A stretch of DNA of 64,000 nucleotides from the NCBI RefSeq assembly GCF_013410375.1, contig NZ_JACCFL010000001.1:2728001-2792000 (forward strand), in the 5' to 3' direction. Each line of letters starts with the position of its first letter. Position 1 is the first letter of the stretch. The translations under genes were made by a program, and so were the position numbers. The DNA is from Leifsonia shinshuensis (GTDB lineage Bacteria; Actinomycetota; Actinomycetes; Actinomycetales; Microbacteriaceae). Positions 1-64,000 of this stretch are shown piece by piece. Under the pieces are notes generated by a model that made no database searches, had not been told where the DNA came from, and saw only the letters and a list, made by a program, of their open reading frames with translations.

Positions 1-577
1 CGACCTGGAGGTGAAGGCGACGACACTCGACGACCTCCTGGAGGTCGACGATCCGCCGGACGTGGTCGACGCGGTCACCGCGGAGGCGGAGGCGACCCGG
101 GCCGAGCACGGCGCGGCGCTGGCGTCGCTGCTGCGCTACGTGCACGGCGGGACGGTCCGCGCCCTGCTCGCCGACCTGCAGATGTTCGCGGCGGAGCCGC
201 CGCTCTCCCGGAAGGGCCGGAAGCATCCCGGCCGCGTCACGACACGCGGCCTCGAGAAGGCCGTGGTGAAGGTGCACCGGGAGCGCGGGGACAGCCTGGA
301 GGAGCGCCACGCCACCCGCAAAGCGGCGCGAAAGGTGCGCTACGCCGCCGACGCGGTCGCCGACGACCTCGGCAGGCAGGCCGTGCGGCTGTCCTCGGCG
401 GCGAAGGCCGCCCAGGATGCGCTCGGGGACAACCGCGACGACCTCCTGCTGGCGCACGAGCTGCGCGAGCTCGGCCACGTCGGCCTCGCCATGCGCTGCG
501 AGCGGCGCGCCGCGGACGCCCTCGACGGCCTCGACGCCAAACTCGCCGCGATCGCCTTCGAGGGGGCGAGCGCCTAG
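1..577 (+). CDS. CHAD-domain protein, 3' part only
   Basis: The reading frame is open to the left edge, so the N-terminus lies outside the window. The visible 190 or so residues are rich in Arg, Ala and Asp. They carry the charged helical signature of CHAD domains, a histidine followed by spaced Arg/Lys (HATRKAARKVRYAAD), which in the family forms a basic groove binding polyphosphate. Full CHAD proteins are usually 280-500 residues, often with an N-terminal CYTH domain; none can be seen here. The stop codon lies in the tetranucleotide CTAG at 574-577, which also encodes the stop of the convergent smc gene. Role in polyphosphate binding is family knowledge; nothing in the fragment indicates an enzymatic site. 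Confidence 0.8.
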   Translation, partial: DLEVKATTLDDLLEVDDPPDVVDAVTAEAEATRAEHGAALASLLRYVHGGTVRALLADLQMFAAEPPLSRKGRKHPGRVTTRGLEKAVVKVHRERGDSLEERHATRKAARKVRYAADAVADDLGRQAVRLSSAAKAAQDALGDNRDDLLLAHELRELGHVGLAMRCERRAADALDGLDAKLAAIAFEGASA

Positions 578-3500
578 GCGGAGGCCTTCTCCTGCGCGAC
601 GCGCTGGCCGACGACGGCCGAGACGCCGTCCTGGCGCATGGAGACGCCGTAGAGCGCGTCGGCGATCTCCATCGTCCGCTTCTGGTGGGTGATGACGATG
701 AGCTGGCTGTTCTCGCGCAGGTCCTCGAAGATCGTCAGCAGCCGGCCGAGGTTGGCGTCGTCGAGCGCCGCCTCCACCTCGTCCATGATGTAGAACGGGC
801 TGGGCCTGGCCTTGAAGATCGCGATCAGCAGCGCGACCGCCGCCAGCGAGCGCTCGCCGCCGGAGAGCAGCGACAGCCGCTCGATCTTCTTGCCGGCGGG
901 CTTGACCGACACCTCGATCCCGGTGGTGAGCAAGTCGTCGGGGTTCGTCAGGGCGATGTGGCCGGACCCGCCGGGGAACAGGATCGGGAAGACCCGCTCG
1001 AAGGCGGCCTCGGTGTCCGCGAAGGCCGACTCGAAGATGGTCTGCATCTTGTCGTCGATCTCCTCGATGATCGTCACCAGGTCCTTGCGCGTGTTGGTAA
1101 GGTCGGTGAGCTGCTCGGTGAGGAACTTATGGCGCTGTTCCAGGGCCGCGAACTCCTCCAGCGCGAGCGGGTTGACCCGGCCGAGCTGGCCGAGCTTCCG
1201 CTCGGCGGCGGCGAGGCGCTTCTGCTGCTGCTCGCGGACGAACGGGGTGCCGGGACGCTCAGCGGCCTCCGCACCGTCGGACGCCTCATCGGGCGTCCCA
1301 TCGTCGTCGCGGGTGTCCGGCGGCACGGGCACGTCCGGCCCGTACTCCGCCACCAGCACGTCCTCGACGAGGCCGAGCTCGCTGCCCGCCCGCTCCAGCA
1401 GGCTGGACAGGTGCAGCTTCTTCTCGTAGATCTGCAGCTCCAGGCCGTGCACCGACTCGGTGATGCCGTGCAGGCGCTCGCGGAGAGCGGCCTCCTCGCG
1501 GCGCACGGTGGCGAGCTCCTCGTTCTGGCTCGCACGTCGGGCCTCGGCGGCGGCGAGTTCCAGGCGCGCCTGCGACACCGAGCGATCGGCGGAGGCGAGC
1601 ACCGCGGGGAGGACGTCCAGGACGCCCTGCGCGGCCTCCAGCTGCCGGCGGCGGATCACGGCGCGACGGGCGGCCTCCTCCGCGGCGGCGCGCTCGGCCT
1701 CCAGCTGCCGGGCCAGGGCCTCTCCCCTGGCCTGCTCCGCGCGCACGCGCTCCTTCGCCGTCTCGACCGCGAGGCGCGCCTCGACCTCGGCCTCGCGCGC
1801 GGCGTCCAGCTCGGCGGACAGCGCGTCGCGCGCAGAGACGTCGAGGATGGGGCGGGGCCGCGAGCGGGCCACCTCCAGCTCCGACTTCGCCGCTTCGGCG
1901 GCGCTCTCGGCGTCGGCGACGCGTTCGGCGGCCTGTTCGAGCGCGCGGCCGAGGCGGTCGGACTCGGCGACGGAGGCCTCCAGCTGGACCTTCACCCGGT
2001 TCAGCTGCTCGGTCTGCGCGGCGAGCTGGGCGTCGAACTCGCGCAGCGCTGTCAGCGCGGTCTGGGACTGCTCCTTGGCGACCTGCAGCACTCCACGCTG
2101 CTCCGCGAGGGCGAACCGGGCGCGGTCGATGAGGGACGTCACCTCGCCGAGGCGGTCCTCGGCGGCGTCGCGGTCGGCGATCAGCTCGATGCGGCTCTGC
2201 TTCGCGCCCGAGCCGCCGCGCAGCACGAACTCGGTCAGCACGTCGCCGGCGCGGGTGATGAGGGTGACGGGGCCGCCGAGCGTGCGCGAGCGGAACGCGT
2301 CCGCCGCAGCGCGCGCGGCGTCCACATCATCCGCGATGGCGGTGAACGCGAGCAGGCCGAGCACGCCGCTCGGAGCGTCCACGACCGAGCGTGCTGGGAC
2401 GACTCCGGCGACGCCGGTCAGGTCGACCTCGGGCGCCACGGCGTCGGCGACGATGACCTCCACCCGGCCGAGGTCGTCGGCCGCGGCGTGCGCGACGGCA
2501 TCGAACGCGGCGTCCCTGCTCTCGGCGAGCACGGCGTCGGCCAGCGTGCCGAGGGCGGCGGCGATCGCCGCCTCGTAGCCGGGGTGCACGCGGATGTGCT
2601 CGGCGACGAGGCCGCGGACACCGGAGAGCCGAGCGCCGACCAGCGCAGCCGACCCGTCCTTCTGGTCGAGAGCGAGCGACAGCGCGGAGGTGCGCGCCGC
2701 CAGTGCGTCGCGTTCGCGCTCCAGAGTGTGGAGGTCGTCGCGCAGCTTCTCGATGAGGCCCTCTGCCTCGAAGACGTCGGCCTGGGCGAGCTCGTACGCC
2801 TCATCGAGCGCGCCCTCGCCGAGGTCGGTGGTCGCGGCGTCGGCCTCCCGGGCCGCGAACTCGGCGCGCGCCTTCTCGAGCCGCTCCGTCGCGGCGTCGA
2901 GCGCGTTCTGCTGCCGCAGCACCTCGCCACGGACGGCGGCGAGCCGCTGCCCGGCCGCCTCGGCCTGGCCGTTCAGCTTGCTGATCTCCAGGTCGTGCTT
3001 GGACACCAGCGCGCTCTGCGCCGCGATCTCGTCGTCCACCGCGTCCAGCCGCGCCCGCGCCCCGCGGGTCGCGGTCTGCGCCGCCTCCCAGGCCGCCTCG
3101 GCCTCGGTGACGGCGCCACGCAGCCGCTCGACCTCGTCGGCCGCGTCCCGCACCTGCTGCGGGCTGACGCGCGGACCGTCGTCGGTCGCGTCCGCCTGGC
3201 TGCCGAGCAGCGCGACCTTCTGCGTGGCGAGCGAGTAGAGACTGCGCAGCCGGTCCTGCGCCTGCTCCAGGGCGAAGGCGGTGCTGCGGGCGACGTCGAC
3301 GGCGTCGCCGATCTGCGCCTGCTCCAGCCTGGTGCGGCGCAGCTGCTTCTGCTCCAGCTGCTCCTGGAGGACGATCTGCTCGCTGTGCCGCTCGGCCTCC
3401 GTGCGGGTGTGGTCGTCCAGCGAGCGCCGCAACCCGACGACGTCGTCGGCGAGCAGCCGCGCGCGGGCGTCCCGGACGATCGCGGCGATGGACTGCGCCT

Positions 3501-4140
3501 CGCGCGCAATCTCGGCCTGGTGACCGAGCGGCTTGAGCTGGCGGCGCACCTCCCCGGCGAGGTCGCTCAGCCGGGTCAGGTTGGTCTGCATGGCCTCCAG
3601 CTTGCGGAGGGTCTTCTCCTTACGGCGGCGGTGCTTGAGGATGCCGGCGGCCTCCTCGATGAAGCCGCGGCGCTCCTCCGGAGTGGCGCGCAGCACGGCG
3701 TCGAGCTGGCCCTGGCCGACGATGACGTGCATCTCCCGGCCGAGGCCCGAGTCGCTGAGCAGCTCCTGCACGTCCAGCAGCCGGCAGGACTGGCCGTTGA
3801 TGGCGTATTCGCTGCCGCCGTTGCGGAACAGCGTGCGCGAGATGGTGACCTCGGTGTACTCGATCGGGAGCGCGCCGTCGCTGTTGTCGATCGTCAGCTG
3901 CACCTCGGCGCGGCCGAGCGGCCCGCGGGTGGAGGTGCCGGCGAAGATGACGTCCTCCATCTTGCCGCCGCGAAGCGTCTTGGCGCCCTGCTCGCCCATC
4001 ACCCAGGCGAGGGCGTCGACCACATTCGACTTGCCGGAGCCGTTGGGCCCGACCACGCAGGTGACGCCCGGCTCGAAGGCGAAAGTCGTCGGCGTGGCGA
4101 ACGACTTGAAGCCCTTGAGCGTCAGACTCTTCAAATACAC
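574..4140 (-). CDS. smc: Chromosome segregation ATPase SMC
   Basis: 1188 residues, the normal size of bacterial SMC, which with ScpA/ScpB forms the condensin ring that aligns chromosome arms. Walker A GPNGSGKS is at residues 31-38; the ABC signature LSGGERS begins at about 1092 and Walker B (FYIMDE) ends near 1121. Two long coiled coils rich in Ala, Glu and Arg flank a glycine-rich hinge at about 490-640. The GTG start is supported by a TAGATT box ending six bases upstream (4147-4152), with no Shine-Dalgarno sequence, so the mRNA is probably leaderless. In many actinobacteria smc directly follows mutM; here about 7.9 kb of other genes separates the two. A Pro/Asp/Glu-rich insertion (about 950-985) precedes the C-terminal coil. 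Confidence 0.98.
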   Translation of the reverse strand: MYLKSLTLKGFKSFATPTTFAFEPGVTCVVGPNGSGKSNVVDALAWVMGEQGAKTLRGGKMEDVIFAGTSTRGPLGRAEVQLTIDNSDGALPIEYTEVTISRTLFRNGGSEYAINGQSCRLLDVQELLSDSGLGREMHVIVGQGQLDAVLRATPEERRGFIEEAAGILKHRRRKEKTLRKLEAMQTNLTRLSDLAGEVRRQLKPLGHQAEIAREAQSIAAIVRDARARLLADDVVGLRRSLDDHTRTEAERHSEQIVLQEQLEQKQLRRTRLEQAQIGDAVDVARSTAFALEQAQDRLRSLYSLATQKVALLGSQADATDDGPRVSPQQVRDAADEVERLRGAVTEAEAAWEAAQTATRGARARLDAVDDEIAAQSALVSKHDLEISKLNGQAEAAGQRLAAVRGEVLRQQNALDAATERLEKARAEFAAREADAATTDLGEGALDEAYELAQADVFEAEGLIEKLRDDLHTLERERDALAARTSALSLALDQKDGSAALVGARLSGVRGLVAEHIRVHPGYEAAIAAALGTLADAVLAESRDAAFDAVAHAAADDLGRVEVIVADAVAPEVDLTGVAGVVPARSVVDAPSGVLGLLAFTAIADDVDAARAAADAFRSRTLGGPVTLITRAGDVLTEFVLRGGSGAKQSRIELIADRDAAEDRLGEVTSLIDRARFALAEQRGVLQVAKEQSQTALTALREFDAQLAAQTEQLNRVKVQLEASVAESDRLGRALEQAAERVADAESAAEAAKSELEVARSRPRPILDVSARDALSAELDAAREAEVEARLAVETAKERVRAEQARGEALARQLEAERAAAEEAARRAVIRRRQLEAAQGVLDVLPAVLASADRSVSQARLELAAAEARRASQNEELATVRREEAALRERLHGITESVHGLELQIYEKKLHLSSLLERAGSELGLVEDVLVAEYGPDVPVPPDTRDDDGTPDEASDGAEAAERPGTPFVREQQQKRLAAAERKLGQLGRVNPLALEEFAALEQRHKFLTEQLTDLTNTRKDLVTIIEEIDDKMQTIFESAFADTEAAFERVFPILFPGGSGHIALTNPDDLLTTGIEVSVKPAGKKIERLSLLSGGERSLAAVALLIAIFKARPSPFYIMDEVEAALDDANLGRLLTIFEDLRENSQLIVITHQKRTMEIADALYGVSMRQDGVSAVVGQRVAQEKASA

Positions 4141-4146
4141 GTGGAG

Positions 4147-4152
4147 AATCTA
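4147..4152 (-). promoter_or_regulatory. -10 box of a probable leaderless smc promoter
   Basis: Minus-strand TAGATT, then the six bases CTCCAC, then the GTG start of smc. This TAnnnT plus 6-8 bases plus start codon arrangement recurs at many genes in the window that lack a ribosome-binding site. No convincing -35 element was identified. Confidence 0.55.
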
Positions 4153-4217
4153 CCCGACGCCCGCCCCGACCCCCTTTCCCCAAGCCGTGCAGGAGTCAAC
4201 CCGGAAGCGATTTTCTC

Positions 4218-4886
4218 TCACGCCCGCCGGACACGGAGCGGAACGATGATGAAGACCGCCAGGGCGAGGAACCCGAAGACCCCGGTGATCGGGAAGATCA
4301 TGCCGATCCCGATCAGGACCAGATAGCCCACGAGTCCGATGAGCAGTCGACGGTCGAGGTTGCGATCGCCCGCATCGGCCTCCCCGGTGAACAAGCCTTC
4401 GCGGGAGGCGTAGGAGCGCACCACGGCCAGGGCCACGATGAGCAGCACGACAGCTCCTCCGTACAGGAGGATGGCGATCCGCTCGGGTTGCTCGGAGTTG
4501 ACGTACTGCGCGAGGAAACCGGTGGGGAACGGGAGGAAGGCCACGAACAGCAGAGGCAGGAGGTTCAGCCGCATGAAGGTGGAATCCGCGTGGTCCAGAC
4601 GATCCGTGATTGCGGTGTGCGCCAGCCACATGGCGCCGATCGTGGCGAAGCTGACCACGTACGCCAAGTAGTGCGGCCACAGCTGCAGGACCGCGCCCAC
4701 CAGATCACGCCCGGACCCGCTGGGCACGACCAGGTCCAGCACGAGCAGGGTGATCGCGAACGCGAAGACGCCGTCGCTGAGGGCTTTCATCCGGTCGGTG
4801 CCGTAGCGGCGGCGGTGAGGCTCCACCCTGACAGGTCTGTTCGTGTTGTCCGCCACTGTGGCCACCTTCGTCTGCGTGGTCGTCAT
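4218..4886 (-). CDS. TMEM175-like (DUF1211) potassium channel family membrane protein
   Basis: 222 residues with about six hydrophobic segments. The first helix carries the family hallmark: RMKALSDGVFAFAITLLVLD matches the R-x-x-(F/L)SDGVFA-A-T-L pattern of bacterial TMEM175 channels, with Leu in place of the usual Phe in the FSD motif. Known bacterial members are K+-permeable, lysosomal-type leak channels made of single six-helix repeats. The ATG at 4886 has no Shine-Dalgarno sequence on the coding strand. It stands alone between the liv transporter operon and smc, in the same orientation. Substrate and physiological role are inferred from the family only. Confidence 0.85.
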   Translation of the reverse strand: MTTTQTKVATVADNTNRPVRVEPHRRRYGTDRMKALSDGVFAFAITLLVLDLVVPSGSGRDLVGAVLQLWPHYLAYVVSFATIGAMWLAHTAITDRLDHADSTFMRLNLLPLLFVAFLPFPTGFLAQYVNSEQPERIAILLYGGAVVLLIVALAVVRSYASREGLFTGEADAGDRNLDRRLLIGLVGYLVLIGIGMIFPITGVFGFLALAVFIIVPLRVRRA

Positions 4887-4947
4887 ATTAGGAGGTGCCG
4901 AGGGCCGCGTCGATGCACGCGAATCGCTCGAGTCGCCGGCAGAGCGA

Positions 4948-5012
4948 CTGCCGAGTACGCGAAAAGTCCGCCGTTCCGGGCGGAAACGGCGGACTTTTCG
5001 CGTACTCGGCAG
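4948..5012. repeat. Perfect 28-bp inverted repeat between livF and the TMEM175 gene
   Basis: The arm at 4948-4975 is exactly complementary to 4985-5012, with a nine-base spacer that is itself mostly pairable. It lies downstream of livF (stop at 5023) in the direction of transcription, so it could terminate the liv operon. There is no T-run on either strand, which fits the tail-less terminators proposed for actinobacteria but also fits a palindromic interspersed element. Confidence 0.8.
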
Positions 5013-5022
5013 GTGCCCGGCG

Positions 5023-5736
5023 TCAGCCGACGCCGAGGTAGGCCTCCTTGATGGCGGGGTCGGCGAGCAGTTCGCGGCCGGTGCCGGAGCGGGTGATGCT
5101 GCCGGTCTCCAGGACGAACGCGCGGTGGGCGCGCGCCAGCGCCTGGTTGGCGTTCTGCTCCACCAGCAGGACGGTGGTGCCCTGCTTGTTGATCTCCGTG
5201 ATGATCGAGAAGATCTGCCGGATGAACTGCGGGGCCAGCCCCATCGACGGCTCGTCCAGCAGCAGCAGCCGCGGGCTCGACATCAGCGCGCGCCCGATCG
5301 CGAGCATCTGCTGCTCGCCGCCGGACATCGTGCCGCCGACCTGCGTCTTGCGTTCGGCGAGGCGCGGGAACAGCGAGAACACCCGGTCGAAGTCCGGGCC
5401 CATGTTGGACCGGTCCTTGCGGCCGAAGGCGCCCATGTCGAGGTTCTCCATCACGGTCATCCCCGGGAAGATCCCCCGGCCCTCCGGGGCCTGCGAGATG
5501 CCGCGGATGACGCGGATGTGCGCCTTCATCTTGGTGATGTCCTGGCCGTCGAACAGGATGGAGCCCTTCGACGGGTTCAGGATGCCCGAGATGGTCTTCA
5601 TCGTGGTCGACTTGCCCGCGCCGTTCGCGCCGATCAGGCTGACGATCTCGCCCTCCTCGACGGAGAACGACATGTCGTGGATCGCCTCGATGCGGCCGTA
5701 GGACACGCTGATGTTCTTCAGTTCAAGCAACGTCAT
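5023..5736 (-). CDS. livF: Branched-chain amino acid ABC transporter ATPase LivF
   Basis: 237 residues, typical of LivF, one of the two cytoplasmic ATPases of the HAAT-type importer. Walker A GANGAGKS is at 36-43, the signature is MSGGEQQML and Walker B LLLLDEPSMGL. The LivF-specific EGRGIFPGMTV stretch is present. The ATG at 5736 overlaps the end of livG by 14 bases, indicating translational coupling. It is the last gene of livHMGF and is followed by a long inverted repeat that may end the transcript. Confidence 0.96.
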   Translation of the reverse strand: MTLLELKNISVSYGRIEAIHDMSFSVEEGEIVSLIGANGAGKSTTMKTISGILNPSKGSILFDGQDITKMKAHIRVIRGISQAPEGRGIFPGMTVMENLDMGAFGRKDRSNMGPDFDRVFSLFPRLAERKTQVGGTMSGGEQQMLAIGRALMSSPRLLLLDEPSMGLAPQFIRQIFSIITEINKQGTTVLLVEQNANQALARAHRAFVLETGSITRSGTGRELLADPAIKEAYLGVG

Positions 5737-6667
5737 CTTCTGGCTCCCCGAGGTAGGCGGCGATCACGCGCGGGTCGTTGCGGATCTCCTGCGGCACGTC
5801 GTCGGCCAGCTTGCGGCCGAACTCCAGCACCACGATGCGATCCGTCACGCCCATGACCAGCTTCATGTCGTGTTCGATGAGGAGGACGGTGTAGCCGTCG
5901 GCGCGGATGGTCCGGATGAGGTCCATCAGGTCCTCCTTCTCCGCGGGGTTGAAGCCGGCGGCCGGCTCGTCCAGGCAGAGCACCTTGGGGTCCGTCGCCA
6001 GAGCCCGCGCGATCTCCAGGCGACGCTGCGAGCCGTACGGCAGCGACCGGGAGAGGTCGGCGGCGTGATCGGCGATGCCCACGAACTCGAGCAGGGCCAT
6101 GCCGCGCTCGATCGAGGACTTCTCCTCCCTGGTGTGCCGCGGGAGCCGCAGCAGCGCGCCGGGCACCGACGTGCGGTGCCGGGCGTCCAGGCCCACGACG
6201 ACGTTCTCGAGCGCCGTCATCTCGCCGAACAGACGGATGTTCTGGAACGTGCGGGCGAGGCCGAGCCGGGTGATCCGGTGCTGCTTCTGCCCCTTGATCG
6301 ACTGGCCCTCCAGCAGCACGTCGCCGCTGGTCGGCTTGTAGACGCCGGTCATCGCGTTGAAACAGGTGGTCTTGCCCGCTCCGTTCGGCCCGATCAGGCC
6401 GAGGATCTCGCCACGGCGGATGTTGAACGAGACATCGTCCAGGGCGAGCAGGCCGCCGAACTTCACCGTGAGGTTGCGCACCTCGACGATGTTCTCGCCG
6501 ACCTCGACCGCGATCTCCCGGTCGGGGGCCGCCGCCTCGGCGACGTCCAGGTCGACGCCGGCCGCCTCCAGCTCGTCCTCGTTCGCGCCGAGGACGGGCT
6601 CCTCCTCCGGCGTCTCCGCGGTCGACGGGGTGGGGGGTGTGGGGGGTGTGGTGGGTCCGTCGCTCAT
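5723..6667 (-). CDS. livG: Branched-chain amino acid ABC transporter ATPase LivG
   Basis: 314 residues. The ABC domain starts at about residue 60, with Walker A GPNGAGKT at 93-100, the LivG-type insert RTFQNIRLF, Walker [12 protein letters not shown] and the family phrase GFNPAE. The first 55-60 residues are an unusual Pro/Thr/Glu-rich acidic extension not found in typical LivG of about 255 residues. The start at 6667 was chosen because its ATG overlaps the livM stop as ATGA and a GGGAGG ribosome-binding site lies just upstream. It should dimerise with LivF to energise LivHM. Confidence 0.95.
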
Positions 6668-7824
6668 CGCGCGCCTCCCTTCGCGGTCTGGGCCACTCTC
6701 CGGTATGCGAGCCGCCCGTACGCCAGGAGCTTCTGCCGCGCGGGGAACAGGCCCTGCGAGCGGAAGATCATGATCAGCACGAGCGCGATGCCGAAGATCA
6801 GGTACTTGTAGTCGGCGATCGCCGTGAACCGCAGCGGGATGTACGCCACGATCGCGCCACCGATCATCGCGCCGACCTTGTTGCCCGCGCCGCCGAGCAC
6901 GACGGCCGCGAGGAACAGGATCGAGGTCTGCACGTCGAACTTCTGGTTGTTGACGAAGCCGACCTGCCCGGCGAACAGCGCGCCGGAGAGGCCGCCCACG
7001 CCGGCGCCGATCGCGAACGCCCACACCTTGTACTTGAAGGTGGGCACGCCCATGATCTCGGCGGCGTCCTCGTCCTCGCGGATGGCGATCCAGGCGCGGC
7101 CGACGCGGCTGCGCTCCAGGTTGCCCACCAGCAGCAGGATGATGATGATCACCGTCACTGTCAGCCAGTACCAGGGCACGCCGTTCGAGTTGGAGAAGAT
7201 CGGGATGCCCTTGGCGTCCGTCCCCGGCGGGTGGCCGACGTTCTGGAAGCCGACCTGGCCCTTCATCGCCGGGATGATCGTGGCGAGGATGCGGACGATC
7301 TCACCGAAGCCGAGCGTGACGATGGCCAGGTAGTCGCCGCGGAGGCGGAGCGTCGGCACACCGAGGATCACGCCGAAGGTCATCGTCACGGCCATGGCGA
7401 CCGGGATCGTCCACAGGTACGGGATCTTCAGGAACGGCGAGTCCGGGCTGGTGAGCATCGCGGCGGTGTACGACCCGACGGCGAAGAACGCGACATAGCC
7501 CAGGTCGAGGAGGCCGGCGTAGCCGACCACCACGTTCAGGCCGACCGCGATCAGGCCGTACGTGGCCATGGCGAAGCACGCCAGCGGCCAGTCGTTGCCG
7601 GGCTCGGTGGTGAGGGGGAAGAAGTTGAGGTACGGCAGCGCGTAGGCCAGCGCGACCACGATGAGCAGCCACGCCCACTGCACGGCCCGCGGGAGGCCGT
7701 TCCAGTAGTCGCGCAGCGGCTGCAGCGGTCCCTTCTTCTTGCCGGCGCGGGCCGCCTCCAGGGCGTCGGCCGCCTGCTCCGAGCGTCCGTCGGGCAGGAC
7801 CTTGGGGCCTTCCGTGGTGCTCAT
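6664..7824 (-). CDS. livM: Branched-chain amino acid ABC transporter permease LivM
   Basis: 386 residues: a hydrophilic N-terminus of about 45 residues, then eight or more membrane helices. Family features are [20 protein letters not shown] in the early core and the cytoplasmic coupling loop around [17 protein letters not shown]. The ATG at 7824 overlaps the livH stop as ATGA. It pairs with LivH to form the channel for leucine/isoleucine/valine or related amino acids; exact substrate cannot be read from the sequence. Confidence 0.95.
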
Positions 7825-8831
7825 GCGCGGCTCCTTCCGAGGGAGGTGCCGAGGATGCCGGTCGGCTTGACCAGCAGCACGAGCACCAGCACGACGAACG
7901 CGACGACGTCGGTCCACTGCGAGTCGCCCAGCAGGATCTGGCCGTAGTTGCCGATCACGCCGAGCAGGAGGCCGCCGAGCAGGGCGCCGCGCACGTTGCC
8001 GATGCCGCCGAGGACGGCCGCGGCGAACGCTTTGACGCCGAGCACGAAGCCGCCGTTGTAGATCACGCCGGACGGGACGAGCATCACGTAGAACAGTGCA
8101 GCGGCGCCGGCGAGGACACCGCCGGTGATGAACGTGATCTGGATGATCCGCTCCTTGTTCACGCCCATCAGCGTTGCCGTGTCGGCGTCCTGCGCGACGG
8201 CGCGGATCCCGCGCCCGGTGCGGGTGCGCCGGATGAAGTAGTCGGTGGCGATCATCAGGATCACCGAGGCGACGACGATGATGATCTGCTGGCTGTTCAC
8301 GATGGTGCCGAACACGTCGAAGATCGGCTGCGGGATGAACATCGTCACCGCCGGCTCCGCGTTCGCGCCCCGGATCAGGAAGATCAGGTACTGGATCGTG
8401 AACGAGGCGCCGATCGCCGTGATGAGGAACACGAGGCGTGGCGCGTTCCGTCTTCGGAGCGGGCGGTAGGCCACGCGTTCCAGCACCCAGGCTGTGAACG
8501 CCGACGCGACCATGCCGACGAGCAGGGCGAGCACCAGGTCCCCGACGATCGCCGCCGGGCTCAGGTTGGGGGCGCTCGGGCCGAAGCCGAGCGAGGTGAG
8601 GGTGATGACGACGCCGTAGGCGCCGACGATGAAGACCTCGGAGTGGGCGAAGTTGATCAGGTTCAGCACGCCGTAGACGAGCGTGTAGCCGACGGCGATC
8701 AGGCCGTAGATGGCCCCGAAGGTGAGGCCGTCGAAGGTGGCGCTCCAGAAGTTCTGGACGAGCGCGTTGACGTCGAAGTTGATCCACGAGTTGTCGAGGA
8801 CCGGATGGACGAGGAGGAGGGTTTCGAGCAT
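7821..8831 (-). CDS. livH: Branched-chain amino acid ABC transporter permease LivH
   Basis: 336 residues with about eight membrane helices. The family motifs GYTLVYGVLNLINFAHSEVF near the N-terminus and RAVAQDADTATLMGVN in the coupling loop are clear. It is the first gene of the tightly overlapped livHMGF block and lies 116 bases after livK, with a hairpin terminator in between. The ATG at 8831 has GGAAG at a suitable distance. Confidence 0.95.
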   Translation of the reverse strand: MLETLLLVHPVLDNSWINFDVNALVQNFWSATFDGLTFGAIYGLIAVGYTLVYGVLNLINFAHSEVFIVGAYGVVITLTSLGFGPSAPNLSPAAIVGDLVLALLVGMVASAFTAWVLERVAYRPLRRRNAPRLVFLITAIGASFTIQYLIFLIRGANAEPAVTMFIPQPIFDVFGTIVNSQQIIIVVASVILMIATDYFIRRTRTGRGIRAVAQDADTATLMGVNKERIIQITFITGGVLAGAAALFYVMLVPSGVIYNGGFVLGVKAFAAAVLGGIGNVRGALLGGLLLGVIGNYGQILLGDSQWTDVVAFVVLVLVLLVKPTGILGTSLGRSRA

Positions 8832-8901
8832 TCGAGCTTCCAGGGTTCAGTGCCGGATCGTCGTTGGTCCGGCTCAGTTCTTACGAGCGTAAGTCGAAAC
8901 A

Positions 8902-8936
8902 AAGGTGCCGCGGGCCACGGTGGCCCGCGGCACCTT
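8902..8936 (-). terminator. Attenuating intrinsic terminator between livK and livH
   Basis: Arms 8902-8918 and 8920-8936 are perfectly complementary (17 bp, GC-rich, tiny loop). Reading on the minus strand the stem is followed by TTTGTTT. Its position after the binding-protein gene and before the permease gene suggests partial termination, so livK would be made in excess over livHMGF, as is common for ABC importers. Confidence 0.8.
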
Positions 8937-8947
8937 CGCGTGTCGCG

Positions 8948-10168
8948 TTATCCGATGGTTCCGATCGGGACGATCTTGCCGCCCTCGACCTTGTATCCGT
9001 AGACGGTCGGCGCCTGCAGCTCACCGGTGGAGTCCCACTTGTAGTGCTTGCTCAGGCCGTCGGCGTCGTAGTTCTTCACCCAGTCGACGAGCTTCGCGCG
9101 GGTCGTGTTGCCCTTGTCGATGCCGGCGAGCAGGACAGTGGTGGCGTCGTAGCCCTCGATCGAGTAGGTGCCCGGCTCGGCGCTGGCGAGCGTCTTGTAG
9201 GCGGACTCGAACGACGGGATCAGCTCACCCGGGATGCAGGGGCAGGTGAAGTACGCGTTGCTGGACGCGTCGCCGGCCAGCTTGATGAACTGGTCGTCCT
9301 TCACACCGTCGGGGCCGACGAACGTGCCCGTGTAGCCCTTGTTGACCAGCTGCTGGTCGAACGGCGCACCCTCGGCGTAGTAGCCCGAGTAGTACACGGC
9401 GTCCGGCTTCGCGTTGATGATCTTGGAGATCACGGCCGAGAAGTCCTTCTGGCCGGTCGTCACCTTGTCGGTGCCGACCAGTGCGCTGCCGAGCGCCTTG
9501 GAGGTCGTCGTGCCGAGGCCGATTCCGTAGTCGGAGTCGTCCTGGACCAGGTAGACCTTCTTGGCCTGCAGCTTGTCGGTCAGGAACTTCGCCGCCGCCG
9601 GGCCCTGGACGGCGTCGTTGCCGAGGCCGCGGAAGAAGGTCTTCCAGCCGTTCTGGGTCAGCGCCGGGTTGGTCGCGGACGGGGTGATGTGCACCAGGCC
9701 CTGCTGCTCGAAGATGTTGCCGGTCGCCTTGGACTCGCCGGAGAACGGCAGGCCCACGACCCCGACGATGTCGGCTTCGTTGACCGCCTGGGTGACCGGG
9801 CCGGTCGCCTTGTTCGGGTCGCCCTCGGTGTCGAACTTCTTGAAGCCGACCTGGCATCCCTTGTTGGCCTGGTTGTGCTGGTTGATGGCCAGCTGGATGC
9901 CGTTGAAGATGTTGATACCGAGCTGGGCGTTCGGGCCGGTCTCGGCTCCGACGTACGCGATCGTGAGCCCGGAGGGGCAGGTGGCCTTGCCGTCGCCCGC
10001 GGGGAGGACCGCGTCCTTGGGGGTGGAGACCGAGGTGATCGCCGGGATGTTCACCTTCGAGTTGGTGTTCGTGGATCCTCCGGTGGACGGCTGGTTGGCA
10101 CATCCAACGAGGAACAGTGCGACTGACGCTGCAACAGCCGCACCGATCGTGACTTTCTTTCCTAGCAT
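8948..10168 (-). CDS. livK: Branched-chain amino acid binding lipoprotein LivK
   Basis: 406 residues. A signal peptide with lipobox LVGC places the lipidated cysteine at residue 23, followed by a Ser/Thr/Asn linker. The mature part is a type I periplasmic binding fold (Peripla_BP_6): GPNAQLGINIFNGIQLAI early, then SGESKATGN and a late domain ending in a Gly/Pro-rich tail. It delivers amino acid to LivHM on the outer membrane face. Two nearby cysteines (FTCPCIPGE) are an uncommon detail. The gene is transcribed away from the GNAT gene at 10394. Confidence 0.95.
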   Translation of the reverse strand: MLGKKVTIGAAVAASVALFLVGCANQPSTGGSTNTNSKVNIPAITSVSTPKDAVLPAGDGKATCPSGLTIAYVGAETGPNAQLGINIFNGIQLAINQHNQANKGCQVGFKKFDTEGDPNKATGPVTQAVNEADIVGVVGLPFSGESKATGNIFEQQGLVHITPSATNPALTQNGWKTFFRGLGNDAVQGPAAAKFLTDKLQAKKVYLVQDDSDYGIGLGTTTSKALGSALVGTDKVTTGQKDFSAVISKIINAKPDAVYYSGYYAEGAPFDQQLVNKGYTGTFVGPDGVKDDQFIKLAGDASSNAYFTCPCIPGELIPSFESAYKTLASAEPGTYSIEGYDATTVLLAGIDKGNTTRAKLVDWVKNYDADGLSKHYKWDSTGELQAPTVYGYKVEGGKIVPIGTIG

Positions 10169-10240
10169 CTTCTGCCTCTCGACGTGAATCCGTGTCGAAC
10201 GCGGCGTGATTGCCTCGTCGCACCACGAATATGTGTGCTG

Positions 10241-10246
10241 AGACTA
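10241..10246 (-). promoter_or_regulatory. Putative -10 box for livK
   Basis: Minus-strand TAGTCT about 75 bases upstream of the livK ATG, in the 225-base divergent gap between livK and the GNAT gene. This would give livK a 5' leader of roughly 65 bases ending in a purine-rich ribosome-binding region (GAGAGGCAGAAG). The -35 assignment is unclear. Confidence 0.35.
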
Positions 10247-10341
10247 CATGCGATGCAAGCATTTGCACCCGACATTTCCGCCCAGATTTACACGATCGAA
10301 ACCAAACGGTTCGCTGCACTTCACAGGCGTAGGAACCGGGG

Positions 10342-10347
10342 TTAGAT
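10342..10347 (+). promoter_or_regulatory. Putative -10 box for the GNAT gene
   Basis: TAGATT on the plus strand, about 46 bases upstream of the GTG start at 10394. The gene also has CGGGAGG just before the start, so a short leader with a normal ribosome-binding site is likely. Confidence 0.35.
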
Positions 10348-10393
10348 TGAGTAGTTCGCCGCACTACGGAAACGACGACAGCGGGAGGCAGCG

Positions 10394-11464
10394 GTGCGCA
10401 TCGAGCGGCTCTCGCCCCCCGCCGCCCTCGGCACCGGGGGGTCGCTGGTGTTCGAGGAACTGGTCGGCGTCCTCAACGGCATCAGCGTCGCGCTGTGGCA
10501 GGCGGACGACTTCGTGGAGACCGCCGAGGAGGCCCTCGCCTCCTTCCGCGCGCAGGACTATCAGGAGAAGATCATCCTGGTCGCGATCGAGGACGGAGTC
10601 GTCGTCGGGCGCGTGCAGGCGGACTTCCCCCTCGACGAGCGCGCCGAGACGATGAGCCTGCTCGTCGACGTCGCGCCGGCCGCACGCGGCCGCGGCATCG
10701 GGTCGGCGCTGCTCGCCGCGGGCGAGGAGCTCGCGGCGGAGGGCGGCCGGCGCGTCGTCAGCGCCTACACCGAGCATCCGGCGCGCACGCTCGGCGACAG
10801 CGTGTCGGTCGTCCGGGCGCGTGCCGGCTCGGCCGGGCTGCCCGCGGAGTCGCGCGATGTCCGCTTCGCCCTCCGGCACGGCTACCAGCTCGGCCAGATC
10901 GAGCGCTCCAGCGAGCTGGTGCTACCGCTGCCGCGGGCGCGCGAGGCCGGGCTGGCGAGCACGGCGGCGTCCGCGACCGGCTACCGCGCCGTGTCGTGGC
11001 TGGGCCACGCCCCCGACGACCTCCTGGAGCGGTTCGCGGCGCTGAAGGCGCGGATGTCGACCGACATCCCGCAGAGCGGCATCGCCGTCGACCGCGAGGA
11101 GTGGACGGGCGAGCGCGTGCGCGCCCAGGAGCGCGAGCTCGCCGAGCGCGGGGAGCCGCTGCTGGTCACGGCCGCCCAGCACCTGGCCACGGGCGAGCTG
11201 GCCGCCTACACCGAGATCGCCGTCCCGGCCGACGGGGACAAGGCGGAGCAGTACGACACCCTCGTCGCCATCCCCCACCGCGGCCACCGGCTGGGCACGC
11301 TGGTGAAGCTGCAGAACATCCACGAGCTGGCGCAGCACGCGCCGCACATCCACCGCCTGCTCACCTGGAACGCGGACGAGAACGCCCCGATGCTGGCGAT
11401 CAACCGGGCGTTCGGGTTCCAGCTGCACGCGCTGACGGGGCACTGGCAGAAGACGCTGGGGTGA
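10394..11464 (+). CDS. Tandem GNAT-family N-acetyltransferase
   Basis: 356 residues made of two GNAT folds. The first has the acetyl-CoA pyrophosphate loop RGRGIG at about 98-103 after a beta-strand TMSLLVDVAP. The second carries a variant loop PHRGHRLG near residue 295 and a typical late segment NAPMLAINRAFGFQ. Double-GNAT proteins include mycothiol synthase MshD, but the usual MshD signature was not recognised, so the substrate is unknown. GTG start preceded by GGGAGG. It is the only plus-strand gene between livK and the toxin-antitoxin pair. Confidence 0.88.
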   Translation: MRIERLSPPAALGTGGSLVFEELVGVLNGISVALWQADDFVETAEEALASFRAQDYQEKIILVAIEDGVVVGRVQADFPLDERAETMSLLVDVAPAARGRGIGSALLAAGEELAAEGGRRVVSAYTEHPARTLGDSVSVVRARAGSAGLPAESRDVRFALRHGYQLGQIERSSELVLPLPRAREAGLASTAASATGYRAVSWLGHAPDDLLERFAALKARMSTDIPQSGIAVDREEWTGERVRAQERELAERGEPLLVTAAQHLATGELAAYTEIAVPADGDKAEQYDTLVAIPHRGHRLGTLVKLQNIHELAQHAPHIHRLLTWNADENAPMLAINRAFGFQLHALTGHWQKTLG

Positions 11465-11474
11465 GGGGCTCCGC

Positions 11475-11765
11475 CTACAGGTGCCGCGTCGGATCCATGC
11501 GCTGATGCAGGATTCGGATGACGTCGACGCCGTCGCCGTTCTCGACGTAGAAGACCAGATGGCTGCCGATCGCGTAGCGTCGATAGCCCGCGCGGATGTC
11601 GTCGCAGGCACGGCCACGCGCCGGACTGTCCGCCACGCGTTCGATTGCCGCGCGGATCTCGGTCACGTCTGTCTCGGCTTGCCGCGCGTCCCAGTTCTCC
11701 TGGGCGAAGTCCCAGATCGAGGAGAGATCGCGCCGCGCGGCCGGGGTGAGCCGGAACCGCGTCAC
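11475..11765 (-). CDS. ParE/RelE-superfamily toxin
   Basis: 96 residues, the usual length. It begins with FRLTPAARRDLSSIWDFAQENW and carries a central RAIERVAD-like helix and the late strands YRRYAIGSHLVFYVEN and IRILHQRMDP, diagnostic of ParE-type toxins. ParE members poison gyrase; RelE relatives cut mRNA. The sequence alone favours ParE. The GTG start at 11763-11765 overlaps the original antitoxin stop as GTGA. Because the antitoxin gene has an extra base, the frame entering from upstream is now the toxin frame, so a fused antitoxin-toxin product is possible. Confidence 0.9.
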   Translation of the reverse strand: MTRFRLTPAARRDLSSIWDFAQENWDARQAETDVTEIRAAIERVADSPARGRACDDIRAGYRRYAIGSHLVFYVENGDGVDVIRILHQRMDPTRHL

Positions 11766-11990
11766 GACTTCTTGGAGGCTATGAACGCGTCGAAGTCGAA
11801 CGCCTCGGGCTCTCCGCTCTCCTCGCCGGCGACCAGCGCGGCTCGAAGTGCGGGACATCTGCGTTTCCTGGTCCTCCAGCAGGCGCAGCCCGGCGCGCAC
11901 CACTTCGCTCGCGGAGCGGTAGCGACCGGTCGCGACCTCGTGCGCGAGGAAACCGGCGAAGTGGTCGTCCAGGCTGTTCGACGTGTTCAT
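11762..11990 (-). pseudogene. Frameshifted ParD-type antitoxin
   Basis: The N-terminal half reads MNTSNSLDDHFAGF...SEVVRAGLRLLEDQETQM, a ribbon-helix-helix ParD DNA-binding domain. Immediately after Met the frame changes. The expected tail ALRAALVAGEESGEPEAF then DFDAFIASKKS-stop is intact one base away. Removing one G from the GGG at 11852-11854 restores a complete antitoxin of about 75 residues with a stop overlapping the toxin start. As given, the sequence reads through into the toxin. Either a real mutation or a base-call error in a homopolymer. An alternative ATG lies at 11996. Confidence 0.85.
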
Positions 11991-12023
11991 GGCCATTCAG
12001 CCCTGGCTACCAAGGATTGGTAC

Positions 12024-12935
12024 TCACCGCAGCCGCTGGCACCGCGGGCAGAAGTGCGACGACCGGTTCATGAACCGTTCCCGCACGATCGCGGTCCCGC
12101 ACCGCGGGCAGGGCTTCCCCTCCTGGCCGTAGGCGTTGAGGCTGTGGGCGAAGTAGCCGGAGTTGCCGTTGACGTTGACGTACTGGGCGTCGAAGCTCGT
12201 GCCGCCCTCGGCCAGCGCCTTCTCGAGGACGTGGCGGACCTCCGCCAGCAGCGTGCGGGCCTTCGCACGGCTGAGCGACGACGCCGGCTGCTCGTAGTGG
12301 ATGCGGGCGGCCCAGAGCGCCTCGTCCGCGTAGATGTTGCCCACGCCGCTGACCACTGTCTGGTCGAGGAGGACGCGTTTGATGCCGCTGTTCTTGCGAG
12401 TCAGCGCGGCGAAGAACGCAGCGTCGTCGAACGCCGGGTCGAGCGGGTCGCGGGCGATGTGGGAGACCTGGGTCGGGATCAGCGGCTCCGACGTCCCCAG
12501 CCCGGCGGCGGCGCCGTCCGCGGTCGGGACCAGCGTGTCGACCGCCATTGAGCCGAAGATGCGCTGGTCGACAAAGTGCACCCACAGCTCGCGGTGGTCG
12601 CCGGGAAGCGTCGCGGCGGTCTCGATGTGGAGGCGGATGCGCAGCAGGCCGGGCTCGTCCCAGCCCGGCTCGCGCAGCAGGATCTGCCCGCTCATCCCGA
12701 GGTGGGCCACGATCGCGCGGCGGGGCGTGCCCTGCAGCGGGATCCAGAGGAACTTGCCGCGGCGGGCGGGCTCCTCCATCACCCGGCCGGTGAGGAGCGT
12801 CTCGAACGCGCCGGCGACCGGGTCGTGGCGTTTCAGCGAACGCGGCTCGAAGACCTCGACGCCGAGGATGGTCGCGCCCGTGACCGCCGGGGCCAGCCCG
12901 GCGCGGACGACCTCAACCTCGGGAAGCTCTGGCAC
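12024..12935 (-). CDS. mutM: Formamidopyrimidine-DNA glycosylase MutM/Fpg
   Basis: 303 residues. Removes 8-oxoguanine and formamidopyrimidines and cleaves the abasic site. The catalytic Pro2-Glu3 start (MPELPEVE) and the lysine in RRGKFLW are present. So is the C-terminal zinc finger, with CPRCGT and FCPRC pairs separated by about 15 residues. The helix-two-turn-helix motif contains GVGNIYADEALW. A 23-base overlap with rnc indicates coupled expression. Ends near the toxin-antitoxin pair instead of near smc. Confidence 0.98.
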   Translation of the reverse strand: MPELPEVEVVRAGLAPAVTGATILGVEVFEPRSLKRHDPVAGAFETLLTGRVMEEPARRGKFLWIPLQGTPRRAIVAHLGMSGQILLREPGWDEPGLLRIRLHIETAATLPGDHRELWVHFVDQRIFGSMAVDTLVPTADGAAAGLGTSEPLIPTQVSHIARDPLDPAFDDAAFFAALTRKNSGIKRVLLDQTVVSGVGNIYADEALWAARIHYEQPASSLSRAKARTLLAEVRHVLEKALAEGGTSFDAQYVNVNGNSGYFAHSLNAYGQEGKPCPRCGTAIVRERFMNRSSHFCPRCQRLR

Positions 12936-13626
12936 GGCGGCGGGTCAGCTCGGTCCAGGCGTTGAGCGCCGCGGCCATCTCGGCCTGCTTCTTGCTCGTG
13001 CCCTCGCCGGTGGCGGTGACGATGTCGCCGACCGAGACGGTGGCGTGGAAGGTCTTGGAGTGGTCGGGGCCGGAATTGGTCACCGTGTAGACCGGCAGGC
13101 CGGCGCCCCGATGGGCCGCCGCCTCCTGGAGGCTGGTCTTGGGGTCCATCGCCGCGCCGAACCGGTCGGGGTCGGCGAGCAGCGGGTCGACCAGGCGCAG
13201 CACGAGCGCCGTCGCCTCCTCCCCGCCGGCGTCGAGGTAGGCGGCTCCGATGAGCGCCTCGACCGTGTCGGCCAGGATGGACGCCTTGTCGCGGCCGCCG
13301 CTCTGGTTCTCCCCGCGGCCCAGCCGCAGGTACTGGCCGAGGCCGATGCCGCGCGCGACCTCCGCCAGCGCGACCGAGCTGACCAGGCTGGCCCGGCGCT
13401 TCGCGAGCTCGCCCTCGTCGAGGTCCGGGTTCTCCCGGAACAGCTTGACCGTGACGGCCTGCCCCAGGATCGAGTCGCCGAGGAACTCCAGACGCTCGTT
13501 GTTGGGGATTCCGCCGTTCTCGTACGCGTACGAGCGATGGGTCAGGGCAAGCACGAGAAGCTCGGGGTCGATGTCGACCCCGAGCTTCTCGATGAGGGCG
13601 GCGTGGTCAGTGTTCTCCCCGACCAC
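12913..13626 (-). CDS. rnc: Ribonuclease III
   Basis: 237 residues. Double-strand-specific endoribonuclease for rRNA and antisense processing. The signature NERLEFLGDS is at about 43-52 and the second acidic motif DTVEALIGAAYLD near 118-130 supplies the metal-binding Asp/Glu. A C-terminal dsRNA-binding domain ends with GTSKKQAEMAAA. GTG start. It sits in the conserved yceD-rpmF-rnc-mutM order. Confidence 0.98.
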   Translation of the reverse strand: MVGENTDHAALIEKLGVDIDPELLVLALTHRSYAYENGGIPNNERLEFLGDSILGQAVTVKLFRENPDLDEGELAKRRASLVSSVALAEVARGIGLGQYLRLGRGENQSGGRDKASILADTVEALIGAAYLDAGGEEATALVLRLVDPLLADPDRFGAAMDPKTSLQEAAAHRGAGLPVYTVTNSGPDHSKTFHATVSVGDIVTATGEGTSKKQAEMAAALNAWTELTRRRARASRG

Positions 13627-13682
13627 GTTCCTGCTTTCCCCCTACTTCAGTGCCTCGTGCGCTGATCGGCCCGGTGGGCGGA

Positions 13683-13886
13683 TCAGACGTCGGCGACCTT
13701 GCGGCCCTTGTACTCCATGAACAGCGCGGTGCCCGCGGAGTCCTCGACGACCTTGGCACGGTGCGGGAGGCTGTAGACGACCTTGCCGTTCTCGATCGAC
13801 TTGACGAGCGTGGGGACCTCGGCCTTCCACTGCGAACGGCGGGCGTGGGTGTTGGCGCGAGACTGCTTCCGCTTCGGAACGGCCAT
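13683..13886 (-). CDS. rpmF: 50S ribosomal protein L32
   Basis: 67 residues beginning [20 protein letters not shown], the invariant L32 N-terminus. There is no CxxC zinc motif, so this is a zinc-independent form. The start at 13886 lies two bases after the yceD stop, so the two are almost certainly cotranscribed, as in most bacteria. Confidence 0.98.
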
Positions 13887-13888
13887 GA

Positions 13889-14461
13889 CTATCTCTCTTC
13901 TCCAGCCCCGGCGGCCGGGGCGTTGTTGCTGGTGGACTCGGTGTCGGAAGCCTGGAACGCCGCGAGCGCGGACCAGCGAGGATCGACGGTCTCGTTCGGC
14001 TTGCGGTCCGGTACATCCGCCAGCCTCTCCCCGGTCTCTGGATCGAGACCCGGGCAGTCCGGCCGGCACACCGGCTGAAACGGCAGTGACAGCACCACCG
14101 CATCCCTGATCAGAGGTTCAAGATCCACGTGGTCGTCGTGAACCTCATAATCAAAAGCTTCCGTAGAAGGATACGCGAAAAGTTCCTGGAAATCGACTTC
14201 GACTGGCTGGTCGATGTCGATCAGGCAGCGTCCGCAGACGCCGGTGGCGGTGGTCTCGGCCTCCGCCGTGACCAGGATGCCCTCGTGCATCGACTCCAGC
14301 CGGAGGTCGAGGTCGATGGTCGCGCCCTCGGGCACGGACAGCAGTCCCTCCCCCAGTCTCTCCGTCACCGGGATGCTGAGGTGCTGCTCGCGCATCTCGC
14401 CGGGACGACGCATGAGGTCGTACACACTGACCGTGTACGGGGTGGTTCTGAAGCTGCTCAC
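13889..14461 (-). CDS. yceD: DUF177/YceD family protein
   Basis: 190 residues. Carries the paired cysteines of the family, CGRCL at about 76-80 and CRPDCPGLD near 131-139. Family members are linked to 23S rRNA maturation and are almost always upstream of rpmF, as here. GTG start. A minus-strand TAACAT box (14470-14475), which includes the TAA stop of the preceding transglutaminase gene, lies eight bases before the GTG, so an own leaderless promoter is plausible. The C-terminus after residue 160 is a low-complexity Ser/Thr/Asn/Ala tail. Confidence 0.95.
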
Positions 14462-14472
14462 GAACGGCTATG

Positions 14473-16737
14473 TTACGCGGGACCGCCGACGCTCGCAGGC
14501 GAACGCCAGCCGGCTGGCAGCAACGACACAGGAATCAGCGCCGCCTTCAGCCGCAGCCCGCGGCCCGCCTGCGCCTCCAGCGCGTCGATGACCCGCCGGA
14601 GGTCGTCCGCCAGGCCGACGGCGACCGCGCGGGTCGGCGGCCCGAAGGCGTCGCGCTCGCGCACGTCGAGCAGGCGGAGCACGGCCTCCTCCCCCGGCGT
14701 CCCTTCGACCGCCGCCGCGATCCGCCGCGCGAAGGCGCGCGGGGTCTCGGTGTCCGGCGCGGACCAGCCGAGGTCGCGCGCGGTGTCCCGCAGCTCGTCC
14801 CAGACGACCGCCGCGCCGCCCCACGACTCGGAGAGCCGCCTCAGACGCGCCCGCCGCCGCATCCGGCGCAGCACCGCCGGCGTCAGGAGCACCGCGATCA
14901 CCAGCAGCGCGACGCCGAGCCCGGACAGCACCGGCTGCAGCGGCGACGGCGGTGTGGTCCCCGCCGCTCCCGCGACGTTGGGCTGGTCGGTGGGCACCAG
15001 GCGCTTCGGCGCGGCGGACGAGCCGGGCCCCGTCGTCGGGACGACCTGGTCGGGCGTGGTGTTCGGCCGGGTGTAGCTGGGGATCGTGCCCCGGCCGACC
15101 GTCGGCTCGAACGGCACCCAGCCGACGCCGGCGAAGTACAGCTCGGGCCACGCGTGCAGGTCGTCGCTGGTCACCGTGTAGGTCCCCGGGCTGTTCGCCG
15201 TGCCGCCGCTGGAGGTCCCGGGCAGGTAGCCCTCCGCCACCCGGGCCGGGATGCCGAGGCTGCGGGCCATCAGCGCCATCGCCGAGGCGAAGTGGACGCA
15301 GTAGCCGCTCTTGACCTGCAGGAACTTCGCGATCACCCGCGTGCCGTCGCCGTCGTAGCCCTGCTTGAGCGGGGTCTGCGTGGAGTAGACGAAGCCGTTG
15401 TCGCGGAAGTAGTCCTGCAGCGCGACCGCCTTGTCGTACTCGGACACCGCTCCCGCGGTCGCCGTCAGCGCGGTCTGCCCGATGATCGCCGGCATGTTGG
15501 AGGGCAGGAACAGGTCGCGCTGGATGTCGGCGGGCACGAAGCCGCCCGCCGCCTTGAGCTGGTCGGCGGTCGGTGCGAGCGTCAGGCTCGTCACGGTGTA
15601 CTTCTGGCCCTGGGTCGTGACGTTGATGCCGCCGAGGGTCAGATCGTCGGGATCCCACGACCAGGTGCCGTTGAGGCCCTTCACCGACTGCACGGGCGCG
15701 GGCACCGGCAGCCAGCGGCTGGTCATGTCGTCGATCTCCACGGAGGTGGTGATCTTGGACCGCTTCACGGCGTCGGACAGCCCGGGCACCGGTCCGATCG
15801 CGACGCCGTCGGAGAGCCGCTTGGTGTCGCGCTCCCTGTGTTTCCAGACCGAGCCCGTGAACTGGTCCAGCGAGGCGAGCTTGAGATAGGGGCCGCCCGA
15901 GGCGGTCGTCGTGTAGGTCAGCGCCCGCACCGCGGCCGGGCGGCGGAGGTCCTTGCCGAGGTCGATCAGCGGCGTCACCGTTCCGCCGATCGAGATGCCG
16001 CCGGCCGTGAAGGAGGTCGCCCCGCCCTTGTCGAACCCGGGCGCCGTGCCGGACAGCAGCATGGCGACCACGACGGCGGCGGCGCCGACGGACAGTGCGG
16101 CGGCCGGGCGCGGCGACCCGGGCCGGCGGGTGCGGACGTCGCAGCGCAGCAGCCAGAGGAACGCGACCGCCGACGCGGCCAGCGCGATCGGGTCCAGCCC
16201 GTCGCCGAGGAGCGTCCCCGGCACCACGAGCACCGCGACGACGCCGAGGGCGGTGAAGGCGGGCGCCCGGAACGCGACGGCCAGGATGTCGAGCACGATC
16301 GCGATGAGGCACGCGCCGGCGACGACCAGGAAGATGAACTCCGGCAGGCTCTCGGCCGGCGTGCCCTGCTGGTAGATCGAGAGCTGCGCCTGCTGCAGGT
16401 AGACGCCCCAGCGCTGCACGGTCCCGGCCGTCGGGATGAGCCCGAGCAGCCCGGTGCCGTTGCCGAACGCCGCGGTCATGATCATCAGGGCGAGCACGAA
16501 CTCCAGCACGGGGACGAGCCGGCGGTGCACGCCGACCGCGCGCAGGGCCGCCCCGCTCACCAGGAGGAAGGAACTGGTCAGCATCAATGCGAACCACCAG
16601 GTCGGCCCCTGGATGAGCCCGCCGAGCGCGAAGCTCAGCGCGAGCACCTGCAGCACCAGCGCACCGGTGATGCGCCAGTAGGCCTGCCGCCTGCGGCGGA
16701 CGCCGGTCATCCCGAGCGCGACGGCTTCGCTAACCAT
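14473..16737 (-). CDS. Membrane transglutaminase-like protein (TgpA type)
   Basis: 754 residues: six or more membrane helices in the first 215 residues, a large extracytoplasmic region, one helix near 610 and a cytoplasmic DUF4129-like tail. The papain-like transglutaminase core has the catalytic Cys in KSGYCVHFASAMALMARSLG, the His in DDLHAWPELYF and the Asp/Glu region VPFEPT. Known partners are MoxR ATPase and DUF58 protein, both immediately upstream with overlap or tiny gaps. The trio is thought to act in cell-envelope protein processing; the substrate is unknown. Confidence 0.92.
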   Translation of the reverse strand: MVSEAVALGMTGVRRRRQAYWRITGALVLQVLALSFALGGLIQGPTWWFALMLTSSFLLVSGAALRAVGVHRRLVPVLEFVLALMIMTAAFGNGTGLLGLIPTAGTVQRWGVYLQQAQLSIYQQGTPAESLPEFIFLVVAGACLIAIVLDILAVAFRAPAFTALGVVAVLVVPGTLLGDGLDPIALAASAVAFLWLLRCDVRTRRPGSPRPAAALSVGAAAVVVAMLLSGTAPGFDKGGATSFTAGGISIGGTVTPLIDLGKDLRRPAAVRALTYTTTASGGPYLKLASLDQFTGSVWKHRERDTKRLSDGVAIGPVPGLSDAVKRSKITTSVEIDDMTSRWLPVPAPVQSVKGLNGTWSWDPDDLTLGGINVTTQGQKYTVTSLTLAPTADQLKAAGGFVPADIQRDLFLPSNMPAIIGQTALTATAGAVSEYDKAVALQDYFRDNGFVYSTQTPLKQGYDGDGTRVIAKFLQVKSGYCVHFASAMALMARSLGIPARVAEGYLPGTSSGGTANSPGTYTVTSDDLHAWPELYFAGVGWVPFEPTVGRGTIPSYTRPNTTPDQVVPTTGPGSSAAPKRLVPTDQPNVAGAAGTTPPSPLQPVLSGLGVALLVIAVLLTPAVLRRMRRRARLRRLSESWGGAAVVWDELRDTARDLGWSAPDTETPRAFARRIAAAVEGTPGEEAVLRLLDVRERDAFGPPTRAVAVGLADDLRRVIDALEAQAGRGLRLKAALIPVSLLPAGWRSPASVGGPA

Positions 16738-18085
16738 GACCCGCCACCGTCCGCTGCCGGTCCAGGGCGCGCTGCCAGCACTCCGCGGGGTCGTCGCCCG
16801 CCGCGAACGGCACGCACAGCCAGCCCGCGTCGGCGAGGACCTCCTCCACCTCGGGCGCCGCGCCCGCGCCGATGAACGCCACGGCGGGGTCGCCCATGCC
16901 GCGCAGTCCGGCGAGCGAGCCGAGCTCCGGCGTGCCGTCGAGGAGGACCGCGAAGATCGGGACCGCGCGCCCGGCGCGCCGGAGGCCGGAGGCGAGCTCG
17001 GCGACCGCGTCGTCGCGCGCGGCCGGCGTCGCGTCCACCGCGGCCAGGTCGGCGAGGAGCAGCCGGTCGGCGGTGCCGCGGTCGTAGGTCGGGGTGATGG
17101 ATCCGAGGGTGCCCGTCCTGCCCGCGCCGCTGCGGCCCGAGAGCTGCCGCGGCGCGGTCTCCACCACGCTGAGCACGAAGCCCTCGTCCAGGAGATGGAC
17201 GCCGACGGAGGCCACGAGTTCCACGAGCGTCTCGAACAGCGCGTCCTCCGGCTCGGCGGCGCCGGGCGCGGCCGGTGGCCGGATGACGACGGCGGTCGCG
17301 GGCGCGGGCCGGGTGTCCATCAGGATCCACGCCTCCGGGTTGCTCCGCTGCTCCTCCTGCCGGACCATCAGCTTGTCGTGGCGGGCGGTCGCCCGCCAGT
17401 GCACGCGGCGCAGCGGGTCGCCGGGCCGGTACTCGCGCGCGATCAGCTCGTCGGCGCTCGGGATGCTGTGCCGCTGCAGCTCGTGCTCCGCGCCCTCGCT
17501 GTGCGCGACGTCCAGCTCGCCGCTCGACAGCGGCACCACCCGCGGGGTCACCAGGAACTGCCGCGGCTGGCCGACGGCGTACTCCGCGTACGCGATGCCG
17601 AACGGGTCGGTGCGGCTGACGATGAGCGGCCCGACCGGGTGCGAGCCGCGTGTGCGGGCGACGATGTCCTGCCGCAGCACCACGGTGTCCCTGCCGTGGG
17701 CGACGTTGACCTGGTGCGCGCCGAGCCGCGGGAACGGCGCCGACCCCTGCACGTCGATCCCCGCCGGGGCGTACTCGCGCCAGCGCGCCGGCGGACTCGG
17801 CCGGGCGGCCTGGTTGCGGGCCGTCGTGACGATCGTCGCCTGCTCCCCCACCGCGACGACATCCGGGTGGAAGCTGCGGGCCACGGTCAGCCGCGGCCGG
17901 TCCAGCGTGACCGAGATCATCGCCGCCAGCGGGAGCACGGTGAGGAAGACGCCGACGAAGAGCACGTCCGTGCGCCCGAAGAAGGCGGAGGCGACCAGCG
18001 CGACCACCCCGATGGCGCCGAAGGTCCATCCGCGCGCAGTCGGACGCGGCTTCTTCAGGGGCGACGGCCCCCCGCGTCCTGCCAC
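16730..18085 (-). CDS. DUF58 domain protein
   Basis: 451 residues with two N-terminal membrane helices (about 20-60). The DUF58 core follows, with its hallmark REYRPGDPLRRVHWRATARHDKLMVRQEE and a preceding DPFG. The C-terminal part resembles a von Willebrand A-like fold. GTG start three bases after moxR; the end overlaps the transglutaminase gene by eight bases. Functions with MoxR-type chaperone ATPases by gene context; molecular function unresolved. Confidence 0.92.
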   Translation of the reverse strand: MAGRGGPSPLKKPRPTARGWTFGAIGVVALVASAFFGRTDVLFVGVFLTVLPLAAMISVTLDRPRLTVARSFHPDVVAVGEQATIVTTARNQAARPSPPARWREYAPAGIDVQGSAPFPRLGAHQVNVAHGRDTVVLRQDIVARTRGSHPVGPLIVSRTDPFGIAYAEYAVGQPRQFLVTPRVVPLSSGELDVAHSEGAEHELQRHSIPSADELIAREYRPGDPLRRVHWRATARHDKLMVRQEEQRSNPEAWILMDTRPAPATAVVIRPPAAPGAAEPEDALFETLVELVASVGVHLLDEGFVLSVVETAPRQLSGRSGAGRTGTLGSITPTYDRGTADRLLLADLAAVDATPAARDDAVAELASGLRRAGRAVPIFAVLLDGTPELGSLAGLRGMGDPAVAFIGAGAAPEVEEVLADAGWLCVPFAAGDDPAECWQRALDRQRTVAGHG

Positions 18086-18088
18086 GGC

Positions 18089-19207
18089 CTACTCCCCGCC
18101 TGTGCGGACCGCTCCGGAGACGGCGCGGCCGCGGCCGGACGCAGGCGTGTCGTTCGCCGCCCCGCCGATCGCGCCGGAGCCCACGGGCACGGGCGTCGCC
18201 GCGACGATCCGGCGGACGATGTCGGCGATCACCGGCGCGCTCTCGTGGTGGTGGCCGAGCGCGCGGCTGGTCGGCAGCAGCCGGTGGCCGAGCACGGGGA
18301 CGGCCAGGGCGTCGATGTCGTCCGGCAGCACGAAGTCGCGGCCGTCGAGCGCCGCCATCGCCTTGGCCGCACGGACGAGCTGCAGCGTCGCGCGCGGGCT
18401 GCCTCCCAGGCGGAGGTCGCGGTCCTCGCGCGTCGCGCGCACGAGGTCGACCGCGTACTGCTTGACCGGCGTCGACGCGAACACCGCGCGGGCCGTCGTC
18501 ATCATCGAGCGCAGCTCGTCGGAGGTGACCACCGGCCCGATCCGGGAGAGCGGGCTGGAGGTGTCGCGCGTCGTGAGCATCGCGAGCTCGGAGTCCTCGT
18601 CGGGGTAGCCCATCGCGATACGGGCCATGAACCGGTCGCGCTGCGCCTCGGGGAGCGCGTAGGTGCCCTCCATCTCGACCGGGTTCTGCGTGGCGACGAC
18701 GATGAACGGGGCCGCGAGCGGGTACGTCGAGCCGTCGACGGTGACCTGGCGCTCTTCCATGCACTCCAGCAGCGCGGACTGCGTCTTCGGGCTGGCCCGG
18801 TTGATCTCGTCGCCGATGACGATGTTCGCGAACACCGCACCCGGCTTGAACTCGAAGCGCCGCTCCGCCTGGTTGTAGACCGAGACGCCCGTGACGTCGC
18901 TGGGCAGCAGGTCGGGCGTGAACTGGATGCGGCTGACCGAGCAGTCCACCGACTTCGCCAGCGACTTGGCGAGCATCGTCTTGCCGACGCCCGGCACGTC
19001 CTCGATGAGGAGGTGGCCCTCGGCGAGCAGGACGACCAGCGCCGTCTGCACCGCGTCGTGCTTGCCGTCGATGACGGACTCCACATTGGCGGTGATCTGC
19101 TCCGCGGCGCCCCTCAGCTCGTCCAGGTCCATCCCCGGCGCGGGCAGGCCCACCTCCTCCGGGGCGACGGAGGACTCCGTGGGCTGGCGCGTCGCGTAAC
19201 TGTTCAT
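18089..19207 (-). CDS. MoxR-family AAA+ ATPase
   Basis: 372 residues. Walker A VPGVGKT at 71-77, Walker B IGDEINRASPKTQSALLE, sensor motif ATQNPVEMEGTYALPEAQRDRF. These match the MoxR (AAA_3) group, which remodels or activates partner proteins often containing vWA or DUF58 domains. First gene of the MoxR-DUF58-transglutaminase operon; ATG preceded by GGAGAG. The trio is placed between coaD and yceD, which are adjacent in many relatives. Confidence 0.95.
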   Translation of the reverse strand: MNSYATRQPTESSVAPEEVGLPAPGMDLDELRGAAEQITANVESVIDGKHDAVQTALVVLLAEGHLLIEDVPGVGKTMLAKSLAKSVDCSVSRIQFTPDLLPSDVTGVSVYNQAERRFEFKPGAVFANIVIGDEINRASPKTQSALLECMEERQVTVDGSTYPLAAPFIVVATQNPVEMEGTYALPEAQRDRFMARIAMGYPDEDSELAMLTTRDTSSPLSRIGPVVTSDELRSMMTTARAVFASTPVKQYAVDLVRATREDRDLRLGGSPRATLQLVRAAKAMAALDGRDFVLPDDIDALAVPVLGHRLLPTSRALGHHHESAPVIADIVRRIVAATPVPVGSGAIGGAANDTPASGRGRAVSGAVRTGGE

Positions 19208-19220
19208 CTCTCCACCCGGG

Positions 19221-19703
19221 TCATGTGGTTGACAGCAGTTCGGAGACGGCGGGAGGCACGTAGGGGCTCACGTCCCCGCCGAGGTTGGCGACCTGGCGCA
19301 CGAGGGAGCTCGACACGTGCGCGTTCGCCGGATCGGGAAGCAGGAAGACCGTCTCTACGTCGGCCAGGTGCCGGTTGACGATCGCCATCGGGGTCTCGTA
19401 GGCGACGTCCACCTGCGAGCGGATGCCCTTGACCAGCACGTCCGCCCCGACATCGGTGCAGTAGTCGACCAGGAGGCCGACCGACCAGGACGCGACCACG
19501 ATGCGGCCCTCGATCCCGGCGTCCTCGATCGACCGCTCGATCAGCGCGACGCGCTGGGCGATGGGCAGCAGGGCCGACTTGTCCGGGTTGTGGACCACCA
19601 GCACGTGGACCTCGTCCCACAGCCGAGCGGCCCGCTCGATGACATCGAGATGCCCGAGAGTGACCGGGTCGAACGATCCAGGGACTACGGCGATCCTGTT
19701 CAT
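19221..19703 (-). CDS. coaD: Phosphopantetheine adenylyltransferase
   Basis: 160 residues, exactly typical. Converts 4'-phosphopantetheine and ATP to dephospho-CoA in coenzyme A synthesis. The nucleotidyltransferase motif [10 protein letters not shown] is at 9-18 and the second motif SSSLVR at 131-136. The ATG at 19703 gives the conserved [13 protein letters not shown] start. A minus-strand TAGTCT lies eight bases before it, without a ribosome-binding site, suggesting a leaderless transcript. Confidence 0.98.
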
Positions 19704-19792
19704 AGGGCACCAGACTATTACGCGATTCCCGGCTATTCGTTGTGAATCCGTTATCTTCACAGGGCAGGGTGTCGCGTGGCCCGGCGGCCCGC

Positions 19793-22000
19793 TCAGGACT
19801 TGCCGAGGAACGCGCGCTCGGACTCGTCGAGCCGACGGGCGAGCGCCGCGGCCAGGGCGGGATGCGCGGCGAGGCCGCCGTCGTCCAGGGTCTCGGCCGC
19901 GGCGACCCGCGCCTCCGAGATGAGCTCGCCGTCGGAGACCACGCGCAGCAGCTTGAGGGAGGACCGGCCGCCGGACTGCCGGCTGCCGAGCACGTCGCCC
20001 TCGCGCCGGAGCTCCAGGTCGACGTTGGCGAGCTCGAAGCCGTCGAGCGTCGCGGCGACCGCGTCGACCCGTTCGCGCGCGAGCGAGCCCTCCTCGGCGT
20101 AGGTGACCAGCAGGCAGAGCCCGGGGATGTCGCCGCGGCCGACCCGGCCGCGCAGCTGATGGAGCTGGGAGACGCCGAACCGGTCGGCGTCCAGCACGAT
20201 CATGGCGGAGGCGTTCGGCACGTTGACGCCGACCTCGATCACGGTGGTCGCGATCAGCAGGTCGAGGTCGCCCGCGGCGAAGGCGCGCATCACCGCGTCC
20301 TTCTCGTCGGAGGACAGCCGCCCGTGCAGCACGCCGACGCGGGTCTGCGCGAACAGCGGGTCGGCGCGCACCTGGGCGGCGACCGACTCGACGTTCGCGG
20401 TGGGACGCGGAGGTCCCGCGTCCTCCTCGGGAGCCGGCGCCTCTTCGCCGTCGTCCTCGGCCTCCTTGGCGCTGATCGCCGGGCACACCACGAAGACCTG
20501 CCTGCCGCGGGCGATCTCCTCGGACGCCCGCTCCCAGATCCGGCGCTCCCAGCCCGGCCGGTCGGCGAGCGGGACCACGAAGCTCTCGATCCCCTGCCGC
20601 CCCGCCGGGAGCTGGGCGATGGTCGAGACCTCCAGGTCGCCGAACACCGTCATGGCGACCGTGCGCGGGATCGGCGTCGCGGTGAGGACCAGCACGTGCG
20701 GAGGCGTGCCGCCCTTCGCGCGCAGCGCCTCGCGCTGCTCGACCCCGAACCGGTGCTGCTCGTCGACGACGACGAGGCCGAGGTCGAAGAAGGTGACGGC
20801 GTCGCCGAGCAGAGCGTGCGTCCCCACCACGATCCTGGACTGGCCGCTCACGGTGCGCAGCAGCGCGCGCTTGCGCTCCGCGGTGCTGAGCTGGCCGGTG
20901 AACAGAGTGGGCATCAGCTCAGCGGAGAGGTCGGGGCCGAGCATGTCCACGATGGAGCGGAGATGCTGCGCCGCGAGGACCTCGGTCGGCGCCAGGAGCG
21001 CCGACTGGCCGCCGCTGTCCGCCACGGCGAGCATCGCCCGGAGCGCGACCAGGGTCTTGCCCGAGCCCACCTCGCCCTGCACCAGGCGGTGCATCGGCTC
21101 CGCCGTGCCGAGGTCGTGGGCGATCTCCCGGCCGACGTCGGCCTGGTTGCCGGTCAGGGTGAACGGCAGGATGGCGTCGAACCGCTCCAGCAGCCCGCCG
21201 GGCACGGCCTTCCGCGGAGTCGCCGCGACCGAGCGCGCCTCGGCCCGCTGCTGCAGCAGGGCGGCCTGCAGCACGAACGCCTCCTGGAAGCGCAGGGCGT
21301 CGCGGGCGCGCTGCCACTGGGCGTTCTTCTGCGGTCGGTGGATGCCCTCCAGCGCCTCGCGGAACGGCAGCAGCCCGCGCTCGGCGACGACGGAGGCCGG
21401 CACCGGGTCGGGGCACGGCCCCAGCGCGTCGAGGGCGAGGCCGACGGCCTTCTGCACCTGCCAGCTCGCCACCGTTCCGGTCGCCGGGTAGATCGGGATG
21501 GGGGTCTGCGCCCACTCCTTCGCGGCGGCGCTGCCGGGCGCGACGGCGTTCTCCGCGTCGTCGGCGAAGAGCTCGTAGTCGGGGTGCGCGAGCTGGAGCG
21601 CGCCGCGGTACGCGGACACCTTGCCGGCGAAGATGCCGCGGACGCCGGGCGAGAGCTCCTTCGACCGCCAGGCCTGGTTGAAGAACGTGAGGGTCAGGAC
21701 GCCCTCGCCGTCGGAGATCTTCACCTCCAGGATGGAGCCGCGCCTGGCGCGCATCGGGCGCTCCTGCACCCGCAGCACCTCGGCGACGATCGTGACGTGC
21801 TCGTCCAGCGGCAGGTTCGCCAGCGCGGTCAGCTCGCCGCGGGTCGCGTACCGGCGCGGGTAGTGCGCGAGCAGGTCGGCGACCGTGCGCATCCCGAACG
21901 CCTTCTCGAACGCGGAGGCCGTCCGCCCGCCCAGCACGCCGGTGAGCCGGGTCTCGAGCGCGACGGCGCCGTCGGAGGCCGGTGCGGTGCTGGTCGTCAT
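19793..22000 (-). CDS. recG: ATP-dependent DNA helicase RecG
   Basis: 735 residues. Remodels stalled forks and branched recombination intermediates. An N-terminal wedge/OB domain is followed by Walker A GEVGSGKT at 309-316, the DEQH box VVDEQHRFG, the TATPIPRT motif III and the late [11 protein letters not shown] and QLRGRVGRG motifs. An acidic insert ([15 protein letters not shown]) sits within the second helicase lobe. The ATG at 22000 overlaps the stop of the upstream TPR gene as ATGA. Confidence 0.98.
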
Positions 22001-22770
22001 GGTTCGATCGTAGGGGCCGCCTCCGTCGCCGCGTCGCGGACGTGCGCCTCGACCTCGGCGAGGGCCGCCAGCTCCGCGGCCACCTCGCTCTCCCCCGGCC
22101 GCTCGGCGGCGAGCCGGTGCTGGATGTCGAGCGCCTCCTGCCAGCGCCCGACCTCGCGCAGGCTGCGGGCGAGCGACCAGCGCGCGGCGAACTGCTGATC
22201 CAGCGTGCCGTAACGCTCCGCCGCCTCCAGCGCCGCCTCGAATGAGCCGAGCGCTTCGTGCGAGCGGCCGGCCTCGAACAGCGCCCAGCCGCGATTGCTG
22301 TGCAGGGCGACGCCCCAGCGCAGGGTCCGCGGGTCGGTGACCCCGGCGAGCTCCACGAGCCCTTCCTCGGTCCACTGCTCCGAGCGTGCCGGGTCGGCGA
22401 TGGCGAGCATGTGGGCGGCGTCGACCGCCAGGAAGGTGTCCGCGTCGCGGCGCGCCGCCAGCAGAGCGCTCTCGAACAGCGGGACGGCCTCGGCCGGCCT
22501 GCCCTCGGTGTTGCGCAGCCGGCCGCGCTCCAGCAGGATGCGCACGGCGAGCGTCCCGAGCGCCGGCTCGAGTGAGTCGAGGAGGCCGTCGGCCTCGGCG
22601 AACCGGCCCTGCAGGCCGAGCGCGCGGGCGCGCTGGGTCTCCAGTTCAGCACGCACCAGTTCGGGGCGGTCGGGTTCGGAAGCGGCGATCGCGAAGCGTT
22701 CGGCGGAGGCGATGGGGTCGTCGTACCGCCACAGGGCGTCGAGTTCCGCCTGCTGGAGGCGTTCGTCCAT
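21997..22770 (-). CDS. TPR-repeat protein
   Basis: 257 residues, almost entirely helical with tetratricopeptide-like repeats (for example SNRGWALFEAGRSHEALGSF, ARSLREVGRWQEALDI). No enzymatic motif or membrane segment. It overlaps recG by four bases, so it is probably translated together with it, but a functional link to DNA repair is not established. Diverges from rsmD across about 45 bases. Confidence 0.8.
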   Translation of the reverse strand: MDERLQQAELDALWRYDDPIASAERFAIAASEPDRPELVRAELETQRARALGLQGRFAEADGLLDSLEPALGTLAVRILLERGRLRNTEGRPAEAVPLFESALLAARRDADTFLAVDAAHMLAIADPARSEQWTEEGLVELAGVTDPRTLRWGVALHSNRGWALFEAGRSHEALGSFEAALEAAERYGTLDQQFAARWSLARSLREVGRWQEALDIQHRLAAERPGESEVAAELAALAEVEAHVRDAATEAAPTIEP

Positions 22771-22818
22771 CCTTCTATTCTGCTGACGGCGCGGCGGCAC
22801 CGCTAGGCTCGGATGGCT

Positions 22819-23388
22819 ATGACCCGAATCGTCTCCGGCTTCGCCGGCTCGCTGACGCTGCAGGTGCCCAAGAGCGGCACGCGACCGACCAGCGACCGCG
22901 TGCGCGAGGCCGTGTTCTCCGGATTGGACGCGCGCGACGCCGTCCGCGGGGCGCACGTGCTCGACCTGTTCGCCGGCTCCGGGGCGCTCGGGCTGGAGGC
23001 CGCCAGCCGCGGCGCGGCGCGGGTGGTGCTGGTCGAGAAGTCCGCGGCCGCTGCCGTGATCTGCCGCCGGAACGCCGAGGCGGTCGTCCGCGCGGCGCCG
23101 AAGGACGCCCGGCCGCAGGTGGACGTGCGCGCGGCGGCGGTGCAGCCGTACCTCGCCGGCGGCACGGCGGCGGCCTTCGACCTGGTCTTCGTGGACCCGC
23201 CCTACGACCTCCCGGACGGCGAGCTGCTCGCGGTGCTCACGGCGCTGGTCCCGCACCTGGCCGAGGATGCGCTGGTCTGCGTCGAGCGCAGCACCCGCGA
23301 CGGTGTGCCGAGCCTCCCCGAGGGCCTGGCGCTGGACCGCACCCGCGCCTACGGCGAGACCGCCGTGCACTACGTGTCCCCCGCCTGA
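22819..23388 (+). CDS. rsmD: 16S rRNA (guanine-966 N2) methyltransferase RsmD
   Basis: 189 residues. Methylates G966 of 16S rRNA. S-adenosylmethionine motif VLDLFAGSGALGLEA is near 47-61 and the catalytic DPPYD at 126-130. The start MTRIVSG at 22819 matches the family consensus (MTRIISG) and lies nine bases after a TAGGCT box (22804-22809), so it is preferred over the in-frame ATG six bases earlier. Confidence 0.95.
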   Translation: MTRIVSGFAGSLTLQVPKSGTRPTSDRVREAVFSGLDARDAVRGAHVLDLFAGSGALGLEAASRGAARVVLVEKSAAAAVICRRNAEAVVRAAPKDARPQVDVRAAAVQPYLAGGTAAAFDLVFVDPPYDLPDGELLAVLTALVPHLAEDALVCVERSTRDGVPSLPEGLALDRTRAYGETAVHYVSPA

Positions 23389-23492
23389 CCGCGCCCCCGC
23401 CGCGGTCGCCACCGGAGGACTTCCGCCCTCCGCTGTCCCCGATCTCCTCCGCTGACTGCTCTCGCCCGGCGTGTCGGATCGGATCTCCTCCG

Positions 23493-24488
23493 TTAGCCGC
23501 TGTGCCCGTCCCACTCCAGATACGGGTCCCAGCCGCCGCGCTCGTCGAAGGGGTGGCCGTCGACCAGGAGGCCGGCGCCCTCGCGGACTGTGCCAACGGG
23601 GCGGAAGCCTCCGGGCAGCGGCGTTCCGGGTGGGAAGCAGGCGAGGAGGCCGTGGTCCTCTCCCCCGGTCAGCGCGGTGAGCGGGTCGTCGCCGAGGGCG
23701 GTGCGGTCGAGGTCGATGGCGACGCCGCTCGCCTCGGCCACCCGGCGGGCGTCGAGCGCGAGGCCGTCGCTGAGGTCGAGCATCGCGGTGGCGCCGGCCT
23801 CCGCCGCGAGGGGGCCGTCGGCGACCGGAGGCCGGGGCCGCAGCTGGGCGCCGACCAGGTCGGGATGCGCGGCGGCGACGGCGGCGAAGCGCACGCGGTC
23901 GGGCACGCCGTCCACATCCACCGCCTCCGCGAACAGCAGCCGGAGTCCCGCCGCGGCCGCCCCGAGCGCGCCGGAGACCGCGACGACGTCGCCCGGGCGG
24001 GCGCCGCTGCGCAGCACCGGTGCGCGCCCCTGCAGGTCGCCGAACGCGGTCACCGCGAGGGTCAGCGTGTCGGAGGCCGACAAGTCGCCGCCGACCACGC
24101 CGCAGCCGGGGGCGAGCTCGGCGCAGGCCGCGCGGAAGCCGTCCGCGATGTGCTCCAGCGCGGACACCGGCAGCGTCTGCGGCGCCGCGATCGCGACCAC
24201 GAGCGCGGTCGGCACCGCGCCCATCGCCGCGACATCGGACAGGTTGGTCGCCGCGGCCTTCCAGCCGAGGTCCTCCGGCGTGGACCAGGCCAGCCGGAAG
24301 TCCGGGCCGTGCACCATCATGTCGGTGGTCACCACGAACCGGCCGTCGGGCGCCGTGAGGACCGCCGCGTCGTCGCCCGGGCCCACGATCGTCGCGGACG
24401 ACTCGGGCAGGCGCGGGAAGATGCGCTTCAGCGCCTCGCGTTCCGACGCGTCGGCGACGGTCTCCGCCGCGCTCCCAGAATCCACCAT
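23493..24488 (-). CDS. thiL: Thiamine-monophosphate kinase
   Basis: 331 residues. Phosphorylates thiamine monophosphate to the active diphosphate. Family motifs: GPGDDAAVL at about 36-44, the TTDMMVHGPDFR ATP/Mg2+ segment, NLSDVAAMGA and GVVGGDLSASD. The later LDLSDGLALDARR closes the active site. ATG at 24488 sits eight bases after a minus-strand TACCGT box, with no ribosome-binding site. No other thiamine genes are nearby. Confidence 0.97.
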   Translation of the reverse strand: MVDSGSAAETVADASEREALKRIFPRLPESSATIVGPGDDAAVLTAPDGRFVVTTDMMVHGPDFRLAWSTPEDLGWKAAATNLSDVAAMGAVPTALVVAIAAPQTLPVSALEHIADGFRAACAELAPGCGVVGGDLSASDTLTLAVTAFGDLQGRAPVLRSGARPGDVVAVSGALGAAAAGLRLLFAEAVDVDGVPDRVRFAAVAAAHPDLVGAQLRPRPPVADGPLAAEAGATAMLDLSDGLALDARRVAEASGVAIDLDRTALGDDPLTALTGGEDHGLLACFPPGTPLPGGFRPVGTVREGAGLLVDGHPFDERGGWDPYLEWDGHSG

Positions 24489-24496
24489 GACTCACA

Positions 24497-24506
24497 ACGG
24501 TAGCCT
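24497..24506. promoter_or_regulatory. Overlapping divergent -10 boxes for thiL and the DUF3515 gene
   Basis: The minus-strand TACCGT (24497-24502) and plus-strand TAGCCT (24501-24506) share two base pairs. Each is followed by exactly eight bases and then an ATG (24488 on minus, 24515 on plus). The whole intergenic space is only 26 bp. Confidence 0.55.
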
Positions 24507-24514
24507 GAATCCTG

Positions 24515-25036
24515 ATGTCCGCTCGCCGCTCCGCCCTCGCCCTCGTGCTCGCCGCTGCAGCGCTCGCCCTGACCGGGTGCGCGCCCACGGTCTCCCTCGA
24601 CCCCGCGGCCGACGCGAACGACCCGGGCTGCGCCGAGATCTCCGTGCGGCTGCCGGACTCGGTGGCGGACAAGGACCGCAGGCAGACCGACGCGCAGGCC
24701 ACCGGTGCGTGGGGCGACCCCGCCGCCGTGCTGCTGCGCTGCGGCGTCCCGCCGATCGGGCCGACCACCAAGCCGTGCGTCGACGTCAGCGGCATCGACT
24801 GGGTGCTGATGTCGGACCCGGCGGCCAAGCAGGTGGTCTACCAGACCTTCGGTCGCACGCCGGCGACCGAGGTCGTCATCGACCACGTCTCCGGGGCCTC
24901 GGACGCGGCCGTGCTGCCCGAGTTCGCCTCGGCGATCGCGAGCGTCAAGCAGACGGAGAAGTGCCTCTCCACGCTGGACACGACCCTGACGCCTCCGACG
25001 GCGACGCCGGCGCCCACGCCGACGCCGTCGCGCTGA
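24515..25036 (+). CDS. DUF3515 family lipoprotein
   Basis: 173 residues. Signal peptide with lipobox LTGC, lipidated Cys at 22. The mature protein has the DUF3515 layout: CAEISVRLPDSVADKDRRQT, then WGDPAAVLLRCGVPP and a late conserved hydrophobic core, ending in a Pro/Thr tail. Actinobacterial family of unknown function, frequently adjacent to thiL, as here. Leaderless start inferred from TAGCCT eight bases upstream. Confidence 0.92.
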   Translation: MSARRSALALVLAAAALALTGCAPTVSLDPAADANDPGCAEISVRLPDSVADKDRRQTDAQATGAWGDPAAVLLRCGVPPIGPTTKPCVDVSGIDWVLMSDPAAKQVVYQTFGRTPATEVVIDHVSGASDAAVLPEFASAIASVKQTEKCLSTLDTTLTPPTATPAPTPTPSR

Positions 25037-25044
25037 CCCCTCGC

Positions 25045-25256
25045 ACATTCGGCACGAATGTCGCGTTACGCGCACGCATTCACGACATTCGACCCGAATC
25101 GCGGCGTGAACAGCTGCGCACATTCGTGACGAATGCCGCGTTAGGCGCCGCGATACGCGACATTCGGCACGAATGTGCGTCGCGCAGCAGCGCTCACATT
25201 CGGCACGAATGTCGTGTTACGGACGCGCGTTCTCGCGATTCGGCACGAATCGCGAG
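25045..25256. repeat. Cluster of six short palindromes (core ATTCG-3 nt-CGAAT)
   Basis: Between two convergent genes lie copies at 25045-25061, 25085-25100, 25120-25136, 25160-25176, 25196-25212 and 25232-25256. Three are the identical 17-mer ACATTCGGCACGAATGT; others vary in flank or loop; the last has longer CTCGCGATT arms. Centres are 35-40 bp apart. Spacers are partly similar (GCGTTACGCGC-like). Transcribed from either side this would form successive hairpins, so it may terminate both genes, or it may be a REP-like element. Confidence 0.85.
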
Positions 25257-25258
25257 TG

Positions 25259-26350
<1,092 letters not shown>

Positions 26351-27396
26351 CCGTTGTCCTCTCTCCCTGCGGTTCGTCGTCATCGGTGGTCAGATGGGGG
26401 GCGATGTCCTTCGGGTCGAGCGTGCCGGCGAGCACCTGGCTCACCTGGCGGACGATCGGCATCTCCACGCCCCGCGCCTCGGCGAGACGCAGGATGGGCG
26501 CGACCGAGGCGAGGCCCTCCGCCGTCTGGTTCATCTGCTTGACGACGTCGTTGAAGCTGTAGCCCTGCCCGAGCAGGCGCCCGGCGGTGTTGTTGCGGCT
26601 CAGCGGCGACTCGCAGGTGGCGATCAGGTCGCCGAGTCCCGCGAGCCCGGAGAGCGTGACCGCCTCCGCGCCGTAGGCGACCGCGAAGTCGGTCATCTCG
26701 ACCAGGCCGCGGGTGATGATCGAGGCCTTGGTGTTCTCGCCGTAGCCGACGCCGTCCACGATCCCGATCGCCACGGCGATGAGGTTCTTGAGCACGCCGC
26801 CGAACTCGGTGCCGATCACGTCGGTGTTCACGAAGCTGCGGAAGTAGCGGTTGGTGGCGGCCATCGCCACGGCCTGCGCGGTCTCCAGGCTCTCCGAGGA
26901 CACCACGGCCGCGGTCGGCTGCTCGCGCGCGATCTCCAGCGCGAGGTTGGGGCCGGAGGCGACGGCGATGCGCTCCGGCTCGATCGGGAGTCCCTGGGCG
27001 ATCACCTCGCTCATCCGCAGGCCGGTGCCCTTCTCGACGCCCTTCATCAGGCTGACGAGGATCATCGACGGCGCGAGGTGCGGCGCGATCGCCTCCAGGT
27101 TGGAGCGCAGCGTCTGGCTCGGAATGGACACGAACACCTGCTCGGCGCCGCGCATCGCGTCGCCCAGGTGGGAGGTCGCGCGCAGGTTGCGGGGCAGGTT
27201 GATGCCCTCCAGGTAGTCGCTGTTGCGCTTGACCTCGTTGATCTCGCGCGCGAGCTCCGGGCGCCTGGCCCACAGCACGACGTCGTTGCCGCCGTCGGCC
27301 AGGATCTTCGCGAAGGTCGTCCCCCAGCTTCCGGCGCCGAGGACGGCGATGCGGCGGGGAGGCGTAGTCGGTCGTGCGGCCGTCCGGCCTTTCCTG

Positions 27397-28212
27397 TCAG
27401 CCATCGAAGCGGCCGGTCTCCTTCTGGTTGTGCGAGGCCGGGTCCCAGCGGGTCTCCGGCGCCTTCTCGCCGCGCAGGTCCTCCAGCAGCGCGGTGATCG
27501 CGTTCATGATGACCTCGGTCGCCTCGGTCAGCGTCGCCTGGTCGAGGCTGCGGCCCCGGAACGCGGACAGGTCGACCGGGTCGCCGACCTTGACGGCGAT
27601 GGTCTTGCGCGGGAACAAGCTGATCTTCTTCGCGTAGCGGGCCATGACCTGCTGGGTGCCCCAGTGCGCCATCGGGATGACGGGGAGGTCGTGCTCCAGC
27701 GCCATGCGCGCGGCGCCGGTCTTGCCCCGCATCGGCCACATGTCGGGGTCGCGGGTGAGCGAGCCCTCCGGGTAGATGATGACGACCTTGCCGTCGTCGA
27801 TGATCTTCTGCGCCTCCGCCAGCGGGGCCGCGCCGCGGCCGGAACCGCCGCGCGCCACCGGGATCTGCCCGGACTTGCGCAGGAACCAGCCGACGACGGG
27901 CACGCGGAACAGGCTCTCCTTGGCGAGGAACCGCGGCAGCCGCCCGAGCTTCCAGACCACCATCCCCATCATCACGGGGTCGATCTCGCTGTAGTGGTTC
28001 GGCGAGATGATGTAGGCGCCGTGGCGCGGAAGCTTCTGCCCGTCGGTGATCCGGAACCGGGCGAGCAGGCTCGCCAGCGGGATGATGAGCACGGCCAGCA
28101 CCCAGAAGATCGAGGGCCGGCTCTTCTCGGAGCGCTGCCTCTTCTCGGAGTGCTCGGAGGCAGCGCTCTCGGACGCGGTCGGGTTCACGGGTTCATCGGG
28201 ATGGGGCACCAT
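27397..28212 (-). CDS. plsC: 1-acyl-sn-glycerol-3-phosphate acyltransferase
   Basis: 271 residues. Acylates lysophosphatidate. One membrane helix at about 35-52; catalytic H73 and D78 in NHYSEID, second motif YPEGSLTRD and a following GKTGAARMAL. ATG at 28212 chosen because it falls 17 bases after murA and keeps a normal length; the open frame extends upstream into murA. In an apparent operon with murA and gpsA, so phospholipid precursors and acylation are coexpressed. Confidence 0.93.
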   Translation of the reverse strand: MVPHPDEPVNPTASESAASEHSEKRQRSEKSRPSIFWVLAVLIIPLASLLARFRITDGQKLPRHGAYIISPNHYSEIDPVMMGMVVWKLGRLPRFLAKESLFRVPVVGWFLRKSGQIPVARGGSGRGAAPLAEAQKIIDDGKVVIIYPEGSLTRDPDMWPMRGKTGAARMALEHDLPVIPMAHWGTQQVMARYAKKISLFPRKTIAVKVGDPVDLSAFRGRSLDQATLTEATEVIMNAITALLEDLRGEKAPETRWDPASHNQKETGRFDG

Positions 28213-28228
28213 CCCATTATCGCGGGCC

Positions 28229-29599
28229 TCAGCCCTCGAGGACGAAGTCCGCTCCGAGCAGCTCGAGCTTGGTGATGAACTTCTCGTACCCGCGGCTGAT
28301 GATGCCGACATTGCTGACGGTCGAGCGGCCCTCCGCCGACAGGGCGGCGATGAGGTGGCTGAACCCGCCGCGCAGGTCGGGGATCTCCACGTCGGCGCCC
28401 TTCAGTTCCACCGGGCCCATGATGACCGCGGAGTGGTTGAAGTTGCGCTGGCCGAAGCGGCAGTCGTGGCCGCCGAGGCACTCCTTGTGGACCTGGATCT
28501 TCGCGCCCATGTCGATGAGCGCGTCGGTGAAGCCGAAGCGCTGCTCGTAGACGGTCTCGTGGACGATCGACACGCCCTCGGCCTTGGTCAGCGCGACCAC
28601 GAGCGGCTGCTGCCAGTCGGTCATGAAGCCGGGGTGCACGTCGGTCTCGATCACGACGGGCTTCAGCGCGCCGCCCGGGTGGAAGAAGCGGATGCCGTCG
28701 TCGTGGATCTCGAACGCGCCGCCGACCTTGCGGAAGACGTTGAGGAAGGTCAGCATCTCCGGCTGGCGGGCGCCGCCGACGTAGATGTCGCCGTTGGTGG
28801 CCAGCGCCGCGGCGGCCCAGCTGGCGGCCTCGTTGCGGTCGAACAGCGCGGTGTGGCTGTAGCCGACCAGCTTGTCGACGCCCTCGATGCGGATCACGCG
28901 GTCGGTGTCGACCGAGATGATCGCGCCCATCTTCTGCAGGACGTTGATCAGGTCCATGATCTCGGGCTCGATCGCCGCGCCCTTGAGCTCGGTGATGCCC
29001 TCGGCGCGGACGGCCGTGAGCAGCACCTGCTCGGTGGCGCCGACGCTCGGGTACGGGAGCTCGAGCTTGGCGCCGTGCAGGCCCTCGGGGGCCGTCATCC
29101 GGATGCCGCTGGGGAGCTTGTCGACCACGGCGCCGAACTTGCGCAGCACCTCGAGGTGGTAGTCGATGGGGCGGTCGCCGATGCGGCAGCCGCCGAGGTC
29201 GGGGATGAACGCCTCGCCCAGGCGGTGCAGCAGCGGCCCGCAGAACAGGATCGGGATGCGGCTGGAGCCGGCGTGGGCGTCGATGTCGGCCATGTGCGCC
29301 GACTCGACCGCGCTCGGGTCGAGCAGGAGCTCGCCCTCCTCCGCGCCGTCGGTGACCTTGACGCCGTGGACCTCGAGGAGGCCGCGGACGACCCGGACAT
29401 CGCTGATGTTCGGGACGTTCCGCAGCACGCTCGGGCCCTCGCCCAGGATGGCGGCGACCATCGCCTTGGTGACGAAGTTCTTGGCGCCGCGCACCTCGAT
29501 GCGGCCCTTGAGGGGGATTCCGCCGTTGATCGTGATGCGGTCGGCCGTGAGGCCGACGTGTGCGCCTGCCGCCTGGGAGTCCTGAAGAAGCGAGTTCAA
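28229..29599 (-). CDS. murA: UDP-N-acetylglucosamine 1-carboxyvinyltransferase-like MurA
   Basis: 456 residues. EPSP-synthase-like fold; first committed step of peptidoglycan synthesis. The catalytic, fosfomycin-reactive Cys is present at residue 138 in GGCRIGDRP, with the substrate motif [14 protein letters not shown] at 37-50. It is somewhat longer and more divergent than canonical MurA, with a 15-residue N-terminal extension. Start codon is TTG, overlapping the leuD stop (TTGA), so translation probably depends on coupling. Confidence 0.93.
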
Positions 29600-30195
29600 A
29601 TTTTCACCGGGAGTGTCTTGGGCCGCCAGCTGGCGCGAGCGGCTTCGTATTCGGAGATGCGCGCCTCGTCGCGCAGGGTCAGAGCGATGTCGTCCAACCC
29701 TTCGAGCAAACGCCAGCGAGTGTAGTCGTCGATGTCGAAAGACACCTGGACCCCACCGACGGTCGCAGTCTTGGCAACCAGGTCCACCGTCGCGGATATT
29801 CCCGGCTCGGCTTCGATGGCTGCCCAGAGCCGCTCCGCGTCCTCCTCGGTGATGATGCCGGTGAGCAGGCCCTGCTTGCCCGAGTTGCCCCGGAAGATGT
29901 CCGCGAACCGCGGGCTCAGGACGACCCGGAAGCCGTAGTCGCGCAGCGCCCAGACGGCGTGCTCGCGGGACGAGCCGGTGCCGAAGTCGGGCCCGGCGAC
30001 GAGCACGCTCGCGCCCTGGTAGGCCTCCTGGTTGAGGATGAACTCAGGATCCTTGCGCCACTCGTGGAAGAGTGCGTCGTCGAAGCCGGTCTTGGTGACC
30101 CGCTTGAGGAACACGGCGGGGATGATCTGGTCGGTGTCGACGTTGGACCGGCGGAAGGGCACGGCCACGCCGGTGACGGTCTCGAACTTCTCCAT
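29596..30195 (-). CDS. leuD: 3-isopropylmalate dehydratase small subunit
   Basis: 199 residues, typical. Swivel domain of the aconitase-like isomerase in leucine synthesis. The start [26 protein letters not shown] and the GTGSSREHA loop are diagnostic. ATG overlaps the leuC stop by one base (TGATG). Downstream murA overlaps by four bases, so the leucine genes and cell-wall genes share a transcript. Confidence 0.98.
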
Positions 30196-31655
30196 CAGGC
30201 GCCCACCTTCTCTCCAGCGTTGGTATCGGCTTCGTCGTGCTCCAGGTCCCACGGGCTGGACAGCGTGCCGCGGATGGCCGTGGCCGCCGCGACCAGCGGC
30301 GACACGAGGTGGGTGCGGCCGCCCTTGCCCTGCCTGCCTTCGAAGTTGCGGTTGGAGGTGGAGGCGCAGCGCTCCCCCGGCGCGAGCTGGTCGGGGTTCA
30401 TGCCGAGGCACATGGAGCAGCCTGCGAACCGCCACTCGGCGCCGAACTCCTCGACGATCTTGTCGATCCCCTCGGCCTCGGCCTCGATGCGCACGCGGGC
30501 GCTGCCGGGGACGACCATGACGCGCACGCCATCGGCCTTCTTGTGCCCCTTGATGACGGAGGCGAAGGCGCGGAGGTCCTCGATGCGGCTGTTGGTGCAG
30601 GAGCCCATGAACACCGCGTCGACGGGGATGCTCTTCATCGGCGTGCCCGGCGCCAGGTCCATGTACTCCAGCGCGCGCTCGGCGGCGGCGCGGGCGTTCG
30701 GCTCGGCGATCGCGGCCGGGTCCGGGACGGCCTCGCTCAGCGAGACGCCCTGGCCGGGGTTCGTGCCCCAGGTCACGAACGGCTCGATCTCGGCGGCGTC
30801 GAGGTAGACCTCGGCGTCGAAGACCGCGTCGTCGTCGGTCACGAGCGTGTTCCAGTAGGCGACGGCCTCGTCCCAGTCCGCGCCCTCCGGGGCGTGCGGG
30901 CGACCCTTCAGGTAGGCGTAGGTGGTCTCGTCGGGCGCGACCATGCCCGCACGGGCGCCGGCCTCGATCGACATGTTGCAGATCGTCATGCGGCCCTCCA
31001 TCGAGAGGGCGCGGATGGCGCTGCCGCGGTACTCGAGCACGTAGCCCTGGCCGCCGCCGGTGCCGATCTTCGCGATGACCGCGAGGATGATGTCCTTCGC
31101 CGTCACGCCGGGACGCAGCGTCCCCTCGACGGTGATGGCCATCGTCTTGAACGGCTTGAGCGGCAGGGTCTGCGTAGCGAGCACGTGCTCGACCTCGCTG
31201 GTGCCGATCCCGAACGCCATTGCGCCGAACGCGCCGTGCGTGGAGGTGTGCGAGTCGCCGCAGACCACGGTGATGCCGGGCATGGTGAGGCCGAGCTGCG
31301 GGCCGACGACGTGGACGATGCCCTGCTCGACGTCGCCCAGCGAGTGCAGCCGGACGCCGAACTCCTCGGCGTTGCGGCGCAGCGTCTCGATCTGGGTGCG
31401 GCTGGTGAGGTCGGCGATCGGCCGGTCGATGCCGATCGTCGGCGTGTTGTGGTCCTCGGTCGCGATGGTGAGGTCGGGGCGGCGGACCGGCCGCCCCGCC
31501 ATGCGCAGGCCGTCGAACGCCTGCGGGCTGGTCACTTCGTGGACCAGGTGGAGGTCGATGTAGATCAGGTCCGGCGTGCCGTCCTCACCCTTCACGACCA
31601 GGTGGTCTCGCCACACCTTCTCCGCCAGGGTCAGCGGACTGTGCTGCGTCGTCAT
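30195..31655 (-). CDS. leuC: 3-isopropylmalate dehydratase large subunit
   Basis: 486 residues. Holds the [4Fe-4S] cluster: Cys in [12 protein letters not shown] and the pair in [11 protein letters not shown]. Also the [22 protein letters not shown] segment. Converts 2-isopropylmalate to 3-isopropylmalate together with LeuD. ATG preceded by AAGGAG. The 114-base region upstream contains a leucine-rich leader peptide and a hairpin, suggesting control by leucine supply. Confidence 0.98.
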
Positions 31656-31701
31656 CTCGGTACTCCTTGAGCTTCGTTCACGGTTCAGCCGTCGACGGAC
31701 T

Positions 31702-31740
31702 CCGCGGCGAGGGTGGCCTGAGGATTAGGACTCGCCGCGG
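31702..31740 (-). promoter_or_regulatory. Candidate attenuator hairpin of the leuCD leader
   Basis: Segments 31702-31711 and 31731-31740 are perfectly complementary (CCGCGGCGAG with CTCGCCGCGG), separated by 19 bases. The proximal arm overlaps codons 10-13 of the leader peptide, just after the leucine run, so a ribosome stalled on those codons would mask it. A second small palindrome, CCGTCGACGG, lies downstream at 31688-31697. No U-run follows, so whether it terminates transcription or acts on translation is unknown. Confidence 0.5.
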
Positions 31741-31769
31741 CGGCTAAGGAGGAGCAGACCCGCGAACAC
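31725..31769 (-). CDS. leuL: Putative leucine leader peptide (leuL) upstream of leuC
   Basis: Reading from GTG at 31769 gives the 14-residue peptide MFAGLLLLSRRGES and TAA at 31725-31727. Codons 5-8 are CTG CTC CTC CTT, four leucines in a row. The GTG follows a TAATCT box by six bases with no ribosome-binding site, the same leaderless layout seen at many genes here. A 10-bp hairpin begins inside the last codons. Position, codon content and structure match classical leucine attenuators; this is an inference from sequence and is too short for routine gene calling. Confidence 0.7.
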   Translation of the reverse strand: MFAGLLLLSRRGES

Positions 31770-31775
31770 GGATTC

Positions 31776-31781
31776 AGATTA
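31776..31781 (-). promoter_or_regulatory. -10 box of the leuL-leuCD promoter
   Basis: Minus-strand TAATCT, six bases upstream of the leader GTG. It overlaps a GATAAT that could serve alternatively, shifted two bases. No clear -35 was recognised. Confidence 0.5.
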
Positions 31782-31849
31782 TCACCCGCCCTGGGGACAG
31801 GACGGACGGCTCGCGGCCGTCGGGCGCGCGCGGGCCGCTCGCGCGGCGG

Positions 31850-32590
31850 TCAGCTCCGGGCGGCGGCCGGACGCACCACGAGCACGGTGACGTTGTCGTG
31901 CCCGCCCGCCGCGACCGCGGCCTCCACCAGCACCCCGGCCGGATCGGCGGGGTCGCCGGCCAGGATCTCCGCGATCGTCTCGTCGCTCAGCTCGCGGGTG
32001 AGGCCGTCGGAGCAGACCAGGAAGGTCCGCGCCTGGTCCAGCGGGATCAGCAGGCTGTCGGTGTCCACGAAGTCCTCCGCGCCGAGCGCGCGGGTGATGA
32101 CGTTCCGCTCCGGGTGCACGGCCGCCTGCTCTGGCGTGATGAGGCCGGCGTCCAGGAGCTCCTGCACAGCCGAGTGGTCGGCGGTGAGCTGGGTGAGCGC
32201 GCGCTCGTCCCAGGAGTAGACGCGGGAGTCGCCGATGTTGACGACCATCCACTCCTCCGCGGCCCGCTCCGGCACCCGCACCCGCACGACGCCGGTGAGC
32301 GTGGTGCCCGCCACCGCCGCTCCGGTCTCCTCGGCGTCCGACAGCGCCCGCACGGCGGCGTTCGCCTCGTCGATCGCGGTGATGACTTCGTCCGGGGTCG
32401 GCGTCGTCCCGGCCGGGATTGTGCGGGCGAGGCTCTCGACCGCCGTCCGGCTGGCGACGTCGCCGCGCGCGTGACCGCCCATCCCGTCGGCGACGACGAA
32501 GACCGGGTCCTCCGCGAGGTAGCTGTCCTCGTTGACCTGCCGGACTGCTCCGGTGTCGCTGCGGGCGCTCACCTCGACGCGGGAAGTCAT
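31850..32590 (-). CDS. PP2C-family serine/threonine protein phosphatase
   Basis: 246 residues, a bare catalytic domain with no membrane helix. Metal-binding motifs are complete: NEDS at 20-23, ADGMGGHARGD at 34-44, SDGLTREL near 193 and GGHDNVTVLVV at the end. Related to PrpC/PstP, which oppose Hanks-type kinases, but no kinase gene is nearby. The ATG overlaps the terC stop as ATGA, so it is translationally coupled to TerC. Confidence 0.95.
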   Translation of the reverse strand: MTSRVEVSARSDTGAVRQVNEDSYLAEDPVFVVADGMGGHARGDVASRTAVESLARTIPAGTTPTPDEVITAIDEANAAVRALSDAEETGAAVAGTTLTGVVRVRVPERAAEEWMVVNIGDSRVYSWDERALTQLTADHSAVQELLDAGLITPEQAAVHPERNVITRALGAEDFVDTDSLLIPLDQARTFLVCSDGLTRELSDETIAEILAGDPADPAGVLVEAAVAAGGHDNVTVLVVRPAAARS

Positions 32591-33693
32591 GTGCGTGGGT
32601 CCTCCGGGTGGTTCTGGGCCTGGGCGGCCTCGACGGTCGTCTCGGTCCCCACCGGCTCGCGCGGCGCCCGGTCGTCCGGGGCCGCTCCGTCATCCCCGTG
32701 GATGGCGTCGCCGACGGTGGTGCCGCTCGCGTGCAGCCTCACCAGACTAGCGACGGTCGCGACCACCATCGCACCGACTATCACCGCGAGCGAGGTCCAG
32801 GTGCTGATATCGGGGGCCCATTCGATGTGCTCGCCGCCGTTGACGAACGGCAGCGTGTTCTCGTGCATGGCGTGGAAGACCAGCTTGACGCCGATGAAGG
32901 CGAGGATGAACGCGATCCCGTATTTGAGGTAGACGAGCTTCTCCAGCAGGTGGCCGAGCAGGAAGTACAGCTGGCGCAGCCCCATCAGTGCGAAGACGTT
33001 CGCCGTGAAGACGATGAACGGGCTCTGGGTGATGCCGAAGATCGCCGGGATGGAGTCGAGCGCGAAGAGCAGGTCGGTGGTGCCGAGCGCGAGGAAGACG
33101 ATGATCAGCGGCGTGAACATCCGCCGGCCGTTCACCGCGGTGCGCAGCTTGTTGCCCTCGTACTGGTCGGACACCTTCAGCCGGCGGCGCGCGAACCGGA
33201 TGAGCCGGCCGTCCTTCGTGCCCTCGTCGTCGTGGTTACCGAACGCCTGGTGGAACGCCGTCCAGAGCAGGAAGGCGCCGAACAGGTAGAAGATCCAGCT
33301 GAAGGTCGCGATGAGCCCGGCGCCGAGCACGATGAAGACGCCGCGGAAGATCAGGGCGAGGATGATGCCCACCATCAGCACCTCCTGCTGGTACTTCCTG
33401 GGCACCGCGAACCTGCTCATGATGATGACGAACACGAACAGGTTGTCGATGCTCAGGCTGTACTCGGTGAGCCAGCCGGCGAGGAACTGCCCGGCGTGCT
33501 CCGCGTCGCCGACCAGGAGCATGAGCAGCGCGAAGATCAGCGCGAGCGCGACGTAGAACGCCACCCAGAGCGCGGACTCCTTGGGGCTCGGGATGTGCGG
33601 GCGCTTGAAGACGATCAGCAGATCGAACGCGAGGATGAGCAGCAGGACGACGAAGCTGCCGACCTCGAACCAGAGTGGGAGGGCGAGTTCCAA
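32587..33693 (-). CDS. terC: TerC/Alx family integral membrane protein
   Basis: 368 residues, eight or more membrane helices. TerC core motifs include EYSLSIDNLFVFVIIMSRF and TTDLLFALDSIPAIFGITQ with paired Asp residues in membrane helices. A C-terminal cytoplasmic tail is hydrophilic and Asp/Pro-rich. Family members are implicated in Mn2+ export or metalation of exoproteins and in tellurite resistance. Start codon TTG, immediately behind a hairpin that occupies the ribosome-binding region; TTG is chosen because it gives the usual N-terminus MELALPLWFEV. Confidence 0.93.
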   Translation of the reverse strand: MELALPLWFEVGSFVVLLLILAFDLLIVFKRPHIPSPKESALWVAFYVALALIFALLMLLVGDAEHAGQFLAGWLTEYSLSIDNLFVFVIIMSRFAVPRKYQQEVLMVGIILALIFRGVFIVLGAGLIATFSWIFYLFGAFLLWTAFHQAFGNHDDEGTKDGRLIRFARRRLKVSDQYEGNKLRTAVNGRRMFTPLIIVFLALGTTDLLFALDSIPAIFGITQSPFIVFTANVFALMGLRQLYFLLGHLLEKLVYLKYGIAFILAFIGVKLVFHAMHENTLPFVNGGEHIEWAPDISTWTSLAVIVGAMVVATVASLVRLHASGTTVGDAIHGDDGAAPDDRAPREPVGTETTVEAAQAQNHPEDPRT

Positions 33694-33742
33694 CGGAGAG
33701 ACCTTTCGAAGGGCGTACGGGACGGGCCCGAAAGTCTCTCCC
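33694..33742 (-). promoter_or_regulatory. Hairpin leader directly upstream of the terC start
   Basis: Minus-strand GGAGAGACTTTC (in 33730-33741) pairs with GAAAGGTCTCTCC (33695-33707), one bulged base, loop about 22 bases. The downstream arm ends one base before the TTG start and includes the only purine-rich stretch that could act as ribosome-binding site. This is a candidate translational switch; it lacks the recognisable yybP-ykoY Mn2+ riboswitch core. Confidence 0.5.
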
Positions 33743-33874
33743 GCACATCCGTGCCGCTGCGCCCGGGTCCGATCGGACCGTGATGACGTTCACAGCGCGA
33801 GGCCGCCCGGCCTCTTCGGGATACTCCCCTTCGTGAGCACCCAGTCTACCGGGTGCGCGTGTATCGTCCGCACC

Positions 33875-34087
33875 ATGCGGCGCGAGGTGTTCGACAGCAC
33901 GGCGATCGCCTCGGCGGGCTACGACGCGGACACCGCGGTGCTGGAGATCGAGTTCGGATCCGGCGGGGTCTACCGCTACCTGCTCGTCCCGCCCCGGGTC
34001 TGGCGCGAGCTGCGCGAGGCCGAGTCGCCCGGGCGGTACTTCGCGGAGAGCGTCCGGGGGCGGTTCCCGGAAGAGTGGGTGCCGTAG
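33875..34087 (+). CDS. KTSC-domain small protein
   Basis: 70 residues. The pattern VFDSTAIASAGYDADTAVLEIEF then GVYRYLLVPPRVW and SPGRYF matches the KTSC domain (named after Lys-Thr-Ser-Cys in other members; those residues vary here). Function unknown; the domain is found alone or fused to lysyl-tRNA synthetase and RNA-related proteins. ATG follows a TATCGT box (33862-33867) by seven bases with no ribosome-binding site. Confidence 0.85.
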   Translation: MRREVFDSTAIASAGYDADTAVLEIEFGSGGVYRYLLVPPRVWRELREAESPGRYFAESVRGRFPEEWVP

Positions 34088-34109
34088 CGGGCTCTGCCGT
34101 GAATAGGGG

Positions 34110-34913
34110 TCAGCGCCGCGCGAGCAGCACCGCCTGCCGTTCGTGGACGCCGGCGACCCAGTCGTACACGGCGTCCGGGCCGAGCCGCGGGTCGCCGAGG
34201 GGGTCTCGGCCGTCGCGCAGCGCGAGGAGGTAGGCCCGGTCGAGGTCGATCCGCTCGCGGAGGCCGTCCGGCCCGGTGACCGAGCCGTGGCCGGGGACGA
34301 CGACCTCGACGCCGTCCGCGATGCCCTCCAGGAGGGTGAGCGCCGCGAGGTAGTCCTCGATCGGCTCCTCCGCGCTGTGGTCGACGAGCGGGACGAGCAC
34401 GTCGGACAGCAGGTCGCCGGCGACGAGCACGCCGCGCTCCTCGATCAGGAGGGCCGCGTGCCCGGCCGCGTGGGCGCGATGCTCGACGACGCGGGCACGG
34501 GGGCCGTCCCACGGGATCCACTCGGCGCGCTCGGGGAGGGCGGTGAGCTCGCCGAACAGCGTCAGCGGCACCCGTTCGGCGATGTCGGCCGGGATCATCG
34601 GGGCGACCCGCTCCCGCCAGGCGGCGTCCGCGAGGAACGCCTCGATGGCCGCGGCCGCGCGCGCCGTCGCGAAGCGCGGTGCGGAGCCGAAGCCGGGGTG
34701 CCAGAGGACGTGGTCCCAGTGCGGGTGCGTGGCGAAGCCGGCGGCGACCGGCTGCCCCGCTGCGCTCAGCTCCCCCGCGATCGTGGAGAGCTCTCCGTCG
34801 AGGATGCCCGGGTCGACCAGCAGCACCCCGGCGTCGCCGTCGACCACGACGGTGTTGGTCTGGCAGAACTCGCTCCGGCGGACGCGCACGCCCTCGGCGA
34901 CCGGCTTCAGCAT
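34110..34913 (-). CDS. Metallo-beta-lactamase-fold hydrolase
   Basis: 267 residues. Zinc-binding THPHWDHV at 62-69 (H63, H65, D67, H68), then HAAGHAALL, GDLLSD and VVPGHGSV provide the remaining ligands. Overall arrangement resembles the glyoxalase II/beta-lactamase-like group of small secondary-metabolite or thioester hydrolases. No signal peptide. ATG follows a minus-strand TACCGT by seven bases, consistent with a leaderless transcript. Substrate unknown. Confidence 0.9.
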   Translation of the reverse strand: MLKPVAEGVRVRRSEFCQTNTVVVDGDAGVLLVDPGILDGELSTIAGELSAAGQPVAAGFATHPHWDHVLWHPGFGSAPRFATARAAAAIEAFLADAAWRERVAPMIPADIAERVPLTLFGELTALPERAEWIPWDGPRARVVEHRAHAAGHAALLIEERGVLVAGDLLSDVLVPLVDHSAEEPIEDYLAALTLLEGIADGVEVVVPGHGSVTGPDGLRERIDLDRAYLLALRDGRDPLGDPRLGPDAVYDWVAGVHERQAVLLARR

Positions 34914-35039
34914 GGTGGCGACGGTAGCAGAGCGTTAGGCTGCCCGCTCACGGCGCTGACATTCTCGCCTGTAGCCGCCGATAGGCATGCCGGGATAGCC
35001 TCCATCAACCGGCGACGAATTTCAAAGGAGAGGTCCAGG

Positions 35040-35744
35040 ATGGCGGTCGTGATCGTGGCGATTCCGTGGCTCTTCATGAGCCTCCTGGTCGGCGCCGCTG
35101 CGTGTGTACCGCTGTACGGCGGAAACCTCCGCCGGTTTCTCCGTTCGAGCCTCTTCGTGAAGGTGGTGATGTGGATCCCGCTGTTCGTGGTGTTCGTTGC
35201 TGCGGTTGCCGGCGGGTTCACCACCGGGCTCCTCCTGGGCGTCGGGCTCGCCTCGGTCGGAGCCGTCGAGTGGTTCCGCCGTGACCGTGCACGTCGCACC
35301 TGGTGGTACCTGGCGCTCTTCGCGGCATCCTGCGCGGCGTGGCCGATCTCGACCGCGAATCTCGCCCCGGCGCTATGGATGACATACTGCCTCTCCTCGG
35401 TGTTTTCCGATGTCATGGCGTTCTTCTTCGGGAGATACCTCGGCCGTCACCGCCTCCCGGACTGGATCAACCGGGGCAAGTCCTGGGAGGGTGTCTTCGG
35501 GCAGCTGATCGGAGGGGTTCTCGGGGTGCTCCACCTCGGGATGATCTTCGGCACGGAGCCGCCCCTGCTCGCGGGCCTGGTCATCGGCGCCGCGAGCGCG
35601 GCCGGGGACCTCGTCAACAGCGTCGCCAAGCGCATCGTCGGAGTCGAGGACTGGGGCTCCACGATCCCGGGTCACGGCGGCGTGATCGACCGGTTCTGCA
35701 GTCTGAACGTCGCTCTGACGGCAGCCGTCCTGCTGCCCAGGTGA
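35040..35744 (+). CDS. Phosphatidate cytidylyltransferase-like (CdsA) membrane protein
   Basis: 234 residues with about six membrane helices. The CDP-diglyceride synthase signature is clear near 195-225: NSVAKRIVGVEDWGS followed by IPGHGGVIDR, with the Asp and Arg that bind CTP-Mg2+. It is shorter than housekeeping CdsA (260-300 residues). AAAGGAG precedes the ATG. It begins a block with two unknown membrane proteins and a PlsC-like enzyme; a second, accessory phospholipid route is a reasonable inference. Confidence 0.85.
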   Translation: MAVVIVAIPWLFMSLLVGAAACVPLYGGNLRRFLRSSLFVKVVMWIPLFVVFVAAVAGGFTTGLLLGVGLASVGAVEWFRRDRARRTWWYLALFAASCAAWPISTANLAPALWMTYCLSSVFSDVMAFFFGRYLGRHRLPDWINRGKSWEGVFGQLIGGVLGVLHLGMIFGTEPPLLAGLVIGAASAAGDLVNSVAKRIVGVEDWGSTIPGHGGVIDRFCSLNVALTAAVLLPR

Positions 35745-35766
35745 ATCGCTACCGAGGAGGCATCCG

Positions 35767-36261
35767 ATGTCAGATCCCGAAGACGAGCAGTCCCGGCCCG
35801 AGAGCCCCGCGCCCGCCTCGTCAGACGCCGCGGATGACCCGATCGCATCCCCCACGCCTGCTCCCGCGAACGCTCATCCGCTCGAATGGAAATCGAAAGA
35901 CGAATACGTCGCTGAGCGTTCGCAATCGGGCGTTTCGCGCACAGCCCGATGGTGGGGGATCGCGTTCGCGATCTTTCTTGTCACATGGATCATCGACATG
36001 TTCTTCCTCAGAGACCTGACGGCGGTAGGTGACCCCACTCTCCCGAAATTCATGCAGGGCAAGCCGATCGCGACCTTCGCACTGTTCGGCATGATCGTCT
36101 GCTACTTCGGCTATGTCGTGAGCATCTGGAAGGTGGAGGAACGGAAGGGTCGGAGCCGCACGTTGCTTGTTCTCGGCCTGATCGCGGTCGCGAACCCGAT
36201 CAGCGCGATCATCCTGCTGTGGGTGACCTTCTGCGGTTGGAGCGGGTGCTACGGGATCTGA
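35767..36261 (+). CDS. Unknown membrane protein with acidic N-terminus
   Basis: 164 residues. The first 40 are hydrophilic, Pro/Ser/Asp-rich; then three hydrophobic segments at about 61-79, 100-120 and 131-153. No family recognised. GAGGAGG lies upstream of the ATG and the gap from the CdsA-like gene is 22 bases, so the two are probably cotranscribed. Base composition here appears less GC-rich than the flanking housekeeping genes. Confidence 0.75.
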   Translation: MSDPEDEQSRPESPAPASSDAADDPIASPTPAPANAHPLEWKSKDEYVAERSQSGVSRTARWWGIAFAIFLVTWIIDMFFLRDLTAVGDPTLPKFMQGKPIATFALFGMIVCYFGYVVSIWKVEERKGRSRTLLVLGLIAVANPISAIILLWVTFCGWSGCYGI

Positions 36262-36299
36262 GTCTCGACCGCCGTGACTCGCAACCCCGCGCCACGAGT

Positions 36300-36995
36300 T
36301 CAGCTGTAGATGGCGCTCACCCGCATCAGCAGCAGCGTGAAGATGACGACGGCGCCGATGAGCAGGCGCACGTAGTTCCTGTACACGAAAGGGTGCACGA
36401 TCGGGAAGAGCGCGACTGCGACCGAGTAGCCGATCACGTAGCGCGAGAGACGAACCACGACGGCGAACCCGATGAATACGAGCGCGCTCCAGAAGCCCAT
36501 CGTGGGGGCGTGCGCGAGAAAGACCTTGTACGGAACGCCGGAGAACGGCTGGTTGACGAGGGCGAGCGTTCCCATCTTCCGGTACCACTCATCGGTCTGC
36601 GTCAGCATCCGTGGATAGACGTAAGGCACCCGCAGCAAGAGTTCATCCGGCAGCCGCCACGTCAGCGCGATGATGGTTCCGACGATCGTGCCCGCGAGGT
36701 CGTACGTGAGCAGGCTCACCTTGTGCCTCACTTTCATGAAGACGATCAGCACGAGCAGGAACTCGGGAATCACCCACCACACGAGTGCCTCGGCGAGCGC
36801 CCAGCAGAACACCAAGGCGTTCGACTCCCGGCTGACGAGGAAGAACTCCATGAACTGGTTGATGTGGGGCCGCTTGTCGCGGACCTCTCGCCGGTGGCGA
36901 AGAGCGAACACCGTGACGAAGGGCAGCGCGAAGACAGCGATCCCGCCCGCCACCACGAGCAGGTTCCATCCGAATTGTGCGATAAACGAACCCAC
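36300..36995 (-). CDS. Unknown polytopic membrane protein
   Basis: About 231 residues with five to six membrane helices. A central extramembrane segment, TDEWYRKMGTLALVNQPFSG followed by VPYKVF, is faintly like the re-entrant motif of VTT/DedA proteins (small residue, Pro and Gly between helices), but this is weak. The GTG at 36995 is preferred because a TATCGT box lies six bases upstream; another in-frame GTG lies at 37019. Divergent from the PlsC-like gene and convergent with the preceding membrane protein. Confidence 0.7.
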   Translation of the reverse strand: MGSFIAQFGWNLLVVAGGIAVFALPFVTVFALRHRREVRDKRPHINQFMEFFLVSRESNALVFCWALAEALVWWVIPEFLLVLIVFMKVRHKVSLLTYDLAGTIVGTIIALTWRLPDELLLRVPYVYPRMLTQTDEWYRKMGTLALVNQPFSGVPYKVFLAHAPTMGFWSALVFIGFAVVVRLSRYVIGYSVAVALFPIVHPFVYRNYVRLLIGAVVIFTLLLMRVSAIYS

Positions 36996-37042
36996 GGGCG
37001 CACGATAGCGTGAACCCACACCCGAAGCGGGAAGGCAGTTCG

Positions 37043-37711
37043 ATGACGCTGTACTGGCTCCTCAAGGTTCTTGTGGGGCCGCTCGCGATGCTGGTGTTCC
37101 GGCCGTGGACGCGCGGACGAACCCGCGTGCCCCCGCATGGCCCCGTCATCCTCGCTGCGAACCATCTCTCCCTCGTGGACTGGTTGCTGATCCCCCTTGT
37201 CACGCCACGGCGCGTCACATTCCTCGCCAAGAGCGAGTTCTTCGAACTTCCCGGCTTCGGAGGCGCATTCGTTCGATGGCTGATGAGGACGAGCGGGCAG
37301 ATCCCCGTCCACAGGGCGGGCGGACTGGCCGCAGATCGTGCGCTCGACCGCGCTGTCGACATTCTCGGACACGGCTCAGTCGTCGGTATCTTCCCGGAAG
37401 GCACCCGGAGCCCGGACGGTCGCCTCTATCGCGGGAGGACCGGCGTCGCACGCCTCGCGCTGGAAACCGGCGCGACCGTCATCCCGGTCGCCGTGATCGG
37501 GACGGACCGCGTCCTGCCCATCGGGGCACGGGTGCCGCGAATCCACCGTGTCGGCGTGGTCTTCGGGCGACCGAGGCACTACGGCGAGATCCGCGGGACG
37601 ACGGATGAGGGCGTCCTCCGGGCGATCACCGACGAGATCATGCACGACCTCACCGCTTTGACCGGCCAGCCGTACTGCGACTCCTACGCGGCAGACTTCC
37701 GTCTTCCTTAG
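37043..37711 (+). CDS. PlsC-like acyltransferase
   Basis: 222 residues. Lysophosphatidate acyltransferase motifs NHLSLVDW (H-x4-D), RTSGQIPVHR, FPEGTRSPDGRL and VIPVAVIGT are all present. This is the second PlsC homologue in the window, the other being in the gpsA-murA operon. It ends a block that also contains a CdsA-like enzyme, so both may act on the same lipid intermediate. Start ATG at 37043, with GGGAAGG upstream. Confidence 0.88.
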   Translation: MTLYWLLKVLVGPLAMLVFRPWTRGRTRVPPHGPVILAANHLSLVDWLLIPLVTPRRVTFLAKSEFFELPGFGGAFVRWLMRTSGQIPVHRAGGLAADRALDRAVDILGHGSVVGIFPEGTRSPDGRLYRGRTGVARLALETGATVIPVAVIGTDRVLPIGARVPRIHRVGVVFGRPRHYGEIRGTTDEGVLRAITDEIMHDLTALTGQPYCDSYAADFRLP

Positions 37712-37807
37712 CGTGTCGATGGCTGCATGTTGTCAGCAGTACGGAGGCCCTCGACGAATCGGATCTCCACCACGACACCGGAAACGAAGCGACCAGCCAA
37801 CGGCAAG

Positions 37808-37846
37808 AAAAAAGCCCGCTTCCCTTGAAAATCAAGGGAAGCGGGC
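37808..37846 (-). terminator. Intrinsic terminator of tRNA-Glu
   Basis: Perfect 13-bp stem (37814-37826 with 37834-37846), seven-base loop, followed on the minus strand by TTTTTTCTT. It lies directly downstream of the tRNA. Confidence 0.92.
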
Positions 37847-37851
37847 GAATG

Positions 37852-37924
37852 TGACCCCAGCGGGATTTGAACCCGCGTTACCGCCGTGAGAGGGCGACGT
37901 CCTAGGCCGCTAAACGATGGGGCC
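37852..37924 (-). tRNA. tRNA-Glu (anticodon CTC)
   Basis: 73 bases folding into a complete cloverleaf: acceptor GGCCCCA/TGGGGTC, T-arm CGCGGGTTCAAATCCCGC-like, anticodon stem TCGCC/GGCGG with loop CTCTCAC, giving anticodon CTC at 37888-37890. The 3' CCA is not encoded. Reads GAG codons, the dominant Glu codon in this GC-rich genome. Confidence 0.95.
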
Positions 37925-38006
37925 GTTTTTGCAACTCATTGATAATGCCACAGATGGGGGCCTTCCTCCAAAACGGCGCCGTCGGCCCGGGTGTGTCGCG
38001 CGGCCG

Positions 38007-38921
38007 TCAGACCAGGACGCGGAGCGCGCCGGGGACGACGGCGACCTCGACCGGGAGCGGCCCGATCCGCTCGCCGTCGGCGTAGGCGACGACGCCCTCC
38101 GCCTCGATCCGCACCGTGCTCAGCCCGCGGAACGAGACCTCGGGCAGGCCGGTGTGCTCGCCGCGGAACACCTTCGGGAAGAGCCGGAGGAAGCGCGGGC
38201 GCGACATCCGGGTCACCACGAACAGATCGAGACGGCCGTCGGCGAGGTCGGCGTGCGGGACGATGCGCATCCCGCCGCCCAGCGAGCGGTTGTTGGCGAC
38301 CGAGACCAGCATCGCCTCCGTCTCGATCGGCTCGCCGTCGGCGAGGATCCGGTACGGGCGGGCGTGCAGGACCGCGAGCTCGCGCAGCAGCGCGAACACG
38401 TAGCGGCTGCGGCCGCGCGGACGGGTCATCAGGTTGGCCCGCTCGTTGACCGTCGCGTCGAACCCGGCCGAGAGCACGCAGCCGAACCAGGTGCTCAGCT
38501 CGGCGTGCTGCTCTCCGTGCCGGATCAGGCCGGCGTCGATCGTGCGCGGCGGGCGGCCGAGCGCCTCCAGGAGCTGATCGATCGCGGCCTCCGCGTCGGC
38601 GGTGGGGATGCCCAGGCCGTCGGCCAGGTCGTTCCCGGTCCCGCTCGGCACGATCCCGAGCGGGGTCGGCGTCTGGGCGACGATGTTGATGCCGAGGTTG
38701 GCCATGCCGTCTCCCCCGACGACGACGAGCGCATCAGCGCCGGCCTCGACGGCGCGGCTGGTCTCCCGGCGGAGCAGCTCGATGTTGGCCTCGTCCACCG
38801 CGATCACCGTGTGGCCGGCGGCACGCAGCCGCTCGACGACGCGCGGCCCGACGTCGCGGCGCCGGCCGAACGACGCCATCGGGTTGACCGCGACGACGAC
38901 AGTCCGAGGGGAGACAGGCAT
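38007..38921 (-). CDS. Diacylglycerol/lipid kinase family protein
   Basis: 304 residues. NAD-kinase-like fold with the nucleotide motif VVVGGDGMAN near 66-75, PSGTGNDLADGLG near 92-104, and the C-terminal DGE and YADGERIGP segments. Homologous to YegS/DgkB/LCB5 kinases; substrate (diacylglycerol or another lipid) is not determined. Stands alone upstream of tRNA-Glu in transcription. Confidence 0.93.
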   Translation of the reverse strand: MPVSPRTVVVAVNPMASFGRRRDVGPRVVERLRAAGHTVIAVDEANIELLRRETSRAVEAGADALVVVGGDGMANLGINIVAQTPTPLGIVPSGTGNDLADGLGIPTADAEAAIDQLLEALGRPPRTIDAGLIRHGEQHAELSTWFGCVLSAGFDATVNERANLMTRPRGRSRYVFALLRELAVLHARPYRILADGEPIETEAMLVSVANNRSLGGGMRIVPHADLADGRLDLFVVTRMSRPRFLRLFPKVFRGEHTGLPEVSFRGLSTVRIEAEGVVAYADGERIGPLPVEVAVVPGALRVLV

Positions 38922-39031
38922 AGACCACGACTATGGCATAGCCGCCGTCCCCCGCAGCGCGACACGACCGGAGCCGACGCTGGAGCCGGCCGGACCTGGC
39001 GCGCGATCGCCGGTCGAGGTTTGATGATGCC

Positions 39032-39670
39032 ATGAGACTGACGAAGTTCGAGCACGCCGCCCTGCTCCTGGAGGAGTCCGGGAAGAAGCTCTTCATCGAT
39101 CCGGGCAGCTTCACCTCGCCCCTGACGGACACCGCGAACACCGTGGCCATTGTCATCACGCACGAGCACGCCGACCACTGGACGCCCGAGCAGCTGAAGC
39201 GCGTCGTGGAGATGAACTCCGACGTGCCGATCTTCGCGCCAGAGGGCGTGGCCCGGGCTGCGGAGGACTTCGACATCACCGTGGTGCACGCCGGCGACAC
39301 CGTCGAGGCGGGACCGTTCACCCTCCGCTTCTTCGGCGGCCGCCACGCGGTCATCCACGAAAGCATCCCCGTGGTCGACAACCTCGGCGTCCTGGTGAAC
39401 GACGAGCTCTACTACGCGGGCGACTCGTTCGTCATCCCGGAGGGCGTCGAGCTCGACGTCCTGGCCGTGCCGGCGGGCGCTCCCTGGATGAAGGTCGCCG
39501 AGACGATGGACTACGTGCTCGCGACGAAGCCGAAGCGCACCTTCCCCACGCACGAGATGGTGCTCTCGCGCGCCGGCAAGGACCTGTCGAACGCCCGGAT
39601 CGCCTGGGCCACCGAGCAGGGCGGCGGCGAGTTCTTCGCGCTCGAGCCGGGCGACACGCTCGACCTGTGA
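39032..39670 (+). CDS. Metallo-beta-lactamase-fold protein (UlaG-like)
   Basis: 212 residues. Zinc motif THEHADHW at 43-50, later FGGRHAVIHE, YYAGDSF and FPTHEMVL. Belongs to the UlaG/YtkL-type group of cytoplasmic MBL hydrolases. The last four bases form GTGA with the start of the photolyase gene, so the two are translationally coupled; no known biochemical link explains that. Confidence 0.9.
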   Translation: MRLTKFEHAALLLEESGKKLFIDPGSFTSPLTDTANTVAIVITHEHADHWTPEQLKRVVEMNSDVPIFAPEGVARAAEDFDITVVHAGDTVEAGPFTLRFFGGRHAVIHESIPVVDNLGVLVNDELYYAGDSFVIPEGVELDVLAVPAGAPWMKVAETMDYVLATKPKRTFPTHEMVLSRAGKDLSNARIAWATEQGGGEFFALEPGDTLDL

Positions 39671-41058
39671 CGGCCGACACCCGCCCCGCGGTCGTCTGGT
39701 TCCGCGACGATCTCCGGGTGGCCGACAACCCGGCGCTCGACGTGGCCGCGCGCACCGGCCGGCCGGTGGTCTGCCTGTACATCCGCGACGACGAGTCCCC
39801 CGGCGTGCGCCCGCTCGGCGGCGCCGCGCGGTGGTGGCTGCACCACAGCCTCACCGCGCTGGCCGCCGGGCTCGACGACGTGGGCGCCCGGCTGGTCGTG
39901 CGCAGCGGCCCCGCCGAGGCCGAGCTCGCCGCGCTGATCGCGGAGCTGCAGCCCGCAGCGCTGTACTGGAACCGCCGCTACGGCGCCGCAGAGCGCCGCA
40001 TCGACACCGCGGTGAAGGCGTCCGCGCGCGAGGCCGGGATCGAGGCCGAGAGCTTCGGCGCGAACCTGCTCTTCGAGCCGTGGACCATCCGCACCGGCTC
40101 GGGCACGCCGTTCTCGGTCTTCACCCCGTTCTGGCGGGCATGCCTGTCGGCGCCGGCGCCGCGCAAGCCCCTCGCGGCGCCGCAAGCGCTGACCGCGGGT
40201 CCGTCCGTCGACGGTCTCACCGTCGACGACCTCGACCTGCTGCCGACCCGGCCCGACTGGGCGGGCGGCCTGCGGGAGACCTGGGAGCCGGGCGAGCGGG
40301 CGGCGCACGCCGACCTCGACCGGTTCGTCACCGACGCCCTGGCCCGCTACCGCGACGACAGGGACGTCCCCGGCGTCGACGGCACCTCCCGGCTCTCCCC
40401 GCGCCTGCGCTGGGGCGAGCTGAGCCCGCACCAGGTCTGGCACGCGGTCGCCGGCGCGCGCGACCGCGACGACGCGGCGGCGAACAGCGCCGCCACCTTC
40501 CTCTCCGAACTCGGCTGGCGGGAGTTCGCCCACCACACGCTCTTCGAGCACCCCGACCTCGCCACCGTCAACATCCATCGCGAGTACGACTCCTTCCCCT
40601 GGCCGCGCCTGCACCCGTCCGTGCTGCACGCCTGGCAACAGGGTCGCACCGGCGTCCCGCTCGTGGACGCGGGGATGCGGGAACTGTGGAGAACCGGCGT
40701 CATGCACAACCGGGTGCGGATGGTCGTGGCGTCCTTCCTCACCAAGAACCTGCTGATCGACTGGCGCCGCGGCGAAGAATGGTTCTGGGACACGCTGGTC
40801 GACGCCGACGCCGCCAACAACCCCTTCAACTGGCAGTGGGTCGCCGGCTCCGGCGCGGACGCGGCGCCGTACTTCCGGGTGTTCAACCCCGAGCTGCAGC
40901 GCACCAAGTTCGATCCGCACGGCGACTACGTGCGGCGCTGGGTCCCGGAATGGGACACCGGCGACTACCCGGAGCCGATCGTCGACCTGGGCGAGTCGCG
41001 GCGCGCGGCGCTCGCCGCGTACGACACCGTGAAGAAGGCGGGCGCTCAGCGGGCGTGA
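39667..41058 (+). CDS. phr: Deoxyribodipyrimidine photolyase
   Basis: 463 residues. N-terminal Rossmann antenna domain (VVWFRDDLRVADNPAL) and C-terminal FAD domain. Conserved FAD/DNA features: GWREFAHH, the GMREL.. TGVMHNRVRMVVASFLTKNLL block and NPFNWQWVAGSGADAAPYFRVFNP. Repairs cyclobutane pyrimidine dimers using light; class I assignment by overall pattern. GTG start overlapping the previous stop; the 3' end overlaps the convergent next gene by 13 bases. Confidence 0.96.
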   Translation: MTADTRPAVVWFRDDLRVADNPALDVAARTGRPVVCLYIRDDESPGVRPLGGAARWWLHHSLTALAAGLDDVGARLVVRSGPAEAELAALIAELQPAALYWNRRYGAAERRIDTAVKASAREAGIEAESFGANLLFEPWTIRTGSGTPFSVFTPFWRACLSAPAPRKPLAAPQALTAGPSVDGLTVDDLDLLPTRPDWAGGLRETWEPGERAAHADLDRFVTDALARYRDDRDVPGVDGTSRLSPRLRWGELSPHQVWHAVAGARDRDDAAANSAATFLSELGWREFAHHTLFEHPDLATVNIHREYDSFPWPRLHPSVLHAWQQGRTGVPLVDAGMRELWRTGVMHNRVRMVVASFLTKNLLIDWRRGEEWFWDTLVDADAANNPFNWQWVAGSGADAAPYFRVFNPELQRTKFDPHGDYVRRWVPEWDTGDYPEPIVDLGESRRAALAAYDTVKKAGAQRA

Positions 41059-41309
41059 TCGGCGAGGATCTGGTCCACGTCGATCTGCTGCAGCAGCGCC
41101 TGCCAGTCCAGCGAGCGGGCGACCTCGGCCAGGTCCTCGTCGGCCAGCACCTTGCCGCTGCGCTCGACCACGATCCCGGCCGGCAGCTTGCGGTTCAGCT
41201 CGGCCAGGATGGCGTCGTCCACGGCCTCGGTGTCGAAGTCGGCCCCGACCTGCGCGTAGTAGTCGGACGAGAGCGTGTAGGAGACGATCCCGGTTTCGAT
41301 CTGGCTCAT
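41046..41309 (-). CDS. Small acidic protein of unknown function
   Basis: 87 residues beginning MSQIETGIVSYTLSSDYYAQ, with a helical acidic C-terminus. No family recognised, no membrane helix or signal peptide. The ATG at 41309 follows a minus-strand TACGAT box by seven bases; an ATG nine bases earlier would fall inside the promoter spacing. Convergent 13-base overlap with phr. Confidence 0.75.
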   Translation of the reverse strand: MSQIETGIVSYTLSSDYYAQVGADFDTEAVDDAILAELNRKLPAGIVVERSGKVLADEDLAEVARSLDWQALLQQIDVDQILADHAR

Positions 41310-41360
41310 GTGCCGCATCGTAGCCCGCCGGGCTCCGCGGGCGTCAAGACCCGCCAGCCG

Positions 41361-44183
41361 TCAGGCCCCGCGCTCGGCCGCCCACGCCGCGATCTCCGAC
41401 CGCCGCGACGCGCCCAGCTTCGCCAGGATGTGCTCGACGTGCGTCGACACGGTCTTCGGCGCGATGTGCAGGGCGGCGGCGATCTCCCGGTTCGTCGCCC
41501 CGCCCGCGATCCGCACCGCCACCTCGCGCTCCCGCGCGCTGAGCGTCGTCGGTTCGACGCCTTCCGCCAGCCGTGCGGCGAGCTCGTCGACACGGCCCTG
41601 GAGTACGGACCCGCGCGACCGGGCGGCGGCCTCGGCGAGCAGCGCGGCCGCCTCGGCCGGGCTGCGGGTGCGTCGCGCGCACTCGGCCCGGTCCAGGAGC
41701 GCCTGCGTGCCCTCCCACCAGCGGCCGATCCCGTCCCAGCCCGCGGAGGCGGACTGCAGCAGCTCCTTGGCGTCGCCCGGCCGCCGCTCGCGCAGGGCCA
41801 GGACACCGGCCGCGTGCTGGAGCGCGGACTCCGTTCCGGGGATGCTCCGCCGGCCGACCAGGACGCCGACCCGCTCCAGCCACGTCCGCGCACCGGCGAC
41901 ATCGCCTGCCGCGAGGTAGGCCCGCACGCCGGTGAGTGCGAACGGGAAGACGTAGGCGGAGTCCTCGACGCGGTGCGACTCGGCCGCGCCGCGCTCGCAG
42001 TAGCGGATGGCCGCGACGTGGTCGCCGGAGAGCAGGGCCGTCTCAGCGAGCCCCCAGAGCGCGGGCGACAGGCGCTGCAACTCCTGCATCCGCTCGCCGA
42101 TCGCTTCTGCCCGGAGCAGCACCTCCTCCGCGCGCGGGAGGTCGCCCGACGAGAGCGCGCAGTAACCGAGCACGTGCAGGGCGGTCACCTCGGTGGTGAT
42201 CCCGCCGCGGCCGTCGGCGAGCGCGTGGCCGGCGAGCTCTGCCGCCGCGGCCAGCTCGCCGGTGGCCCAGCGGACGTGCGCCAGGTGTGCGGTGAGGTAG
42301 TGGGCGTCGTTCCAGCGCTCGATGCGCTCGGCGTACGCGATGCCGTCCGCCAGCCATCCGGCGCCGCGGTCGTACTGGAGCAGCACGGACGCGCTCGAGC
42401 CGAGCATCCGGTAGGCGCGGGCGGCCGCCTCCTCCCTGCCGTGGGCCGCGCCCTCCTCCGCCGCAGTGCGCAGCAGCTCCCACGCCGGCTCGCCCTCGCC
42501 TGCGAAGACCAGGACGGAGCCGAGGGTGGCGTCCACGCCGATGCGGTCGGCCTCGTCCGTCAGCAGCCCGCGCGCCTCCTCCGCGACCCGGCGGCCGTCG
42601 TCCAGCCGCCGCTCCAGCATGGCGGCGGCGGCCTGCGCGGCGAGCAGCCGGCCGCGCACGTGGACACCCTCTGCCGTCTCGTCCCCGTCGATCCAGCCGA
42701 GCGCCGAGCGGATCGCGGCCACGCGGGCCGGGTAGTCCGCGCCGAGCAGGTGGCGGGCGGCGACGAGCGCGGGGACGACCGCGGCCGCCTCCCGGTCGGC
42801 CCCGGCCGCGTGGTACAGCTCGACGGCACGCGCGAACTCCGCCTCCGCCTCGCGGTTGGCGTCGACGGCGGCGAGCTCCGCCCCGAGCCGGCGCAGGAGC
42901 TCGGCCCGGTCGCGGCCGGTCACGGCGAGCGGCATGGTGCGCTGCGCCCGCCGGTAGAGATCGGCCGCCTCGCGGTGCGCGGAGAGCGCCGACGCCCGCT
43001 CGGCGGCGCGCCGGGCCAGGGCGTATGCCTCCCGCGCCCGCCCCGCGCGCTCGCTGTGCAGCGAGAGCAGCGCGTCGGAGAGGACGGCCCCGGCGTCAAC
43101 CACCCGACCGTGCAGGATGCGCCGACGCGCCGACGGCACCGCGGAGTACACCGCGTCGCGGATCAGGGCGTGCCGGAAGTCGTACGAGCCCGCCGCGGTC
43201 CGGACCAGGAAGTGCTGCCCGGCCAGGTCGTCCAGCGCCGCCTCCCGCGCCGCCCGGTCGAGCTCGTCGCCGACCACCACGGCCAGCAACCGGGTGTCGA
43301 ACTCGCGCCCGATCACGGCCGCCGCCTCCAGCACCGCCGCCGAGGACGGCGACAGGCCGCGCGTCCGGGAGAGCACCGCCGCCGCCACGGTCTCCGGCGC
43401 GCCGTCGGAGCCCCCGGCGACCAGCTCCTCGACGTGCAGCGGGATGCCGTCGCTCACCGCGTGCAGGCGGGCCACCTCCTCGGCGGAGGCCTCGGTCCCC
43501 CGGATCGCGGCGAGCATGCGCGCGACGCCGGCCGCGTCCAGCCGCACCGGCCGGACCTCCTCCGCGAGCCGGTGCCCGACCAGCTCCAGCCGCCACGCCG
43601 TCGCCTCCTCGGCCACTTCCGGATCCTGGGTGCGGAACGTCGCGACCAGCAGGCTCGGCCGCTCGCGCACCGCCGCCGCGACCCTGCGGAGCACGTCCAG
43701 CGCGAGCTGGTCCGCCCAGTGCACGTCCTCCAGGGCCAGGATCGTCGGGAGCACGAGCACCGTCGCCAGGGTGGACGCGAGCTCCGCGACCAGCAGGCGC
43801 CGCCGCGTCGAGCGCGTCGTCGGGTCCTCGGGCGCGGCCATCGTCGGGTCGCCGCGGAGCACCAGCCCCCTGATCCGCTCGGCGGCGGGCCCGTCGCCCG
43901 CCTCGGCAAGCGACGCGGCGATGCCGAGCAGCAGCATGCCCGGCGTCTCACGGTCGTCCGCATAGGCGTCGGCGTGGAGGCGGCGCGCTGAGCCGAGGGC
44001 GACGACCTCCTCCATCAGCCGCGACTTGCCGATCCCGGCCTCCCCCGCGATGAGGAGGAGCCCACCGCGGCCGTCTAGAGCGGCGGCCTCCCGGCGGCGC
44101 GCCAGCGCGAGCAGGTCCTCCCTGCCCACGAACACCGGGCACACGCGTTCGATGCCCCGGAACGACGACGCCGCCGCTTCCAT
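41361..44183 (-). CDS. Large ATPase LuxR-family transcriptional regulator (LAL-like)
   Basis: 940 residues. N-terminal STAND/AAA domain: Walker A GEAGIGKS at 47-54 and Walker B LALEDVHWAD near 155-165. A long helical TPR-like middle of about 500 residues follows, then a C-terminal GerE/LuxR helix-turn-helix, LSAREREVAVRIAGGATNRE with PKTVSTHVEHIL. These proteins activate transcription on binding ligand and ATP. ATG at 44183 follows TATGCT by six bases. It faces the DUF4242 gene across about 135 bases and is a plausible regulator of it. Confidence 0.93.
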   Translation of the reverse strand: MEAAASSFRGIERVCPVFVGREDLLALARRREAAALDGRGGLLLIAGEAGIGKSRLMEEVVALGSARRLHADAYADDRETPGMLLLGIAASLAEAGDGPAAERIRGLVLRGDPTMAAPEDPTTRSTRRRLLVAELASTLATVLVLPTILALEDVHWADQLALDVLRRVAAAVRERPSLLVATFRTQDPEVAEEATAWRLELVGHRLAEEVRPVRLDAAGVARMLAAIRGTEASAEEVARLHAVSDGIPLHVEELVAGGSDGAPETVAAAVLSRTRGLSPSSAAVLEAAAVIGREFDTRLLAVVVGDELDRAAREAALDDLAGQHFLVRTAAGSYDFRHALIRDAVYSAVPSARRRILHGRVVDAGAVLSDALLSLHSERAGRAREAYALARRAAERASALSAHREAADLYRRAQRTMPLAVTGRDRAELLRRLGAELAAVDANREAEAEFARAVELYHAAGADREAAAVVPALVAARHLLGADYPARVAAIRSALGWIDGDETAEGVHVRGRLLAAQAAAAMLERRLDDGRRVAEEARGLLTDEADRIGVDATLGSVLVFAGEGEPAWELLRTAAEEGAAHGREEAAARAYRMLGSSASVLLQYDRGAGWLADGIAYAERIERWNDAHYLTAHLAHVRWATGELAAAAELAGHALADGRGGITTEVTALHVLGYCALSSGDLPRAEEVLLRAEAIGERMQELQRLSPALWGLAETALLSGDHVAAIRYCERGAAESHRVEDSAYVFPFALTGVRAYLAAGDVAGARTWLERVGVLVGRRSIPGTESALQHAAGVLALRERRPGDAKELLQSASAGWDGIGRWWEGTQALLDRAECARRTRSPAEAAALLAEAAARSRGSVLQGRVDELAARLAEGVEPTTLSAREREVAVRIAGGATNREIAAALHIAPKTVSTHVEHILAKLGASRRSEIAAWAAERGA

Positions 44184-44318
44184 GCGCGAAGCATAGCCCC
44201 GCGTGCGCAGGCGGAGCACCGGGATCGGTCGGATGACCGATGCCGCGCCGGCGGCCGCGGGCGAGACTCCGATCGAGGCGGGGACGGGATTCCCCGCCCG
44301 CGAGGAGAGGAACCGACT

Positions 44319-44567
44319 ATGTCACGATTCATGGACGTTCACGACGGATTCGTCGGCGTCACGGAGGACCAGCTGGCCGAGGCGCACGCCGCCGACCTCG
44401 CGGTCGAGGGCGAGGAGGGAGTGCACTTCGAGACCGCGTGGCTGGACCCGGAGAGCGGCAAGGTGTTCTGCCTGTCGACCGGGCCGTCGAAGGAGGCGGT
44501 GATGCGCGTGCACGAGAAGGCGGGGCACCCGACCGACCAGGTCTACGCGGTCGACATCGTGGTCTGA
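44319..44567 (+). CDS. DUF4242 family protein
   Basis: 82 residues, full family length. The pattern GFVGVTEDQLAEAHAADLAV, EGVHFETAWLDPESGKVFCL and VHEKAGHPTDQVYAV is that of DUF4242 (ferredoxin-like fold; one Streptomyces member binds nickel). Ribosome-binding site GGAGAGG lies nine bases before the ATG. Divergent from the LuxR-ATPase gene. Biological role unknown. Confidence 0.9.
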   Translation: MSRFMDVHDGFVGVTEDQLAEAHAADLAVEGEEGVHFETAWLDPESGKVFCLSTGPSKEAVMRVHEKAGHPTDQVYAVDIVV

Positions 44568-44599
44568 CCCCGGCGCCCATGCGGCGTACAGTGCGCCGC

Positions 44600-44869
44600 A
44601 TGACGGATGGACACGACGAGGCCCCGGTGACCCGCGCGCACGAGCTCCAGGACCGGGTCGCCGAGCTCGGTGAGACGCCGGAGGACGCCCTGGAGCAGGT
44701 CGCCGGCCGCAACGACGCGCTCGAGGAGAAGCTGCCGGACGGCGACCCTCCGCACGGCGACGGTCTCCACGACGACCGCCCCCGCGACGACGGATCCGAG
44801 GAGCGCGCGGACGGCGACCGCGCGGACGCCGACCTGGCCCGCGGCGAGGGGGCACCCGGCCAGGGGTAG
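44600..44869 (+). CDS. Small highly acidic protein
   Basis: 89 residues, MTDGHDEAPVTRAHELQDRV onward. One short amphipathic helix, then a disordered Asp/Gly/Arg-rich tail. No recognised family. ATG follows a TACAGT box (44587-44592) by seven bases, suggesting its own leaderless transcript. Modest confidence that it is translated. Confidence 0.6.
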   Translation: MTDGHDEAPVTRAHELQDRVAELGETPEDALEQVAGRNDALEEKLPDGDPPHGDGLHDDRPRDDGSEERADGDRADADLARGEGAPGQG

Positions 44870-44933
44870 GCCGCGGCGGTCGTCCCTCACTGGGGACTGG
44901 GGCGTCCTTGCGCGCGTCCCTACGCTGGCAGGG

Positions 44934-45782
44934 ATGAACGACGACGGACGGCGCGCGACGCGCATGCGCGACCGCGCCCCCGGGGCTGCGGTGATGGAGC
45001 AGGTCGTGCGGCTGCAGACCCAGGCTCCGCCGCGTTCCGCCCTGGCGCGCGCCCTCGGGACGCGGCCGATCGCGGCGGATGCGGCGCCGTGGTACGCGGG
45101 CGCGCTCGGCGAGCGGGAGGTCGGCGCACTGCTCGACCGGCTGCCGGAGGGCTGGAGCGTCTTCCACGCCGTGCCGGTCGGGACGAAGCCGGACGCGACG
45201 GGGGCCGTCGCGGACGTCGACCACATCGTCGTCGGGCCGCCCGGCGTGTTCGTCGTCAACACCAAGCACCATCGCGGGCAGCGGGTCTGGGTCGGCGAGC
45301 GCGCGGTCCTCGTCGCCGGTCAGAAGCAGCCGTACCTGCGCAATTCGGACTTGGAGGCCTCCCGCGTCCGCGGCGTCCTCGCTCAGGCGGGCATCGCCGC
45401 CCCGGTGACGGCCGTCGTCGCCCTCGTCGGCACCAGGGAGGTCACGGTGCGCCAGCAGCCGCGCCGGGTGCTCGTCATCCGCGCCGAGGGGCTCGTGCGG
45501 TGGCTGACCCGGCGCCCCGCGGTGCTGGACGCCGCCACGACCGCCGCTGTCGCCCGGTTGTTCGACGACCCGTCGACCTGGCGACCGGTGCCGTCGCCGG
45601 CGGACACTGTTGCTGCCGACACTGCTGCAGTCGGCGCGGTTGCGGCCGACACGGCCGAGCGGTTCGCGTCGATCGAGCGCGAGGTCAGGAACGCGCAACT
45701 CGTGCGTTTCGGCTGGGGCGTCGCCGTCGCGCTCGGCGCGGTGGCCGTCGCGCTGCCGGTGTTCGCCGTCCTGACGCGCTGA
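44934..45782 (+). CDS. NERD-domain membrane protein
   Basis: 282 residues. NERD (nuclease-related) core at about 60-170: GALGEREVGALLDRLPEGWS, then DVDHIVVGPPGVFVVNTKHH, in which D, the hydrophobic strand and K match the restriction-endonuclease-like active-site layout. An Ala/Asp-rich linker leads to a C-terminal membrane helix (about 258-278). ATG at 44934 follows TACGCT by seven bases. Nuclease activity is inferred from the fold only. Confidence 0.88.
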   Translation: MNDDGRRATRMRDRAPGAAVMEQVVRLQTQAPPRSALARALGTRPIAADAAPWYAGALGEREVGALLDRLPEGWSVFHAVPVGTKPDATGAVADVDHIVVGPPGVFVVNTKHHRGQRVWVGERAVLVAGQKQPYLRNSDLEASRVRGVLAQAGIAAPVTAVVALVGTREVTVRQQPRRVLVIRAEGLVRWLTRRPAVLDAATTAAVARLFDDPSTWRPVPSPADTVAADTAAVGAVAADTAERFASIEREVRNAQLVRFGWGVAVALGAVAVALPVFAVLTR

Positions 45783-45796
45783 GGGCTGCCCCGGCC

Positions 45797-46669
45797 TCAG
45801 ACCGGGACGGCCGTGGTCCGCATGGTGAGCGCCGCCGCCTCCTGGTCGTAGTCGAGCTCCACGCGGATCGCCGCGACCTCCGCGAGCGAGTGCAGGTGGG
45901 TGCCTCCGCACGGGATCTCGACCACGCCGTCCGGGAGTCCCGCGCGCCAGCGCCTGCGCTCCCCCAGCCCGTCACCGTCGCGCTCGATCGAGATGGCGAC
46001 GTCCGCGCCGGCGGCGACCCACCCGGCCAGCAGGGCGTTCGCGGCCGCCGTCACCGCGGCGAGCGCCTCCGGCAGCTCTGCGGCGGCGAAGCCCTTCTTC
46101 CGCAGGCTCTTGCCGATGCGGTACTCGTCGACCGAGCCGTCCGGGAGGATGCGCGAGGAGGCGATGGCGAGCTGGTCGAACGCGGGCTGCCCGCGGCCGT
46201 CGAGCGGGACGTCCTTCGTCCAGAGGCCCGCGAGCGCCTCGTCCAGGGCCAGGGAGGCCAGGTGGCACGCGGTGTGGCCGGCGGAGAGGGCGCGCCGGGT
46301 CTCCCCGTCGACCGTCACCTCGACGGTGGCGCCGGTGTCGATGCCGGTCGCGTCGTCCACCAGGTGGCAGACCAGGAAGGACCAGCCGTCGGTCCCGGTG
46401 CGGACCGGGGCGTCTCCGACGTGGAGCGCCGCCCCGTCGGTCGCCCCGACCACCGCCCCGACCACGGGCACGCTGCGGCCGTCGGCGGTCAGCGTGCCGG
46501 TGTCGGCGGGCTGGTCGGGCCAGACCGGGTCGACCGGGTGGAAGGCGGTGCGGTCGAGGATCACCGCGCTGCGGCCGTCGGCGAGGGGCTCGACGTGCAG
46601 GACGGTTCCGGTGGAGGCGAGGTCGCCGTCGGGGTAGGTGACGAGGGTGTCGCCGGCGGGGAGGGTCAT
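45797..46669 (-). CDS. AlaX-type alanyl-tRNA editing protein
   Basis: 290 residues. Zinc-site pair HTACH at 132-136 and CGGTH near 254-258, the order found in AlaRS editing domains and free AlaX proteins, which hydrolyse mischarged Ser- or Gly-tRNA(Ala). The N-terminal 100 residues form the beta-barrel. ATG follows TACGCT (46676-46681, minus) by six bases. A 7-bp inverted repeat (46672-46678 with 46685-46691) encloses this box and may be an operator or end the preceding transporter transcript. Confidence 0.88.
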   Translation of the reverse strand: MTLPAGDTLVTYPDGDLASTGTVLHVEPLADGRSAVILDRTAFHPVDPVWPDQPADTGTLTADGRSVPVVGAVVGATDGAALHVGDAPVRTGTDGWSFLVCHLVDDATGIDTGATVEVTVDGETRRALSAGHTACHLASLALDEALAGLWTKDVPLDGRGQPAFDQLAIASSRILPDGSVDEYRIGKSLRKKGFAAAELPEALAAVTAAANALLAGWVAAGADVAISIERDGDGLGERRRWRAGLPDGVVEIPCGGTHLHSLAEVAAIRVELDYDQEAAALTMRTTAVPV

Positions 46670-46727
46670 CCCTCCAGCGTAGGGGCTGGAGCGACGGCCC
46701 TCCCGGCGCGGCTGCGCGGCTGCGCGA

Positions 46728-48443
46728 CTACTTCGTGAGCGAGTCGACGTACGCCGAGTGCGCGTCCATCCACTTCTCCACGATGCCGTCGTACTGGCTG
46801 GAGTCGGCCTTTCCGTTGTACAGCGCGTTCTCCAGCGAGTAGAGCAGGTCCGACTTCATGTGGAACCTCTTCACCCATTTCGCGATCTGCGGGAACTTCT
46901 GCGGGAAGTCCGTGCTGGCGATCGAGTGGATGGACTCCGCAGCGCCCAGGGTGTTCTTCGGGTCCGTGAGGTCCTTCAGGTCCCACTGGTCGTACGCCCA
47001 GTGCGGCCGCCAGAGGGTCACGGCGATGTTGTCGTGCTTCTTCATCGCGCTGGACAGCTCGGCGAGCATCGCCGGCGTGGAGGAGGTGACGTAGTCCAGC
47101 TTCCCGAGCCCGTACTCCGGGATGATCTTCTTCTGGGTCGCCTCGGTGAGCCCGGCGCCCGGCTCGATGCCGACCAGCCTGTTGCCGAAGTCGGAGGCGT
47201 GCGAGGCGAGCTGGTCGAGCGAGTCGATCGGGGCGTCCTTGTTGACCGCGATGGTCAGCTTGGCCTCGTCGTTCCAGGCGCCGAGGTCGGTGAGGTGCGC
47301 GCCGTAGGTCTTCATGTACTGCGCGTGCGTGGTCGGCAGCCAGCCGTCGAAGGCGATGTCGTAGTCGCCGGTGCTGAGGCCGGCGAAGGCCGGTCCGGCG
47401 TCGGCGTACGCGAAGTCGACCCGGTAGCCCTCGCGCTCCAGCACGTGCTTCCACAGGTAGGACGCCGCCTCGCCCTCCGGCCAGCCGTTGAACACGGCGA
47501 CCTTCACGGTGCCCTTGTCGCCGCCCGCGGTGGAGGCCGCGGTCACGGCCGTGCCGCCGATCACGACGAGCAGAGCCGCGCCGAGGACCGCGAGGGCGCG
47601 CTTGGGCATCCGCAGCCGGGCCTTCCCGACCGCGGCGGTGAGCCGGTCGAGCACGATCGCCAGGATGACGACGGCGATGCCCGCCTCGAAGCCGAGGCCG
47701 ACGTCCACCCGGCTGAGCGCCTGGACGATGTCGCGGCCGAGCCCGCCGCCGCCGACCATGCCGGCGATGACGACCATCGAGAGCGACAGCATGATGACCT
47801 GGTTGACGCCGGCGAGGATCGACGGCATCGCCAGCGGCAGCTGGATCTGGCGCAGGATGCGGCGCGGCGGCGAGCCGAACGCACGCCCGGCCTCCACCAG
47901 CTCGCTGTCGACGCCGCGGATGCCGAGCTCGGTGAGCCGCACCCCGGGCGCCATCGCGAACACGATCGTCGCGACCATGCCCGGCACGACGCCCACGCGG
48001 AACAGGATGAGCGCCGGGATCAGGTACACGAACGCCGGCATCGTCTGCATGAAGTCGAGCACCGGGCGGATGATCGCCGACGCCGTCCGGGACCGCGCCG
48101 CGAGGATGCCGAGCGGCACGCTCAGCGCGATCGCGATGGCCGAGGAGACCAGCACGAGCGCCAGGGTGTCCATCGCGTTCGGCCACTGGCCGATGCCCGC
48201 GATCAGCAGGAGGCCGAGGACGGTCCCGGCGCCGAACACCCAGCCGCGCAGCCACACAGCGAGGATCGCGACGATGAGGATGACACCCCAGAACGGCGGC
48301 GTCTGCAGCACCCAGTCGACGCCGTCGTACATCCCCGTGAAGACGATGCGGATGACGTCGAACAGGCCGCCGAACGTGGTCGTGACGAAGTCGACGACCG
48401 CGGTCGCCCACTGGCCGAGCGGGATCAGATGGGCGGTGTTCAC
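46728..48443 (-). CDS. opuAB: Glycine betaine ABC transporter permease fused to its binding protein
   Basis: 571 residues: about seven membrane helices (1-300) with the permease coupling motif [20 protein letters not shown], then an OpuAC-type binding domain from about 310. The binding domain carries the Trp residues that cage quaternary amines ([36 protein letters not shown]). Such fusions import glycine betaine or proline betaine under osmotic stress. ATG overlaps the ATPase gene stop by four bases. Confidence 0.95.
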
Positions 48444-49759
48444 GCGACCACCTCCGCCTCGTCAGCGACGAGCGGGACGGCGTCGTCTCCGGCGGACTCC
48501 CGCAGGGCCAGCGTCATCGCGTCCACCGGAACGGTCGCGGGCGGCTCGACGACGACGGGGATCTCGGTGGTGTCGCTGGACACGTTGCCGAGCGCCGCGA
48601 GCAGGGTTACCCGCGGGATCACCCCGAGCAGGCGGTGCTGGTCGTCCACCACCGCGAGCGGGAGGGCGCTGCCGACGGCGGGCTCCACCAGCTCGCTGAG
48701 CACCTCGTCGCGGGACACCGTGGCGATGTCCGAGTCGATGGCCTCGGACAGGTCGCCCTGACCGTCCCGCACCTGGCGCATGACCTCGCGGTCGCGCACG
48801 GCGCCCAGTAGCCGGCGGCCCTGGCCGACGACGAAGGCGGCGGAGGTCTGCAGGTCGCGCATGGTCCGCATCGCCGCGCGGGGGCCGCCCGCGACGGTGA
48901 CCAGCGCACGCGCCGGCTCCATGACGCTCGCGGCGGTCAGCACGCGGGCGCGGTCGACGTCCTGCACGAAACTGGCGACGTAGTCGTTCGCAGGGTCGGT
49001 GAGGATCTCCTCCGGCGTCCCGGTCTGGACGATCCGGCCGTCGCGCATCACGGCGATCCGGTCGCCGAGGAACATCGCCTCGTTGAGGTCGTGCGTGATG
49101 AACACGATGGTCTTGCCGAGCGTGCTCTGCAGTTCGAGCAGCTGCTCCTGCATCTCGCGGCGGATCAGCGGGTCGAGGGCTGAGAACGCCTCGTCCATCA
49201 GCAGCACGTCGGTGTCGGCGGCCAGCGCCCGGCCGAGGCCGACCCGCTGCTGCATCCCGCCGGAGAGCTCGCCGGGGAGTTTGTCGCCCCAGCCGCCGAG
49301 GCCGACCAGCTCCAGCACTTCGGCCGCGCGCTCGCGGCGCGCCGCGGCCGGCGTCCCCTGCACCTCGAGGCCGTAGGCGATGTTGTCGAGGACGGTCCGG
49401 TGCGGCAGCAGGGCGAAGTGCTGGAACACCATCGAGATGTGCTGCTGCCGGACGGCGCGGAGCTTCGCCCCCGCCAGGCCCGTGATCGTGGTGCCCATGA
49501 CGTCCACCTCGCCGGCGGTGGGCTCCAGCAGCCCGTTCAGCAGGCGGATCAGCGTGGACTTGCCCGATCCGGACAGTCCCATCACGACGAAGATCTCGCC
49601 ACGGCGGACGGTGAGGCCGGCGTCGATGACGGCGGCCGTCCCCAGGCCGGTGACCTCGTCACGGTCGGCGCCCTGCCGGAGCCGTCGCACGGCCTCCTGG
49701 GGTTTGCGTCCGAAGACCTTGAAGATGTTCCTCGCCTCGACGGCGATCGTGTCGCTCAA
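48440..49759 (-). CDS. opuAA: Glycine betaine ABC transporter ATPase with CBS domains
   Basis: 439 residues. ABC domain with Walker [26 protein letters not shown] and Walker [13 protein letters not shown], followed from about 290 by paired CBS domains, which in OpuA sense ionic strength. TTG start at 49759 preceded by GGGAGAG; an upstream in-frame ATG would lack a ribosome-binding site. Operon with the permease/binding fusion. Confidence 0.95.
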
Positions 49760-50126
49760 CGTGTCTCTCCCGCGGCGCACGCTCGCGCCAGGCGACGCAC
49801 GCACAGTGGTAGCGCCCGGGTCGGCGGCATGCGGCGACGGCAGGACGACTCCAGCGCGGACCGTCCGCGCGAATCACCGCCGCTGGCGCGACCATCGGGG
49901 TGCGCCCACGCCAGCCGATCGTACGATCGGGGCGGGGCCACCTGTGCGGCCGCACGGCCCTGATCGCGGGCTGGTTCACCTCCGGCGCACGAACCTTTCG
50001 GCGCGCCGGGGCGCCTTCGACGCTATCAGGGTCTTCGCAGCGATCGCCAATCGAGAGCGGGTGAAAACGCGTCAGCGAGCCGGCCGCACCTATCGCGGAT
50101 CCCGGGTTTTCCGGCAGAGTGTGCGC
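49760..50126. other. Divergent intergenic region, opuA to Dyp peroxidase
   Basis: 367 bases without a supported gene. It must hold the opuA promoter and that of the peroxidase gene. A 16-bp perfect palindrome is at 49915-49930. Minus-strand GATAGC at about 50020-50025 could be an opuA -10. Nothing else recognised. Confidence 0.7.
49915..49930. promoter_or_regulatory. Perfect 16-bp palindrome, candidate operator
   Basis: CCGATCGTACGATCGG, about 155 bases upstream of the opuAA start and 200 upstream of the peroxidase gene. The centre contains TACGAT on both strands, resembling a -10 box. A dimeric regulator site is possible; no regulator gene is adjacent. Confidence 0.35.
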
Positions 50127-51095
50127 ATGGCGAACAGCACTGGCGACCACCCCTGGCACCGCGTCCCGATCGAGCCGCAGAGCGTCGACGCGCCGCTCTC
50201 GCAGGCGGCCGTGTTCCTCGTCGTGACCGTCGCGGACTCCCCCGACGCCGCCGCGACGGCGCGGGAGGTCGTGTCGGGCATCTCCGACCTCGTCAAGACC
50301 GTCGGCTTCCGCGACCTGGGCGCCCACCTGTCCTGCAACATCGGCGTGGGGGCGGGCTTCTGGAGCCGGCTGACCGACGCGGCGCCGCCGACGGAGCTGC
50401 ACCCGTTCCGGGAGGTCCGCGGCGCCGTCCACACCGCCGTCTCCACCCCGGGCGACCTGCTGTTCCACATCCGGGCGGAGCGCGGGGACTTCTGCTTCGA
50501 GTTCGAGCGGCAGCTGCTCGATGCGCTCGGCAACGCGGTGACCGTCGTGGACGAGGTGGTCGGGTTCCGCTACTTCGACGCCCGCGACCTGCTCGGCTTC
50601 GTCGACGGCACCGCCAACCCGACCGGAAGCGACATGGCGGCCGCCGCGATCGTGGGCGACGAGGACCCGGCGCACGCCGGCGGCAGCTACGTCGTCGTCC
50701 AGAAGTACCTGCACGACCTCGCCTCCTGGAACCGGCTGCCGGTGTCGTCGCAGGAGGACGTGATCGGGCGTACGAAGGTCGAGAACATCGAGCTCGCCGA
50801 CGTGGAGCACGGGCAGAAGGCGCACAAGACGCTCAACACGATCACCGACGAGAACGGCGTGGAGCACGACATCCTGCGCGACAACATGCCGTTCGGCCGG
50901 CCGGGCCACGGGGAGTTCGGCACCTACTTCATCGGCTACTCGCGCGAGCTGTGGGTGATCGAGCGCATGCTGGAGCGCATGTTCGTCGGCGACCCTCCCG
51001 GCAGCCACGACCGCATCCTCGACTTCTCGACGGCCGTCACCGGGACGACGTTCTTCGTGCCGACCCGCGGCTTCCTGGAGTCCCTCGGCGACTGA
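50127..51095 (+). CDS. Dyp-type heme peroxidase
   Basis: 322 residues. Distal-pocket motif GFVDGTANP with catalytic Asp160; proximal heme ligand His233 in KAHKTLN; late DNMPFGRPGHGEFGTYFIGYSR. No Tat signal peptide, so a cytoplasmic YfeX-like class. Oxidises dyes and porphyrinogens with H2O2. Its final 160 bases overlap the convergent EamA gene. Confidence 0.94.
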   Translation: MANSTGDHPWHRVPIEPQSVDAPLSQAAVFLVVTVADSPDAAATAREVVSGISDLVKTVGFRDLGAHLSCNIGVGAGFWSRLTDAAPPTELHPFREVRGAVHTAVSTPGDLLFHIRAERGDFCFEFERQLLDALGNAVTVVDEVVGFRYFDARDLLGFVDGTANPTGSDMAAAAIVGDEDPAHAGGSYVVVQKYLHDLASWNRLPVSSQEDVIGRTKVENIELADVEHGQKAHKTLNTITDENGVEHDILRDNMPFGRPGHGEFGTYFIGYSRELWVIERMLERMFVGDPPGSHDRILDFSTAVTGTTFFVPTRGFLESLGD

Positions 51096-51964
51096 CCCGG
51101 ACCAGCGGGGCCGCCGGCCTTCGCGAGCTGCCCGACGCCGATCCCGGCCAGCACGATCGCGACCCCCAGCAGTTGCCGCCCGGTGAGAGCCTCGCCTGCG
51201 AGGAGCGCGCCGAGGGCGACGCCCGTGATCGGATTGAGCAGCCCGACCAGGCCGGCGACCGCCGGGCCGAGTCGCCGGATGCCGGCGAACCAGGCAAGGA
51301 AGGCGACGGCCGTCGCGACCAGCGACACGTAGGCGAAGCCGGCGACCGCCGGGCCGTCGAGCGCGGGAGGCGCCCCCTCGAACACGACGGCGAACGGCAC
51401 GACCAGGAGACCGCCGGCCACCAGCTGCCAGGCGGTCTGGGACAGCACGTCGACGTCGTTCCAGCGCGCGGCGAGCACGTAGCCCGCGGCGGAGAGCAGC
51501 AGGGCGGCGACCGCCGCCACGACGCCGAGCGGGGCCACCGGGGCGGCGCCGCCCAGCAGCATGACGGCGACGCCCACGACGCCGGCCAGCGCGCCGGCCA
51601 GGGAGAGCAGCCGTGGCCGCTGGCCCAGCAGCATCCAGCCGAAACCCATCATGGCGAGCGGCGACAGAGCCATGACGGTCGACGCGATCGAGGACGGCAG
51701 GAGCTTCGCCACCGCGTAGACCAGCACGAAGAAGCCGCCGGCGTTGAGCACGCCGAGCAGGGGCGAACGCCACCACCACGCCCCTCGCGGCAGCCTCCGG
51801 ACCACCGCCAGCAGCAGCAGGCCGGCGGGCAGCGCGCGCAGCACCGCTCCCCAGAGCGGCGCGTCCGGGAGCACCGCACGGGTGACGACGTAGGTCGAGC
51901 CCCAGGCGATCGGCGCGATGGCGGTGATCAGGATCCAGCGAAATCTAGCTTCCACGGAAGACAT
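50936..51964 (-). CDS. EamA/DMT-family exporter
   Basis: 342 residues with ten predicted helices in two EamA repeats (for example WGSTYVVTRAVLP in the first, LNPITGVALGALLAGE in the second). The last helix ends near residue 285; a 55-60 residue hydrophilic tail follows, largely encoded antisense to the peroxidase gene. ATG at 51964; the first operator copy lies within codons 2-6. Divergent MarR gene next door is the likely regulator. Substrate unknown. Confidence 0.9.
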   Translation of the reverse strand: MSSVEARFRWILITAIAPIAWGSTYVVTRAVLPDAPLWGAVLRALPAGLLLLAVVRRLPRGAWWWRSPLLGVLNAGGFFVLVYAVAKLLPSSIASTVMALSPLAMMGFGWMLLGQRPRLLSLAGALAGVVGVAVMLLGGAAPVAPLGVVAAVAALLLSAAGYVLAARWNDVDVLSQTAWQLVAGGLLVVPFAVVFEGAPPALDGPAVAGFAYVSLVATAVAFLAWFAGIRRLGPAVAGLVGLLNPITGVALGALLAGEALTGRQLLGVAIVLAGIGVGQLAKAGGPAGPGQSPRDSRKPRVGTKNVVPVTAVEKSRMRSWLPGGSPTNMRSSMRSITHSSRE

Positions 51965-51987
51965 AATAGCTTCCCCGGAAGGTATTA
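51946..51987. promoter_or_regulatory. Two tandem palindromic operators between eamA and marR
   Basis: Two adjacent 21-bp repeats (51946-51966 and 51967-51987) of consensus TAGCTTCC(A/C)CGGAAG. Each contains the inverted repeat CTTCC-NN-GGAAG, at 51949-51960 and 51970-51981. Centres are 21 bp apart, two helical turns, so two dimers could bind the same DNA face. The right copy overlaps the marR -10 TATTAT (51983-51988), the left copy the eamA start. Confidence 0.75.
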
Positions 51988-51994
51988 TGGAGCG

Positions 51995-52492
51995 GTGACC
52001 GAACCTCACGACCACGTCGCGCGCATCCAGGAGGCCTGGCGCCGGGAGCGTCCCGACCTCGACCCGTCCCCGATGGGCGTCATCGGCCGGCTGCACCTGG
52101 TCGCCGGGAGGCTGACCGACGAGCTCGTGGCGGTCTATGGGCAGCACGCCCTCGGCGAGGGCGACTTCGACGCCCTCGCCGCCCTGCGGCGGGCGGGCGC
52201 GCCCTACGAGCGGACTCCAGGCGAGCTCGCCCAGCACACGATGGTCACCACCGGCGGGATGAGCAAGCGCATCGACCGGCTCGAGGCCGCCGGCCTCGTC
52301 TCGCGACGCGCGTCCACCACCGACCGCCGGGGACGCGTGGTCGCCCTCACGCCGGCGGGCCTGGAGCGGATCGACGCGGCGATCGCCGACCACCTGGCCA
52401 ACGAGCGCCGCCTGGTCGGCGAGCTCTCCCCCGCGGACGCGAAGGAGCTGGAGCGCATCCTCACCGACTGGCTGGCGCGGCTCGGCGGCTGA
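51995..52492 (+). CDS. MarR-family transcriptional regulator
   Basis: 165 residues. Winged helix-turn-helix: GDFDALAALRRAGAPYERTP, LAQHTMVTTGGMSKRIDRLE (recognition helix) and the wing TDRRGRVVALTPAG. GTG start, six bases after TATTAT, without a ribosome-binding site. It should repress itself and the divergent EamA exporter through the tandem palindromes, the usual arrangement for drug or metabolite responsive MarR proteins. Confidence 0.92.
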   Translation: MTEPHDHVARIQEAWRRERPDLDPSPMGVIGRLHLVAGRLTDELVAVYGQHALGEGDFDALAALRRAGAPYERTPGELAQHTMVTTGGMSKRIDRLEAAGLVSRRASTTDRRGRVVALTPAGLERIDAAIADHLANERRLVGELSPADAKELERILTDWLARLGG

Positions 52493-52610
52493 CGCGGCTG
52501 AGGCGGTTCCGCGGCCGGCCGGGTGTGTGACGCCGGATGACGCGCTCGGGGCGCAACAGGTCGTCATCTTCTTGGCGGCCGGTGGCGGCGGCGAGGTACA
52601 AAAGGCCATC

Positions 52611-52892
52611 ATGTCGCGCATCTTCACGAGCAAGTTCAACCCGGGCCGCGCCCGCTGGGAGCTGGTGGTCAGTCCGCGCGGCGACGTCTACGCGTTCCCC
52701 CTCACGCTGCCGATCGCGCAGCGCCAGGTGCTCGGCGGCCACAAGCGCTACCTGGTCGGCAAGGTGCGCAAGCAGCAGGAGACCTGGACGGCCGCCGGTC
52801 CGTCCGGGCTGGTCTACGGCACCACCTTCCCGACCCTGCCGTCGGCGCTGGAGGCCATCGCCGACGAGGTCGACCTCGCGCCGGTCCCCTGA
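52611..52892 (+). CDS. Small basic protein of unknown function
   Basis: 93 residues, starting MSRIFTSKFNPGRARWELVV. Net positive, no membrane helix. The middle (KRYLVGKVRKQQETW) and C-terminal helix (SALEAIADEVDL) look structured. Not assigned to a family. A TACAAA eight bases before the ATG may be its -10. Confidence 0.65.
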   Translation: MSRIFTSKFNPGRARWELVVSPRGDVYAFPLTLPIAQRQVLGGHKRYLVGKVRKQQETWTAAGPSGLVYGTTFPTLPSALEAIADEVDLAPVP

Positions 52893-52923
52893 ACTGCGCC
52901 GCCGCCCGACGAGCGGGCCCGCG

Positions 52924-52969
52924 CTCAGGCGGACTTCGCTCAGGCGGACTTCGCTCAGGCGGACTTCGC

Positions 52970-52980
<11 letters not shown>
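52924..52980. repeat. 15-bp tandem repeat at the end of sufU
   Basis: CTCAGGCGGACTTCG occurs at 52924, 52939 and 52954, with a partial fourth copy at 52969. On the minus strand each unit reads AAG TCC GCC TGA GCG, that is Lys-Ser-Ala-stop, duplicating the last codons and stop of sufU. Three extra in-frame stops follow the real one. Confidence 0.9.
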
Positions 52981-55037
<2,057 letters not shown>

Positions 55038-55212
55038 CGATCGGGCGCTGACGCACGCTGCGGCCGCTGGGCCGCTGGCGCGGCCCGCAAGGGAGCCGCG
55101 CCCCCTCCCCCACGGACGGACACGCCGCGTGGGGGTGGACGAGTGAGTCTGCTCAGCCCGTCGAGGTGTTAGCCTGTCCAGGCGCATCGGGGGCGCTTCT
55201 CGTGGGGGGAAC

Positions 55213-55347
55213 ATGAATCGTCGTCATGCGGTGCTGGTCGCCGTCCTGCTGTCCGTCGTCGCGGCGGCGCTCTTCGGATTCGGCTCCGTCGCGGTGCTCG
55301 ACTCGCTGTCGGGCACGCAACATCCCGCGCTGCAGCGGACGCGGTAG
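55213..55347 (+). CDS. Very small membrane or exported peptide
   Basis: 44 residues: MNRRHAVLVAVLLSVVAAAL, one hydrophobic helix, then a short polar tail ending QRTR. A TAGCCT at about 55165-55180 and GGGGGG just before the ATG support expression. It could be a signal peptide-bearing micro-protein. Function unknown. Confidence 0.5.
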   Translation: MNRRHAVLVAVLLSVVAAALFGFGSVAVLDSLSGTQHPALQRTR

Positions 55348-55379
55348 CGTCGCCCGTCGCGCGTATCCGGCCGCAGCGC

Positions 55380-55853
55380 CTATTCGACCGCCGCGCGGGC
55401 CAGGTCGCGCAGCTCGACCAGTCGTCCCGCCGCGCCACCGTGCCCGCCGCGGACGGCGATGTGCTGCCGCGCGGGCGGGGTGAAGGCGGCGTCCAGCGCG
55501 TAGGTCACCATCAGCAGATAGAACCGCAGCAGCCGCGACGCGTCCGCGCGGAGAGCCTCCTGCTCCGGCGCGCACGTCATCCCGTCGAGCCAGCGGGAGA
55601 GCTGGGTGAAGGCGATCCGCAGGCGGAGCCCCTGGCGCGCCTCCGCGGCACCGAGGCGCCGGTCGGTCGGCCGCACGCCGACCGGGTGGCCGGGCTCCCC
55701 CGCCACCGCGCAGCGTTCGAGGAGGCTCTCGGCCGCGGACAGGTGCGAGACGGCCTCCTCCAGCACCGCCAGCAGGGTGAGGGCGCTCAGGCCGTCCTCC
55801 GCGATCGCGGCGGGGTCCGGGCCGGCGCCGCGCGTGCGGGCGAACCATCCCAT
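55380..55853 (-). CDS. Helical protein of unknown function
   Basis: 157 residues, mostly helical (SALTLLAVLEEAVSHLSAAE, RIAFTQLSRWLDGM). Not a membrane protein by inspection. GGAGGGAGG precedes the ATG at 55853. A minus-strand TACAAT at about 55943-55948 may be the -10. No family recognised. Confidence 0.72.
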   Translation of the reverse strand: MGWFARTRGAGPDPAAIAEDGLSALTLLAVLEEAVSHLSAAESLLERCAVAGEPGHPVGVRPTDRRLGAAEARQGLRLRIAFTQLSRWLDGMTCAPEQEALRADASRLLRFYLLMVTYALDAAFTPPARQHIAVRGGHGGAAGRLVELRDLARAAVE

Positions 55854-56078
55854 CGGGCGCCTCCCTCCTGCCGGGGGTCCGGGGCGGGGCGGGCCGCGAT
55901 CGACCTCCCGCCGAGGGCGCGCCTCCGGCTGACGTGGCACCGATTGTACGCTCGCCTACCTCGGATGGCCGCGGTGTTCAACCGCCTTCCGCCGCCGCCC
56001 TGACCGGTCTACCGTCCGCTCCGGCAGTTCCAGCGACGCTCCCGCCCCGAGGCGGGGGAAAGTGGAGGAGGCACCGAG

Positions 56079-57008
56079 ATGACGGACCGAAAGCCCCCAG
56101 CGGACGAACCGACGGAGACCAGGACCTACGAGCCGGCCACCCGGGCGTACGACCCGGCCCCCGCCGAGCCGGTCCGCAGCGACCCGGCCTACGCCGACGG
56201 GACGGCCGCAGAGCCGGGCGCAGGCGCGCACCGGGCCGACCCCGAGCCCGCCGAGGCGTACCCGGCGGCACGTGCCGCCGAGGATCCGGTCGTCGGTCCG
56301 GTCGCCGACCCCGCCGCTCCGAGCCGGGTGGAAGACCGTTCCCTCGATGAGCAGCCGGTGGACGAGTACCCGCGCGCCGCCCGCTACCCGAGCGACAACC
56401 AGATCGAGACGGACGAGGTCCTGCGGGTCGACGGCAACCGCACGCTGCGCGAGAACGTGGTCGCCCGCGAGCGCAGCGAGTTCGGCGGCATGAAGTTCGG
56501 CGCCGCCTTCTTCGGCTGGCTGAGCGCGACCGGCATGGCGGTCCTGCTGACCGCCCTGGTGGCCGCGGCCGGCGCCGCGGTCGGGCTGGGCGCGACCGGC
56601 GGCGGCAACTCGGCGGCGAACGCCGCCAGCAAGAACGCGGCCACCATCGGGCTGGCGGGCGCGATCGCCCTCGTGGTCATCACGTTCGTGGCCTACTACT
56701 GCGGCGGCTACGTCGCCGGCCGGATGGCCCGCTTCGACGGCGCCAAGCAGGGCCTGGCGGTCTGGATCTGGGCGATCGTCATCGCGGTCGTGGTCGCGGT
56801 GCTGACCCTCATCCTCGGCGCCCAGTACAACATCCTGAGCAGCATCAACGGGTTCCCGCGCATCCCCCTCGACGAGGGCGCGGTGACTCTGACCGGCGTC
56901 ATCACCGCCGTCGCCGTGGCGATCGTGAGTCTCGCGGGCGCCGTCCTCGGCGGCGTCGCGGGGATGCACTACCACCGGCGGGTGGACCGGGTGGGGCTGG
57001 GGAACTGA
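56079..57008 (+). CDS. Membrane protein with long disordered N-terminus
   Basis: 309 residues. Residues 1-125 are Pro/Ala/Asp/Glu-rich with repeated tyrosines (TYEPATRAYDPAPAEP), probably disordered. Four membrane helices follow at about 147-168, 190-212, 224-245 and 268-292, with GGYVAGRMARF between the second and third. GGAGGAGG precedes the ATG. No assigned function. Confidence 0.8.
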   Translation: MTDRKPPADEPTETRTYEPATRAYDPAPAEPVRSDPAYADGTAAEPGAGAHRADPEPAEAYPAARAAEDPVVGPVADPAAPSRVEDRSLDEQPVDEYPRAARYPSDNQIETDEVLRVDGNRTLRENVVARERSEFGGMKFGAAFFGWLSATGMAVLLTALVAAAGAAVGLGATGGGNSAANAASKNAATIGLAGAIALVVITFVAYYCGGYVAGRMARFDGAKQGLAVWIWAIVIAVVVAVLTLILGAQYNILSSINGFPRIPLDEGAVTLTGVITAVAVAIVSLAGAVLGGVAGMHYHRRVDRVGLGN

Positions 57009-57029
57009 CCTCACCCCCTGCAACAGAGA

Positions 57030-57075
57030 GGTGCGGCCGGTCTCACCCCGTCCTGTGGATGAGATCGGCCGCACC
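57030..57075. terminator. GC-rich hairpin after the 56079 gene
   Basis: Arms 57030-57045 and 57060-57075 pair over 16 bp with a single G-T mismatch, 14-base loop. It follows the stop codon by 21 bases. No T-run, so termination is presumed from position. The rest of 57076-57272 shows nothing recognised apart from the start region of the next gene. Confidence 0.6.
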
Positions 57076-57272
57076 GTCACCCGCGTCATGGGGTGACCTT
57101 CGGCTGCGGAACCCCCGTACCGCTATCCCGGTCGAATGATTCTGCGCGTTCGGGGTTACCGGCGGGTGAACTGAAGCCTGGGACTACCCCCAAAAAGGGA
57201 GGTCCAGGCTGAGGATCCTCCGATGCTGGCACTCGGACCGGTAGTGTCGGGTGACCCGGATCGAGGAGCCCG

Positions 57273-57734
57273 ATGAGTCAGTTGCCGCCGCCCGGCTGGT
57301 ATCCCGACGCAGACACGCGGTTCCAGCGCTGGTGGGACGGAAGCCAGTGGACCGACGCCGTCCGCCCGCTCGCGCCGTCCGCGCCGGTCGACGTCCCGCC
57401 TCCGGCCAACGGCCTGGCCACGGCGGCACTCGTGTCGGGGATCGTCGCCGCCGGGGTGGTCGTGCTGGCGCTGGCGACCGGGAGCGGCGTCGACCCGCTC
57501 TTCGCCCTGCTGATCCTGGCCGGGGCCGGGCTGTCCATCGGACTCGGCGTCCCCGGCCTGATCCGCGCGGGCCGCGCGGCGGGGCACGTCGGGAGGGCCC
57601 GCGCGATCTGGGGGATCTGCCTCGGCGCCGGGGCCCTGCTGGCGTGCGCGCTCGTGGTGGCGCTGCTCTTCACCGGGTCGCCGGTGGACGGCGGGACGAA
57701 CGCAGCGGGTGGGGTGTCCCGGATCCGCGGCTGA
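57273..57734 (+). CDS. DUF2510 membrane protein
   Basis: 153 residues. N-terminal DUF2510 motif PPPGWYPDADTRFQRWWDGSQWTD, an actinobacterial tryptophan-rich module, a Pro linker, then three to four membrane helices resembling DUF4190. The module probably lies on one face of the membrane and may bind envelope components; function unknown. GAGGAG upstream of the ATG. Confidence 0.88.
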   Translation: MSQLPPPGWYPDADTRFQRWWDGSQWTDAVRPLAPSAPVDVPPPANGLATAALVSGIVAAGVVVLALATGSGVDPLFALLILAGAGLSIGLGVPGLIRAGRAAGHVGRARAIWGICLGAGALLACALVVALLFTGSPVDGGTNAAGGVSRIRG

Positions 57735-57839
57735 ACTCTCGGGCCGATGCGTTTCGGCGAGCTGTCGATTTCGGGCGCGCTCCCCCGTCGTAGTGCTGAG
57801 TCGACAGCCCAACGTCGACCGGAACAGAAGGAGCACATC

Positions 57840-58127
57840 ATGTCTGCTTTCGTCTTCGCTTTCCGCAACGACCCCGCGGTGAACGCCACCGACGAGGACA
57901 TCGCCGCCTGGGGCGCCTGGTTCCAGCAGCTCGGCTCGGCAGTGACCGACATGGGCAGCCGGGTCGGGACCACCACGGTGCTGGGAACCTCCGCCGGCGC
58001 CAACGCGCTCTCCGGCTACGCGGTCGTGGAGGCGCCCGACCTGACCGCGGCGACCGCCCTGGCCGAAGGCTGCCCCGGCCTCTCCTACGGAGGCAGCGTC
58101 GAGGTGGGGGAACTGATCCCGATGTAG
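57840..58127 (+). CDS. YCII-related domain protein
   Basis: 95 residues. Begins MSAFVFAFRNDPAVNATDED and continues AAWGAWFQQLGSAV, with the later GYAVVEAPDLTAATALAEGCPGL. This is the YCII/DGPF dimeric ferredoxin-like pattern. AGAAGGAG precedes the ATG. The family includes dehalogenase-like and sigma-factor-associated proteins; no ECF sigma gene is adjacent. Confidence 0.85.
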   Translation: MSAFVFAFRNDPAVNATDEDIAAWGAWFQQLGSAVTDMGSRVGTTTVLGTSAGANALSGYAVVEAPDLTAATALAEGCPGLSYGGSVEVGELIPM

Positions 58128-58194
58128 GTCGTCCGCCCCTGCGGGGCCGACTGTCCGACGCCGAGGCGCTGGCGGGCTGAGTCCCGTACGCGAG

Positions 58195-58227
58195 GGGGCC
58201 GGGCGGCGAAGGGAGCCGCCCGGCCCC
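58195..58227. terminator. GC hairpin between convergent genes
   Basis: GGGGCCGGGCGGC (58195-58207) pairs perfectly with GCCGCCCGGCCCC (58215-58227), seven-base loop, followed by TT on the plus strand. Located between the YCII gene and the convergent small membrane protein, so it may serve both. Confidence 0.7.
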
Positions 58228-58266
58228 TTCCGCGTCCATTCCGCCCCGCGGCCTGACGGAGACCGG

Positions 58267-58707
58267 TCACCCGCCGCCGCAGGTGCTGAGATGCCAGGTG
58301 CCCGGGTCCATCGGGAATCCGTAGGTGAGGAGAGCGATGGTCGCGATCGCCGCACCGACCAGCACCAGAAGCGCCGCCACGACGAGGCGCCGGCCCTCGT
58401 TCAGCGCGGCGGCGACACAGGCGGCGGTCAGGGTGAGGGTTCCCAACCCGAAGGCCGCTAGCGGGGCCGTCGTCTTCAGGTTCACGACGAGGGCCGACAC
58501 CTGCTCCTGAGCCGCCGTAAGGTCGGGACCCTCGCACGCGGAGATCGCGGTCGCCTTGCCGATCGGCAGGTAGAGCAGGAGGGCGGTCACGACCAGGCCG
58601 ACGGTGACGACGGCCGTCAAGATCGCCAACGCCAGCGCGACGATCCCGAGCGCGTTCGAGCGATCGCGTGGCCGCTGTGCCTCGTGGTCGGTGGTCGTCG
58701 ATGTCAC
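58267..58707 (-). CDS. Three-helix small membrane protein
   Basis: 146 residues. Helices at about 20-46, 82-100 and 107-128. Two cysteines (SACEGPDL, LSTCGGG) outside the membrane could form a disulfide. GTG start six bases after a minus-strand TAGTAT box. No family recognised. Confidence 0.72.
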   Translation of the reverse strand: MTSTTTDHEAQRPRDRSNALGIVALALAILTAVVTVGLVVTALLLYLPIGKATAISACEGPDLTAAQEQVSALVVNLKTTAPLAAFGLGTLTLTAACVAAALNEGRRLVVAALLVLVGAAIATIALLTYGFPMDPGTWHLSTCGGG

Positions 58708-58867
58708 TGCTGGATACTACCGGCCGCGGGCTACGGCCGCTCATCAGCGGTCTCATCCGTGACGCTTCGACGACCGGGCGGGCGCCGACGAGCAGGGGTC
58801 GTGTCCGTAGTTCTGCGAATCGTGCGGAGCCTGTCGGGGCTGGATCATTCCGTTGGAGGTGGTCCTC

Positions 58868-59065
58868 ATGGGTGATCCAGCCGACGATGTGGCCGAGCCC
58901 GCCGGGGAGGCGGTGCCGTTCATCGATTGGTGGGCGCTGCGGGTGTCCGTTCCGATGACGCAACCGGGCGTGGTTCCGATCGGGGTCTCCCCGACCGTGG
59001 GGTCCCCTCCGTTGCGGTTCTGGCCGGCGGCCGCGACGACGGGTGGTCGCGCGGGAATGGAGTAG
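58868..59065 (+). CDS. Possible small protein
   Basis: 65 residues, MGDPADDVAEPAGEAVPFID followed by WWALRVSVPM. GGAGGTGG precedes the ATG at good spacing. Otherwise the segment 58708-59203 contains nothing recognised. Weak case; no homologue known to me. Confidence 0.35.
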   Translation: MGDPADDVAEPAGEAVPFIDWWALRVSVPMTQPGVVPIGVSPTVGSPPLRFWPAAATTGGRAGME

Positions 59066-59203
59066 TCCCTCCGCTGTCGCACCGACAGCCGGGGGTACGC
59101 ACTATTGCGAGTGGTCATCAGCGTCCACCGTGGGGACGATCAGGACAGTGAGCGCGCCGCACCGGTCGCGCGGAGAAAAGGCGGAGAGAAGGAGGTCACG
59201 GCC

Positions 59204-59581
59204 ATGTCTGTGATCGTGGTGATGAAGGTCCCTGTGGACGTCGACGTGTTCATGCGAACGTTGACCGAACGGGCGGACGAGTACGAGCGGATGCAGGCAC
59301 TGGCGCAGGCCGCTGGTGGCCGGTCCCACCGGTACGCCACGGGCGACGGGTCCGGGTTCCTGATCGACGAATGGACTTCTGTCGACGCGTTCAAGGGATT
59401 CTTCCGCCGTGACGACGTCGTCGCGTTCATGGCATCCGTCGGTGTGGACACCGATGCTGAGCGTCTCATCCTGATCGGCGACGCCATCGACTCCCCCGAC
59501 CGGTACGATCTCAACCCAGCCCCAGCCACCGCAAGGCTCGCGACTACCGCAGCGCCCGGCGGAGCGTCCACCGCGCCGTAA
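59204..59581 (+). CDS. Small protein resembling ABM-type monooxygenase fold
   Basis: 125 residues. MSVIVVMKVPVDVDVFMRTL and later GFLIDEWTSVDAFKGFF suggest a dimeric alpha-beta barrel of the antibiotic-monooxygenase type, though similarity is loose. The C-terminal 20 residues are Ala/Thr-rich. AGAAGGAGG upstream of the ATG. Precedes the GAF/LuxR regulator by about 125 bases on the same strand and may be cotranscribed. Confidence 0.75.
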   Translation: MSVIVVMKVPVDVDVFMRTLTERADEYERMQALAQAAGGRSHRYATGDGSGFLIDEWTSVDAFKGFFRRDDVVAFMASVGVDTDAERLILIGDAIDSPDRYDLNPAPATARLATTAAPGGASTAP

Positions 59582-59706
59582 CCGCGGCCGACGGAGCCGC
59601 CATGCCTGCGGCCGGCGAGACCTGCTGGGTTCAGCGTTCTCACCCGGCGGAGTCTGTGTCAGCATTGCGTCGTGCCGGCCGGTTCGGAACCGGGCGCGGG
59701 GGCAAC

Positions 59707-60684
59707 ATGCGGGACGAGTTGGATGCTGAGGTGCAACGCCTCCTGGAGTCGCAGACCCAGGAGGAGGTCGTCGCTGCGGTGCTCGTGGGGGCGGGCGCGC
59801 TTGCACACGCCGATGGTGTGCGGGTGGCCGAGCTCACCGTTGAGGGCGGAGTCCGCTACCGTGTCGTCGGCCTGCGTGGATCCGGCGTCGACATCGCCGC
59901 CCGCATGGTCGTCGATCCCCTCGGTCACCCGCTGATCCGGCACTACCTCCAGACCAGGACGACGGAGCTCGTCAGCGTCGACGACATCCTCCCGGGCCGC
60001 CGGTGGATCGAGCATCCGCTGTACCGCGAGGTGTACCAGCCAGAGGGGCTGCGATCCCAGATCAGCGGCGAGCTCGTCCACTCGAACGGGGCGGTGACGA
60101 CACTGTCGCTCGCCAGAGGCGGCTCCGACTTCGACACGCGGGAGCGGGAGAGCCTGGCCCGGTACCGGCGCATCCTGCGAACCGTTTGGGGGCGAGTCCG
60201 GCAGTGGGAGCAGACGAACGCAGTGCTCACTGCGCTCGACCACGTCGCGGAAGACGATGGCGCCCTGGTGATGGTCCTTCCGGCGCACGGCGGCGAGGTG
60301 CTCTACTCGACCAGGTCGTTCGCCGCCGCGCTCGAAGCACGCCCGCTGCTCAGCGACGAACTCCACGACCTGATCAGGGAGTCGCCGCTTCACAGGGCGC
60401 CCATCCCCCTCGATGCCGACCACGCGATCGATGTGTCGTGGGCGAGCGACGGCGACCTGATCGTCGTCCGCGGCATCCGGCGCGACCGGCTCGGATTGAG
60501 CACGCGGGAGATCCAGGCGCTGCAGGCGCTCAGCTCAGGGATGACAGCACGGGCGGCGGCGTCCGTGCTCGGGGTGGCCACGTCGACGCTGAACAAGCAC
60601 CTCGAGCACGCCTACGCAAAACTCGGCGCGCACGACCGAGTGACCGCCGTCACCATCGCCCGGGAGCACGGCGTCATCCGCTGA
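59707..60684 (+). CDS. LuxR-family transcriptional regulator with sensory N-terminus
   Basis: 325 residues. The N-terminal 240 look like a GAF-type ligand domain without clear catalytic residues. The C-terminus has a LuxR helix-turn-helix: LSTREIQALQALSSGMTARA, STLNKHLEHAYAKLG and VTAVTIAREHG. No ATPase or receiver domain. ATG at 59707 follows GGGGG. A decayed copy of the same C-terminal end lies about 1.5 kb downstream (62153-62194). Confidence 0.87.
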   Translation: MRDELDAEVQRLLESQTQEEVVAAVLVGAGALAHADGVRVAELTVEGGVRYRVVGLRGSGVDIAARMVVDPLGHPLIRHYLQTRTTELVSVDDILPGRRWIEHPLYREVYQPEGLRSQISGELVHSNGAVTTLSLARGGSDFDTRERESLARYRRILRTVWGRVRQWEQTNAVLTALDHVAEDDGALVMVLPAHGGEVLYSTRSFAAALEARPLLSDELHDLIRESPLHRAPIPLDADHAIDVSWASDGDLIVVRGIRRDRLGLSTREIQALQALSSGMTARAAASVLGVATSTLNKHLEHAYAKLGAHDRVTAVTIAREHGVIR

Positions 60685-60739
60685 CCAGCTCCTCGTATCC
60701 AGTCGCCGGTCGGTACGAGAAAGGAGCCGGCCACCCCGG

Positions 60740-61072
60740 CTACGGGTTCAGCTGGTCGTCGATCGCCGCTTTGAAGGCCTCGAGTTCCAGCGTGTCGCCC
60801 TCGTAGACCGTTCCCCCGCCGGCCCAGGTGAGCGCCAGCGTGCCGACAGTCTCGTCTCCCGTCACCTCGGCGCCTTCGAAGCGGGCGTGATCGATGACGT
60901 CGTCGTGGCTCCCGTTGTGGTGCTCATCGTCGAAGAAGTAGATCGTTTTCGGAGTGAGAACGAGTCGACCGGCATGCCGGCCGTCCTCATCCAGTCGGTC
61001 GGCTCCCACTTCCGCGATCGGCTGCTCGCCCTTCGGGAGCCTGTCCGGGCGACCCTTTGCATGTTCAACCAT
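60740..61072 (-). CDS. Small protein of unknown function
   Basis: 110 residues, acidic, soluble, with an alternating strand pattern (GRLVLTPKTIYFFDDEHHNG). No family recognised. ATG follows a minus-strand TATGGT by six bases. Convergent with the LuxR gene at 59707. Confidence 0.7.
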   Translation of the reverse strand: MVEHAKGRPDRLPKGEQPIAEVGADRLDEDGRHAGRLVLTPKTIYFFDDEHHNGSHDDVIDHARFEGAEVTGDETVGTLALTWAGGGTVYEGDTLELEAFKAAIDDQLNP

Positions 61073-61136
61073 GACCGCACCATAGACCCGGAACGCTCGC
61101 GGTTGTGAAGATCACGCAGCCCAGCTTCCGATCCGC

Positions 61137-61967
61137 TCAGATCGTGTACGCGATCAGCTTCGCGTACTCCGCCTCACCCAGCGCGTTCGCGTGCAGAGCG
61201 TCCCAGACGGCCGGGCCGAACCCGAAGATCCACGGAGTGCTCGTGCACAGCCCGTGGCCGGCGAAGCCCCCGATCACGTCGACGAAGCGGGTGTTCGCGT
61301 CACGCGCGCCCGCGACGCCCTGGCGGATGAATGCGGCCACCGCGACGAGCGCACCGTCCACCAGCGTGGCCTGCGTCGCCGTCACGTCGACCGGCGTGCC
61401 GCCGAAGCTGCCGATGTCGCAGGTCCCCGACACGACCCCGAACAGCAGCGGGTAGTCCGTGACGCGGATCTTCGCTTCGGGGGCGAGCGCGCGAATCGCC
61501 GTGACGAGACCGCTGATCTTGCCCGGGAGCGATCGGCCCGACGTCAGAGCCGTCGCGAGCGACTGGAGACAGGCGAGAGTGGCGTTGGGTCCGCTGCATG
61601 GGCGCAGGGCGTTCTGCCAGCCGAGGTCGTTGATGCCGACGGTCAGGGTCACCAGTTTCGTGGCTCCCCCGATCGCTCCGTGCGCGCTCAGATAAGCCAG
61701 CTGCGTGTACACATCGGCAGTGGTGGCGCCGGCACATGCCGCCGAGAAGGACGGCGACTGCCCAAACGATGCGGCAAGGACGGCCGGATACGCACCGGGA
61801 GCGTGCACACAGCCGGCGGCGCCGGTGCCGGCCGCTTCGGAGTCGCCGAGCGCGATGTACCGGAGGCCCCCGGACGACGTATCGGCGAAGGCGGCGCCCG
61901 ATGCGCCGAACAGGGTCGTGAGACCCAGAGCGAGAGCCGCGAGCGCGGCGATCATGCGTCGTTTCAT
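61137..61967 (-). CDS. Secreted SGNH/GDSL hydrolase
   Basis: 276 residues. Sec signal peptide (MKRRMIAALAALALGLTTLF) with cleavage near AFA-DT. Block I GDSEAAG with nucleophile Ser43, block III GINDLGW, and a terminal DALHAN containing the likely His. Resembles the Streptomyces secreted lipase/esterase group; six cysteines in the mature protein could form three disulfides. ATG at 61967 preceded by CGAGGG. Lipid or glycoside ester substrate unknown. Confidence 0.92.
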   Translation of the reverse strand: MKRRMIAALAALALGLTTLFGASGAAFADTSSGGLRYIALGDSEAAGTGAAGCVHAPGAYPAVLAASFGQSPSFSAACAGATTADVYTQLAYLSAHGAIGGATKLVTLTVGINDLGWQNALRPCSGPNATLACLQSLATALTSGRSLPGKISGLVTAIRALAPEAKIRVTDYPLLFGVVSGTCDIGSFGGTPVDVTATQATLVDGALVAVAAFIRQGVAGARDANTRFVDVIGGFAGHGLCTSTPWIFGFGPAVWDALHANALGEAEYAKLIAYTI

Positions 61968-62152
61968 GATGCCCTCGAATCCTCGGACGGATCGAACGGT
62001 TCGCCCCCTCACGAACTGCCCGGGGCCGCAGCGCCCCGGTCGCTGCAGACTATAGACCCGCGGAGAGGGCGAGCAACAGACGCCGGGCTACCGCTCGGCA
62101 CGGTCCGCCGGGCGCGAGCAGGCACCAGGAGGAAGCGTGTTCGGGGCTCCAC

Positions 62153-62194
62153 GTCACCGCCGTGGCCATCGCCCGCGAGCACCCAGGCCCGTGA
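62153..62194 (+). pseudogene. Remnant of a LuxR-type regulator C-terminus
   Basis: Translates VTAVAIAREHPGP-stop, matching the end of the regulator at 59707 (VTAVTIAREHGVIR-stop). Over the 30 bases coding VTAV-x-IAREH, 26 are identical. Nothing upstream continues the helix-turn-helix in any frame, so this is a decayed fragment, perhaps from a duplication. Confidence 0.55.
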
Positions 62195-62595
62195 CATGCT
62201 TCGGCTGGACCTTGGACAGGGATACTCCGCCTCGCACCTACCCGTGGAAAGATCCCGCCGGATGGACCGTGGTCGACGACGAGCCCAAAACCCCGCACTG
62301 GGTCTTCGTGGGATTCTTCACTGGCTAGCCTGCTTTCGCTGCGCGTCGAGGGGCGAACGGCGCTCACGATGGCGCAGGGCATTAACGAGGCCTTCGGTGG
62401 CGGGTAGAGACGCCTCCCCGCCCACTGGCGCCGGGATCCTGAACCAGTGCCAGGGGTCGGCGCTCGTCGACGTGGCCGGCGCGCTAGTGGTGGATCGTTC
62501 AGCAACCCCCCGATTGGGGTGATACGGAGTGCGCCAACCATCAGGATATTCTCAGGTCCAGATTTGTGCCATTGGGCGATCGAGCGGGGGCTCCA
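62195..62595. other. Non-coding or decayed stretch before the repeat protein
   Basis: About 400 bases with short broken frames. One frame ends MAQGINEAFGGG-stop at about 62404, which looks like the end of a degraded gene. A small CCCC-GATT-GGGG hairpin is at about 62507-62519. Candidate -10 for the repeat gene: TATTCT at about 62547. No complete gene supported. Confidence 0.5.
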
Positions 62596-64000
62596 TTGAG
62601 ACGTGCGGCTGGGTACTTGCTGTTCTCGATTCCGGCACTTATTTTTGTGGCGCTTGTTGGCGCATTCGTCCAAGCCGCAACCGCGGATTCTCTGCCAGCT
62701 TCTCTTGTCATAGGCAGTATCAGCCGCGGCGCCACAGACGGCTACTTTGAGGCGACCGTCACCGCCTCAGCGAACGGGTACATAGGCACCGTCTGCGCGG
62801 ATGCGAGTAACTGCGTCATCTCTGTGCAGGCGCAGCTCTCCAGCGACAACTCGATAGCGACGATTTCGAGCGCCTCGTATTTGAGCGGCCAGTCATACTC
62901 CAACACGTTCACCAGTCGGACGCTCCTCAAGCAGGTGGGCGCCCTGCGAACCGTTGTGAGCGGTGCAAGCGGCACGGTCGCGTCTGACTGGGTATCGGTC
63001 ACCGACCCCTACCCCTCACCATCGGTGAGCGTGAGCGTGAACTCGATCTCACGCAACCCGACCAACGGCAACCTGAACTACGACTTCTCCGCGACCGCGT
63101 CCAACTTTTGGTTGCCCGACGGCATCTGCGCCTACAGCAGCAACAGCTGCAACCTCAATATCCAGGTCAAGTTTGCCGACGGCAGCACCCAGCAGATAGC
63201 TGCGTCCGCCAACATCTACGGTCAGCCCTACCCCTACACGACCAGGTTCACCGGCAACACACTCATCCGCCAGGTCGTCGCCGCACGCGCATACCTCGCC
63301 TCCGGCGCCGCCTACAGCACACCGACCCTGTTCTACTCTGACTGGGTATCGGTCACCGACCCCTACCCCTCACCATCGGTGAGCGTGAGCGTGAACTCGA
63401 TCTCACGCAACCCGACCAACGGCAACCTGAACTACGACTTCTCCGCGACCGCGTCCAACTTTTGGTTGCCCGACGGCATCTGCGCCTACAGCAGCAACAG
63501 CTGCAACCTCAATATCCAGGTCAAGTTTGCCGACGGCAGCACCCAGCAGATAGCTGCGTCCGCCAACATCTACGGTCAGCCCTACCCCTACACGACCAGG
63601 TTCACCGGCAACACACTCATCCGCCAGGTCGTCGCCGCACGCGCATACCTCGCCTCCGGCGCCGCCTACAGCACACCGACCCTGTTCTACTCTGACTGGG
63701 TATCGGTCACCGACCCCTACCCCTCACCATCGGTGAGCGTGAGCGTGAACTCGATCTCACGCAACCCGACCAACGGCAACCTGAACTACGACTTCTCCGC
63801 GACCGCGTCCAACTTTTGGTTGCCCGACGGCATCTGCGCCTACAGCAGCAACAGCTGCAACCTCAATATCCAGGTCAAGTTTGCCGACGGCAGCACCCAG
63901 CAGATAGCTGCGTCCGCCAACATCTACGGTCAGCCCTACCCCTACACGACCAGGTTCACCGGCAACACACTCATCCGCCAGGTCGTCGCCGCACGCGCAT
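62596..64000 (+). CDS. Secreted repeat protein, 3' end outside window
   Basis: The frame opens with TTG at 62596 behind GGGGG and runs past the right edge with no stop. Residues 1-30 are a signal peptide (RRAAGYLLFSIPALIFVALV, cleavage near QAATA-DS). A divergent first repeat of about 100 residues follows, then identical 118-residue units beginning SDWVSVTDPYPSPSVSVSVN. Each unit has two close cysteines (GICAYSSNSCNL) and a Tyr/Ser/Thr/Asn-rich beta composition. Likely a secreted or cell-surface beta-sandwich protein. Function unknown; cell-wall anchor, if any, is outside the window. Confidence 0.85.
   Translation, partial: MRRAAGYLLFSIPALIFVALVGAFVQAATADSLPASLVIGSISRGATDGYFEATVTASANGYIGTVCADASNCVISVQAQLSSDNSIATISSASYLSGQSYSNTFTSRTLLKQVGALRTVVSGASGTVASDWVSVTDPYPSPSVSVSVNSISRNPTNGNLNYDFSATASNFWLPDGICAYSSNSCNLNIQVKFADGSTQQIAASANIYGQPYPYTTRFTGNTLIRQVVAARAYLASGAAYSTPTLFYSDWVSVTDPYPSPSVSVSVNSISRNPTNGNLNYDFSATASNFWLPDGICAYSSNSCNLNIQVKFADGSTQQIAASANIYGQPYPYTTRFTGNTLIRQVVAARAYLASGAAYSTPTLFYSDWVSVTDPYPSPSVSVSVNSISRNPTNGNLNYDFSATASNFWLPDGICAYSSNSCNLNIQVKFADGSTQQIAASANIYGQPYPYTTRFTGNTLIRQVVAARA
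62983..64000 (+). repeat. 354-bp tandem repeats in the secreted protein gene
   Basis: Units start at 62983, 63337 and 63691; the third is cut by the window edge at 310 bases. By reading, copies one and two are identical base for base and the visible part of copy three agrees. 354 = 3 x 118, so the frame is kept. GC content is visibly lower than in the rest of the window. Confidence 0.95.

Follow-up and report, generated by a model that had tools for sequence, protein, structure and literature searches.

The question raised by this locus is whether the leucine-rich reading frame and the stem in front of leuC in Leifsonia shinshuensis form a regulatory leader and, if so, at which step of leuC expression such a leader would act. 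All of the sequence details given for the locus by the first-pass annotation (TAATCT box, spacing, GTG, 14 codons, run of leucine codons, TAA and 10-bp stem) were present on the minus strand of the window, i.e. the whole stretch of 64 000 nucleotides that was analysed. The leader is read as GTG TTC GCG GGT CTG CTC CTC CTT AGC CGC CGC GGC GAG TCC TAA, and its GTG lies 114 bases upstream of the leuC ATG (31655). Because the TAATCT box is placed six bases 5' of the GTG, the transcript is predicted to begin at the GTG or adjoining it. The leuC gene itself shows a best-segment identity of 74-94% across 80 named relatives. The features of the locus are collated in Table 1.

Table 1. Features of the leuC leader and of the genes that follow it, in window coordinates.
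Feature	Position	Strand	Remarks
-10 box TAATCT	31776..31781	(-)	six bases 5' of leader GTG; from sequence
Leader ORF, GTG start, 14 codons MFAGLLLLSRRGES, TAA stop	31725..31769	(-)	from sequence
Leader start and stop codons	GTG 31769-31767; TAA 31727-31725	(-)	from sequence
Leu codons 5-8, CTG CTC CTC CTT	31746..31757	(-)	proposed sensor; from sequence
Anti-Shine-Dalgarno arm CTCCTTAGC (codons Leu7, Leu8, Ser9)	31743..31751	(-)	5' side of base stem
leuC Shine-Dalgarno and 3' side of base stem, GCT-c-AAGGAG	31663..31672	(-)	from sequence, fold and duplex test
Stem H1, 5' arm CCGCGGCGAG	31731..31740	(-)	10 bp, perfect
Stem H1, 3' arm CTCGCCGCGG	31702..31711	(-)	partner of H1 5' arm
Pseudoknot H2, loop strand GGCC	31715..31718	(-)	4 pairs in the window, one G-U
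Pseudoknot H2, 3' strand GGCT	31687..31690	(-)	pairs with H1 loop
leuC, isopropylmalate dehydratase large subunit	30195..31655	(-)	proposed regulated gene; ORF
leuD	29596..30195	(-)	start overlaps leuC stop by one base (TGATG); Aconitase_C PF00694

The fold of the window's leader (-46.7 kcal/mol, z -1.58) was equalled in stability by 14 of 200 shuffles and is thus not unusual; the case for a regulatory leader is mainly a comparative one. No match at the element was returned by Rfam 15 at gathering thresholds, and with E values up to 5 the one match reached 17.5 bits, short of its threshold of 39.1, and lay on the opposite strand. The sole gathering-threshold match in the window is a tRNA gene (37852-37924, minus strand). 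No sigma-70 promoter was found at the locus by a consensus scan, a scan that demands a -35 hexamer. The attenuator of the enteric leu operon combines leucine codons in a leader peptide with a U-run intrinsic terminator. The window shares the leucine-codon leader with this system; by contrast, neither the U-run intrinsic terminator of a classical transcription attenuator nor any other terminator-like site was found in 31500-32000.

A closer counterpart is the LEU element, which was described in Actinobacteria at leuA and at one transposase gene (Seliverstov et al. 2005, PMC1262725). Its features recur in the window: a leucine-run upstream ORF, a base stem formed between leucine codons and Shine-Dalgarno sequence, and a pseudoknot, short in this case. 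An alternative internal helix is possible in the LEU element, and a candidate helix, which may or may not be the same one, can be drawn here. For the LEU element, as far as the accessible text of that paper goes, a terminator is not described. The two differ in the target, which is leuC here and leuA there; the whole words leuC, leuCD and leuD are absent from that text. The leuC position was taken as a new context of the LEU element and not as an argument against structural membership. The first-pass annotation had called the stem an attenuator-like hairpin. The 10-bp stem is real and conserved (see below), while its reading as an attenuator stem has been replaced by that as part of a LEU element. 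A transcription terminator lacking a U-run was likewise rejected, given that no site was found in the above interval and that the LEU structure explains the stem better.

The annotation had also considered a leader peptide devoid of a 5' untranslated region to be atypical. This is not upheld: the leuA leader leuL1 of Streptomyces lividans (MRFGLLLLSCRGEGL), as presented in the accessible part of PMC8079986, is reported to be leaderless and to have no typical Rho-independent terminator. Its peptide is very similar to that of the window leader, the difference again being the target, leuA instead of leuC. Mutations in the S. coelicolor leuA leader are cited in the 2005 paper as having some effect, unlike classical attenuation, and elsewhere as having no influence on regulation; a binding protein was favoured there, and ML1624 orthologues were named (PMC1262725, in its accessible text). 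Since the leucine codons also serve as anti-Shine-Dalgarno sequence, such mutations would alter both functions at once. Leaderless short ORFs with poly-cysteine runs, reportedly responding to cysteine, are said to occur in mycobacteria, to judge by the title of Canestrari et al. 2020. These leaders are likened to the window leader by description, RNA structure aside, with cysteine in the place of leucine. Cysteine genes are cited as being regulated by translation attenuation in the accessible part of PMC13236596. A literature search that covered mainly openly accessible papers, most of them by title and opening lines of the abstract, brought up no earlier description of a leuC-associated LEU element, and leuC looks new as a target; among the loci examined, LEU elements were placed before leuC in Microbacteriaceae only.

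For the comparison within the family, 147 of 150 leuC matches were used, the weakest three (second copies in G086 and G075, sole copy in G091) being left out. An alignment of 36 rows was prepared without L022, L024, L085 and L086 (long inserts), without L092 (decayed) and without the near-duplicates L087, L090, L098, L102, L104, L110 and L112; the decayed L107 was retained. The covariance model, R1, was built on 36 leuC leaders. In one genome of the genus, the matches L110 and L112 (G020:C1:4116517-4117990) overlap and belong to a single leuC gene split between different open frames, a frameshift or an assembly error.

A leader ORF with at least three leucine codons within five, together with a TAnnnT box six to seven bases before its start, was found in 26 of 28 genomes of the genus. 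The two exceptions, L092 (G027) and L107 (G003), belong to genomes of 2.6-2.7 Mb and have two leucine codons left and a stop codon that is apparently lost. In both, the stem and the Shine-Dalgarno complement are retained despite the two lost leucine codons, and the leuA leaders of the same genomes have three leucine codons and an intact stop. R1 matched 97 of the 147 family loci (65 of 100 plus 32 of 47; three of these genomes belong to the window's genus) and gave no match at the other 50. Among the 80 named loci, 19 were matched, all of them within the 27 Microbacteriaceae loci L004-L030 (Leifsonia, Agromyces, Microbacterium, Glaciibacter, Cryobacterium, Rathayibacter, Leucobacter, Terrimesophilobacter and a Microbacteriaceae MAG); none was matched among the remaining 53. 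Terrimesophilobacter and Rhodoluna are taken by us to be members of the family. At least two leucine codons within six were present in 95 of the 97 family elements (at least three in 86), and the -10 box stood six or seven bases ahead of the leader start codon in 92. The leucine leader peptide of leaderless type that had been proposed before leuC is thus kept within the genus, as is the box spacing across the family, and the comparison across Microbacteriaceae yielded conserved leucine codons along with compensatory changes in H1.

By eye, a decayed LEU element missed by R1 was seen upstream of leuC at L270 (G044; CTTAGCCGCCGCGACGAG). At L016, L217, L238 and L251, where leuC has no LEU element, a palindrome around GGTATACCAA lies near the promoter; it is possibly an operator for another regulator. 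The commonest 10-base words upstream of 46 unmatched leuC loci correspond to the leuC coding start (by eye, 25 words listed).

In the 36-row alignment, 99.7% of the H1 cells were paired, with two-sided changes at two pairs. All ten pairs were formed in 90 of 96 family elements, a count to be read with the placement of H1 by best pairing, a procedure that favours high counts. L247, for which the script found no stem, was omitted from the stem counts, and identical rows were merged to 94 for the pairing counts. H2 shows compensatory changes as well: it varies among relatives yet stays paired, mostly in one register (CAGGC/GCCTG, CCCCGGC/GCCGGGG, CAGATCG/CGGTCTG). In the window, the adjacent TCAG/CTGA was scored slightly above GGCC/GGCT by the script. 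The mean score of H2 strands with their own partners was 12.2, as compared with 10.0 (sd 0.43) after permutation, and it was reached in 0 of 5000 permutations (n=87), in permutation tests that, here and below, treat the elements as independent and leave relatedness uncorrected. Scores of at least 14 were obtained for 38 of 87 elements, against 17.2 expected with swapped partners.

Directly after H1 (31701-31699 in the window), an AG(T) is conserved (A in 75, G in 90 and T in 82 of 91 elements), for which the drawn structure holds no partner. This conserved unpaired motif, together with the retention of H1 and H2 beyond coding need, would suit a LEU structure that is recognised by a regulatory protein or a small molecule, with the role of the leader peptide confined to setting the fold; the S. 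coelicolor leuA codon mutations, cited as unfit for attenuation in the accessible text of PMC1262725, would suit it too. We nevertheless regard such recognition as unlikely, because a leucine run and a leaderless-type start, needless for a protein site, are found in nearly all elements, and because, according to the same text, the unpaired bases show no conservation of the kind that would form a ligand pocket.

The base stem connects the leader with the leuC ribosome-binding site. In the minimum-energy fold of the window's element, six Shine-Dalgarno bases are paired with the leucine-codon arm at a mean probability of 0.97. The leader:Shine-Dalgarno duplex averaged -13.0 kcal/mol for own partners, -11.9 kcal/mol for swapped partners and -10.2 kcal/mol for shuffled leaders, and the own value was equalled in 1 of 5000 permutations (n=87), so that complementarity exceeds that of swapped partners. 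Duplexes of -7 kcal/mol or better were formed by 81 of 87 own pairs, 90% of swapped pairs and 83% of shuffled leaders; in view of these near-equal rates the signal is a modest excess. The paired fraction of the base-stem cells was 79% in the 36-row alignment, for which RNAalifold predicted H1 only, with the base stem absent. A perfect 9-bp pairing of CTCCTTAGC with GCTAAGGAG was present in 14 of 45 leaders scanned, all from the genus. In a scan for the longest gapless helix, the helix of leucine codons and Shine-Dalgarno sequence did not come out on top at many loci, including the window, where the pairing contains a one-base bulge. As the leucine codons pair with the leuC Shine-Dalgarno sequence, control is more likely to be exerted on leuC translation.

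Control of transcription would require another arrangement, in which stalling on the leader selects either H1/H2 or an alternative helix and thereby sets Rho-dependent termination before leuC. The H1 5' arm can indeed pair also with the linker and the H2 3' strand (-13.0 kcal/mol versus -10.2 kcal/mol for shuffled partners), which amounts to a three-strand design. Own partners were, however, no better than swapped ones in this helix (2805 of 3000 permutations equal or better, 91 merged rows), i.e. no covariation was found. Together with the missing terminator-like site in 31500-32000 and with the leader:Shine-Dalgarno complementarity, which points towards translation, this makes transcription attenuation quite unlikely.

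The element before leuC is therefore best described as a real and conserved regulatory leader, and probably as a LEU element working by translational attenuation, which is the likeliest mechanism. Ribosomes would bind directly to a transcript that begins at the GTG. With leucine plentiful, the 14-codon leader would be completed and the ribosome would depart, whereupon the codons Leu7-Leu8-Ser9 would pair with the leuC Shine-Dalgarno sequence, H1 and H2 would stabilise this closed form, and leuC and the coupled leuD would be translated poorly. With charged Leu-tRNA scarce, the ribosome would wait at codons 5-8 and mask the anti-Shine-Dalgarno sequence, and leuC would be translated.

The choice of leucine codons agrees with this. 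In the leucine runs of 87 distinct leaders, CTT accounts for 58%, CTC for 32%, CTG for 9% and TTG for 1%, pyrimidine-ending codons making up 90%. The leucine codons of leuC, leuD and murA in the window are CTG (50%), CTC (48%) and TTG (2%), with no CTT. This bias fits a second role of the run as anti-Shine-Dalgarno sequence; rare codons acting as sensors would fit too. The effect of ribosome position was modelled with ViennaRNA without pseudoknots: the mean unpaired probability of the Shine-Dalgarno sequence was 0.29 for the free RNA, 0.50 when the A site held the first leucine codon and 0.38 when the ribosome had reached the stop codon (0.15, 0.45 and 0.18, respectively, in the window). In 50 of 95 elements openness increased by more than 0.2, and in none was there a decrease of that size; in the model the fold accounts for the opening of leuC by a leader-bound ribosome. 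The average profile is flat, staying at 0.44-0.50 for all ribosome positions between two codons ahead of the first leucine codon and eight codons past it; leucine specificity would therefore have to come from dwell time, and the ribosome-position model was rejected as proof of codon specificity. A constitutive ribosome loader, in which the leaderless ORF delivers ribosomes near leuC with no leucine sensing, would explain the rise in openness with a ribosome at nearly any leader codon and has a parallel in the upstream-ORF delivery discussed for mycobacteria (accessible part of PMC4633059), but is very unlikely given the conservation of the leucine codons, CTT and CTC especially, and the placement of this genome's copies at leuC, leuA and a leuA paralogue.

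The reach of the element was considered next to the gene order. Translational coupling of leuD is likely in view of its one-base overlap with leuC. The reading frames of leuD and murA overlap by four bases if murA begins at TTG, and the acyltransferase gene (plsC) overlaps the gene after it; the two genes following plsC are presumably gpsA and ddl. The first-pass annotation had extended leucine control to murA-plsC-gpsA-ddl. These genes do abut or overlap. However, leuC is followed by a murA match in 51 of the 80 named loci, both with and without the element: 24 of these lie outside the 27 Microbacteriaceae loci and have no LEU element, and 23 have an IclR-type regulator and no LEU element. 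The gene order is hence not specific to the element; in 31500-32000 no terminator was found through which an effect could reach the genes further on, and control of murA and the later genes was set aside as unproven.

Three R1 hits with E values of 0.001 or below are present in the window's genome, located before leuC (118 bits), leuA (95.5 bits, MYGLLLLSCRDES) and a second leuA-like gene, leuA2 (33 bits, MRSFELLLSRRGGA). By eye, the leuA2 element can form an H2 of 8 bp (GGACCGGC/GCCGGTCC). A fourth, weak hit (22.3 bits, E 0.06) is adjoined by neither a leuA nor a leuC match. In the eight further three-hit genomes of the family that were looked at, the third hit precedes a leuA paralogue in all eight. 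Outside Microbacteriaceae, 56 hits were found in 55 genomes, and all 22 loci examined among them precede leuA. In a tree of 157 distinct elements, the leuA2 copies were grouped (8 of 8, support 0.99), and leuC and leuA copies were not separated, the best split placing 99 leuC copies in a group of 141. Immediately 5' of the -10 region, CTTGTCTGAGGAGTTG occurs in seven of the nine leuA2 elements (G000:C1:3823945-3824071 (L145), L366-L370, L372-L374) and, with a single change, in one more; it is missing from L368 and from the region before the window's leuC copy. It is perhaps a further operator.

Beyond the family, leuC is accompanied by a protein. Of the 53 named loci L031-L083, 50 have near leuC a homologue of the IclR-type protein of the Pseudarthrobacter locus L031, whereas no such homologue was seen at any of the 27 Microbacteriaceae loci; the three loci in which it was not found in the examined DNA around leuC are L034 (an unclassified MAG), L075 and L079. 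The L031 protein is an IclR protein by Pfam, and from this and its position beside leuCD it was assigned to LtbR/NdgR. NdgR orthologues adjoining leuCD are described as its regulator, and leuCD of S. coelicolor lies next to NdgR, in the accessible part of PMC4340878. A genome search with the L031 query (E at most 1e-25) gave two weak matches (40-41% identity) among 150 genomes of Microbacteriaceae. Of the 111 genomes from elsewhere in the order, 107 had a match to the same query, as compared with none of the eight family members included in that search. The distribution of the element is thus complementary to that of LtbR/NdgR in the genomes sampled, and Microbacteriaceae seem to be without close relatives of this type of regulator.

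The simplest reading is that an RNA was gained in place of the protein, which it may replace in function. A fuller scenario seems to us evenly poised: the ancestor of Microbacteriaceae would have lost LtbR/NdgR, and leuC would have gained a copied LEU RNA, so that leuA, the leuA paralogue and leuC would form a regulon of paralogous leader-peptide RNAs, each with leucine codons doubling as the anti-Shine-Dalgarno sequence of its own gene.

A regulatory RNA whose mechanism was not settled in 2005 thus acquires a second target gene, and roughly two in three of the leuC loci sampled in Microbacteriaceae supply natural variants of it. With three diverged copies on one pathway in one genome, the idea that leucine codons pair with the Shine-Dalgarno sequence of the gene downstream becomes directly testable by swaps. 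Across the family, an RNA element thus occupies the place left vacant by a transcription factor that is widespread elsewhere, and caution is advised in transferring models of leucine control that are based on LtbR/NdgR to Microbacteriaceae.
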